A stretch of 44,249 bases of DNA from Acidimicrobiia bacterium (GTDB taxonomy: Bacteria > Actinomycetota > Acidimicrobiia > Acidimicrobiales > Bin134): positions 1 to 44,249 of the forward strand of contig JAJDTA010000171.1 in the NCBI GenBank assembly GCA_022827405.1, written 5' to 3'. Below, piece after piece: positions 1 to 44,249 of the stretch. The position numbers were made by a program, and so were the translations under genes. The notes under the pieces are model-generated. The model saw only the letters and a program-made list of their open reading frames with translations, searched no databases and was not told the origin of the DNA. Every line of letters starts with the position of its first letter. Within the stretch, counting starts at the first letter, position 1.

Positions 1-288
1 CGTTCGGCCGATTCCCGCCTTTACTCGCTGGGTGCGGGAAAGACGAGTGAGATCTTCTCCCTGCAATAGAATGGCACCTTCGTTGCGGCGGACATAGCCG
101 GACACCACGTTGAAAACAGTGGTCTTGCCTGCGCCGTTTGGACCGATCAACCCGTTAAATCCGGGCACAAAATTCAGGTCTATACCCTGCAACACTTGAT
201 TGCCGCCGAAAGCCACATGAAGCCCATTTATCTGAAGCACGACAGCCGTATCCACGGTGGCCGTTTGAGATGGAGCGCTGATACTCAT
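1..288 (-). CDS. livG: Branched-chain amino acid-type ABC transporter ATP-binding protein (partial, N-terminal part)
   Basis: Only the first 96 residues lie in the window; the gene continues beyond base 1. The ATG is at 288, two bases after the livM stop, so the two are translationally linked. The Walker A loop GPNGAGKTT is visible near residue 45, preceded by an ABC-type beta region (INGLHVAFGGNQVLQGIDLNF). The family (LivG) hydrolyses ATP on the cytoplasmic face to power uptake by the LivHM permeases. The true substrate could be a branched-chain amino acid, another amino acid, urea or an aromatic acid; context next to a catabolic cluster leaves that open. The fragment shares the low GC of livM. 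Confidence 0.9.
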   Translation of the reverse strand, partial: MSISAPSQTATVDTAVVLQINGLHVAFGGNQVLQGIDLNFVPGFNGLIGPNGAGKTTVFNVVSGYVRRNEGAILLQGEDLTRLSRTQRVKAGIGRT

Positions 289-290
289 GA

Positions 291-1388
291 CTAGAACTCA
301 GTCAGCAACCGTAGGCGGCGCTGAAGGTCTTTGACCCATCGGCTTTCGCGGAGACGTTCGGGGAGCGCAGCAATACCACTAGGGAGAATAAGAATACACA
401 GGATCAAAGTGATGCCCAATATCAAGAACAACAGCTTCCTTGTATCTTGCAGATTCTGACGCATAAACACGAAGAACAATGCTCCAATAAGTGGGCCCCA
501 CTTATGACTCACGCCACCGGCAATCAAAACCACCAGCAAGAACACCAACATTCCGGTTTTGAATGTTGCAGGTTGAGCAAATGAAGTATTTTGTGCCCAC
601 ATTGCCCCACCCAGTGCTGCCGAGAACGCCGAAAGTCCAAAGGCCACCAGTTTGTAGTACGTGGAAGATATTCCTATAGGACCGGTAGCAATATCAATGT
701 CTCGTACCGCTTTGAGTGTGCGGCCCATGCGTCGGTTAGTGAGCACAGTATACGCAACCATCATAACAAAAAGTGCACCGAGCGACAGTACATAATAGCT
801 CAGAACACGATCTAAGCCAGGGAGGGCAAACTGAGGTACCTGTTTCCCTGTACCACCGTTCGTCTTGAGTCCGCTCCATACTTTGTCATCGAGACTAATT
901 ATCTTTACGATGAGTTCACCCAAAGCAAGCGTAGCGATTGCGAGGAAAAAGCCCTTCAGCCTAGCCGCAGGAAATCCAATCACGATTCCAATTATCGCTG
1001 CTGCCACACAAACTACTGGCAAAGCAACAAAAAACGGCCAGTCATAACCTACTAGGGCTTCTCTCAAACCAGTTGGTGCAGACAGAATTGCCGTCCCATA
1101 CGCACCAATAGCAAATAAGCCGGCGACCGCTAGTCCCAAAGTTCCGGAGTAACCCACAAGAAGATTGAAACCGACTCCTGCGGTGGCCCAGGCAAATACA
1201 AAGGCCAAGTTGCCTCGACCGAAATTATTGCCACTGTCAAAGATATCGGTCCATCCCATTATGGGCAGCCATGGCAAAAGCCCCAAGAATACAAAAACTC
1301 CCAGAGTGGTCAGTTGGCTTCGGTACCGGGTTAGTCCAGTTCCCTGCGGTGGATAGAGAGGGTAGGAGGAGGCAGCAACTTCAGCCAT
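291..1388 (-). CDS. livM: Branched-chain amino acid-type ABC transporter permease LivM
   Basis: A 365-residue polytopic membrane protein with about ten hydrophobic segments. The LivM-type cytoplasmic coupling segment is near residues 225-260 (RTLKAVRDIDIATGPIGISS followed by a YKLVAFGLSAF segment), and a GG-x-GP-x-GA type segment (GGVSHKWGPLIGA) lies near 300. It pairs with LivH to form the transmembrane pore. The ATG at 1388 lies three bases after the livH stop. The N-terminus is about 25 residues longer than the first membrane span needs. Base composition is near 50% GC by hand count of several lines, well below livH (about 60-65%) and the rest of the window, suggesting a different evolutionary source or gene replacement. 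Confidence 0.92.
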   Translation of the reverse strand: MAEVAASSYPLYPPQGTGLTRYRSQLTTLGVFVFLGLLPWLPIMGWTDIFDSGNNFGRGNLAFVFAWATAGVGFNLLVGYSGTLGLAVAGLFAIGAYGTAILSAPTGLREALVGYDWPFFVALPVVCVAAAIIGIVIGFPAARLKGFFLAIATLALGELIVKIISLDDKVWSGLKTNGGTGKQVPQFALPGLDRVLSYYVLSLGALFVMMVAYTVLTNRRMGRTLKAVRDIDIATGPIGISSTYYKLVAFGLSAFSAALGGAMWAQNTSFAQPATFKTGMLVFLLVVLIAGGVSHKWGPLIGALFFVFMRQNLQDTRKLLFLILGITLILCILILPSGIAALPERLRESRWVKDLQRRLRLLTEF

Positions 1389-1391
1389 GAT

Positions 1392-2489
1392 CTATACCTC
1401 ACGTGTCCGTGCTATGCGGCTGAACCCGCCGGGTGCCACCAACAACACCACCACCACGACTAGCAGTGCAATGGTGGGCTGGAGACTGGTGCTGATCTGG
1501 CCGCCAGCCACGGCCTCGCCTACCCCGATAAGCAGACCACCAGCAAAGGTGCCACCCAATGAGGTGAATCCTCCCAGCACCGCAGCGATGAAGCCCTTCA
1601 GAATAAGTGAATCAGCACTGCCCACTTCCACCACTGTGGAAGTGGTGTTCAAGATCATGGCTGCGCCAGCCACAAAGGTGCCGATGGCCCAAGCGATGAG
1701 CGAGACCATACCGGCATTTATGCCCAACATCCGGGCGGTGGGACCGTCTTCGGCAATGGCCCGCATTCGCACCCCCCACTTGGACCAGAAGAAGAGAGCC
1801 AATCCGATGACTATCAAGATACCCACCGAAATGGTGATGACCTGATCCCAGCCGATTCGAGTGCTGCCCAAGTCGAAGGTTTTCCCTGACCAAGGAGAAT
1901 CAAAGCGCTTCGGTTCAGACCCCCACCAGATTTCGAGCAATGCGCCCAGAACGAAAGTCAAGCCGATGGTTAGCAGTAGAAGTGGAAAGTGGTCCAGTTC
2001 GATCAACGGCTTAACCCAGGAAGTAAGCATCTTGTAGGTGAGCACCGCAGTGATAATGGCCAGAATGACGGCTACGGCCAGGGGAAAGCCCTCGTCGGTA
2101 ACTGGGAACCAGTCCAGGAACGATGGCAGACCCTCGTTGTTCAAAAAGTCGATGCTGATCCAGCCCAACCCCAACGCTCCGAACACAGACAACGGCTGAT
2201 TGGACAACCCAGTAAGGGGGCGAACCAACAAGTACTGCGTGACTGCACCAAGAGCGGCGGCAAAAATCAACCCGATAAGAACGGCCAGCCAGAACGGCCA
2301 CCCGACTCCCCCCAGCGCAGGATCGCCGGACAAGAACCAAGCCATATAGGCGGCCACCAAACCCATCTGGGCCATGGCGAAGTTGGGCACGTCGGTCGAC
2401 TTCATAATGACCACGACGGCCACGCCGATGAGGCTATAGCTCGACCCGGACTCCAATCCGGCCACAATTTGCTGGAGGAGTTGATCCAC
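1392..2489 (-). CDS. livH: Branched-chain amino acid-type ABC transporter permease LivH
   Basis: A 365-residue inner-membrane permease with roughly eight to nine hydrophobic helices. The conserved LivH coupling motif is near residues 240-275 (MRAIAEDGPTARMLGINAGM), and a GG-x-TSLGGT-FAGG segment lies near 310. The start is GTG at 2489 with AGGAG nine bases upstream on the minus strand. It follows the substrate-binding protein gene after a 64-base gap that holds a strong hairpin, and precedes livM by three bases. It forms the pore with LivM. The N-terminal sequence (MDQLLQQIVAGLESGSSYSLIG) is typical of the family. Confidence 0.92.
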   Translation of the reverse strand: MDQLLQQIVAGLESGSSYSLIGVAVVVIMKSTDVPNFAMAQMGLVAAYMAWFLSGDPALGGVGWPFWLAVLIGLIFAAALGAVTQYLLVRPLTGLSNQPLSVFGALGLGWISIDFLNNEGLPSFLDWFPVTDEGFPLAVAVILAIITAVLTYKMLTSWVKPLIELDHFPLLLLTIGLTFVLGALLEIWWGSEPKRFDSPWSGKTFDLGSTRIGWDQVITISVGILIVIGLALFFWSKWGVRMRAIAEDGPTARMLGINAGMVSLIAWAIGTFVAGAAMILNTTSTVVEVGSADSLILKGFIAAVLGGFTSLGGTFAGGLLIGVGEAVAGGQISTSLQPTIALLVVVVVLLVAPGGFSRIARTREV

Positions 2490-2512
2490 TTTCTGTGCTC
2501 CTATGGGTTAGC

Positions 2513-2544
2513 TGTCCGGGGCCGGTGAACACCGGCCCCGGACA
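2513..2544 (-). terminator. Strong intercistronic hairpin between binding-protein gene and livH
   Basis: A perfect 15-base inverted repeat, TGTCCGGGGCCGGTG and its reverse complement, separated by only AA (so the real loop takes in a few stem bases). It lies ten bases after the stop of the binding-protein gene and before livH. No T-run follows, so it is not a standard intrinsic terminator. Such hairpins commonly stabilise the upstream transcript or act as partial terminators, keeping periplasmic binding protein in excess over permease. That role here is inference. Confidence 0.7.
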
Positions 2545-2553
2545 AGAAAGCAA

Positions 2554-3888
2554 TCAGGTCGCTGGCGATAGGAAGCCCCGAACCTGGGTCCAAGTTTGGG
2601 TGTCAGCGTCGTACTCAGCAATCCCAGCACCAAAGACGCAGCTATGGCCACCCGGCAATGGCCCGCAGGCCACCGGAGCGATAGACGGCACGATGATGGG
2701 ATCATTTATCAGCATCTCGGCTGTCGCATGGAAGTTCTCGTAGGAGTAGTCGCCGTCCAGCCGATCAAACAGTTCGTAGAAGGCAACGGAGAGAGAGTAG
2801 GTCTGGAGGCTGAAGTTAGGGGCAAGGCTCCCCGCGCCGGGACCGTCATAGGCCTCCCACATTGCGGCCCAGTGCTGCACGAACTCGTTGTCGGCGTCAG
2901 GCAGTGCCGTCTGGAGGGCACCAAAGTAGCCGTCGGCTGCCTCGGGGTTGGCCAAGCCAACTGTGGTCTGGCCACCGGTTCCGGCAGAACCCTGGTCGGA
3001 GCACACCCATGGATCGAAGCCAGCCTCATGGAATTGGTCGAGCACCAACCCGTTCTGGGTACCGTCCAGCGCGGTCAGCACTGCGTCGGCCCCAGAGTCA
3101 ATGACGGCCAACACCGCAGGTGATACTGCGTCGGAGCCTGTCTCGACCTCTTCTTTGGCCACGACCTCCATACCGTGAACCGGGGCCTGCGTGTCGATGG
3201 CCGCGAAGGCCTCTTCGCCCAATTCGTTGTCCTGTCCGATCGCTGCCACCTTCACCGCGCCGAGGTCGGCAAAGTGGTCGATGCAGATTCGACCCTGCTC
3301 AGTACGGGTTGGGTTGGTTAGGTACACCTCTTGGACGTCATTGTCAGCAGGCGAAACCGGGCCCCAAAGCGGGGTGCCTGCGGCTTCAATATCGGGGTAG
3401 GTGGATGGAATGGCAGCTGAGCCTGCGGTGCCCACGAAACCCCAAACGTTGTCCTGTTCGATCATCTTGCGAACGTTGGTAACCATCTGCTCGACCTCTA
3501 GGCGGTCGTCTTCCCAGACCAGCTCGAATGTGCAGCCGTCGATGCCGCCTCTTTCATTGACTTCCGTCATTGCCATGATGACGCCAGCGATCAGACCCTC
3601 ACCAGCTACCGCGGCCCGGCCGGTGAACGGCTGGGAGCTGCCAATTTTGATGACACCATTCTCCTTGTCCACGCCTCGCATATCGCCCTCGGTGGCGTAG
3701 GCACATCCCGTAGCCATGTCCTCTTCGGGCATGTCCTCTTCGGGCATGTCCTCTTCAGCCGGAGCTGGAGCCTCGGTAGCCGCGGGAGCAGGCGCGGCAC
3801 CTCCGTCGTCGTCATCGTCGTTGCCGCATGCAGCAGCGACCAGGGCCACTGCGAACAGTAGGGCCAGAATTTTCAAGAGCTTGGACAC
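2554..3888 (-). CDS. livK: ABC transporter substrate-binding lipoprotein, LivJ/K type
   Basis: Encodes 444 residues from a GTG at 3888 preceded by GGAGGGG; the open frame extends 15 codons further upstream but without a ribosome site. The N-terminus is a lipoprotein signal with lipobox VAAAC (Cys21). A low-complexity linker follows, rich in D, A, P and E, containing three copies of MPEED/EEDM encoded by a 15-bp tandem repeat. The rest is a periplasmic binding protein type I fold (Peripla_BP_6): IKIGSSQPFTGRAAVAGEG near 70, EVNERGGIDGCTFELVWED, and an alternating two-lobe pattern. It is the first gene of the liv operon and captures the ligand outside the membrane. Conserved cysteines near residues 53, 119, 189 and others suggest disulphides. 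The ligand is unknown. Confidence 0.92.
   Translation of the reverse strand: MSKLLKILALLFAVALVAAACGNDDDDDGGAAPAPAATEAPAPAEEDMPEEDMPEEDMATGCAYATEGDMRGVDKENGVIKIGSSQPFTGRAAVAGEGLIAGVIMAMTEVNERGGIDGCTFELVWEDDRLEVEQMVTNVRKMIEQDNVWGFVGTAGSAAIPSTYPDIEAAGTPLWGPVSPADNDVQEVYLTNPTRTEQGRICIDHFADLGAVKVAAIGQDNELGEEAFAAIDTQAPVHGMEVVAKEEVETGSDAVSPAVLAVIDSGADAVLTALDGTQNGLVLDQFHEAGFDPWVCSDQGSAGTGGQTTVGLANPEAADGYFGALQTALPDADNEFVQHWAAMWEAYDGPGAGSLAPNFSLQTYSLSVAFYELFDRLDGDYSYENFHATAEMLINDPIIVPSIAPVACGPLPGGHSCVFGAGIAEYDADTQTWTQVRGFLSPAT
3715..3759 (-). repeat. Three in-frame 15-bp tandem repeats in the lipoprotein linker
   Basis: CATGTCCTCTTCGGG on the plus strand is repeated head to tail about three times, the last copy diverging at its end. 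On the coding strand it gives the acidic EEDMP repeat between the lipobox and the binding domain. It probably only sets linker length and charge, and copy number could vary between strains. Confidence 0.85.
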
Positions 3889-4121
3889 GGATCCCCCTCC
3901 ATGTAATTGGACGTGCACTGATTGGAAGCACACTATTTCGAAACCCTAACAGACATCTTGCGATGGCAAAATACTGGAGACGGCAGACATCACCGTGACC
4001 ACCTTTGCCTAATCCCGGAAGTGCAACCGAAACAGCAACCCACGCACCGTGATCAGTCGGGACAGATGGACGCCTCAACCACCCGCCCCTACTTCGGCCG
4101 CTACCCGGTGGTGTTCTCGGC
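3889..4121. other. Intergenic region upstream of the liv operon
   Basis: This 233-base gap is the longest non-coding stretch in the window. It separates the binding-protein start from the end of the amidohydrolase, so the liv promoter should lie here on the minus strand. I see only weak sigma-70-like boxes (for example TTGCCA followed 15 bases later by TAGGGT, read on the minus strand) and no convincing operator. A 67-codon open frame on the plus strand shows no protein-like features. Confidence 0.5.
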
Positions 4122-5444
4122 TTAGTTGACCAGGTCGCTGGTGAGGATCTGGGCGGCCCAGTTGGCCACTTTCTCACCGGGGATGGGGCCCCGGGTGGGC
4201 CAGGGGCGATCGAGGTCCACTGGCTGGCCGCGGCTGATCACGGTGCGGAGATTTGAGCGGTCGGCCAGCACGGTGACGTCGGTGGCGGGATCGCCGTTTA
4301 CCACCAGCAAGTCGGCAGCCATGCCGGGGGCCAGGGTGCCCACCTCGCCTTCCATGCGCATGGCGATGGCGCCGTTGGCGGTGGCGCAGGCGATGGCCTG
4401 AAGCGGGCTCAGCCCGACCGACTCCACCAGCACCTCCATCTCCCGGGCGTGCCAGTGGCCGTAGGGGGTGAGGGCAAACCCCGATTCCGAGCCGCACAGC
4501 AGCGGCACTCCGGCATCGTGGGCCTTGGCCATCATCTTGGCCGTGGCCTCGATCTCGCCCCGGAACACGTCTTGCATACCGGCCCCGGCGCCCACCAGGT
4601 GGCCGTAGTCGGCCAGGTTGGCCAAGAAGGTGAAGGTGGGCATTAGGGCGGCCCCGGCGTCGATCACCGCTTCCAGACCGGCTTCGTCCATGAACGAGGC
4701 GTGGAGTATGAGATCCACCCCGGCCTCGGCGCAGGCTTGGGTGCTGTGGGCCGAGCGGGCGTGGGCCATGACCGGGGTCTCCAGCTCGTGGGCGGTGTCG
4801 CACACCGCCTTCAACTCCTCGGGCTTCCAGGCCAACAGCTCGCCCCTGTGCCGGGGGATGGACCCGGTGGCGTGGATCTTGATCCAGTCGGCGCCGTACT
4901 TGATGTGGCGGCGGGTCATCTGGATCATCTCATCGATGGTGGTCACCACCTGGGCGTAGCCCACCACCCCGGTGTCGGGTATGAGTCGCCCAGCGGTGCC
5001 GCCCACTGAGGTGACCAGCGCCTGCACCCCGGTGGCCATGCGGGGGCCCTCCACCACGCCGGCGTCCACCGCATCGCGCAGCGACGGCCCCATGGAGAAC
5101 AGCGTGTCGGGATCGCAGAATCCGGTGACCCCGGCCATCAAGAGCTTCTGGAGATTCTGGGCGGCGATGAGCGCGGCCAGGGTGTGGTCGCGGTGGAAGA
5201 ACAGCTCATCGTTGGACTGCACATCGTCGAAGGTGCAATGGACGTGGGCGTCGATCAGGCCGGGCATCACCGTGCATCCGGCGGCGTCGATGACGGTGGC
5301 GTCGGGCCGGTCGGCGCCCGCATCGGGGCCGATGGCGACGATGCGATCGCCCTCCAACAGCACCGCGGTGTTGGGCTGGGGCGGGGAACCGGTGCCGTCG
5401 ATCATCGTTCCCCCGGTGATCAGGATGGGCATCGGCTCGGTCAT
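4122..5444 (-). CDS. Amidohydrolase family protein (metal-dependent, prolidase/imidazolonepropionase-like)
   Basis: A 440-residue amidohydrolase-superfamily enzyme. It has an N-terminal beta-sandwich part (ILITGGTMIDGTG), the metal-binding HxH in GLIDAHVHC near residue 66, a probable carboxylated lysine in DWIKIHATGS near 188, further histidines in MAHARSAHS and LILHASF, and a C-terminal segment (GTLAPGMAADLLVVNGDP) typical of the family. The nearest named relatives are likely the Xaa-Pro/Xaa-Arg dipeptidase-like branch, but the substrate cannot be read from sequence. The ATG at 5444 has AAAGGGG upstream. It follows the duplicated unknown protein by 15 bases and appears to be the last gene of a three-gene unit with it and an SDR. 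Confidence 0.88.
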   Translation of the reverse strand: MTEPMPILITGGTMIDGTGSPPQPNTAVLLEGDRIVAIGPDAGADRPDATVIDAAGCTVMPGLIDAHVHCTFDDVQSNDELFFHRDHTLAALIAAQNLQKLLMAGVTGFCDPDTLFSMGPSLRDAVDAGVVEGPRMATGVQALVTSVGGTAGRLIPDTGVVGYAQVVTTIDEMIQMTRRHIKYGADWIKIHATGSIPRHRGELLAWKPEELKAVCDTAHELETPVMAHARSAHSTQACAEAGVDLILHASFMDEAGLEAVIDAGAALMPTFTFLANLADYGHLVGAGAGMQDVFRGEIEATAKMMAKAHDAGVPLLCGSESGFALTPYGHWHAREMEVLVESVGLSPLQAIACATANGAIAMRMEGEVGTLAPGMAADLLVVNGDPATDVTVLADRSNLRTVISRGQPVDLDRPWPTRGPIPGEKVANWAAQILTSDLVN

Positions 5445-5459
5445 CTGGCTCAGCCCCTT

Positions 5460-6323
5460 TCAGTCCCCCAGCAGGGCCGCGGCGGCGTCTTTGACGGACA
5501 TGCCCACCTCGACGCCACGGTTGCGGGCCGGCTGGTTGCACGCGCTGATGATCCCCTCATCGTACGCCTTGAACGCATCCCCCACCGGGGCACTCCACGC
5601 ATCGCAGCACGCTCCGGCCAGTCCATGGGCCTCGGTGATGGCCAATCCGGCGATGCCGGCGTCGTTCTTGCTACGGCCTCCGTCGGAGCAGATGAAGCCG
5701 TGGGGACTCACCTCCAGGAGGAAATCGGCCCCGCTGCGCCCGGTGTGGCCCGCGGTGACCAGCACATTGCGGGAGTCCTCGGGCAGGGCGAACACGATTG
5801 AGTCGGTTACCACGATCTGGCGTCCGCTGTCGGTGGTGGCCTTGACCTCGCGGCGGATCTTGGTGCCCTCGTCCACCTCGCCGGGATCGTTCCTCAACAG
5901 CAGCTTGGCCGCCTCGGCCACCGTCATGCCTTCGGTGACCCCGCAGCGCTCGGCGTAGATGTTGAGACGGGAGATGACTCCGGTCTCATAAAGATCGAGT
6001 CCGTTGCCCAGCTCGGCGCTCATCCCGTCGGCGGTGGCGGCGGGGATGCCCAGCGCCTCCAAGAACCACAGCCCGGAGATGCCCGCGCCGTCCTTGCCGA
6101 TACAGCCGTCGTGGCCGATGACCCCTTTCGGCCGATGGGGGGCCATCAGCCGGGCGGGAAGCACGCCGAGATACGACGACGGCACCACCACGTCGTTGTC
6201 GCGGTTCCGGGCGTCCACATACCGGGCCGAGTCCATGGTGACGATCCGTCGGTCGCCGTCGGTGTAGACCACCTCTTGAGGGTGGTCCTCCTCGTTGGCC
6301 AGCAGTGGGGCTTCTTCAGGCAC
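5460..6323 (-). CDS. Uncharacterised protein with full-length internal duplication (paralogue A)
   Basis: Encodes 287 residues from a GTG at 6323. I do not recognise the family. Residues 26-143 and 168-285 align with each other end to end: D31-S/D174-S, D72/D214, AGISGL/AGIAGL, EALG/EAHG (E89/E231), Y112/Y254, GVIS..N121/GIIS..N263, GV..GM and AA..LL, at a constant offset of 142-143. The fold is therefore a tandem dimer, perhaps with one active site per repeat or at the interface. No signal peptide or membrane span is seen. A paralogue lies at 13293-14147. The gene sits between an SDR (36 bases upstream) and an amidohydrolase (15 bases downstream), suggesting a catabolic enzyme or an isomerase or hydrolase of a cyclic substrate; that is inference only. 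Confidence 0.85.
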   Translation of the reverse strand: MPEEAPLLANEEDHPQEVVYTDGDRRIVTMDSARYVDARNRDNDVVVPSSYLGVLPARLMAPHRPKGVIGHDGCIGKDGAGISGLWFLEALGIPAATADGMSAELGNGLDLYETGVISRLNIYAERCGVTEGMTVAEAAKLLLRNDPGEVDEGTKIRREVKATTDSGRQIVVTDSIVFALPEDSRNVLVTAGHTGRSGADFLLEVSPHGFICSDGGRSKNDAGIAGLAITEAHGLAGACCDAWSAPVGDAFKAYDEGIISACNQPARNRGVEVGMSVKDAAAALLGD

Positions 6324-6359
6324 GGCTCGACGTTACTCCTTGGTGTTTGGTTGATTTCC

Positions 6360-7196
6360 CTACAGGCCGGTGCGGCCAGCTTCGCGGATCATGGGGGCGT
6401 AGTCGGCGAAGCCGGGGGCGTCGGCCCTTGCGCCGGTGGTGAAGCCGGCGTCGGTGGCCAGGGTGTGGCCGCTGGTGTAGCCCGACTCGTCGGAGGCCAG
6501 CCACAGGGCGGCGTTGGCCACGTCGGTGGCCAGGCCGGGGCGGCCGATCAGCGGGGAGCTGGCGGTGAGCTCGGCCCGGGCGCCGTCCATGTTGGTGTGG
6601 TCGCCGGTGTGGGCGAACGCCACCATCGGGGTGAGCATCGACGCGGGGGCGATGCAGTTCACCCGGATGCCGAAGCGGCACAGCTCGGCGGCGGCGTTCT
6701 TGGTCAACCCGACCACCGCATGCTTGGCCGCGGCGTAGGCGTGGGGGCCGAGTCCGCCCATCACGCCAGCGGTGCTCGACATGGAGATGATCGAGCCGGT
6801 CTGGCGGGGCTTCATCACCCGGGCGGCGTGCTTGACGCCGTAGAACACCCCGTGGAGCAGGACGTCGATGCTGGCGTGCCATTCGTCGGCCGGAGTGGTG
6901 TCGACGGGACCGACGGCACCGACGATGCCGGCGTTGTTGTACATCACATCAAGCTGTCCGAACTCGGCCACCGCGGCGTCCACCAGGCCAGCTACATCAT
7001 CTTCGGAGGTCACGTCGCAGTGGACGAACACCGCCCCATCGCCCAGTGAATCGGCCAGCGCCTGGCCAGCGTCGTCCTGGATATCGCCCAAGGCCACCTT
7101 GGCGCCCTCTTCGACGAATCGCTCAGCCGCGGCCCGTCCGATACCGCTGGAAGACCCGGTGATGGCCGCCACCCTTCCGTCAAGTCGTCCGCTCAT
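6360..7196 (-). CDS. SDR family NAD(P)-dependent oxidoreductase
   Basis: A 278-residue classical short-chain dehydrogenase/reductase. TGSSSGIG is the Rossmann dinucleotide-binding motif near residue 12, NNAG near 90, the catalytic Ser lies in ISMSSTAG and the Tyr/Lys in YAAAKHA near 155. The start at 7196 is chosen because AGGAGG sits five bases upstream; an in-frame start 11 codons earlier lacks this. The family oxidises or reduces alcohols, ketones or sugars with NAD(P). It is the first gene of the minus-strand set SDR, duplicated unknown protein, amidohydrolase, and is divergent from the SnoaL-like gene with only 50 bases between the starts. The substrate is unknown. Confidence 0.9.
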   Translation of the reverse strand: MSGRLDGRVAAITGSSSGIGRAAAERFVEEGAKVALGDIQDDAGQALADSLGDGAVFVHCDVTSEDDVAGLVDAAVAEFGQLDVMYNNAGIVGAVGPVDTTPADEWHASIDVLLHGVFYGVKHAARVMKPRQTGSIISMSSTAGVMGGLGPHAYAAAKHAVVGLTKNAAAELCRFGIRVNCIAPASMLTPMVAFAHTGDHTNMDGARAELTASSPLIGRPGLATDVANAALWLASDESGYTSGHTLATDAGFTTGARADAPGFADYAPMIREAGRTGL

Positions 7197-7246
7197 CGTT
7201 GCCTCCTGTGAATCGACTGCGCCCGGCACCGTAACCTGAGCGGCCT

Positions 7247-7756
7247 ATGGAAACCAGATCAGAAGACACCCAGGCCCTCGACGTGGACCGGATCCAAGAC
7301 CTCTTGGACCGCGATGCCATTCGCCACATCCAGGTTCGCTACGCATGGAGCCTGGACAACCACAACTGGGAGGCGCTCAAGGAGGTCTTCTTGCCCGACG
7401 CGGTGGCCGACTACCGGGGAGAGCGGTTCGAGGGGCTCGAGGCCATCGTGGCCAAGTGCGCCTCCTCGCTGGAGCCGGCCGACGCCAGCCAGCACCTCAA
7501 CGGCTGCCACTGGGCCCAGATCGAAGGCGACAAGGCCATCGCCGGCTGCTATTTCATCGCCACCAAGTACATCGCCGATGCCCCCGGCGGCGACACCTTC
7601 ATCGTGGGCGGCAAGTACATCGACGAGATGGTCCGCACCCCCGACGGCTGGCGCATCGCCCACCGCCTCCTAGAGCAGACCTTCCTAGACGGCAACCCCG
7701 AAGTAGAGACCATCTCCCAAACCCGCTGGGCCGCCCGCCAGCAAGATGGCGGCTAG
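7247..7756 (+). CDS. SnoaL-like / nuclear transport factor 2-fold protein
   Basis: A 169-residue protein of the SnoaL_4/NTF2-like type: LLDRDAIRHIQVRYAWSLD at the start, then DNHNWEALKEVFLPDAVADY, and a C-terminal GGKYIDEMVRTPDGWRIAHR strand pair that forms the curved sheet of the alpha+beta barrel. Members include small cyclases, dehydratases, isomerases and non-catalytic binding proteins, often paired with oxidoreductases in degradation of aromatics or steroids. The gene diverges from the SDR at 7196, so both could share a regulatory region of 50 bases. Catalytic residues cannot be assigned with confidence. Confidence 0.85.
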   Translation: METRSEDTQALDVDRIQDLLDRDAIRHIQVRYAWSLDNHNWEALKEVFLPDAVADYRGERFEGLEAIVAKCASSLEPADASQHLNGCHWAQIEGDKAIAGCYFIATKYIADAPGGDTFIVGGKYIDEMVRTPDGWRIAHRLLEQTFLDGNPEVETISQTRWAARQQDGG

Positions 7757-7832
7757 CAGCTAGAAGCCGCCATCAGCTTTGCACCAACCAAGCCACCCCG
7801 GCGCACGCAGTGCTAGTGGCTATGGTGAGTTC

Positions 7833-8681
7833 GTGAAACGCTTGGTATTCCTCATCACAATCGCCCTCATCGTCGGTGCGCTCGGCCTAGCAGCGCCCGC
7901 CGCAGCCCATGACGCGGACCACCATGCCGAAATCGAGCTCCGCGACCGGCTGATAGGAAGCCAAGAACAACTCTTGAACGTGTACCGGTGCGCGCTGGAG
8001 GTGGACCTCGAACTGGTGCCGGGCGGGTGCAGCGAACCGCCGAGGGATCTCGACCCAGCAGCGTTCGTCGCAAGCCAAAACGTGGACTATCACGCCGAGA
8101 TCGAACTCCGCGACCGGCTGATTGGCGAGCAAGAAAAGCTCTTGAACGTGTACCGGTGCATGCTGGGGGCAGACCTCGAACTGGTGCCAGGGGCATGCAG
8201 CGAACCGCCCGACAGAGTCGGTCAATGGGCAGAAGCACTATACGCAGCGCAGGGTACGGACCCGCCCATACCGATCGTGTGGGGCTACCAAACCCGCGCC
8301 CAAAAGGCGACCACCCACCAACGGCCAATTTTGCGGCTGGTGTGCGACACCGTCCGTTACCCGACCCGCGGCATCATCGTGGAAATCCATTGGTACTTCA
8401 CCCGATTCGTCTCCAACACCCGGTTGACCGTCCCGTTTACCTACACCGTCGCGGGAGAGACGCATACTGAGGAATGGCCCGGCGACTACCACCTAGAGGC
8501 GTCCGTATCGTTGCTCCTGCCGAATCAGGCTCAATACACGGCGTTCGTCAGCCGATTGGCGGGATTGGACGGCGGGAAATTGCGCATAGAACTCGACGAC
8601 ATCAACGGGCGACCGGCGTCGGCGGAGTTCGATCTGCAAGGCGTCGACGACGCCCTGTTGGTTCTCAACAGCCACTGCTGA
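7833..8681 (+). CDS. Secreted protein with two tandem Cys-containing repeats
   Basis: Encodes 282 residues from GTG at 7833, chosen because it begins a clear signal peptide (KR, a hydrophobic stretch to residue 20, then APAAA-HD as a probable cleavage site after residue 25). Two tandem 56-residue units follow, each with HAEIELRDRLIG, then QE-x-LLNVYRC, then DLELVPG-x-CSEPP; each unit carries two cysteines 15 residues apart. Residues from about 145 form a separate, strand-rich domain ending in Cys. I do not recognise a named family. It is likely exported; a role on the cell surface or in binding is possible but not shown. It is convergent with the next gene and probably unrelated to the catabolic enzymes. 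Confidence 0.8.
   Translation: MKRLVFLITIALIVGALGLAAPAAAHDADHHAEIELRDRLIGSQEQLLNVYRCALEVDLELVPGGCSEPPRDLDPAAFVASQNVDYHAEIELRDRLIGEQEKLLNVYRCMLGADLELVPGACSEPPDRVGQWAEALYAAQGTDPPIPIVWGYQTRAQKATTHQRPILRLVCDTVRYPTRGIIVEIHWYFTRFVSNTRLTVPFTYTVAGETHTEEWPGDYHLEASVSLLLPNQAQYTAFVSRLAGLDGGKLRIELDDINGRPASAEFDLQGVDDALLVLNSHC
7923..8211 (+). repeat. Tandem 168-bp repeat units within the secreted-protein gene
   Basis: Unit 1 begins at 7923 and unit 2 at 8091. The first 120 bases of each match by eye at roughly five positions in six, including exact runs such as CTCTTGAACGTGTACCGGTG. Differences fall mostly at third positions, so the duplication is maintained at protein level or homogenised by recombination. 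Confidence 0.85.
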
Positions 8682-8754
8682 TCCCCCATATGGGCGGTTG
8701 TCGTCCTTTCAACCCTGGGGACTTACCGACCCCTCTCCAATCAAATGTGAGCGG

Positions 8755-9735
8755 TCAGAGCCGCAGCAGGCGGGTGGCGTTGGTGTTTAGGGTTTGGGCT
8801 AGGTGGGCGACGTCGGGGCCGGTGCCTCGGTCCCAGCCACCGAAGTTGGTGCCGTAGACCAGGCGGTCGGTTCCGTATTGCTCGAGGGCCAAGGTGAGCT
8901 CGGCGGCGCCAGTGATGTGGCAGTCGAACCACAGGCGGTTGAGGGCACGGTTAAAGGCGCCGGGTTCTTTGATCCACTCGGGGGCGGCGGGGCGGCGCTC
9001 GGCCAGTTTGCGGAGCTTGGACAGGATGAGCGGGGTGGTGCCGCCGCCGTGGGACAGGCACAGGTCGAGGTCGGGGTGGCGCTCGGTGACACCGCCGAAC
9101 ACCAGGGTGGCCACTGCCACCGTCTCCTCGTAGGAGTACTCCAGCACTAGGTCGAGGTCCCAGCGACGCAACCGGGGATCGAGCAACGGGCCGTCGATGC
9201 CCGACTGGGTGGGGTGCAAGAAATGGGGCACGTTGAGGTCGGTACACAGCGACCAGAGCTGATCGAGGGCCGGGTCGTCGAGCGGGGTTCCGAAATCGGT
9301 GCCGGTGTATCCCGCCAGCAAGCCCAGCTCCCGCACTGCCCGCTCCAACTCGACACAGGCGGCATCGACATCCTGCATGGGCAGTGCGGCCAATCCGACG
9401 AAGCGGTTGGGGTGCAGGGCCACGGCGGCGGCAAGGTCGTCGTTATGGCGACGGCAGAAGTCGACGGCCAATTGCGGCTCAATGAAATGGAGATAGGTGA
9501 GCGGGTTGGGCGACAGAGCTTGTACTGAGATGCCCTGGGCGTCCATGGCCTCTAGGCGCATGTCCAGCTCGATGAATAGCGATCCCCGGTAGGCCACACC
9601 GTCGAGTTGGTAGCCGCCCACCCGGAACCAGGGGGTGCCGTCGTCGTGGGCACCGATCTCGGGGCCGCACGGCCCGGCCGCTCCCATCGTGCCCTCCAGC
9701 ACGATGTGGGCGTGGACGTCGATGAGGCCAGCCAT
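8755..9735 (-). CDS. Amidohydrolase 2 family protein (ACMSD-like decarboxylase/hydrolase)
   Basis: Encodes 326 residues from an ATG at 9735, at which the protein begins MAGLIDVHAHI as is usual; the open frame upstream overlaps the next gene and is rejected. HxH (HAH) near residue 8 supplies metal ligands, LCLSHGGGTTPL holds another conserved His, and YGTNFGGWD near 300 stands where many relatives have GxD(Y/F)P, so the usual Asp is Asn followed shortly by WD. The family includes 2-amino-3-carboxymuconate semialdehyde decarboxylase, gamma-resorcylate decarboxylase and simple hydrolases. It is encoded 46 bases after a carboxymuconolactone-decarboxylase-like gene in the same direction, which fits breakdown of ring-derived acids. 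Confidence 0.87.
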   Translation of the reverse strand: MAGLIDVHAHIVLEGTMGAAGPCGPEIGAHDDGTPWFRVGGYQLDGVAYRGSLFIELDMRLEAMDAQGISVQALSPNPLTYLHFIEPQLAVDFCRRHNDDLAAAVALHPNRFVGLAALPMQDVDAACVELERAVRELGLLAGYTGTDFGTPLDDPALDQLWSLCTDLNVPHFLHPTQSGIDGPLLDPRLRRWDLDLVLEYSYEETVAVATLVFGGVTERHPDLDLCLSHGGGTTPLILSKLRKLAERRPAAPEWIKEPGAFNRALNRLWFDCHITGAAELTLALEQYGTDRLVYGTNFGGWDRGTGPDVAHLAQTLNTNATRLLRL

Positions 9736-9781
9736 GCTGCCTAGCTTGCGTCGGTCCGCCGGGATGCGGCGGATGATCCCA

Positions 9782-10516
9782 TCAACGGCCTTCCATGATC
9801 CCGTCGGCACCGGGCAGCCAGGAGGCCACCCCAGAGATGGGGATGGCGCACACCACCGCCTCGGTGATCTCGGCCTCGCTGGCCCCGGCATTGCGGGCCC
9901 CGTTGCAGTGGATGTTCACGAACCGGCTGGAGAACTCGGCGGCGTTGATGGTGCACAACAAGAGCTCCACGTGCTTGGCGTCGAGTTTGTTCTCGGCCAG
10001 CGACCATTGCCGCATGAGCACGTAGCCCTCCAAGGCCCGGGGGGCGTTGTCGGCCATCACCTCGATGTAGTCGGGCACGAAGCCGAAGTAGCTCTCGAAG
10101 TAGTCGAGGGCGGCCTGGCGGTCGAGCTCGAAATCGGGGATCGGCTCGGTGGACTGGTCAGCGTCGATGTCGAACGCTTGGTCGATGGCCCGGGCGAAGG
10201 CGTTGTAGGTGGCCTCTCCCCGGGAGATGAGCACGGCCAGCGAGGCGCCCCGGGCGTCGCTCAGGGTGAGCCCCAGCTCGCGGGATCGGGTCAGCTCGCG
10301 AAGGGCCAATTCCGGCTGGACCCTCACCGACGCCGCACACGCCATGTACAGCGCCTTGGCCCAAGCGGGACAGGCGCCGTCGCGGTCGGTCACATCGCGA
10401 ATGCGGGCGTAGCCCTCGGCGAACTTGGTGGATATAGCAGCCAGCTCGCCGCTAGCCAGTGCGGGGCTGCCCAGATCGCGGTGGACCGCGTTGTTGGACG
10501 TGGCTTGCGTGGTCAT
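9782..10516 (-). CDS. Carboxymuconolactone decarboxylase family protein (AhpD-like fold, duplicated)
   Basis: A 244-residue all-helical protein. Residues about 145-230 match the CMD/AhpD domain: FVPDYIEVMADNAPRALEGY, then LDAKHVELLLCTINAAEF, then IHCNGARNAGASEAEITEAV. The N-terminal half (residues 30-110, with SDARGASLAVLISRGEATYNAFARAI) looks like a diverged second copy, as in dimeric gamma-CMD. No CxxC pair of the AhpD redox type is seen, so a decarboxylase or lactonase-like role is favoured over peroxide reduction. ATG at 10516 with AGAGG upstream. It lies between an SDR and an ACMSD-like amidohydrolase on the same strand. Confidence 0.82.
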   Translation of the reverse strand: MTTQATSNNAVHRDLGSPALASGELAAISTKFAEGYARIRDVTDRDGACPAWAKALYMACAASVRVQPELALRELTRSRELGLTLSDARGASLAVLISRGEATYNAFARAIDQAFDIDADQSTEPIPDFELDRQAALDYFESYFGFVPDYIEVMADNAPRALEGYVLMRQWSLAENKLDAKHVELLLCTINAAEFSSRFVNIHCNGARNAGASEAEITEAVVCAIPISGVASWLPGADGIMEGR

Positions 10517-10572
10517 TTGTTACCTCTCTTGGCCATTTTCATTGTCAAGGCTTCATTGTCGGAGTCTCATCG

Positions 10573-11331
10573 TCAGAGTTTGGACACTTCACCGCCGTCA
10601 ATCACAAAACAGGCGCCGGTGACGAACCCGGACGCCTCCGATGCTAGGTAACAGACCAACGGTCCGAGCTCATCGGGCTGGCCCATGCGGCGGACCGGGA
10701 TCTTGCGCAGCCGGGCGGCCAGGGTGTCGGGATCGCCCAGCACCGCGGCTTGGGCGTCGGTTTCGAACGCGCCGGGGGCAATCACGTTCACCCTGATGTT
10801 GTGGCGGGCCCACTCCCCGGCCAGAGCCTCGGTGAGCCGCAGCAGCCCGCCTTTGGAGGCCGAGTAGGCCGCCAGCGTTGGCTTGCCCTTGAGCGCAGAA
10901 GTGGAGGCCACGTTGATGACCGAACCGGGCTGGCCAGCCTCTATCCAATGGGAGGCGGCTCGTCGGGCCAGCGCCGCCGGGGCGGCCAGGTTCACGGCCA
11001 GCACTTCATCGAACACCTCGTCGGGCTGGTCGACAAACTTGGCTGCGGGGGCGATACCCGCGTTGTTAACCACCGAGTCGAGACGCCCGAAGCGGGTGAT
11101 CGCCTCATCAACCAGTCCGGCCACCGCCGTCCGGCCCCGCATGTCGCACGGCACGGCGGCCACTGCGTCCCCCAGCTCATCGGCCAGCACGGCCAGGGCT
11201 TCGGCTGAGCGGGCCGCGGCCACCACTCGGGCACCCTCGGCCACCATGGCCCGCACCGCAGCCTCCCCCAGCCCCCGGCTGGCCCCGGTCACCACCGCCA
11301 CATGGCCGTCCAAGCCCCAGTCCACTGCCAT
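10573..11331 (-). CDS. SDR family oxidoreductase (BadH-like candidate)
   Basis: A 252-residue classical SDR. TGASRGLGE near residue 15 binds the cofactor, NNAG lies near 90, the catalytic Ser is in INVASTSALKG and the Tyr/Lys in YSASKGG near 150; the C-terminus GACFVIDGGEVSKL is usual. It begins four bases after the acyl-CoA dehydrogenase stop, so the two are co-transcribed. With that dehydrogenase and the divergent MenB/BadI-like crotonase it resembles the set used to dehydrogenate and open cyclohexanecarboxyl-CoA rings (BadJ, BadH, BadI in Rhodopseudomonas). This assignment is inference; 3-oxoacyl-ACP/CoA reductase is the general alternative. Confidence 0.88.
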   Translation of the reverse strand: MAVDWGLDGHVAVVTGASRGLGEAAVRAMVAEGARVVAAARSAEALAVLADELGDAVAAVPCDMRGRTAVAGLVDEAITRFGRLDSVVNNAGIAPAAKFVDQPDEVFDEVLAVNLAAPAALARRAASHWIEAGQPGSVINVASTSALKGKPTLAAYSASKGGLLRLTEALAGEWARHNIRVNVIAPGAFETDAQAAVLGDPDTLAARLRKIPVRRMGQPDELGPLVCYLASEASGFVTGACFVIDGGEVSKL

Positions 11332-11335
11332 CGAA

Positions 11336-12484
11336 CTACTCCTCGTTCGCCCGGTCGGCCGCCTCGTCGCACAGCCGAGTGGCGATACCCAGCCGAAGAA
11401 CCTCAGAGGCCCCCTCGTAGATCCGCATGGGTCGGGCCTGTCGGTAGTAGCGCTCGATGTCGGAACCCCGAATGAGCCCCCATCGGCCCATCACCTGCAC
11501 ACAGCGGTCCACCACCCGACTGGCGGCCTCGGTGGCGGCCAGCTTGGCCAGCGACGACCGGTCGAGATGGGCCGATGGATCCTCGCGGGCGGCCTCGGCG
11601 GTGGCGTAGGCCAGCAGCCGGGTGGCTTCCAGCTCGGCCCAGGAATCGGCCAGCAGCCCCGCCACCGGTCCCAGCCGCACCAACGGGCGGCCGAACTGCT
11701 CGCGGTTGGCGGCATGGTTGGCGGCGCAGGTCAGCGCCCCATCCATGAGTCCGACGGCCGCTCCGGCCACCGAGATGCGAAAAACCGACAGGGTGGCCAG
11801 CACATGGCGGAATCCGGCGCCCGGATCTCCCAGGCGGGCCGAGGCGGGCAGGCGTACCCGGTCGAAGGTCACCTCGCCCAGCACATGGGGGGCGATGATC
11901 TCCGGCGAGGGTTCGATCGACACGCCGGGGGCGTCCGCAGGCACCAGCACCAGCGAGAACCGGTTCTCCTCTTTGGCCATGGTGGTGTAGAAGCCAGCCG
12001 CTCCCCCGTTGGAGATGAACGACTTGGCCCCGTTCAACTCAACCTCGTTGCCGTGGTCGGTCAAGGTGGTTTCGATTCCCCTGAGGTCCGATCCCGCCAC
12101 CGGCTCGGTAAGGGCCAATGCAGCCAGCACTTCGGCCCGGGCCACCTTGGGCAACCACTGCTCCCGCTGCTCATCGGTGCCGGCCACCGCGATGGCGTAG
12201 CTACCTATGCCCTGGAGGGCGAACAGTGAGTCCAAGTGCGACGAGGCCCGCATGAGGGCCTCTCGAACCACGCACACCGCCAGCGGATCCACCCTCTCGT
12301 GGCGGCCCCCGTAGGCGGCAGGCACCATCAGCGAGCTCAGGTCGCTGGCCCGCAGCACATCAAGGGTGGGCTGGTGGACGTGGCTGCACTCATCGGCTTC
12401 CGCGGCGAACCCCTCCACCATGCGGGCCACCGCCTGGGCCTCTTGCTGGATGGCCAGGATGTCAGGGCCAAGCTCGAACGCCAT
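11336..12484 (-). CDS. Acyl-CoA dehydrogenase family protein
   Basis: A 382-residue flavoprotein of usual length. The N-terminal helical domain comes first, the FAD/substrate segment ALALTEPVAGSDLRGIETTL near residue 125 is the acyl-CoA dehydrogenase signature, and the C-terminal helices include REQFGRPLVRLGPV and QVMGRWGLIRGSDIERYYRQARPMRIYEGASEVLR-type segments, here with GS in place of the usual GY before the terminal signature. It would oxidise an acyl-CoA and pass electrons to ETF, and then perhaps to the EtfD-like protein at 41849. ATG at 12484; divergent from the crotonase gene with 41 bases between starts. Confidence 0.9.
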   Translation of the reverse strand: MAFELGPDILAIQQEAQAVARMVEGFAAEADECSHVHQPTLDVLRASDLSSLMVPAAYGGRHERVDPLAVCVVREALMRASSHLDSLFALQGIGSYAIAVAGTDEQREQWLPKVARAEVLAALALTEPVAGSDLRGIETTLTDHGNEVELNGAKSFISNGGAAGFYTTMAKEENRFSLVLVPADAPGVSIEPSPEIIAPHVLGEVTFDRVRLPASARLGDPGAGFRHVLATLSVFRISVAGAAVGLMDGALTCAANHAANREQFGRPLVRLGPVAGLLADSWAELEATRLLAYATAEAAREDPSAHLDRSSLAKLAATEAASRVVDRCVQVMGRWGLIRGSDIERYYRQARPMRIYEGASEVLRLGIATRLCDEAADRANEE

Positions 12485-12525
12485 ACGATGCTGGACAGTA
12501 TGCGGTACGGGGAAAGGACACCACC

Positions 12526-13296
12526 GTGAGCGACATCATCGTTGAGCGAAACGACCGAGTCGTCTGGCTGCGGCTGAACCGGCCCGAGCGGCTGAACTCC
12601 TACGACCGCACCACCATCGACGAGATCATCGCCGCCTTCCGAGAGCACGTCGACGCCGGAGTGGTGGTGATCACCGGACAGGGCCGGGCGTTCTGCGCCG
12701 GGGGCTACCTGGCCAATTTGGCGGAGGCGAACTTCTATGAGCTGCGGACCATGTTCTACGGCTCATTGGAGCTGTTCGACGCAATCCGCAATGCCCCCAT
12801 GCCGGTGATCGCCGCGGTGAACGGCCCCGCGTTCGGGGGCGGCAATGAGCTGGTGGTGGCCTGTGACTTCGCCATCGCCGCAGAGTCGGCCGAGCTGGGC
12901 CAGACCGGGGTCAAGGTGGGCAGCGCCCCGGTGCTGGGAGGCACCAACCTGCTGGCCATGACCATCGGGGAGAAGCGGGCCAAGGAGGTGGCCTTTCTGT
13001 GCCGTAAGTACACCGCGGAGCAGGCGTGCGAGATGGGGTGGATCAACGCGGTGGTGCCCGACGATGAATTGGAAGACGAGGTAGGGCGCTGGTGCGAGGA
13101 GCTGTTGAGGATGAGCCCCCGCTACCTGGAGGCGGCCAAGATCAGCTCCAACGTGTACTGGAATCAGCTACGCGACAACATGGCCTCGGGATTGGGGATG
13201 CTGGCCCAGGCCATCGGGTCGCCCGACATGATCGAGGGGGCTACCGCCTTCATGGAAAAGCGCCGCCCGCAGTTCCCCCCCAGAACCGCCCGATGA
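12526..13296 (+). CDS. Enoyl-CoA hydratase/isomerase family protein, MenB/BadI-like
   Basis: Encodes 256 residues from GTG at 12526 with AAAGGA upstream. Crotonase landmarks are GRAFCAGGY (residues 53-61, CoA/oxyanion region) and FGGGNE (103-108, with the first catalytic Glu position). The second crotonase Glu is replaced by Gly in GQTGVKVGS (125-133), as in MenB and BadI rather than in true hydratases; the C-terminus AFMEKRRPQF also matches that branch. But the MenB Asp after GS is absent here (GSAPVLGG) and GGD is GGY. Hydrolytic or condensing chemistry on a cyclic acyl-CoA is likelier than simple hydration. The stop overlaps the start of the next gene by four bases, so the two are translationally coupled. 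Confidence 0.88.
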   Translation: MSDIIVERNDRVVWLRLNRPERLNSYDRTTIDEIIAAFREHVDAGVVVITGQGRAFCAGGYLANLAEANFYELRTMFYGSLELFDAIRNAPMPVIAAVNGPAFGGGNELVVACDFAIAAESAELGQTGVKVGSAPVLGGTNLLAMTIGEKRAKEVAFLCRKYTAEQACEMGWINAVVPDDELEDEVGRWCEELLRMSPRYLEAAKISSNVYWNQLRDNMASGLGMLAQAIGSPDMIEGATAFMEKRRPQFPPRTAR

Positions 13297-14147
13297 GCAC
13301 GGAGAACGATAAGCAGACCGAAGTACTGGCCTCGGCCCGGGGACGGGTGATGTGCATGGACTCGGCCTACGACGTGGACGAGACCAACCGGGATCGGGAT
13401 GTATGCGTCAACTCGTCGTACTGCGGGGTGCTGCCCGCCCGATTCATCGCCGAGCACCGGCCCAGGGCGGCCATCGGAATGGACTGCGGCGTGGGACCCG
13501 AGGGCTCGGCCATCGCCGGCCTTTGGTACCTGGAGGCCCTGGGCATTCCCGCCGCGGTAGCCGACGTGATGACCGCCCATTTGGGCGACGGGGTGCATCT
13601 GTATGAGCACGGAGTGGTCAGCTTCGTCAACCAACTGGCCCTGGACTGCGGGGTGGGCGCGGGCATGCCAGTTCGGGATGCAGCCGCGGCCTTGTTGGAC
13701 AACGATCCGGTGGCGGGCGCGGCTGCGTCGGATATCACCAACCGCACGGTGATGGAGACCTCCCCCGACGGCCGCTGCGTGGCGGCGGCCGACTCCATCG
13801 CCTTCGGCACCAGCGAGGACACCGACCGCAACGTGCTGGTCACCGCGGGCCACACCGGCCGCTCGGCGGTTCCCTACCTGCGCCGGTGCCGACCGTTCGG
13901 GTTCATCTGCTCCGACGGCGGGCGGGGCATGGACGACTCGGGCATGGCCGGGCTCTACATCGTGGAGGCCGATGGCTTGGCCGGCGCCACCGTGGACGCC
14001 CGCCGAGCCCGCATGGGCAGCGGCCTATCCCACTACCACGACGGCATCATCTCCGCTGCCAACTCTCTGGCCACCGCTGCCGGCGTTGAGGTCGGCATGC
14101 CCTGTCCCCAAGCCGCCAGCCTGCTCTTGAATCGAACAGTGACCTAG
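13293..14147 (+). CDS. Uncharacterised protein with full-length internal duplication (paralogue B)
   Basis: Encodes 284 residues from ATG at 13293, overlapping the crotonase stop (ATGA). It is homologous over its whole length to the protein at 5460-6323, sharing stretches such as GVLPAR, GLW-x-LEALGIPAA, NVLVTAGHTGRS and GFICSDGGR. It is also internally duplicated: D23-S and D167-S, D64/D208, E81/E225, N113/N257 and G120/G264 correspond at a constant offset of 144. The linker between repeats differs from paralogue A. No membrane span or signal peptide is seen. Coupling to a MenB/BadI-like crotonase suggests that it acts on the same pathway. Function unknown; I cannot name a family. Confidence 0.85.
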   Translation: MSTENDKQTEVLASARGRVMCMDSAYDVDETNRDRDVCVNSSYCGVLPARFIAEHRPRAAIGMDCGVGPEGSAIAGLWYLEALGIPAAVADVMTAHLGDGVHLYEHGVVSFVNQLALDCGVGAGMPVRDAAAALLDNDPVAGAAASDITNRTVMETSPDGRCVAAADSIAFGTSEDTDRNVLVTAGHTGRSAVPYLRRCRPFGFICSDGGRGMDDSGMAGLYIVEADGLAGATVDARRARMGSGLSHYHDGIISAANSLATAAGVEVGMPCPQAASLLLNRTVT

Positions 14148-14188
14148 CATGACGAGCCGGTGACCATCGATTTGCGAGCAACACCCTG

Positions 14189-15178
14189 ATGACTGTCCTG
14201 GCCGCGACTGACCTGCTGGCGCAGTCGTCAAACGACGCCATCATCGACGAAGCCCTAACCGTGTCCGACTGGATACAGGCCGGGATCATCGTGGCCGCCT
14301 CGATCGTGGTGTCAGTGATCGTCGCCCGCCTGGTGCGAAGAGTGCTGATCCACGTGGTGGGACCGGGCTTTGCGGCAATCGTGACCGCCAGGCTGGTCGG
14401 CTATCTCCTTTTCCTGATCGGGCTGTTCTACGCGCTCACCAGCCTGGGGGTGCAGGTCGGGCCGCTGGTCGGCGCCATCGGTCTGGGCGGCTTGGTTCTG
14501 GCGCTGGCCTTGCAGAAGCTGGTGGAGAACTTCTTTTCCGGGTTGATCCTTCAAGCCCGGCGTCCCTTCAGAGTGGGCGACACGGTGCTGCTCGGAGACC
14601 ACCTGGGCGTCGCCACCGACATCGACTCCCGCACCACCGTGCTGCGCGGCCTCGACGGATCGGCGGTACGGGTTCCCAACAGCGAGGTGGCCGCGGGGCC
14701 CATCGTCAATCTCACCAACGAGCCTCTGCGACGCAGCGAGTTGGAAGTAGGCGTGGCCTACGACACCAACCTGCAAGCAGCCACGCAGTGCCTGGTTGAG
14801 GCGCTCGAACAGGTAGAGCGGGTGAGCGCCGAGCCGCCCGCACAGGCACTGCTGACCCGCTTCGGGTCGTCCAGCATCGACTTCACCCTGTACTACTGGC
14901 ACAAGAGCGACGTACCGACCGAGTTGGCCACCCGCCACGACGTGATCTTGTCGGTCCACCAGAGCTTCGCCGCCGCGGGCATAACCATCGCGTTCCCGCA
15001 GGTAGTGGTGTGGTCGGGCCACGGCGAAGACGACCAGCCCTACCAGGGCCGCGCCGGGATTATCTCGGCCGGCCCGACACCGGGCACCCAGTCCAACATG
15101 CCCCCCGCCCTGGTCCGCCAGCTCTCCCGGTGGCGGGTCCGCTCCGGTATCCTGCGCCGCTTCAACCCCGGCGAATAG
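14189..15178 (+). CDS. mscS: Small-conductance mechanosensitive channel, MscS family
   Basis: A 329-residue membrane protein. Hydrophobic helices lie near residues 28-50, 63-83 and 88-112; the third is the Gly/Ala-rich pore helix (GLGGLVLALALQKLVENFFSG) followed by RPFRVGDTV, the MscS signature entering the beta domain. The cytoplasmic vestibule domain follows (VRVPNSEVAAGPIVNLTNEP, then EVGVAYDTNL). The family opens under membrane tension to release solutes on hypo-osmotic shock. Periplasmic loops are short. The gene begins 41 bases after paralogue B on the same strand, and a HAD phosphatase follows after 20 bases. Confidence 0.92.
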   Translation: MTVLAATDLLAQSSNDAIIDEALTVSDWIQAGIIVAASIVVSVIVARLVRRVLIHVVGPGFAAIVTARLVGYLLFLIGLFYALTSLGVQVGPLVGAIGLGGLVLALALQKLVENFFSGLILQARRPFRVGDTVLLGDHLGVATDIDSRTTVLRGLDGSAVRVPNSEVAAGPIVNLTNEPLRRSELEVGVAYDTNLQAATQCLVEALEQVERVSAEPPAQALLTRFGSSSIDFTLYYWHKSDVPTELATRHDVILSVHQSFAAAGITIAFPQVVVWSGHGEDDQPYQGRAGIISAGPTPGTQSNMPPALVRQLSRWRVRSGILRRFNPGE

Positions 15179-15198
15179 CCTCACTCAGGCAACAGACG

Positions 15199-16008
15199 AT
15201 GCTGGTGGTGACCGATTTGGATAGAACGCTCTGGGGCTTGGACTGCGTCGCGCCGACGGCCCACTTGGAGGCGCTGGCCGAGCTCGAGGCGGCAGGTCAT
15301 ACCGTGATCGCAGCTACCGGTCGCCGACTCCGGAATATTGCCCGCTTGTTCGAGTTGAATGGGCTCCAATTGCCCACGGTCGCCCTCGACGGTTCGATCG
15401 GGATGGACTTCGCCACAAAGGAGCGCTTCCACCGCATCTCCTTCGACCCGGCGGCGTTGTGGGAGCTATTGGACACTCTCGACACCCACGGCATCCGCCC
15501 TTGCCTCTACATCGACGACCACGCCGAGCCCGGCGGCGATGTGGTCCTCCCGAAAGACCCAACCAGCGATCCCACCCACTTGGAGTTCCAAGAAGAAGAC
15601 ATCAACCACGCCTTCAGTCCCGCCGACGTCGAGTCAGACGTACTGGAACTCGTGTTGACCGGCCTCCCCTCAGACCTCGCCCACCTGGCAGCCAAGGAAG
15701 TCCATTCAAGGTCGTTAGGAGTCGCCCGCGTCGACGAACCCGACCCCCTCTTCGGAGGAAGCCGCCTGACGGTGTCACCCCCCGGGGTGTCCAAAGTGAG
15801 CGGAGTCGAAGCCTTCTGCAAATGGCAAGGCCACGAGTTCAACTTCGCCGCCATCGGCGACGGCATAAACGACCTCGAACTGCTAGAAGCCGCCTCCATC
15901 AGCATCGCCATCGCCAACAGCCACGCCGCCCAAGCCACCACCCCCCACCACCTCATCCCACCCCCCGAAAGATCCGGCTGGGCCACCGTGCCCCATCTCC
16001 TCAGCTGA
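15199..16008 (+). CDS. HAD-superfamily hydrolase (Cof/sugar-phosphatase type)
   Basis: Encodes 269 residues from ATG at 15199. Motif I is DLDRT (residues 5-9, two Asp for the phosphoaspartyl intermediate), ATGR near 37 is motif II, and GDGINDLELL near 225 is motif IV with Mg ligands; KVSGVEAF supplies the motif III Lys region. A C2-type cap domain lies between. This matches Cof-like or trehalose/mannosyl-phosphate phosphatases, which dephosphorylate small sugar phosphates or similar metabolites. An open frame upstream into mscS is rejected because the protein naturally starts with the first beta strand. GC is slightly lower towards the 3' end, where codons with A/C third positions dominate. 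Confidence 0.85.
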   Translation: MLVVTDLDRTLWGLDCVAPTAHLEALAELEAAGHTVIAATGRRLRNIARLFELNGLQLPTVALDGSIGMDFATKERFHRISFDPAALWELLDTLDTHGIRPCLYIDDHAEPGGDVVLPKDPTSDPTHLEFQEEDINHAFSPADVESDVLELVLTGLPSDLAHLAAKEVHSRSLGVARVDEPDPLFGGSRLTVSPPGVSKVSGVEAFCKWQGHEFNFAAIGDGINDLELLEAASISIAIANSHAAQATTPHHLIPPPERSGWATVPHLLS

Positions 16009-16047
16009 AGCGATCGACTCCCTGACTCACTTCAGGACATAGACCCC

Positions 16048-17094
16048 TCAGGCCCGGCGTGTCGCTTCTTGGGCACTTGTGAAGATCACAGTTGCCTGGT
16101 CTTTGGCGAAGCGCGCCACGGCGACCAGGCTCACTTTGTCGCTGACCTTGTAGGCGAGAATGCCAGCGGTCACGCCGACCAAGAGCGCTACTCCGGCTGA
16201 AGCGCCCGCTGTGCCCGCCACTGCGATGGCGGCCAGGCTGGCCCCGGAAGTCGCCGCGCCCTTGAAGCTGCCGTCGATCATCTCGGCGAATTCGTCAGCG
16301 CTATTCGCCTTGTTGTAGGCCCGGGCCATGGCCACCACAGAGACCACCATCAGCAGGGGGTTGGCGCTGACTGCGGCCGACGTCCCGATAACCGAGGCGA
16401 GTCTGGCAAATTCTTCGGTGTCAGCGCGGTTCCACCGATAGATCACCGACACCACCCCGATGGCACCGCCAAGTAGGTCGGCTGCGTCGTAGGTGTTCAG
16501 CTCGTAGAACCAGGCCTTGGGAATCCTGAACTTCGACTCCAACGCCGCAGCCACCGAATCGAACGTGGACTTTTCCCACGTCGCCAGCGGCAGGCCTCGG
16601 GTCGTGGACGCATCTCGCAGCAGCGCCTTGATCGTTCCCAGGGCCTCTTGCACCACAGTGTCGTCAGCCGAAACCCCCCTGGCAGCCCGGACCGCCCCGG
16701 CGATGGTATGGCCCCCGTCAAACAGCCGGTGATAGCTGCCACCCAGACCCGAGCGCAGCGCAGGATCCAGATAGTTGGCATCCATCGCCTTGTCGTAGAC
16801 CGTCGGAGCCCCCTTGACCGCCGCAGCCACCAACCGATTGAGGTCCCCCGACAAATCACTAGCCACCAAAGCCTGCGCCGCCGACAAAACCCGCCCCGCA
16901 CGCTCCTTCGTCCCATCAATCGCCGCCCGACCCCCAACCCGAACCCTCCAACCCATCACCATCCCCACCCCAGCAACCTTCGCCAACCCCCGCCGTCCGC
17001 CCACCGCTATCGCTCTCTTGACCTTCTTCACCCTCAACTTCCCACGACCAGCCGCAGCACTTTCCGCTGAGCCCTCACTGCCCTGGCGTGTCAT
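16048..17094 (-). CDS. Hypothetical glycine/alanine-rich membrane protein
   Basis: Encodes 348 residues from ATG at 17094 with GGAG/AGGGGA upstream; a TTG 14 codons earlier is possible. A basic N-terminal segment (KLRVKKVKRAIAVGGRRG, with further Arg) is followed by a hydrophilic helical domain (residues about 60-200) and hydrophobic, glycine-rich segments near 205-225, 245-270 and 285-330 (ATSGASLAAIAVAGTAGASAG) that could insert into membrane. EcsC-like proteins have broadly similar make-up (SxYDxAF-like centre, glycine-zipper end), but I cannot confirm this. Convergent with the HAD gene and divergent from the HNH gene. Confidence 0.7.
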   Translation of the reverse strand: MTRQGSEGSAESAAAGRGKLRVKKVKRAIAVGGRRGLAKVAGVGMVMGWRVRVGGRAAIDGTKERAGRVLSAAQALVASDLSGDLNRLVAAAVKGAPTVYDKAMDANYLDPALRSGLGGSYHRLFDGGHTIAGAVRAARGVSADDTVVQEALGTIKALLRDASTTRGLPLATWEKSTFDSVAAALESKFRIPKAWFYELNTYDAADLLGGAIGVVSVIYRWNRADTEEFARLASVIGTSAAVSANPLLMVVSVVAMARAYNKANSADEFAEMIDGSFKGAATSGASLAAIAVAGTAGASAGVALLVGVTAGILAYKVSDKVSLVAVARFAKDQATVIFTSAQEATRRA

Positions 17095-17148
17095 TCCCCT
17101 GTCATCCTCTCCACCAGATGTTGTCACTGGCTTCAATAGACTAGTGGC

Positions 17149-18318
17149 ATGGTTTCTGAGGTTTTGACCAGGGGAAATGCGAAGACTGGCGTGTATGTCG
17201 ACGCAGTAGATGTCGCCGGGTTGGACGATGCTTCTCTGGACTTGCGGCTGCGCCTGATTGGACGGGCCCGCAATCAGTTAGACGGGTTCTTGGCCGAGGC
17301 GGTAGCAGAGAAGAAGCGGCGCACCACCCCCTATGACACCGCCAACACACTGAAGACTGAGCTGCGCCAGTCGGGCCAGCAGGCACAGCGCACCATGCGC
17401 CAAGCAGACCAACTCGAATCGCTGCCCGCGGCCCGAGGGGCGCTGTCTGACAGCCGGATCACCACTGAGCACGCCCGAATCCTGGGTACTGCCGCGGCGA
17501 GTGGCCCCCTCGACGAGTGCAAGATGGTGGCCGCCGCCGAGACCCAGACGCCTGAGCAGTTGCGCCGTACAGTACGCGAGCACCAGGACGAACTCTCCGG
17601 CGACGACGACGGCTCCAAGCGCTTCGAACACCAGCGGAAGGCCCGCATGGCCAGCTTCACCGAACAAGACGACGGCATGTGGCGGCTGTTCGCTCTATTC
17701 GATCCCGTTGCCGCCCAGGGCATCCGGGCCGCCCTGAACCACAAGACCGACATGGCGTGGCACGCCACTACCGGCCGAGAGCGTCTCGACGCCCGCCACC
17801 GGCGGGCCGATGCAATCGCGGAGCTGTTGACCCGAACCACCAACGGAGAAACCGGCGATCAGCCCCAGCCGACCAGCTTGTTGATTCTGGCCGACTACGA
17901 CGCCATAGACCGCCAACTCGGCCGGCCCCGCTTGGCTGATGGCACCCCGATTCCCCAAGACGAGTTCCGCAAACTGGCCTGCGACGCCGAAATCCTCACC
18001 GGCATCTTCGACGCCGACCTCCAATGCCTCTCACTAGGCCGCCAACGCCACCCGAGCCCCCAACTCCGAGCCGCCATCACCGCCAGAGACCAAGGCTGCA
18101 TCGGCTGTGGAACCGAACCCGAGTGATGCGTGTCCCACCACATCGTCGAATGGCAACACGGCGGCCCCACCCAGCAAGACAACCTCGTGCTGCTCTGCCA
18201 CCCCTGCCACCACAAAGCCCACCACCGCGACTGGACAGTCGCATACCACCCCGACACCAACCGCCCCTACCTCAAACCCCCCTGGCAACAACCCCCCAAA
18301 CCACCACCCAGACGCTGA
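17149..18318 (+). pseudogene. DUF222 / HNH endonuclease gene interrupted by an in-frame TGA
   Basis: The first 325 codons encode a DUF222 (13E12-repeat family) protein: LRLRLIGRARNQLDGFLAEAV, then LRQSGQQAQRTMRQADQL, then the start of the HNH domain with CIGCGTEPE. A TGA at 18124-18126 follows, and the same frame continues without shift as CVSHHIVEWQHGGPTQQDN, then LVLLCHPCHHKAHH, to a stop at 18316-18318. Relatives usually have Trp-Cys at this place, so a single TGG to TGA change explains it. The stop removes the HNH catalytic histidines. Other genes here use TGA as stop, so recoding is unlikely. The frame after the stop is well preserved, so the loss is recent, or a sequencing error. Confidence 0.85.
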
Positions 18319-18381
18319 CCCGAAGCGCCTATAGCGCTTAATCAGTTAGCAGCGTGCTCCATCGCCTGCCATCAATCCCAA

Positions 18382-19275
18382 CTAGCCCATCAAGCCAGCT
18401 AGGGCGTCGACGTGGTGGCGCCACTCTTCGGGGGAGAGGGCTAGGGGGACTAGTAGGACGTGTTCTAGGCCGGCTTCTATGTAGGGGGCCAGGGTTTCGG
18501 CTACGTGGTTGATGTCGCCGATCACCATTTCTCGGTCGCCGTAGCCGTCGCCTACTACTGACCAGCGGCCGGCGCTGTCGAGCGGGTTGCCGAGTCTCAG
18601 TTCCATGTGGATGGAGATTTTGGTGTCTTCGGGAGCGCGGCCGAGGCGGGTCTGTTCGGCTCGAAGGACCTCTAGGCGCTCGGCGAAGACTTCGGGTGGG
18701 GCCCATGTGCCCATCCAGCCATCACACCGGGCGGCTCGGCGGAGGGCTCCGGGGGAGGATCCTCCGATCCAAATGGGGATCGGCTCCGCCGGCTGGGGGT
18801 TGATTCGCACGCCGGTGAAGCTGAAGAACTCGCTCTGAAACTCAGTGGCCCCCGACCAGGCGGACCGCCACCCGTCGAGGTAGTCATCGAGCCGCTGGGC
18901 CCGGTGCACCATGGGCACGCCGCAGGCCTCGAACTCGGGCCCTAGCCATCCGGCGCCCACCCCGAGGATGGTGCGGCCCGGGGCCAGCCAGTCGAGGGTG
19001 GCCCATTGCTTGGCGAACTGCATGGGGTTCCGATAGGCGGGGATCAGCACCGACGTGCCCAATCCCACCCGCTGCGTGTGGGCCGCTACTGCGGAGAGCA
19101 ATGGCACCGGCTCGGGAAAGAACGACGGCATCCCCTCCAGGTCGACCGGCACGGCCACATGGTCGGCGGTCCACACATCGTCGAAACCGGCGGCCTCGGC
19201 CTGCTGGGCAATCTCCACCAGCAGCCCCAAGGAGGCCGCCCTCCCGAGCTGGGGCAAGTGGATGCCCCACTTCAT
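18382..19275 (-). CDS. LLM-class (F420-dependent type) oxidoreductase
   Basis: A 297-residue TIM-barrel protein of the bacterial luciferase-like family: MKWGIHLPQLGRA at the N-terminus, AEAAGFDDVWTADHVAVPVD near 30-50, QWATLDWLAPGRTILGVGAGW near 95-115, and PIPIWIGGSSPGALRRAARCDGWMG near 185-205. The GAGW and TADH features are typical of actinobacterial F420-dependent enzymes, which move hydride to or from coenzyme F420 on alcohols, aldehydes or enones. Cofactor choice (F420 or FMN) is inferred. It follows the DUF7064/7065-type gene by 50 bases on the same strand, so the two may be an operon opposite the P450. Confidence 0.87.
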   Translation of the reverse strand: MKWGIHLPQLGRAASLGLLVEIAQQAEAAGFDDVWTADHVAVPVDLEGMPSFFPEPVPLLSAVAAHTQRVGLGTSVLIPAYRNPMQFAKQWATLDWLAPGRTILGVGAGWLGPEFEACGVPMVHRAQRLDDYLDGWRSAWSGATEFQSEFFSFTGVRINPQPAEPIPIWIGGSSPGALRRAARCDGWMGTWAPPEVFAERLEVLRAEQTRLGRAPEDTKISIHMELRLGNPLDSAGRWSVVGDGYGDREMVIGDINHVAETLAPYIEAGLEHVLLVPLALSPEEWRHHVDALAGLMG

Positions 19276-19325
19276 GAACTCAGGTTCCCGCTGGTGATGC
19301 CCACGGCCATCAGCCTACGAATCAT

Positions 19326-20330
19326 CTAGTACCGATACCGGGGCCAGGGCGGGTGGATCGAGTACTCCACTACCCCGTAGCCCCGCTCGCCGGTCTCCAG
19401 CACCTCGAAGTCGAAGAACGGCTCGTGGCAGTCGAGCCGAACCTCGGCATCATTCTCGTCGCGCATGAGGCCGTTGCGGGTGTGGGCGTGCTTGCGGCCG
19501 GTGTGCACGGTGAGCACTTCGCCATCAGTCGTCTCGAAGGTCATGTCGAAGGCCATGGCGGTGCGCTGATCCTCCTCCAGACGAGGCACACACGTGGCCG
19601 ACCGAAGCGCACGAGTGCCCTCGGCGTCGCCGATCCAGCCGCCGACACCAGGGGTATCGCCAGGCAAGGGCTGAGTCGGACTCATCCACCCAAAGGCGTT
19701 CAAGTGCCGGTCGGGGAGCTGCACCGACGGCCAGAAGTGCCCCCACGACTCAGCCTGGGTACGACGATGCCGCACATCCCACGGCCCGGGCCGCTCGAAC
19801 CGATGCGTCCAGGAGTGATCCCGATGCGACCAGCACTCCACCGCGCGGCGCTCCCCCGCCCGGGGCCCGCCCCGAGACTCGAACTCGCCCCGGCACACCA
19901 GGGCCTGCTCGTAGTGGCCGCCATAACCCTCGTAGGCCCCCAGCGGATTCCCCCCGAAGCAGTCGTTGTAGTCGAACACGCCAAAGCGATCTTCGAAGAT
20001 CAGATCGAAGCCAAAGCGAGGGGCATCGAGCTGCCAGCGGTATCGCGAGAACGGCTCCTCCACGGAGTAGGACACCCGCCCGTCGCCCAGCACAGAGAAC
20101 TCCAGCTCATCCCCCAGCGGCTGGCGAGAACCCCACTGCACCGGCACGCCGTCGATGACGTAGAACGCGCTGGCCCGCAAATATCCGTGGGACAGGCTGG
20201 CATGGATGTGGTTGATGCCGTACACGTCGGCCTCCCGGTCGCACACCGAGAACCAGAAGTTGTCGCTCCACAAGGCATCAGAGCCCGGTGGCGGGGAATG
20301 GAGGTACTCGTCGGAGTTGCTGAGCGGCAT
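19326..20330 (-). CDS. DUF7064/DUF7065-type protein (AttH/CrtC-like double lipocalin fold)
   Basis: Encodes 334 residues from ATG at 20330 (a TTG four codons earlier is possible). The N-terminal part contains NFWFSVCDREADVYGINHIH and strand-rich segments; the centre has CWSHRDHSWTHRF followed by WDVR, a hallmark HRDHSWG-R-like motif of these proteins; the end is GYGVVEYSIHPPW. Relatives are annotated as hydroxyneurosporene-synthase-like or diacylglycerol/terpenoid-associated proteins, often beside P450s and acyl-CoA enzymes in actinobacteria; the reaction is not established. It diverges from the P450, with a 15-base palindrome in the shared 69-base gap. Confidence 0.75.
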   Translation of the reverse strand: MPLSNSDEYLHSPPPGSDALWSDNFWFSVCDREADVYGINHIHASLSHGYLRASAFYVIDGVPVQWGSRQPLGDELEFSVLGDGRVSYSVEEPFSRYRWQLDAPRFGFDLIFEDRFGVFDYNDCFGGNPLGAYEGYGGHYEQALVCRGEFESRGGPRAGERRAVECWSHRDHSWTHRFERPGPWDVRHRRTQAESWGHFWPSVQLPDRHLNAFGWMSPTQPLPGDTPGVGGWIGDAEGTRALRSATCVPRLEEDQRTAMAFDMTFETTDGEVLTVHTGRKHAHTRNGLMRDENDAEVRLDCHEPFFDFEVLETGERGYGVVEYSIHPPWPRYRY

Positions 20331-20346
20331 CGGGGACGACAATACG

Positions 20347-20361
20347 CTTTGCGCTGCAAAG
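20347..20361. promoter_or_regulatory. Perfect 6-3-6 palindrome between the divergent P450 and DUF7064-type genes
   Basis: CTTTGC-GCT-GCAAAG lies 17 bases upstream of one start (20330) and about 40 bases upstream of the other (20400). A second, shorter inverted repeat, GATA-N5-TATC, lies just before the P450 start. Position and symmetry suggest an operator for a dimeric repressor; no regulator gene is adjacent. Confidence 0.4.
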
Positions 20362-20399
20362 GTAGGAAAACAGGCCCGAAGCGGATAGAAATTATCTTG

Positions 20400-21686
20400 G
20401 TGGCCGATCTACCTCTTATCACCCCGATGCCCACGGTCGCCGACTGCGTGCTCCCTTGGGACGGGCCGGTCAGCGACACCGTGGCGGCCATCGGCGCCGC
20501 CCGGTCCGAATGCGGCGATACCTTCGTGATCGACAGCGGCGACGATCGTTACTTGTTCTTGTTCTCACCCACCGGCCTCAGGGACTTCTACGCCGTCCCC
20601 GAGCAGCAGGCCAGCAAGGGCATTGCCGACTGGAAGATGCTCATCCGCAAGCTGCCCGATGAGCTGTTCGACGGTCGGCGAACCCTGCCCCACGAGCTGT
20701 TCACCCGACCCAATGTGTCCGGCTACCTAGAAGCGCTGGAAGAGGCCATCTCGATCCAACTGGCAGAGCTGAGCCCGGGCGATGAGATCGATCTGTTCGA
20801 CTTCACCCGCCGCCTCGGCCACCGCATGGGCCTGGCCAGCTGGGGCGGCCGCGAGATCCTGCGCTCAGACAGATTCGAGGAGCTCATCGAAGCGCTTGAC
20901 GCGCTCGACGGGTCCGAGGCCTTCGTGGCCCCAACTCGGATGCAAGAAGTGGCCCAGTCGGGAAAGGCTGCCGAGTACGCCGCCATGGCCAAGGCCGAGC
21001 AGATCCTGGCCGACTCCATAACCACCCGCCGCCAACCCGTCGGCGACCTGCTCGACATGATCCTCGAACGATGGGCCGACGCCCCCGATTCCGAGCGACG
21101 GATCGGCGTGGCCCGGGACGTGATCTTGGTCCACATCGGATCGATGTCCAACCTGTTCGCCGCGCTCGGCTGGTCTCTTGTCCATCTGGTTCAGCATCCC
21201 GATGTGATCGCCCGAGTGCGGGCCGGCCAAGGCGACGATCACGACTTGGTGTCGCGCTGCACACTGGAATCGACCCGAATCGGCCAGCGATCCATCATGC
21301 TTCGCACCGTGCTCGAGCCCGTGACCATCGATGACGGCTCCCAGGCCTACGACGTGGCCCCCGGCGCCTCGCTGGCCACGTTCCTGCCGTTGACGAACAT
21401 GGAAGCCGGCCCGGGCTTGGATCGCTACAACCCCGACCGATGGAAGGGCCCCCGCCTGGTGTCTCCCGCGGGGCTGCCCTCCGAGTTGGTCATCACCTTT
21501 GGCGTCGGTCCCCACGCCTGCCCGGCCCGGCCCTTCTCGGTCACGGCGATGTCCCGAGTGATAGAGCGGCTATTCGACACCTACGACCTAACGCCGCTGT
21601 TCGATGATCCCAAGCCGCGCCCCGACCAAATCGGGGGTGTTGCCCGGGCTGCGGGGTCCTGCCGGGTGGCAGTGCGAGCCCGCTAA
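20400..21686 (+). CDS. Cytochrome P450, atypical I-helix (CYP7/CYP8-like features)
   Basis: Encodes 428 residues from GTG at 20400 (ATG at 20427 is an alternative); the upstream open frame is antisense to the neighbour and rejected. K-helix ExxR is E290-S-T-R293 and the heme loop is FGVGPHACPARPF with C374 as the thiolate ligand. The I-helix (240-262) reads HIGSMSNLFAALGW: no acid-Thr pair; Asn251 aligns with the Asn of the CYP7/CYP8 AN/GN motif, and the downstream Trp is also shared. P450s without the Thr are often isomerases or use substrate-assisted oxygen activation. The stop lies two bases from the convergent purM stop. Confidence 0.88.
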   Translation: MADLPLITPMPTVADCVLPWDGPVSDTVAAIGAARSECGDTFVIDSGDDRYLFLFSPTGLRDFYAVPEQQASKGIADWKMLIRKLPDELFDGRRTLPHELFTRPNVSGYLEALEEAISIQLAELSPGDEIDLFDFTRRLGHRMGLASWGGREILRSDRFEELIEALDALDGSEAFVAPTRMQEVAQSGKAAEYAAMAKAEQILADSITTRRQPVGDLLDMILERWADAPDSERRIGVARDVILVHIGSMSNLFAALGWSLVHLVQHPDVIARVRAGQGDDHDLVSRCTLESTRIGQRSIMLRTVLEPVTIDDGSQAYDVAPGASLATFLPLTNMEAGPGLDRYNPDRWKGPRLVSPAGLPSELVITFGVGPHACPARPFSVTAMSRVIERLFDTYDLTPLFDDPKPRPDQIGGVARAAGSCRVAVRAR

Positions 21687-21688
21687 GT

Positions 21689-22741
21689 TCAGACAGCCAA
21701 ATCGGGCTCGCCCACGAGGCGAACTTGGCCGTCGCCCTTTTCGATCTCCCCCACCACGGTCGCCCGATGGCCGCCGGTTCGCAGTAGATCGATGGCCTTG
21801 GTGGCGTCTTTGTCTCGCACAACCACCACCATGCCCAGTCCGAGATTGAAAACGTTGGCCATCTCCTCGTCGGACACATCGCCGATGCGCTGCAACTCGG
21901 CGAACACCGGAGGCTGCTCCCAGGTGCTGCGGTCGACCACCGCGTCGACTTTGTCGGGCAGCACTCGAGCCAAGTTTCCGCCAATGCCCCCGCCCGTGAT
22001 GTGGGCGATGGATCGCGCCTCCACCTTGGCCAGCATGGCCTTGATCGCGGGGGCATAGATCACCGAAGGCAACAGCAGCTCATCGGCCACCGCCTGGGAG
22101 CTCCCCTCCCAGGCGGGGTCGTCCAACCCCCGGTCGGCCACCTCAAAATAGAGTCGGCGGGCCAGGGAGTAGCCGTTGCACCGCAAACCGGGTGACGGCA
22201 GCCCGATCAACGTGTCGCCGGGGCGCACCTCGGCGCCGGTGATGAGCCGCGACCGCTCCACCACCCCCACCGCAAACCCCACGAGCTCGAACTCATCATC
22301 GGGCTCAACTCCGGGATGCTCGGCCATCTCCCCACCGATCAGCGCACAACCCGCCTGACGGCAGCCCTCGACTATCCCCACCACCAGCTGCTCGATCCGC
22401 TCGGGATCGAGCCTCTGCACCGAGATGTAATCCAACATGAACAGAGGCTCGGCCCCCTGGCACACCAGGTCGTCCACGCACATGGCCACCAGATCAATGC
22501 CAATGGTGTTGAACCGACCCGCCGCCGCCGCCACATAGGCCTTTGTTCCCACCCCGTCGGTGGTCGACACCAATACCGGCTTCTTGTACCCGTGGCGGGC
22601 GAAATCAAACAGCCCTCCGAAACCGCCGATGTCGCCGATCGCCTCTGGTCGAAATGTCGAGCGCACATGTTCCTTGATGCGCTGCACCGCCTCTTCGCCC
22701 GCGGCGATGTCCACCCCCGAGGAGCGGTAAGTCTCACCCAT
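21689..22741 (-). CDS. purM: Phosphoribosylformylglycinamidine cyclo-ligase (AIR synthetase)
   Basis: A 350-residue enzyme that closes FGAM to AIR with ATP in de novo purine synthesis. [23 protein letters not shown] at the start, STTDGVGTKAYVAA near 60, VDDLVCQGAEPLFMLDY near 88-105 and LIGGEMAEHPGV near 135 are the family motifs; ITGGGIGGNLARVLP near 245 is the second glycine-rich region. ATG at 22741 overlaps the end of purF by eight bases. It is the last gene of the purL-purF-purM transcript and ends two bases from the P450 stop, leaving no room for a separate terminator. Confidence 0.96.
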   Translation of the reverse strand: MGETYRSSGVDIAAGEEAVQRIKEHVRSTFRPEAIGDIGGFGGLFDFARHGYKKPVLVSTTDGVGTKAYVAAAAGRFNTIGIDLVAMCVDDLVCQGAEPLFMLDYISVQRLDPERIEQLVVGIVEGCRQAGCALIGGEMAEHPGVEPDDEFELVGFAVGVVERSRLITGAEVRPGDTLIGLPSPGLRCNGYSLARRLYFEVADRGLDDPAWEGSSQAVADELLLPSVIYAPAIKAMLAKVEARSIAHITGGGIGGNLARVLPDKVDAVVDRSTWEQPPVFAELQRIGDVSDEEMANVFNLGLGMVVVVRDKDATKAIDLLRTGGHRATVVGEIEKGDGQVRLVGEPDLAV

Positions 22742-24239
22742 CGCCGGTGGCCCACAAAGAAGGCGCAGGCTCCTCTTCGGCGTCGGCGAACGGAACCGCG
22801 CGTCGCGGATACGCGATCGAGCCGGGAGGCGCCACCGGCACCTCGACCGGGTAGTCCCCGGTGAGACAGGCGTTGCAAAAGCCGGCCCCCACTGCGCCGG
22901 TGGCTTCGGTCAATCCGTCCATGTCGATGAACGCCAGCGTGTCGGCCCCGACGTAATCGCACATTTCCGCCACGGTGAGGTGAGCAGCCAAAAGCTCGGT
23001 GCGGTCGCCGGTGTCCATGCCGAAGTAGCAGGGCCACCGGTAGGGCGGCGAGCTGATGCGGAGATGAACCTCAGCGGCACCCGCCTCCCGAAGCATGGCC
23101 ACCAGGGCTCTGGTCGTGGTGCCCCGCACAATGGAGTCGTCCACCACCACCAGCCGGTTGCCCTCGATGCTGTCGCGCAGAGGGTTGAGCTTCATGCGCA
23201 CCCCCATCGAGCGCATCTGCTGGCTCGGGGCGATGAACGTGCGGCCGATGTAGCGATTCTTCACCAGCCCCTGGCCGTAGGGAATGCCGCTGGCCCGGGA
23301 GAAGCCCTCAGCGGCGGGCAACCCCGATTCGGGAACGCCCATTACCAGGTCGGCCTCCACCGGGGACTGCTCAGCCAGTATCTCGCCCATGCGCACCCGG
23401 GCGTGATGCACACTCTGGCCATAGATCACCGAGTCGGGCCGAGAGAAGTACACGAACTCGAAGATGCACAGGCGGGGGTCCACCCGCTCCTCGGGAAACG
23501 GGCGCACCGACCGCACTCCGTCGCCGTTGATCACCACCATCTCTCCCGGGGCCAGTTCCCGCAGGAAGTGAGCCCCGACGATGTCGAGCGCAGGGGTCTC
23601 AGAGGCTAGCACCCATCCCCTGTCCAGTCGGCCGAGGCACAGGGGGCGGAAGCCGTTGGGGTCGCGCACCCCGATCACCCGCTTCTCGTCGGCCAACACC
23701 AGCGAGAATGCTCCTTCCAATCGAGGCAGCACTGCTTCCAATGCCCGTTCGAGGACCCGGTCTTGGGATCGGGTCGACGAAGACATGGCCGAGATCTCGA
23801 TGGCCAGCAACTCGGCAATCAGGTCGCTGTCCGAACCGACCATCCCGGGCAAGATCGAGGTCTCCTCGGCAAGTACCGCAGTATTGGTGAGGTTGCCGTT
23901 GTGACCCAGCACGAACTGGTGGTCGGCGGTGCTGCGAAAAACGGGCTGGGCGTTGCGCCACGAACTGGACCCCGCCGTGGAATAGCGGGTGTGGCCGATG
24001 CCCAGATGGCCATCGAGGGTGACCAGCGTGCGGTCGTCGAACACGGTGGCAACCAGGCCCATGTCTTTGACCACGGTGATGTTCTCGCCATCGCTCACCG
24101 CGATACCGGCCGACTCCTGGCCCCGATGCTGCAAGGCGTACAGGGCCAGATAGTTCAGATGGGCGACGGGGTCATGGGGGGCGTAGATGCCGACGACCCC
24201 ACAGGCCTCCCGAGGAGAGTCGTCCATGAGATCAGACAC
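22734..24239 (-). CDS. purF: Amidophosphoribosyltransferase
   Basis: A 501-residue class II glutamine amidotransferase that makes 5-phosphoribosylamine from PRPP and glutamine, the first committed purine step. The catalytic Cys lies in [12 protein letters not shown], about ten residues from the start, so a short propeptide would be removed as in Bacillus PurF. The PRPP loop is [16 protein letters not shown] near 360. Later Cys residues (CYFGMD, CDYVG, FCNACL) fit the Fe-S-containing type. GTG at 24239 overlaps the purL stop by eight bases; ATG four codons later is an alternative start. Confidence 0.96.
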
Positions 24240-26430
24240 TGGTCAATTCTGACATGGGCGAGCGCCATCGATCAGCAATCGCGGCCATTTCCAGATCGAG
24301 CAGACCCTTGATGGCAAAGCGGTCTCCGGTGGCCAGGCCGATGCGGATAACGGCCACCCCAGAAGCAGCAGCGGCGGCCTCCACTTCGGGAAGCATCTCG
24401 GGGTTCACCGCGGCCACCACCCGGGAAGGGGCCTCGCCGAACAACTCGACGTGGTCGTGAATGCGAGCGCCCCGGAATCCCACCCCGGAAATGACAGCCA
24501 TCTCGGCCAGGGCTACTCCCAGCCCTCCGCTGGACACGTCATGAACCGCCGAGAGCAGATCGTTGGCCACCAAACCGGCCACCAAACCGGCCACTCGTCG
24601 ATGCTGGTCGTAGTCCAACGCAGGCAGAACACCCCCCTTGTGGCCAGCGGTGGTCGCAGCCCACTGCGACCCCGAAAGCTCAGCGCCTCCCGAGCCCAGA
24701 ACGATCACCCGGTCGCCGTCGCCCCAGGCCAGGCCGGGAGGAATCCGGGTCAAACTGTCGATCATCCCCAGTAAGCCGATCACCGGCGTAGGGTCGATGT
24801 TGTGGCCGACCGACTCGTTGTAGAGGCTCACGTTGCCGCCCACCACTGGAATGCCGAAGGCGTCGCACGCCTCGGCCATCCCGTCCACCGCCTCGGAGAA
24901 CTGCCACATCACCTCGGGATGCTCAGGATTGCCGAAGTTCAAGCAGTTGACGAGGGCCAACGGGCGAGCACCCACGCAGGCCAGGTTGAGCACAGCCTCC
25001 GCCACAGTCATAGCCGTTCCGGCTCGGGGGTCAACCGCACACCAACGGTGGTTGCCGTCGACGGTCAGGGCCAAACCGCGGCCGGTGTCGGCGCCGGTCG
25101 AGGGATGCTTGAGCCGTAGCACGGTGGCGTCGCCGCCCGGGCCGACCACGGTATTGCAAAACAGCATGTGATCGTACTGACGGTAGACCCACGACGGGTC
25201 GGCCAGTAGGTCGAGCAGATCGGCGGCCACATCATCGGGCGGCGGCAGATTGTCGGCAGTGTCGGCCCGGGCCTCGTCCCAGCCGGCTGGCGGATGTCGA
25301 GGACGGTCATACAGCGGCGCGTCTTCGTGGAGGGAGGCTGCCGGCAGCTCGCCCAACACCGGGCCGTCGAGGCCGTCGCGCACCCGGAGTTGGCCGCCCT
25401 CGGTAACCCGGCCCACCACTGATGCCTGCACATCCCAGCGATCGCAGATGGCCAGCACCTCGTCGAGGCCGTCGGGGGCCACGATGGCCAGCATCCGCTC
25501 TTGGGACTCGCTGGTGAGTACCTCAAAGGGTTCCATGCCCGGCTCTCGGCGAGGGACGGCGGCAACGTCCACATCCATGCCCATCCCGCCCCGTGATGCA
25601 GTCTCGCTGGTGGCGCACGTGAGTCCTGCGCCTCCGAGATCTTGGATGCCCACCACCAGCCCGGCGTCCAAAAGGGCTAGGCAAGCCTCAATGAGCCGCT
25701 TTTCCTCAAACGGATCGCCCACCTGCACGCTGGGGCGCTTTTCGGCCTCCTCTTCCTCATCGCCAAAGGAAGCCGACGCCAGCACGCTCACCCCGCCAAT
25801 GCCGTCGCGCCCAGTAGACGAGCCCAGCAGCACTGCCAAGTTGCCCTCGCCGCTGGCCTGGCCCAGCACGAGCCGATCAGTTGGCATCAAGCCAAGGCAC
25901 AGAACATTCACCAGCGGATTGCCGGTATAGGTCTCATCGAAAACCGTCTCTCCGCCCACCGTCGGCACTCCCACCGCGTTGCCGTATCCAGAGATGCCCG
26001 ACACCACCCCTTCGGCGATCCAACGGCTGCGAGGATCATCGGAACGACCGAACCTCAGCGAATCCATCACCGCAATCGGGCGCGCGCCCATGGTGAAGAT
26101 GTCGCGAAGAATGCCGCCAACTCCGGTGGCCGCCCCCTGATAGGGCTCAATGGCTGACGGATGATTGTGGCTTTCAATACGGATAGCAGCCGCAATGCCA
26201 TCGCCGACATCGATAACCCCGGCATTTTCTCCCGGGCCGACCAGTACCCACGGCGCCTCCGTAGGCAGTCGGCGCAAATGCAATCGAGAGGACTTGTAGG
26301 AGCAGTGCTCCGACCACATCACCGCAAACATCGCCAACTCGAGATGATTGGGCGAGCGATTCAAGATTTCTTGAATGTCGGCAGCTTCTTCGTCGGTCAA
26401 ACCCAGAGACCTATGAAGTGGCTCGTTCAT
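24232..26430 (-). CDS. purL: Phosphoribosylformylglycinamidine synthase subunit PurL
   Basis: A 732-residue small-type PurL, which needs separate PurS and PurQ subunits (both present upstream). The catalytic His is in [10 protein letters not shown] near residue 40; [21 protein letters not shown] near 90 binds ATP/Mg; [13 protein letters not shown] near 270 and GGNVSLYNE near 540 are family motifs. It converts FGAR to FGAM using ammonia from PurQ. Unlike the tightly overlapped genes before it, purL is separated from purQ by an opposite-strand gene and has its own promoter-like sequence. ATG at 26430 has only a weak ribosome site. Confidence 0.96.
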
Positions 26431-26510
26431 CTCAAATCACCCGAAGGAAATAGGGGACGCAAACCGAAGCCGCACAAAGGACTGAGTGTCTAGTTTGAAT
26501 GAGACGGTCG

Positions 26511-26538
26511 AATATAGTTTCATATTGGCGAACAACAA
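26511..26538 (-). promoter_or_regulatory. Candidate sigma-70-type promoter for purL-purF-purM
   Basis: On the minus strand TTGTTG (26538-26533) and TATATT (26516-26511) are separated by 16 bases, about 80 bases upstream of the purL ATG. The -10 box matches five of six consensus positions. The 135-base gap is shared with the divergent gene at 26566, whose promoter I cannot place. Confidence 0.45.
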
Positions 26539-26565
26539 TCTGACCAAACAGAAATAGGAGCGACA

Positions 26566-26964
26566 GTGGTATCTGAAGAAGCCAAAGCAGCACGGGCGAC
26601 CGGCCAAGCTCAGGGGCGTGCAGTCAGCCGTTACCTGACTGCACTGGACTCGACCAAGCCCAAGCGTGGTCGGCAACGCTCGACCGAGAAAATGCAAGCC
26701 CGCATTGACGAACTCCCCGACGAGATTACCCAGGCCAAGCCTCTGAAAAAAGTTCATCTGATCCAAGAGCTCATGGACTTGCAGGCTGAATTGGCAAAAG
26801 AAGAAGAGACGGTTGACATCAGCGAGGTTGAGAGCGAGTTCATCGCGATAGCCGCCGAGTACAGCAGCCGCAAGGGCATTTCCTATGCGGCATGGCGTGA
26901 GGTGGGAGTGCCGGCCAGCGTGTTGAAAGCAGCTGGGGTAGCCCGTACTCGCTCCGCTGACTAA
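26566..26964 (+). CDS. Small uncharacterised actinobacterial-type protein between purL and purQ
   Basis: Encodes 132 residues from GTG at 26566 with AGGAG five bases upstream, a clear ribosome site. The basic, Lys/Arg-rich N-terminal part (TKPKRGRQRSTEKMQARIDEL) leads into a long helix or coiled coil (residues 45-85, KPLKKVHLIQELMDLQAELAKEE) and a C-terminal helical motif (EYSSRKGISYAAWREVGVPA, then SVLKAAGV) that looks like a small DNA- or protein-binding helix pair. I recall similar unnamed proteins in actinobacteria but cannot give a family. Its TAA overlaps the purQ TAG on the other strand. It could be a regulator or nucleoid-type protein. Confidence 0.75.
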   Translation: MVSEEAKAARATGQAQGRAVSRYLTALDSTKPKRGRQRSTEKMQARIDELPDEITQAKPLKKVHLIQELMDLQAELAKEEETVDISEVESEFIAIAAEYSSRKGISYAAWREVGVPASVLKAAGVARTRSAD

Positions 26965-27623
26965 TCACCGCTGATCAAGCTCTTCAGCAATAGAGCACCG
27001 TCGGTGCTTCCCAGCAACGGGTGAGTAGCGCGCTCAGGGTGGGGCATTAGCCCCACAACGTTGCCGTTTTCGTTGCAAATTCCTGCGATATCGGCAGTGG
27101 CCCCATTGGGGTTTTCCCCATAAGTGAGCACGATTCGGCTGTCGCCACGCAACTCAGCCAATGTCTCTTCAGAACATATGTAGTTTCCCTCAAAGTGGTT
27201 AATGGGGATGTTGAGCTCATCGCCTTGGGCCAAGCCGCGGGTTAACACCGAGCCCGTTGACTCCACTCGCAGCACCGCTGGCTGACACAGAAACTTCAAT
27301 CCCCGGTTCTTATAGAGAGCTCCGGGCAGCAATTGCGCCTCAGTGAGGATCTGAAACCCATTGCAAATGCCCACCACCGGCCCGCCTTTGCGGGCAAACC
27401 GGGCCACTGCGTCCATGATCGGGGAGAATCGGGCCATCGCACCGGTGCGGAGATAGTCGCCGTGGGCGAACCCGCCGGGCAGCACCACCGCGTCCACGTC
27501 GCTCAGATGGGCGTCCTTGTGCCATAGCAGTTCACCACTGCCGCCTACGGCGTCAACCGCCTCGACCACGTCATGCTCGCAGTTGGAACCGGGAAACACG
27601 ACAACGCCGACTTTGGCAGTCAT
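26961..27623 (-). CDS. purQ: Phosphoribosylformylglycinamidine synthase subunit PurQ (glutaminase)
   Basis: Encodes 220 residues from ATG at 27623 (GGGGGTGG just upstream; an in-frame TTG lies four codons earlier). A class I glutamine amidotransferase: nucleophile Cys in VGICNGFQIL near 87, His and Glu in PHPERATHP near the C-terminus, and MTAKVGVVVFPGSNCEHD at the start. It supplies ammonia to PurL. It lies 34 bases after purS and is the last gene of the purA-to-purQ run; its stop overlaps that of the convergent 132-residue gene, with no visible terminator between. Confidence 0.96.
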   Translation of the reverse strand: MTAKVGVVVFPGSNCEHDVVEAVDAVGGSGELLWHKDAHLSDVDAVVLPGGFAHGDYLRTGAMARFSPIMDAVARFARKGGPVVGICNGFQILTEAQLLPGALYKNRGLKFLCQPAVLRVESTGSVLTRGLAQGDELNIPINHFEGNYICSEETLAELRGDSRIVLTYGENPNGATADIAGICNENGNVVGLMPHPERATHPLLGSTDGALLLKSLISGD

Positions 27624-27657
27624 CGCCACCCCCAATCAGGAACAATCACCAGAACGC

Positions 27658-27924
27658 TCATGGCGCTTTGTTGACGGAAATGACCACGTCTTCGATCACC
27701 GGATTGGCCAAGAAGCGCTCGCACATGGCCTCGACTTGCTTGTGGGCTTCTGCTTCATCAACAGCCTCCACCATGAAGCGCAGGCTCTTTCCCACTCGAA
27801 CGCCACTCACGCCGCGAAAACCCAGCGCAGGCAGTGCCCGTTCAATGGTCAAGCCTTCCGGATCGGCTATCCCGTCTCGAAGCTGTACTTCGACGAGGAC
27901 TTCGAACATCAGACTCACGATCAC
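27658..27924 (-). CDS. purS: Phosphoribosylformylglycinamidine synthase subunit PurS
   Basis: An 88-residue protein (83 if it starts at the ATG at 27909, where MFEVLVEVQLRDGIADPEG aligns with the usual PurS start). PALGFRGVSGVRVGKSLRFMVEA in the middle and C-terminal ERFLANPVIEDVVISV match the family. PurS bridges PurL and PurQ in the FGAM synthase complex. The GTG at 27924 overlaps the purC stop by four bases, matching the overlap pattern of this operon, so I keep it as the working start. Confidence 0.92.
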   Translation of the reverse strand: MIVSLMFEVLVEVQLRDGIADPEGLTIERALPALGFRGVSGVRVGKSLRFMVEAVDEAEAHKQVEAMCERFLANPVIEDVVISVNKAP

Positions 27925-28805
27925 CCGGGCCAGTCGGCAAAGCTACGGCCGGTGATGATTTCATAAGCACTGATGTAGCGGGCCGCGCTGGCCGACACCA
28001 CCTCGTCGGGAAGCGGGGGCGGCGGGTACTGCTTGTTCCAATCCAGCGTGCTGAGGTAGTCCCGCACCGGCTGCTTGTCGTACGACGGCGGCGTGGCCCC
28101 CGGTGACCAGCCGTCCACCGGCCAGAAGCGGGAGGAGTCGGGGGTAAGCACCTCGTCGGCCACCACCAGAGTCCCGTTCACCAAGCCCATCTCGAACTTG
28201 GTGTCGGCGATGATGATGCCCTTTTTAGCGGCGGCCTCCGACGCCCGGCGGTACAGCTCCAGCGAAGCCGCCCGGGCCTGCTGGGCCAGATCGGGGCCCA
28301 CCAACTCCACCGCCTGGTCGTAGGAGATGTTCTCGTCGTGGCCCGACTCGGCCTTGGTGGAAGGAGTGAACACCGGCTCGGGCAGCTTGTCGGACTCTCG
28401 AAGTCCGGCTGGCAATACCTGGCCGTGCATGGTGCCCTGGACCTTGTACTCCTTCCAGGCCGACCCGCTCAGATAGCCCCTCACGATGCACTCGATGGGC
28501 AGCATCTCGGCCCGATGACACAGCATGGTCCGCCCGGCCACCCCATTCATCTGGGCCTCGGGGGGGAAGTCGGTCACGTCAGTGGAGATGAGGTGGCTGG
28601 GCAGCACGTCGGCCAGGGTCTCGAACCAGTAGGCCGACATGGCGGTCAGCACCCGTCCTTTGTCGGGGACGGGTTCATTCATGACCACGTCGAACGCCGA
28701 GATGCGGTCGGACGCGATCATCAGCAGCCGGTTGTCACCGGCGTCGAAGATGTCGCGGACCTTGCCGGAATGAACCGGGGGCAGGTTGATGTTGTGGGTG
28801 CTCAT
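27921..28805 (-). CDS. purC: Phosphoribosylaminoimidazole-succinocarboxamide synthase (SAICAR synthetase)
   Basis: A 294-residue enzyme that joins aspartate to CAIR with ATP. HSGKVRDIFDAGDNRLLMIASDRISAFD near residues 12-40 is the ATP-binding N-terminus; ECIVRGYLSGSAWKEY near 105-120 and IADTKFEMGLVNG near 200 are family signatures. The length is that of the long (yeast-like) PurC type found in many actinobacteria. ATG at 28805 overlaps the purB stop by four bases. Confidence 0.96.
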   Translation of the reverse strand: MSTHNINLPPVHSGKVRDIFDAGDNRLLMIASDRISAFDVVMNEPVPDKGRVLTAMSAYWFETLADVLPSHLISTDVTDFPPEAQMNGVAGRTMLCHRAEMLPIECIVRGYLSGSAWKEYKVQGTMHGQVLPAGLRESDKLPEPVFTPSTKAESGHDENISYDQAVELVGPDLAQQARAASLELYRRASEAAAKKGIIIADTKFEMGLVNGTLVVADEVLTPDSSRFWPVDGWSPGATPPSYDKQPVRDYLSTLDWNKQYPPPPLPDEVVSASAARYISAYEIITGRSFADWPG

Positions 28806-30202
28806 AAGATCGACTCCGGTTGGTAGGAGGACGCACGGGGATTTCGGGCAGCCAGCTCTTGGGCCTGGGCGGCAAAGGCTCGGGCTTGATCAGCAGCGGC
28901 CCCGGTCAGCGCCAAGGGCTGGCTCTTGATCTGTTCGACGTCGCTGGCTCCGACCGGCAACCTCTGGTCCTCGGCGATGGCCGAGAAGAATTCGTCGCCT
29001 TTGGGCGCATGCTCGGAGATGATGCGATGGGCCTCTTCCCGGCCTGCTCCGGCAGCCACCGAGGCCATCAACACCCGGGTGGCGGTGAGCGTCGGCAGGT
29101 TGGCGGCCAGCTCAGCAGCTATCGCGTCACCGAATACCGCCAGCTCATTGAGCACGACCAGCACCGCCTCAAGCTGGCCGTCAAGAGCCAGAAACGCTCC
29201 GGGCAGAGCGACCCGGCGCACCACCGAGCAGCTCACATCGCCCTCGTTCCACTGGTCACCCACCAGCGAGGACACCATGTCGGCGTAGCCCTGTACCACC
29301 GCGGAGAGCCCGCAGATGCGCTCGGAAGTGCGGGCATTGCGCTTGCCGGGCATGGCCGACGAGCCAACCTGCCCAGCTTGAAACCCCTCGGAGATCAAGC
29401 CCTGCCCGGCCATGAGCCGGATGGTCCGGGCCAGGTTGGCGGGGGCCGACGACGCCTGCACCAGCGCAGTTACCACGTCGTAGTCCAGCGACCGGGGATA
29501 CACCTGCCCCACGCTGGCCATCGTCTCGGCGAATCCGAGGCTGGCGGCCACACTCTGTTCAAGAGTGAACACCTGGTCGGGATCGCCAAGAAAGAGATCG
29601 AGCTGATCTTGCTGGGTGCCGACCGGTCCTTTGAGGCCCCGCAATTGATAGCGGGCCAGCAGGTCGTCGATCCGCTTCAAGGCCACCAGCGCCTCCTCGC
29701 CGTAGTTGGCGAAGCGCTTGCCCAGGGTGGTGGCTTGGGCGGGCACATTGTGAGACCGGCCCACAATGACCAACTCGGCATGGGCGTCGGCCTGTCGTCC
29801 CAGGGCGCAGACCATGGCCACCAGCTTGTCTCGCACTAGCTCCAACGACTGGCGGATCTGAAGCTGCTCGATGTTCTCGGTGAGGTCGCGCGACGTCATT
29901 CCCTTGTGGATGTGTTCGTGGCCGGCTAGCGCGCAGAACTCTTCGATGCGGGCCTTCACATCGTGGCGGGTGGCTCGTTCCCGCTCCCGGATGGAGTCCA
30001 AGTCGACTTGATCGATCACCGACCGGTAGGCCTCGACCACCCCGTCCGGCGCTTCGATCCCTAGATCCCGCTGGGCCTCCAGCACCGCCACCCACAGGCG
30101 GCGTTCGGCTTTGACCTTGCCCTCTGGCGACCAGATGGCCGCCATCGCCGCGCTGGCATAGCGGTCGGCCAGAACGTCGGGGATCAAGTCTTTGTCAGCC
30201 AC
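28802..30202 (-). CDS. purB: Adenylosuccinate lyase
   Basis: A 466-residue fumarase/aspartase-superfamily enzyme that splits SAICAR to AICAR plus fumarate and adenylosuccinate to AMP plus fumarate. The superfamily signature SSAMPGKRNARTSE near residue 282 carries the flexible catalytic loop; KGMTSRDLTENIEQLQ near 102 and GRSHNVPAQATTLGKRF near 150 hold the other conserved residues, including the catalytic His of the latter. The start at 30202 overlaps the end of purE by eight bases. It is placed just before purC, its substrate supplier. Confidence 0.95.
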   Translation of the reverse strand: MADKDLIPDVLADRYASAAMAAIWSPEGKVKAERRLWVAVLEAQRDLGIEAPDGVVEAYRSVIDQVDLDSIRERERATRHDVKARIEEFCALAGHEHIHKGMTSRDLTENIEQLQIRQSLELVRDKLVAMVCALGRQADAHAELVIVGRSHNVPAQATTLGKRFANYGEEALVALKRIDDLLARYQLRGLKGPVGTQQDQLDLFLGDPDQVFTLEQSVAASLGFAETMASVGQVYPRSLDYDVVTALVQASSAPANLARTIRLMAGQGLISEGFQAGQVGSSAMPGKRNARTSERICGLSAVVQGYADMVSSLVGDQWNEGDVSCSVVRRVALPGAFLALDGQLEAVLVVLNELAVFGDAIAAELAANLPTLTATRVLMASVAAGAGREEAHRIISEHAPKGDEFFSAIAEDQRLPVGASDVEQIKSQPLALTGAAADQARAFAAQAQELAARNPRASSYQPESIL

Positions 30203-30650
30203 CGGCCATCTCGGCGCGATGGGCGGCCAGCCGATCAGCCAAATCTGAATCGGTCACCGCCAGTATTTGAATGGCCAGCAAAGCCGCGTTCATGGCGCCG
30301 TTGATGGCCACGGTGGCCACGGGGATCCCCTTGGGCATCTGCACGGTGGAATACAGGGAGTCCACCCCGTTCAGGGCTCCGCCAGCCAGAGGCACGCCGA
30401 TCACCGGCAAGGTGGTTTGGGCCGCAGTAGCGCCCGCCAGGTGAGCGGCCATTCCCGCCCCACAGATGATGGCCCCGAACCCGGCGTCGCGGGCCCCGGA
30501 CACGAACTGGCGGACCTTCTCGGGTGTGCGGTGGGCCGACATGACCTCCCAGTGGCACTCCACGCCGAACTGCTCCAGCGTGGTGCGGGCCGGGGCCATG
30601 GTGTCCTCGTCGCTCGACGAACCCATGATGACAGCGACTTTCAAGCTCAT
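30195..30650 (-). CDS. purE: N5-carboxyaminoimidazole ribonucleotide mutase (PurE)
   Basis: A 151-residue flavodoxin-like protein. [14 protein letters not shown] near the start and [14 protein letters not shown] near 40 (catalytic Ser-His region) mark PurE, and [24 protein letters not shown] is the central substrate-binding segment. It moves the carboxyl group from N5-CAIR to make CAIR; the class I type normally works with PurK, which is not in this window, so purK must lie elsewhere if it is class I. ATG at 30650 overlaps the purD stop by four bases. Confidence 0.95.
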
Positions 30651-31927
30651 GCCGATTCCCTCTGTGAAGCGCCCTCTACCGCCGCGGCGGCGATGTCAAA
30701 GCGAACGTAGCGGCCCGGCCAATCAATGTGGGTGACCCCGGCGTAAGCCCGTTCTCGGGCGGTGGCCAAGTCGGGCCCCTTCCCGGTGACGTTGAGCACC
30801 CGACCCCCGGCAGTGACCAATCCATTGCTATCCTGACCAGGCGAAACAGCACCAGAACCTCCATCGCCGGCCGCCGCCACACCCGCGCAGAACACCGTTA
30901 CCCCCTCGAGGGCATTGGCCGCCTCAATCCCGGCAATCAGGTCGCCGGTGCGGGGGGATGCGGGATAGCCCTCGGAGGCGCACACCACCGTCACCGCGGC
31001 GTCGTCGCCGAATACCGGATCGTCCCCCAGAGATCCAGCCGCCGCGGCGGCGAGCAGGTCGGCCAAATCCGACCGCAGCCGGGGCAGCACCACCTGGGCT
31101 TCAGGGTCGCCGAAGCGAACGTTGTACTCCAGCACCCTCAGGCCTTGGGGAGTGAGCATCAGCCCGGCGTAGAGCACACCCCGATAGTCGATGCCCTGGC
31201 GTCGGAGCTCGCCCAGGGTGGGAAGCACCGCCTGATCCATCACCTCGTCGACCACGCCGGCCCCAGCCACGGGTACCGGGGAATATGCCCCCATACCGCC
31301 GGTGTTGGGCCCAACATCGCCCTCACCTATGCGCTTGAAGTCTTGGGCCGGGGCCAGCGGGACGGCGCGATGACCATCGCACACCGCCAGCACCGACAGC
31401 TCAGGACCGGTGAGGCCCTCTTCGATCACCACCCGGCGCCCGGCGTCGCCAAAGGCCTCCCCCGACAGATAGGCCCTCACCGCGTCATCGGCTTCAGACC
31501 GGTCTTCGGTGACCAGTACCCCTTTACCGGCGGCCAAACCGTCGGTCTTGATCACGAACAGGTCGCCCATGTCGTCAAGAAAGCGAAGGGCCGGACCAAG
31601 CTCCGTAAAGGATCCGTGACCCGCCGTGGGCACCCCGGCGGCCACCAACAGTTCCTTCATCCATGCTTTCGACCCCTCCAGGAGCGCCCCATCGGCCCCG
31701 GGGCCGAACACCAGTCGACCCGACCCCCGCAGCTCGTCGGCCAGGCCGTCCACCAGCGGGGCCTCCGGGCCGATCACATACAGATCGGCGTCGATCTCAG
31801 TGGCTGGGGCGGCAACCGAATCGGGGATGCCGGGGTTGCCGGGGGTGACCACCACGTCGCACGACCGGCCCAACACGTGAGCAAGCGCATGCTCCCGGCC
31901 CCCGCTGCCGACGACGCAAACCCTCAC
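30647..31927 (-). CDS. purD: Phosphoribosylamine-glycine ligase
   Basis: A 426-residue ATP-grasp enzyme that joins glycine to phosphoribosylamine. [20 protein letters not shown] is the PurD N-domain; [20 protein letters not shown] near 130 is the ATP-binding loop; [15 protein letters not shown] near 220 and [18 protein letters not shown] near 275 are the catalytic signatures. The tail is slightly longer than usual and includes a Gly/Ser-rich insertion ([19 protein letters not shown]) near 365. The start at 31927 overlaps the purA stop by four bases. Confidence 0.96.
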
Positions 31928-33210
31928 GGAATCGGACTGAAGGTGATGAACTGGTCTCGGCCGGGGCCCACTCCCACCAGGGTGGCGGGCACCCCGGCCT
32001 GCTCCTCGATGAAGCAGAGGTAATCCTCAGCCGCCTTAGGCAGCTCCGAGCGATCGCCGACCTCGCTCAAGTCGGTAAGCCAGCCGGGCAACTCCTCATA
32101 GATCGGCACGGCCCGGTGGATCTCCGACTGGTGGTAGGGAATTGACGTGCGGCGCTCGCCATCCACCTCGTAGGCCACACAAACCCTGATCGGGTCCAAG
32201 GCATCCAGCACATCCAGCTTGGTGATGGCCAGATCAGACAAAGAGTTCACCCGCACCGCCTGGCGCAGCATCACCGTGTCGAGCCAACCACAGCGGCGGC
32301 GGCGCTTGGTGTTGGTGCCGTATTCCCGGCCCACATCCACCAGATGGTCGCCGATCTCGTCGGTCAGCTCGCTGGGAAATGGGCCCGAGCCCACTCGGCT
32401 GATGTACGCCTTGGTCACCCCGATCACCCGGTCGATGTGCCGGGGTCCAATGCCGGCGCCCACGCACGCTCCGCCCGCCACCGGATTGGAGGAGGTGACG
32501 AACGGGTAGGTGCCGTGGTCGAGATCCAAGAACATGGCCTGGGCCCCTTCAAAGAGCACGTTCTGGCCAGCCTCCAGGGAATCGTGGAGCATACCCACGG
32601 TGTCGGCGATGTGCGGGGCCAAGCGGGGCCCGCACTCCTCCAAATACTCATCGGCCACCGTGTCGAGATCGAACGGCAGCCGGTTATACACCTTGGCCAG
32701 CAGCGGGTTCTTCTCGTGCAGCACCACGCCCAGCTTCTCCCGGAAGATCTTGGGATCGAGCAGGTCTTGCACCCGCAAACCCACACGGGCCGCCTTATCG
32801 GCGTAGGCCGGACCGATCCCTCGCTTGGTGGTGCCCAGCTTGTTGCGCCCCAGATGGCGCTCGGCCACCACATCCAGCGTCTGGTGATAGGGAAAGATGA
32901 GGTGGGCGTTGCCGCTGATCTTCAGCCGTCCGCAATCGACGCCTGCTTCGGTCAGGCGATCCATCTCTTCGATGAGCACCCTGGGGTCGATCACCACGCC
33001 GTTGCCGATAACCGGAGTCACATGGGGATAAAGCACCCCGCTGGGCACGAGCTGGAGTTTGAACGTCTGTCCCTCCACCACCAAGGTGTGGCCGGCGTTG
33101 TGGCCGCCCTGGTAGCGCACCACCATGTCCATGTCACGGGCCAAGAGGTCGGTGAACTTGCCCTTGCCCTCGTCACCCCATTGCGTCCCGACGACCACCG
33201 TTGCTGGCAA
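31924..33210 (-). CDS. purA: Adenylosuccinate synthetase
   Basis: Encodes 428 residues from TTG at 33210. The nearest upstream ATG is followed at once by a stop codon, GGAG sits six bases before the TTG, and [18 protein letters not shown] fits the family start exactly, so a TTG start is well supported. GDEGKGK is the GTP-binding P-loop; the catalytic Asp/His lie in GDEGKG and [24 protein letters not shown] near 130 and the C-terminal [13 protein letters not shown] near 305 are family motifs. It makes adenylosuccinate from IMP and aspartate. First gene of the pur run, 105 bases after egtD; I cannot place its promoter. Confidence 0.95.
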
Positions 33211-33315
33211 AGGCCTACTCCATGAGCGTGGCTTACAGACAGACCCTACTCGCGCCGTGCTGGTGGTTGACCACCATTAAATCCGCCTTCAAATGCAGCT
33301 ACATGCAGCCCAGCG

Positions 33316-34290
33316 TCATCCCACCATCCGGGACAGGGTCAGGGCGTAGTCGCCTCGGGCGTCGGTCCACAGTCGCTCCATGGCAAGGCCAACGGAAGCT
33401 AGCTCCGGACCGATGTTCTCGGGCCGGAACTTGGCGCTGATCTCGGTCCGCATGCGCTCATCGCGGGCAAAGTCGACCGTCATTCCCAATCCACCGATGG
33501 TCACCCGCTGAGGCCGGCGGGACCGCAGCCACATCTCAATCCACTCTTCATCACTGTCAAAGCGAGCCTCGTGCTCGAACTGGTCAAGATCGAAGTCGGC
33601 GTCGAGACGGTGATTGATCACCGACAGAACATTGCGGTTGAACGCCGCGGTCACCCCCGCGGGGTCGTCATAGGCGGCGATCAGCCGGTCTTGGTCCTTC
33701 ACCAGGTCGAATCCCAACAAAAAGGTGTCACCCGGGGCCATAGTGTCGGCCACGTCGGCCAGGAAGTCCTTGCGAGGCGCCGGAGCGAAGTTTCCGATCG
33801 TGCCGCCTAGGAGCATCATCAGCCGGCAGCCGCCGTCGGGGATGTGGCCCAAGTGGTGCTCGAAGTCGCCCACCACCCCATGGACCGTCAACCCCTCATA
33901 GGCCGTGGCCAAATCTGCGGCCGCAGCTCGCAGGGTGGCCTCGCTGTTGTCAAACGGCACATAGCGTCGGAGCCGCATGGTGGCGGCGAGGGCGTCCAGC
34001 ACGATCCGGGTCTTCTCCGACGTCCCGGATCCCAACTCCACCACAGTGTCTGCCCCCGACCGCTCGGCGATCACGTCTACCTCACGCTCGAGGATCTCCC
34101 GTTCCCGCCGGGTGGGGTAATAGTCGGGCAGACGGGTGATCTGGTCGAACAGGTCGCTGCCCCGGTCGTCGTAGAACCACTTGGGCGGCAGTTCTTTGGG
34201 CTGGGAGGCCAGCCCCTCGGCCACATCGGCCCGAAGCGCCTGGTCGATCCAGGAGGGATCCAGATGGATGTCGACTATCGGTTCGATCAC
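33316..34290 (-). CDS. egtD: L-histidine N(alpha)-methyltransferase (ergothioneine biosynthesis)
   Basis: Encodes 324 residues from GTG at 34290, overlapping the egtB stop (GTGA); the open frame further upstream lies inside egtB and is rejected. ELPPKWFYDDRGSDLFDQITRLPDYYPTRRE-type N-terminus, SAM-binding VELGSGTSEKTR near 85, VPFDNSEATLR near 115 and LLGGTIGNFAP near 160 mark EgtD. It trimethylates histidine to hercynine, the substrate for EgtB. The gene is translationally coupled to egtB. EgtA, EgtC and EgtE are not in the window. Confidence 0.95.
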   Translation of the reverse strand: MIEPIVDIHLDPSWIDQALRADVAEGLASQPKELPPKWFYDDRGSDLFDQITRLPDYYPTRREREILEREVDVIAERSGADTVVELGSGTSEKTRIVLDALAATMRLRRYVPFDNSEATLRAAAADLATAYEGLTVHGVVGDFEHHLGHIPDGGCRLMMLLGGTIGNFAPAPRKDFLADVADTMAPGDTFLLGFDLVKDQDRLIAAYDDPAGVTAAFNRNVLSVINHRLDADFDLDQFEHEARFDSDEEWIEMWLRSRRPQRVTIGGLGMTVDFARDERMRTEISAKFRPENIGPELASVGLAMERLWTDARGDYALTLSRMVG

Positions 34291-35579
34291 GACGCGTCCC
34301 GAGCTAGGCGCACTCCGGAGAAGTGCCAGCGAGTGTGGGGGTGGAAGAAGTTGCGGTAGGTGGCTCGGATATGCCCTGGCGGGGTGACACAGGCCCCGCC
34401 CCGAAGCACGAACTGGTTGACCATGAACTTGCCGTTGTACTCCCCCACCGCGCCGGATGCGGGTTGGAATCCGGGATAGGGGCAGTAAGAGCTGGCCGTC
34501 CACTCCCATAGGTCCCCATAGAGCTGGTGCAGGCCATCACCGGGCGAGGCCGGGGCGGGATGCCACCGGCCCTGATCGCCCAAGTTGCCCACCGGCGCCT
34601 GGTCGGCCGCGGCGTGCTCCCACTCGGCCTCGGTGGGGAGCCGGGCACCGGCCCAGCGGGCGAAGGCGTCGGCCTCGTAGTACGACAGATGGCACACCGG
34701 CTCGCCGGGCGACAGCGGTTGGAGGCCGTGCAACGTGAAAACCCGCCAGCCGTCGTCAGAGTCGAAGTCCCAGTAGGCGGGCACTTCCCAGCGGTGCTCC
34801 AAACGCTGGTACCAGCCGTCCGACAGCCACAGAGTGGGGGTGTCGTACCCGCCGTCGGCCATGAACTCCAGCCACTGGCCGCAGGTCACCAGACGGTCGG
34901 CCAGCCGATAGGGAGGCAGAATGGCCCGGTGACGAGGGCTCTCGTTGTCGAAGGCGAAACCGTCGCCCTGGTGACCCAGCCATACCTCCCCGCCGTCGAA
35001 TCCGACCCAGCCGTTGGCCGGCTGACCTCTGGCTGGCTGACCTCTGGCTGGCACGCCAGCCGGCGATAAAGGAAGATCGTGGTAGGCGGGCCACAGCGCC
35101 TGGTTGGTAGACAAAACGTGCTTGATGTCCATGAGCAGCAGCTCTTGATGCTGCTGCTCATGATGGAGGCCCAGAGTCACCAGTTCGGCGGTGGCATCGT
35201 CGAGCGGGCCGGCCAGCAGCTCGGCCATGGCCTGGTCCACATGGGCGCGGTAGTCGGCCACCTCCTCGCACGATGGCCGAGAGAGATTTCCCCGCTCAGG
35301 CCGAGGGTGGCGTTCCCCAACCGTCTCGTAGTACGAGTTGAACAGGTAGCCGAACGCCGGGTGGTACTCGTCATAGCCATCCAGACGGGTCTTGAGCAGG
35401 AAGGTCTCAAAGAACCAGGTGACGTGGGCCCTATGCCATTTGGTGGGGCTGACGTCGGGCATCGATTGGATGCACTGGTCCTCGCTGCTCAAGGGTGCGG
35501 CAAGCGCGTCGGTGTAAGACCGGACGGCTTGGTAGGCCACCAAGAGGTCGGAGAGATCGGGGGCGAGGGTCACGGTCAC
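34287..35579 (-). CDS. egtB: Ergothioneine biosynthesis protein EgtB (hercynine sulfoxide synthase type)
   Basis: Encodes 430 residues, start taken at GTG 35579 because upstream codons would run into hspR's region without homology. The N-terminal DinB-like domain holds the iron ligands: His in SPTKWHRAHVTWFFE near residue 45 and HHEQQHQELLLMDIKH near 130. The C-terminal FGE-sulfatase domain has GDLWEWTASSY and VLRGGACVTP near the end. EgtB is a non-haem iron enzyme that joins hercynine to cysteine or gamma-glutamylcysteine with O2. A 15-bp tandem repeat adds an ARGQPARGQP insert between domains near 180. It lies 49 bases after hspR on the same strand. Confidence 0.93.
   Translation of the reverse strand: MTVTLAPDLSDLLVAYQAVRSYTDALAAPLSSEDQCIQSMPDVSPTKWHRAHVTWFFETFLLKTRLDGYDEYHPAFGYLFNSYYETVGERHPRPERGNLSRPSCEEVADYRAHVDQAMAELLAGPLDDATAELVTLGLHHEQQHQELLLMDIKHVLSTNQALWPAYHDLPLSPAGVPARGQPARGQPANGWVGFDGGEVWLGHQGDGFAFDNESPRHRAILPPYRLADRLVTCGQWLEFMADGGYDTPTLWLSDGWYQRLEHRWEVPAYWDFDSDDGWRVFTLHGLQPLSPGEPVCHLSYYEADAFARWAGARLPTEAEWEHAAADQAPVGNLGDQGRWHPAPASPGDGLHQLYGDLWEWTASSYCPYPGFQPASGAVGEYNGKFMVNQFVLRGGACVTPPGHIRATYRNFFHPHTRWHFSGVRLARDAS
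35022..35051 (-). repeat. Two exact 15-bp tandem repeats in egtB
   Basis: CTGACCTCTGGCTGG occurs twice in direct succession and encodes a doubled RGQPA unit in the linker between the DinB-like and FGE-sulfatase domains. It keeps the reading frame, so it probably only varies linker length. Confidence 0.9.
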
Positions 35580-35628
35580 AACAACGGCGGGGCTGAACTT
35601 TAGCCGCCTCGGCTCGATTTCTTCGACC

Positions 35629-35961
35629 TTAGCCCCTTCGGTACAAGACGATGTCAGCCCGCTTCGACTCCAGCTCCCGGGTGAGGCGCTGAATTTGGGC
35701 TTTGAGTCGGGCAACCTCATCTTCGAGGGCCATAACGCGCTCGACGCCGTCGAGGTTCATGCCCTCGCTGGTGAGCTCGTGCACCCGGCGGAGCTTGTCG
35801 ATGTCGGCATCGCTGTACCGTCGGCTTCCCCCACCGGTGCGAGCCGGCTGCACCAGGCCCCGGCGGTCGTAGATCCGCAGAGTCTGGGGATGAATGCCGG
35901 CCAACTCAGCGGCTACCGAGATGACATAGACCGCCCGGTCGCGGCCTCGGGGATCGATCAT
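35629..35961 (-). CDS. hspR: Heat-shock repressor HspR, MerR family
   Basis: A 110-residue MerR-family protein: VYVISVAAELAGIHPQTLRIYDRRGLVQPAR is the winged helix-turn-helix, GGGSRRYSDADIDKLRRV the wing, and the C-terminal half is a coiled coil (residues 75-105). HspR binds HAIR operators and represses dnaK operons, using DnaK as co-repressor. It is the fourth gene of dnaK-grpE-dnaJ-hspR and so would be autoregulated through the operator at 39456-39476. The ribosome site GGAGG lies in a sequence duplicated from the dnaJ 3' end. The coiled coil may have extra length compared with some relatives. Confidence 0.93.
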   Translation of the reverse strand: MIDPRGRDRAVYVISVAAELAGIHPQTLRIYDRRGLVQPARTGGGSRRYSDADIDKLRRVHELTSEGMNLDGVERVMALEDEVARLKAQIQRLTRELESKRADIVLYRRG

Positions 35962-35970
35962 GGTTCCGCC

Positions 35971-36052
35971 TCCATCGTCTCGTCGAATGCTGCCTGGACT
36001 CCGTCGACTCGGGGAACTGTCACGATTCTCTTTCCATCGTCTCGTCGAATGC
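35971..36052 (-). repeat. 20-bp direct repeat at the dnaJ end and just before hspR
   Basis: TCCATCGTCTCGTCGAATGC occurs at 35971-35990 and again at 36033-36052. One copy encodes the last residues of DnaJ (AFDETME); the other lies in the intergenic gap and runs directly into the hspR ribosome site. This suggests a local duplication of the dnaJ end. Confidence 0.9.
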
Positions 36053-36919
36053 GTGCAGGGCTTGGCGCTGCTCGTCGGTTAGCTCGGTGGGAACTTCCAA
36101 GGCCACCGTCACCAGGAGATCGCCGGTTCCCTTGGCGGCCTCCACACCCTTCCCCCGCACCCTCAGAACCTGGCCGGGCTGGCTGCCGGGGGCCAGTCGC
36201 AACTTCACCGGGTCGCCCTCGAAGGTGGGCACTGAGATCTCCGCCCCGAGCGCCGCCTGGGCAAAGGTCACTGGCACGGTCACAGTGAGGTTCTTGCCCT
36301 GCCGGCCGAACACCGGATGAGGATTGACCTTGACCTTCACATACAAGTCGCCGGGCGGACCCCCGTTGATCCCCGGCTCTCCCTTGCCGGCCAACTTGAT
36401 CCTCTGGCCGTCCGCCACCCCGGCGGGGATGCGCACCGAGATCGGACGCCCGACACGAGCGGTGTCGCCGCTCAGCGTCAGGTCGGTGGTCGTACCCCGC
36501 ACTGCCTCGGCGAAGTCCAAGGACAGCTGGGCATTGAGATCGTGGCCCCGCACCGGTCGGGTCTGACCTGCGAACGGAGGGCCGCCCCGGTCGAAGCGCC
36601 CGCCGCCCATGAAAGCCGAGAAAATGTCGGCCAGATCGCCTTCCATGGTGAAGCCGCCTGGTCCGGCCTGAAAGTTCATGGGCCCCATGTGGCGCACTTG
36701 GTCGTACTGGGCCCGGCGCTCGCCATCGCCCAATACGTCGTAGGCGGCCGAGACCTCTTTGAACTGCTCTTCGGCCTTGGAATCGTCGGGGTTGGCGTCG
36801 GGATGAAGCTTGCGGGCCAGCTTCCGGTAGGCCTTGGTGATCTCCTTGTCCGAGGCCGACGGGGAAACGCCCAGAGCCTTGTAGTAGTCAGTCTCCAGCC
36901 ATTCCCGCTTCACGTCCAT
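36020..36919 (-). CDS. dnaJ: DnaJ-type co-chaperone without zinc finger (CbpA-like)
   Basis: A 299-residue protein. The J domain has HPD in ARKLHPDANPDD near residue 39; a Gly/Phe-rich part follows (residues 75-120, MGPMNFQAGPGGF, FMGGGRFDRGG); then the two C-terminal substrate-binding beta domains (PVRGHDLNAQLSLDF to EVPTELTDEQ). The CxxCxGxG zinc repeats of classic DnaJ are missing, as in CbpA and in the DnaJ encoded beside hspR in other actinobacteria. It stimulates DnaK ATPase. ATG at 36919 with GGAGG upstream, 18 bases after grpE. Confidence 0.94.
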   Translation of the reverse strand: MDVKREWLETDYYKALGVSPSASDKEITKAYRKLARKLHPDANPDDSKAEEQFKEVSAAYDVLGDGERRAQYDQVRHMGPMNFQAGPGGFTMEGDLADIFSAFMGGGRFDRGGPPFAGQTRPVRGHDLNAQLSLDFAEAVRGTTTDLTLSGDTARVGRPISVRIPAGVADGQRIKLAGKGEPGINGGPPGDLYVKVKVNPHPVFGRQGKNLTVTVPVTFAQAALGAEISVPTFEGDPVKLRLAPGSQPGQVLRVRGKGVEAAKGTGDLLVTVALEVPTELTDEQRQALHAFDETMERES

Positions 36920-36937
36920 GCTGCGTTCGCCTCCGTC

Positions 36938-37512
36938 CTACCCCCGGACCTTGACCATGGCGGGTCGCAGCACTCTGCTGTTCCACTCATAGCCAGCCCG
37001 CAGAACCTCGGCGATCACCGCCTCTCCCTCTCCCGGCTCGTGCACAACAGCCTCATGGCACGTGGGGTCGAACGACGCGCCGGGGTCGTCCAGCTTGGCC
37101 AAGCCCTCTTTTTCGAGAGCGCCGAACAGCGCGTCCCGAATGGGGACGACATCGGTGGCCCCCTGGGCCACCGCGGCATCGCAGGCGTCCAAAACCGGCA
37201 GCACCTTTTCCACGATGTCGGCTGCGGCCATGGCCACAGTCTCCTGCTGGCGCTCGGCCGCCTTGCGCCGGTAATTGGCGAACTCGGCGGTCACCCGCTG
37301 AAGGTCGTTGAGATAGCCATCCCGCTGGGCCAGAAGCTCTGCGACTGACGGCAGCTCCTCAGGGTTGGGGCTGGCCTCAATCTGTTCCCCAGCGACGGGT
37401 TCGGCCTCGGCGTCGATCTGGCGTTCAGCGGTCTCCTCGTTGGCCAGTTCCCCGCTGGCCAACGCATCGACGGCCGATTCGTCTTCGGCTAGTCCAGCCG
37501 CAGGCTCGTCGC

Positions 37513-37516
<4 letters not shown>
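36938..37516 (-). CDS. grpE: Nucleotide exchange factor GrpE
   Basis: A 192-residue protein: an acidic, low-complexity N-terminal 50 residues, a long coiled-coil helix ([32 protein letters not shown], residues about 60-100), and the C-terminal beta domain ([15 protein letters not shown], then [20 protein letters not shown]). GrpE releases ADP from DnaK. Its start overlaps the dnaK stop by four bases (ATGA), so it is translationally coupled. Confidence 0.96.
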
Positions 37517-39369
<1,853 letters not shown>

Positions 39370-39424
39370 CTTTTTGGACTCCTTGTTGGATTTTGATTCG
39401 CCAGATTGCAATTTTGGCCCTTCC

Positions 39425-39453
39425 AGGATACCCCTGAAATCTCCCCATCGCAA
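39425..39453 (-). promoter_or_regulatory. Candidate dnaK promoter
   Basis: On the minus strand TTGCGA (39453-39448) and TATCCT (39430-39425) are separated by exactly 17 bases, about 55 bases before the dnaK ATG. The HAIR-like inverted repeat lies immediately upstream of the -35 box, the position expected for HspR repression. Confidence 0.55.
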
Positions 39454-39455
39454 AA

Positions 39456-39476
39456 CCTGAGTGGTCTCTACTAAGG
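39456..39476. promoter_or_regulatory. HAIR-like operator (HspR-associated inverted repeat) upstream of dnaK
   Basis: CCTGAGT-N7-ACTAAGG, where the known HAIR consensus is CTTGAGT-N7-ACTCAAG. Spacing is exact; the left half has one mismatch and the right half two, and the two halves are mutually complementary at six of seven positions. It sits 87 bases upstream of dnaK and also 25 bases before the phosphoglycerate mutase start on the other strand. The presence of hspR in the same operon supports the call. Confidence 0.65.
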
Positions 39477-39500
39477 GTTGGCGCCGCTACGCTGGCCGGC

Positions 39501-40259
39501 GTGGATCCCGCCATGCTGATACTCCTCCGACACGGACAGAGCCAATGGAATGCCTCCAACCAGTTCACCGGCTGGTACGACTGCGGCCTGACTCCCCAGG
39601 GGGAGGCCGAGGCCCGAGCCGGCGGGCAGGCGCTGGCCGACGCCGGGCTCTTGCCCGACGTTGTGCATACCTCGGTACAGACCCGGGCCATTCGCACCGC
39701 GGAACTGGCTCTGGCCAAGATGGGCCGGTCCGGGGTGCCGATGAAACAGGACTGGCGGCTCAACGAGCGCCACTACGGCGACCTCACCGGGCTGGACAAG
39801 TCGGAAACCCGCCAGCGCTACGGCGACGAACAGCTCAACGCCTGGCGCCGGGGCTACCGCACCCCGCCGCCGCCCATTTCCGATGACAATCCCTGGAATC
39901 CCAATGGCGATCCCCGCTACGCCCACATTCCCCCCGAGCAGTTGCCCAAGTGCGAGTGCCTAGCCGACGTGGTGGAGCGGTTGATGCCCTACTGGCACAA
40001 CGCAGTCGTCCCCGATCTGCAAGCCGGGCAGACGGTGTTGGTCTCGGCCCACGGCAACAGCTTGCGAGCACTGGCCAAGCACCTCGACCAGATCGACGAC
40101 GACGCCATCGCCGCCCTCAATATCCCCACCGGGATGCCGCTGGTGTACGAACTCGGGCCCGACATGATGCCCATCGAGGCCAAAACGACACTCGCCCGCT
40201 CACTCGACCCCGCTGCGGCGGCCGAAGCAGCCGCGGCGGTAGCCAAGCAAGCGGGCTAA
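39501..40259 (+). CDS. gpmA: 2,3-bisphosphoglycerate-dependent phosphoglycerate mutase
   Basis: Encodes 252 residues from GTG at 39501; ATG at 39513 ([13 protein letters not shown]) is an equally good start. [27 protein letters not shown] holds the phosphorylated His; [16 protein letters not shown] near 90 the catalytic Glu; and [18 protein letters not shown] near 185 the second His. It interconverts 3- and 2-phosphoglycerate in glycolysis. The tail ([13 protein letters not shown]) is alanine-rich. The gene is divergent from dnaK and its upstream region contains the HAIR-like site. Confidence 0.95.
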
Positions 40260-40296
40260 GCGTCTACGGGTTTGTGATCAGCAGGCTGTAGGAGTG

Positions 40297-41661
40297 TCAG
40301 CCCACAGATGTGGAGGTGTCCGGGCCGTAGCCGGGCACACCATGTTCGTGAAGGTCGAGACCACCGATCTCTTCCTCACGAGACACCCGTAGACCCATGG
40401 TCTTCTTCATGACCGCGAACAGGATGCCGGTGGTGACCGTCACCCAAGCGAACACCAGCACCACGCCGATGAGCTGCACCACCAACTGGTCGATGCCGCC
40501 GCCGTAGAACAGGCCGGCCTTGTCGGTGGCCACGAAGCCGTCGGCATAGCGGGAGAACAGCCCCACAGCCAGGGTCCCCCACACGCCGCACACGCCGTGG
40601 ACTGAGATGGCGCCCACCGGGTCGTCCACTCCCTTGCGATCGAAGAACAGCACCGAGTACACCACGATGGCCCCGGCGATGCCCCCGGTCACCACCGCGC
40701 CCATGGGGTTCATCGTGGCTGTTCCAGCAGTGATGCCCACCAGCCCGGCCAGAACGCCGTTGGCGGTCATAGCCACGTCCAGTGAGCCGGTCTTGCGCCA
40801 GATGACAGCTCCGGCTACCAAACCACCGGCCGCGGCGGCCAGCAGCGTGGTCAGCGCGGCGTGCATCACCACATTGTCGGCAGCGAGCTCCGAGCCGGCA
40901 TTGAAGCCGAACCATCCGAACCACAGGATGAACACACCCAGCACCACGAAGGCGATGTTGTGACCGGGCATAGCCCGAGGGTTGCCGTTCTCGTCGTACC
41001 TGCCGATGCGGGGTCCCAAGAAGATGGCCCCCACCAGCGCGGCCCATCCGCCCGTGCTGTGCACGATGGTGGAGCCGGCGAAGTCGCCGAACTTGGCATC
41101 GCCGATCTCCAGGTCGGCGATAATTCCCTCGCCGCTCCAGAATGAGTGGACCACCACCGGATAGATCAGCGCGGTCATGAAGAAGCTGAACACCAAATAG
41201 GCCGTGAATTTGGTCCGCTCGGCCATGGCCCCCGAGGCGATGGTCACCGCAGTAGCCGCGAACACCACCTGGAAGAAGAAGTCGGTGGGGCCGCTGAGGC
41301 CTCCGTCGATGGCGCTGGACATGCCGCTCAAGAAAAAGCCGTCGGTGCCGAATAGCGATCCGGCATCGGTCCCGTAGGCGATGCCGAAGCCAAACGCGAA
41401 GAAGGCCAGAGCACCGATGCACATGTCGGCCAGGTTCTTGGCCATGATGTTGCCGACGTTCTTGGCCCGGGTCATACCAGCCTCGACCATGCCGAAGCCG
41501 GCCTGCATCAAGAACACCAAGATGCCGGCGATGAACACCCAGAGGTTGTCCATCACCGCTTGCACCGCTTCTGCACCGCCGTCTTGGGCTGCCGCTGGAA
41601 CAGTTCCGATAAGCACTGTTCCGGCGGCAATCAGCGCCCCTATTCCGAATTTCCTTTTCAT
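40297..41661 (-). CDS. amt: Ammonium transporter (Amt/MEP family)
   Basis: Encodes 454 residues from ATG at 41661 with GGAGG upstream; a 13-codon extension is rejected. A signal peptide (residues 1-25, ending VPAAAQ) is followed by about eleven membrane helices. The pore histidines are in FAGSTIVHSTGGWAALVGA near 190 and ISVHGVCGVWGTLA near 360; the former is the Amt family signature. It conducts ammonium inward. The tail is short and acidic (EEEIGGLDLHEHGVPGYG), as for P-II-regulated channels, but glnK is not adjacent in this window. A GlnR-like box lies about 80 bases upstream. Confidence 0.95.
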   Translation of the reverse strand: MKRKFGIGALIAAGTVLIGTVPAAAQDGGAEAVQAVMDNLWVFIAGILVFLMQAGFGMVEAGMTRAKNVGNIMAKNLADMCIGALAFFAFGFGIAYGTDAGSLFGTDGFFLSGMSSAIDGGLSGPTDFFFQVVFAATAVTIASGAMAERTKFTAYLVFSFFMTALIYPVVVHSFWSGEGIIADLEIGDAKFGDFAGSTIVHSTGGWAALVGAIFLGPRIGRYDENGNPRAMPGHNIAFVVLGVFILWFGWFGFNAGSELAADNVVMHAALTTLLAAAAGGLVAGAVIWRKTGSLDVAMTANGVLAGLVGITAGTATMNPMGAVVTGGIAGAIVVYSVLFFDRKGVDDPVGAISVHGVCGVWGTLAVGLFSRYADGFVATDKAGLFYGGGIDQLVVQLIGVVLVFAWVTVTTGILFAVMKKTMGLRVSREEEIGGLDLHEHGVPGYGPDTSTSVG

Positions 41662-41740
41662 ATGACCGGCCCTCCTTCGCCGTTTCTGCACCCGCGCCAC
41701 TGCGGCCCCGGCGCAATCGGCAACACGGTAAGAAGACCAG

Positions 41741-41767
41741 GTTTCACAATTGTTTCTGCGCTGTGAA
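41741..41767 (-). promoter_or_regulatory. GlnR-like box upstream of amt
   Basis: Read on the minus strand: TTCAC-N6-GAAAC-N6-GAAAC. The actinobacterial GlnR pattern is GTnAC-N6-GaAAC repeated, so the first two elements match at nine of ten informative positions or close to it and the third at four of five, all with six-base spacing. Position about 80 bases before the amt start fits activation under nitrogen limitation. Confidence 0.6.
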
Positions 41768-41774
41768 TTTCAAG

Positions 41775-41807
41775 CAGAGCGCTCTGGCTCTCTGACTACC
41801 GGCAGAG
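41775..41807. promoter_or_regulatory. Cluster of CAGAG/CTCTG half-sites before the EtfD-like gene
   Basis: A perfect 12-base palindrome CAGAGCGCTCTG at 41775-41786 is followed by CTCTG at 41790-41794 and CAGAG at 41803-41807, giving four copies of one half-site in 33 bases, 42 bases before the ATG at 41849. It looks like an operator but no regulator is identified. Confidence 0.35.
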
Positions 41808-41848
41808 TGCGTAACCGGAGGTTGTCGGGGGCTAACTTTGGGATCGCC

Positions 41849-44249
41849 ATGGACCCAAAGCGCCTGCGTCCCTTCCACATCGTCCTCGGCCTCGGGCTGG
41901 GCTTCGCCGCCTTCACCATCGCCTCGGGCATCGCCTCGGCCATCACCGAGTTCAAGAACCCGGCGGAGATCACCCGCCACCCGTGGGAGAACATCCCCAA
42001 CGGATGGAAGGCCGCCTTCTACACCATCATCCCCATCTTCTTGGTCTGGGCCTCCTGGGAATTCGCCAAGCGGGTGAAGAACTGGGAGCGGGGCGGCCCC
42101 GACAACCGCCGCACCACCCTGGCCAACGCCAAGACCCGCCTGGAGGACCTCCGGCGAGGTATGTACATGCGGACGCTCCTGCGGGAGCCCGGCGCCGGCG
42201 TCATGCACACCATGATCTACGTGGGGTTCATCATCTTGTTGGGCGTCACCACCACCCTGGAGATCGACGAGCAGCTCCCCGACGGGGCCAAGTTCCTCCA
42301 CGGTCGGGTGTACCAGGTGTACTCCGCGGTGGGCGACATCGCTGGGGCCATTTTCCTGGTCGGGGTGATGTGGGCCATCGTGCGCCGCTACGGCCCCCGA
42401 CGGCTGCGCCCTTACCGCATCCGCATCAAGTCTCGGCCCGAGCACGCGGTGATCTTGGGCACCTTCTTCGCCATCGGCGTCACTGGATTCGGCGCCGAGG
42501 TGTTCCGCATCGCCGACCATGGCGTGCCCGACTTCGAGAAGTGGTCGGTGATCGGCTACCAGGTGGCCACCCAGATGCGGGGACTCGAGGGCCTCGACCA
42601 CTGGCACCAGTTCTGGTGGGCCGGCCACGTGATCGCCTTCATTGCCTTCTTGGTGCTGCTGCCCATCACCATGTTGCGCCACATGTTCACCTCCCCGCTG
42701 AACATGTACCTGCGGGACAAAGACCGGCCCAAAGGCGCCATGAAGCCCATGCCCAACCTGATGGAGACCGACCTGGAGTCTTTCGGCGCAGCCACCGTGG
42801 AGGACTTCACCTGGAAGCAGCTTCTGGACACCGACGCTTGCACAATGTGCGGTCGATGCACGTCGGTTTGCCCCGCCCACGCCACCGGCAAGCCTCTCGA
42901 CCCCCGGGAGATCGTGCTCAAGACCGGCGAGGTCATGGCCGCCACCGGCCAGCCGGCCACCACGCCGCCGCTGGGCACGGTGCCGGAAATCAAGGTGGAG
43001 GCCAACTCCTTGTTCGAGCGGATCACCGGCGAGGAGATCTGGGCGTGCACGTCCTGCAAGGCGTGTGACGAGATCTGCCCGGTGAACATCGAGATCCTCG
43101 ACAAGATCCTCGATATGCGCCGCTATTTGTCGCTGATGGAGTCCGACTTCCCCACCGAGCTGGGCCAGGCCTACCGGTCGATGGAGAACTCGGGGAATCC
43201 GTGGGGCATGTCCCAGGGCGACCGGGGAGCGTGGGCCACCGAATTCGAGGGCATCGCCGTGCTCGACGGAGGCGATCCCCTGGAGTCGGAGTACCTCTAC
43301 TGGGTGGGCTGCGCGGGCTCGTTCGACGACAAGAACCGCAAGGTGACCCAGGCGGTGGCCAAGCTGCTCCAGCGAGCCGAGATCAGCTTCTCCATCCTGG
43401 GGCCGGCCGAGAACTGCACCGGCGACCCGGCCCGGCGCTCGGGCAACGAGTACATCTTCCAGATGCTGGCCATGCAGAACATCGAGACCCTCAACGAGAT
43501 GGGGGTCAAGAAGATCGTCACCCAGTGCCCCCACTGCTTCAACACGCTGGCCAATGAGTACCCCCAGTTGGGCGGGCACTACGAGGTGGTCCACCACACC
43601 CAGTTCCTGGAGGCGTTGATCGACGACGGACGCCTCGACATGACCGGTGCCCGACTCGACGAGCGGGTGGTGTATCACGACTCGTGCTATCTGGGCCGCC
43701 ACAACGACGTGTACCTGGCCCCCCGCCGAGTGGTGGGCTCACTGGGCGGCGTCGAGGTGGTGGAGGCCGAGCGCAACGGCACAAAGGGCATGTGTTGCGG
43801 GGCGGGCGGGGCTCGCATGTGGATGGAGGAGACCATCGGCAAACAGGTGAACGTGGAGCGCTCGCAAGAGCTGCTGGCCACCGGGGCCGACCGGATCGCC
43901 ACCGCCTGCCCGTTCTGCTACATCATGATCGACGACGGCATCAAGGCTGAGGGGGCCGACGACGACGTGGTGGTGGGCGACATCTCCATGCACCTGCTGG
44001 AGGCCCTGGAAAACCGCGACGCTGCCGTAGAAGAAGCTCGCCAATCCGAACTGCTCACCATCCGCACTCGGACTCCCGAACCCGCGGCGGTCGCGGTGGC
44101 TGAGCCACAGGTCGTCGTGGATGTGGAGACCGCCGTCGAAGCAGACGCCGAAGCCGAGAGGGCGACACCCCCGGTAGAAGCTGAAGAAGCCCCGGCTCCG
44201 GAGTCCGAGGGCGAACCGGAGCCCGAACCGCAGAAGGAGTCCGAACCCG
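41849..44249 (+). CDS. etfD: EtfD-like membrane Fe-S oxidoreductase (ETF:menaquinone electron transfer), 3' end outside window
   Basis: Open from ATG 41849 to the window end (800 codons, no stop). The N-terminal 300 residues have about five hydrophobic helices of the NarI-like haem b type. Two 4Fe-4S sites follow: C331-TMC-GRC-TSVCP and C400-TSC-KAC-DEICP. Two CCG domains come next: YWVGCAGSFDD near 488, CPHCFN near 558, HDSCYLGRHNDVY near 612 and MCCGAGGARMW near 649. The tail from about 735 is Glu/Pro/Ala-rich and disordered. The layout matches mycobacterial EtfD (Rv0338c type), a route for electrons from acyl-CoA dehydrogenases to menaquinone. A weak ribosome site precedes the ATG. Confidence 0.88.
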   Translation, partial: MDPKRLRPFHIVLGLGLGFAAFTIASGIASAITEFKNPAEITRHPWENIPNGWKAAFYTIIPIFLVWASWEFAKRVKNWERGGPDNRRTTLANAKTRLEDLRRGMYMRTLLREPGAGVMHTMIYVGFIILLGVTTTLEIDEQLPDGAKFLHGRVYQVYSAVGDIAGAIFLVGVMWAIVRRYGPRRLRPYRIRIKSRPEHAVILGTFFAIGVTGFGAEVFRIADHGVPDFEKWSVIGYQVATQMRGLEGLDHWHQFWWAGHVIAFIAFLVLLPITMLRHMFTSPLNMYLRDKDRPKGAMKPMPNLMETDLESFGAATVEDFTWKQLLDTDACTMCGRCTSVCPAHATGKPLDPREIVLKTGEVMAATGQPATTPPLGTVPEIKVEANSLFERITGEEIWACTSCKACDEICPVNIEILDKILDMRRYLSLMESDFPTELGQAYRSMENSGNPWGMSQGDRGAWATEFEGIAVLDGGDPLESEYLYWVGCAGSFDDKNRKVTQAVAKLLQRAEISFSILGPAENCTGDPARRSGNEYIFQMLAMQNIETLNEMGVKKIVTQCPHCFNTLANEYPQLGGHYEVVHHTQFLEALIDDGRLDMTGARLDERVVYHDSCYLGRHNDVYLAPRRVVGSLGGVEVVEAERNGTKGMCCGAGGARMWMEETIGKQVNVERSQELLATGADRIATACPFCYIMIDDGIKAEGADDDVVVGDISMHLLEALENRDAAVEEARQSELLTIRTRTPEPAAVAVAEPQVVVDVETAVEADAEAERATPPVEAEEAPAPESEGEPEPEPQKESEP

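Follow-up and report, generated by a model that had tools for sequence, protein, structure and literature searches.

Cytochromes P450 carry an oxygen-activating threonine in the I-helix, and members of the superfamily without it reveal how the proton relay can be replaced or oxygen activation dispensed with. Described enzymes with Asn at this position include the animal proteins CYP7A1 and CYP8B1, which act in bile-acid synthesis and go under the PDB names 7-alpha-monooxygenase and 12-alpha-hydroxylase, as well as prostacyclin synthase (CYP8A1) and OxyB. Here we compare these systems with a P450 encoded in the window, by which we mean the whole 44,249-nucleotide stretch of Acidimicrobiia DNA that was analysed (Table 1).

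Table 1. Positions in the window of the P450 gene, its diagnostic segments and its neighbours
Feature	Coordinates	Strand	Basis or remark
F420-type LLM oxidoreductase, TIGR03619	18382..19275	-	199 bits vs cut-off 166.9; linked in near relatives only
Divergent neighbour, DUF7064/Rv3169-like	19326..20342	-	Below curated cut-offs; linked in near relatives only
Cytochrome P450 gene, 428 aa, GTG start	20400..21686	+	Open frame, Pfam PF00067, relatives' starts, AlphaFold2 model
B-C loop (SRS1)	20595..20675	+	Unusually conserved: 10/27 columns invariant vs 2/27 in both control P450 families
I-helix motif HIGSMSNLFAALGW, residues 245-258	21132..21173	+	H245, S248, S250, N251, A255 and W258 invariant in 31/31
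Asn251, position of the I-helix oxygen-activating Thr	21150..21152	+	Codon and alignment
K-helix ExxR, E290-S-T-R293	21267..21278	+	E and R invariant in 31/31
Heme loop FGVGPHACPARPFS, ligand Cys374, CPA in place of CxG	21498..21539	+	Family alignment
C-terminal SRS6 stretch RPDQIGGVARA	21618..21650	+	Family alignment, segment conservation

An actinobacterial P450 family

The P450 gene of the window is intact, its frame being open from 20400 to 21683 and closed by a stop. We place the likely start at the GTG at 20400 because the same codon is ATG in all 13 relatives for which a start codon was printed; a longer, 777-aa open frame from 19353 is the P450 frame extended, antisense to the neighbouring gene. 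The product scores 31.5 bits against PF00067 (curated cut-off 22.8), the heme ligand C374 and the ExxR residues E290 and R293 that mark the superfamily are invariant across the 31 aligned members, and an AlphaFold2 model predicts the P450 fold with confidence (pLDDT 90.2, pTM 0.89). A phmmer search found no PDB chain at 1e-3, which makes the protein remote from solved P450s. Judged from these sequence features, the gene encodes a genuine, probably active cytochrome P450. Its heme loop is nonetheless distinctive: the place of the CxG Gly is taken by Ala376, invariant in 31/31 members, whereas CxG is kept in 33/33 further P450s aligned from this genome.

Scanning 84,980 species genomes with two peptide seeds, an approach by which remote members may be missed, recovered 55 loci, all with titles that are either actinobacterial or unspecific ('bacterium', Sva0996). 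Most carriers are Acidimicrobiia bins, joined by Nocardioides, Marmoricola, Mycobacterium, Mycolicibacterium and Antrihabitans; Nocardioides marmorisolisilvae and Antrihabitans cavernicola are cultured. The 31 aligned members (L084, with a stop within its coordinates, was left out) are 49-92% identical to the window protein, to which alone identities were computed, and thus exceed, relative to that protein, the 40% above which P450s are placed in one CYP family according to the rule in PMC3599690. Matches at 1e-3 occurred in 23 of 60 related genomes, with only those of at least 56% identity belonging to the family and the rest at 24-34%; the best of these non-family matches reached 34% over a short stretch. 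The family is also rare, being found in 3 of the 396 genomes of a phylum sample at 1e-15 (the window's own included), while a second sample gave two matching genomes out of 296 at 1e-8, namely the window's own and G110, in which the I-helix reads AGHHT and is CYP51-like. A literature search from which most subscription journals were absent returned no paper that could be tied to these proteins. As far as searched, therefore, the family is undescribed, a variant on a known superfamily; it is a small, distinct group of actinobacterial P450s, matched to no named family and apparently unnamed.

Several side observations concern individual genomes. That of the window is P450-rich and of Acidimicrobiia type, with 44 Pfam p450 matches (some of them pieces of one gene) in 3.77 Mb. 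At L103:6600-7141, P450 homology stops right after SIMLR and the frame continues into unrelated sequence; this is a broken or misassembled family member. Contigs titled Bifidobacterium breve (L099, L102, L104) have the same neighbour clusters as the Mycobacterium/Mycolicibacterium loci and are probably mislabelled bins.

The distal I-helix site and the substrate pocket

The sequence-only reading held that this P450 lacks the I-helix threonine, and the family bears this out. Asn251 sits 16 residues ahead of the Pro of HPD, where P450s carry the I-helix Thr; the acid position of the helix is Ser250, likewise invariant in 31/31. Asn occupies the Thr position in all 54 relatives that cover the site, out of 55 related loci. 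The I-helix search expression fixed the two Ser and the Trp and left the Asn position free, and 26 of the 54 Asn-carrying relatives are without the VH[LI]GSMSN seed peptide, so the invariance is neither circular nor a matter of chance or a sequencing slip. In an alignment with 33 further P450s from this genome, the position (read by eye) holds Thr in 31, Ser in 2 and Asn in none; that alignment drew on 32 stretches from the 44 p450 matches, with one spurious row dropped and at least 3 of the 44 omitted at contig ends (C50, C147:97, C207).

Aligned from the Pro of HPD, Asn251 coincides with the Asn of CYP7A1, CYP8B1 and prostacyclin synthase, as had been proposed, and Trp258 with their Trp, a residue that CYP51 has as well. 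Beyond this shared pair, CYP7A1 (ASQANTIPATFW...NP) has both Ala255 and Ser248 in common with the window P450, CYP8B1 (ASQGNTGPTSFW...HP) has Ser248, and prostacyclin synthase (ATQGNMGPAAFW...NP) has Ala255. The sequence-only reading also noted that enzymes of this kind include both isomerases and steroid hydroxylases. An enzyme that isomerises or dehydrates a hydroperoxide or endoperoxide, working independently of O2 like prostacyclin synthase, would agree with the Asn/Trp pattern common to that enzyme and with its third place among the Foldseek hits described below; however, the ordinary hydroxylases CYP7A1 and CYP8B1 carry the same Asn, so that the residue is no pointer to an isomerase, CYP51 fits as well, and the annotated neighbours (annotation being partial) include no lipoxygenase or other peroxide-making gene. 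We hold such an enzyme to be improbable. Equally improbable, in our estimate, is the broader proposal that a Ser-Asn distal site became fixed in a bacterial P450 family, apparently in parallel to animal CYP7/CYP8, and serves a rearranging or O2-independent reaction with a dedicated substrate of the sterol, terpenoid or peroxide type; if true, this would provide a bacterial counterpart to prostacyclin-synthase-type chemistry.

The missing Thr would also suit a one-electron oxidant or coupling P450 that removes electrons or hydrogens from an aromatic substrate and couples it, as do the glycopeptide Oxy enzymes, CYP121 and ApyO, since such chemistry can do without Thr-based proton delivery. OxyB, with its Asn, appears among the weak PDB matches, and the NCBIfam ApyO model matches 22 of the 31 members weakly (best 5.1e-11). 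The score against that model (NF050147) is, however, 37 bits vs a cut-off of 525, and the match is a general one, since ordinary P450s from L087 and L078 match the model too; nor are there RiPP or NRPS genes among the annotated neighbours. ApyO itself forms a Tyr-Tyr C-C bond (PMC11117315). We regard a coupling role as unlikely, although sequence does not separate the rivals, coupling and O2-free rearrangement.

Conservation of the pocket offers a further view of function. With pocket segment limits taken approximately from motif spacing, and with the family represented by its rows from FAM8 onward (23 of 31, closest kin excluded), B-C loop identity is 0.68 at a mean identity of 0.53, vs 0.33 (mean 0.53) and 0.48 (mean 0.48) in two control P450 families of related genomes, mean identities being taken to the reference. 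The same comparison gives 0.82 vs 0.74 and 0.73 for the I-helix, 0.82 vs 0.77 and 0.65 for SRS5, and 0.75 vs 0.81 and 0.37 for SRS6; the heme loop is less conserved in the family than in the controls (0.71 vs 0.86 and 0.84). The conserved pocket segments suggest one conserved substrate or reaction, and their unusual degree of conservation would fit a single defined substrate for the family. They also bear on the idea of a P450 fold that has given up catalysis and acts as a partner or binding protein: the replacement of the Thr, the acid and the CxG Gly together would be expected of such a protein, but its heme Cys and ExxR would hardly stay invariant, nor its pocket segments so well conserved, and we consider it very improbable.

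Position relative to CYP7/CYP8 and CYP51

Structure prediction, which had been proposed as a check, places CYP51, CYP8A1 (third) and CYP8B1 among the top Foldseek hits of the model, with CYP7A1 close behind. A second structure comparison ranks CYP51 first at Z = 32.2 (rmsd 3.4, 394 aligned), followed by CYP7A1 at 31.0 (3.5, 412), CYP8A1 at 30.9 (3.6, 411) and CYP8B1 at 30.5 (3.4, 409), rows within 1 of each other being tied. The predicted structural likeness to sterol P450s is one of fold, at 12-19% identity. In profile searches CYP51 came first at 1.5e-12, ahead of CYP170A1 (albaflavenone synthase) at 2.2e-10 over the C-terminal half, CYP7A1 at 1e-5 and prostacyclin synthase at 9.5e-5; the CYP170A1 NCBIfam model matches 30 of 31 members weakly, far under its 700-bit cut-off. 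By hhalign, the family scores 131 against CYP51, 89 against CYP7/8 (97% probability) and 42-84 against ten groups of P450s from its own genome.

The trees leave the family on a deep branch. A first tree of 56 rows, in which CYP51 and CYP7/8 were the only outside groups, joins the family with both against 33 own-genome P450s (100/99). In a second tree of 40 rows, with ten more bacterial P450s and 15 own-genome P450s, the latter fall on one side (99/97) and the family emerges from an unresolved fork with a branch of 2.16, its grouping with the own-genome side being weak (72/78). The AU test rejects neither a clade of the family with CYP7/8 (p 0.205) nor one with CYP51 (p 0.388). We conclude that the family forms a deep, long, unplaced P450 lineage and that its Asn is not usable as a sign of CYP7/8 descent. 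The phylogeny advised by the sequence-only reading thus leaves CYP7/8 kinship unrejected and the clade unsupported; placement inside a standard monooxygenase family, which would have spoken against that reading, was not observed, the family lying outside every standard family found.

If the family were truly a bacterial offshoot of CYP7/CYP8, this would explain the ASx(S/A/G)N...W match, the hhalign probability and the clade's survival in the AU test. Yet the family aligns better with CYP51 than with CYP7/8, and CYP7/8 itself scores much higher against CYP51 (183) than against the family. Moreover, three residues shared by all three CYP7/8 chains, Gln263, Pro268 and Phe271 in A3 numbering, are absent, their places being taken by Met249 (few Leu), Ala254 (few Ser) and Gly257 (one Ala); the CPA of the heme loop likewise differs from the CxG of CYP7A1, CYP8B1 and CYP8A1. 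We therefore think shared descent highly doubtful. The CYP7/CYP8-like label is partly supported: it is true for motif and fold, without demonstrated kinship, and CYP51 fits as well or better by Z and hhalign. CYP51, the sterol 14-alpha-demethylase of bacteria and eukaryotes, for its part has the Trp nine residues before the Pro, as in the window P450, but differs in its AGHHT I-helix with Thr and its CxG, vs GSMSN or ASMSN and CPA in the family, at ~16% identity.

A search for the CYP7/8 motif at the DNA level was set aside because the pattern is too short, a reversed control having matched about as often; hmmsearch with a CYP7/8 profile slightly favoured the family over own-genome P450s, at a median of 8.5 bits too low for use; and the same profile gave no match under 1e-12 in the window's genome. 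Its 16 matches in 296 genomes were judged by I-helix to be CYP51-like or other, mostly Thr-type, P450s. The I-helix alignment holds 31 rows with letters (L143 and L159 being one gene) and one gapped row; among the 31, Asn occurs only in L166, an actinobacterial P450 of another type, outside the family, that reads AGTENT, so Asn at the Thr position recurs elsewhere. A viral structure search returned general P450s only, and a plasmid search no match.

Gene neighbourhood and proposed function

The DUF7064-like and F420-type genes had been taken to hint at a lipid or terpenoid reaction. The former adjoins the P450 in 11 of the 55 loci and the latter in 9, in close kin only, and both are missing from loci whose P450s are still 83-85% identical (L062-L066); since they stand beside the P450 only in close relatives, they give no clue to function and do not point to a pathway in common, and we dropped them as such after checking the 55 loci and further relatives. 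Elsewhere the surroundings vary: the P450 lies beside ylxR and DUF4439 genes in L086, beside what we take from its sequence to be purM in the window genus (the gene after the window P450), beside TauD genes in L103, beside FadD and acyl-CoA dehydrogenase genes in L095, beside an SDR in L072, and beside a second P450 and an SDR in L087. Among the annotated neighbours there is no conserved partner gene across the family loci, and no redox partner was seen adjacent to the P450. The gene is an orphan, and any leaning to lipid catabolism is suggestive at most.

Other features of these loci are worth recording. In the Acidimicrobiaceae group (L067-L071, L100), a Rieske oxygenase (C14) and a PaaX-type regulator (C17) adjoin most copies, and in Antrihabitans cavernicola the P450 is preceded by a cutinase gene (PF01083; L105:5204-5968). 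Within the window, the gene at 17149-18126, presumably of the 13E12/HNH type from its motif and with no Pfam match, ends at an in-frame stop right before an HNH-like stretch (CVSHHIVEWQHGGPT) that is open in the same frame; two relatives have frames of 388 aa vs its 325, and the stop is either premature or a sequencing error.

We put it at slightly better than even that the family comprises O2-dependent monooxygenases, fed by a ferredoxin, that act on one conserved hydrophobic substrate through a Ser250/Asn251 relay replacing the acid-alcohol pair. The substrate would be sterol-, terpenoid- or lipid-like; the invariant Ser250 and Asn251, with bound water, may deliver protons to the ferric-peroxo intermediate, Ser248 and His245 perhaps forming part of the relay, and hydroxylation would proceed despite the Asn, by analogy with CYP7A1 and CYP8B1. 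The predicted fold, the heme Cys and the ExxR agree with monooxygenation, as do the persistence of Asn among relatives down to 48% identity to the window protein, the conserved B-C loop, the sterol enzymes at the top of the structural neighbours and the lipid-type genes beside some copies (L095, L072, L087). CYP107A1 has Ala for the threonine, in a position called critical to its function (PMC10741444). Against monooxygenation stand a fold likeness that extends to fold only, the varied settings of the gene (housekeeping genes such as ylxR and purM, Rieske/PaaX, TauD) with neither conserved partner nor adjacent redox partner, and a Thr loss equally consistent with non-oxygenating P450s.

Compared with the typical actinobacterial P450s of its own genome, the window P450 belongs to the same superfamily and is likewise soluble and of similar length, but those enzymes have Thr or Ser together with CxG in 33/33. 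Asn-for-Thr is instead a fixed family trait in these actinobacterial P450s, shared with the animal sterol enzymes CYP7/CYP8. A soluble bacterial family with fixed Asn, Ser and CPA, and with cultured carriers, could thus offer a tractable model of the relay in CYP7A1 and CYP8B1.
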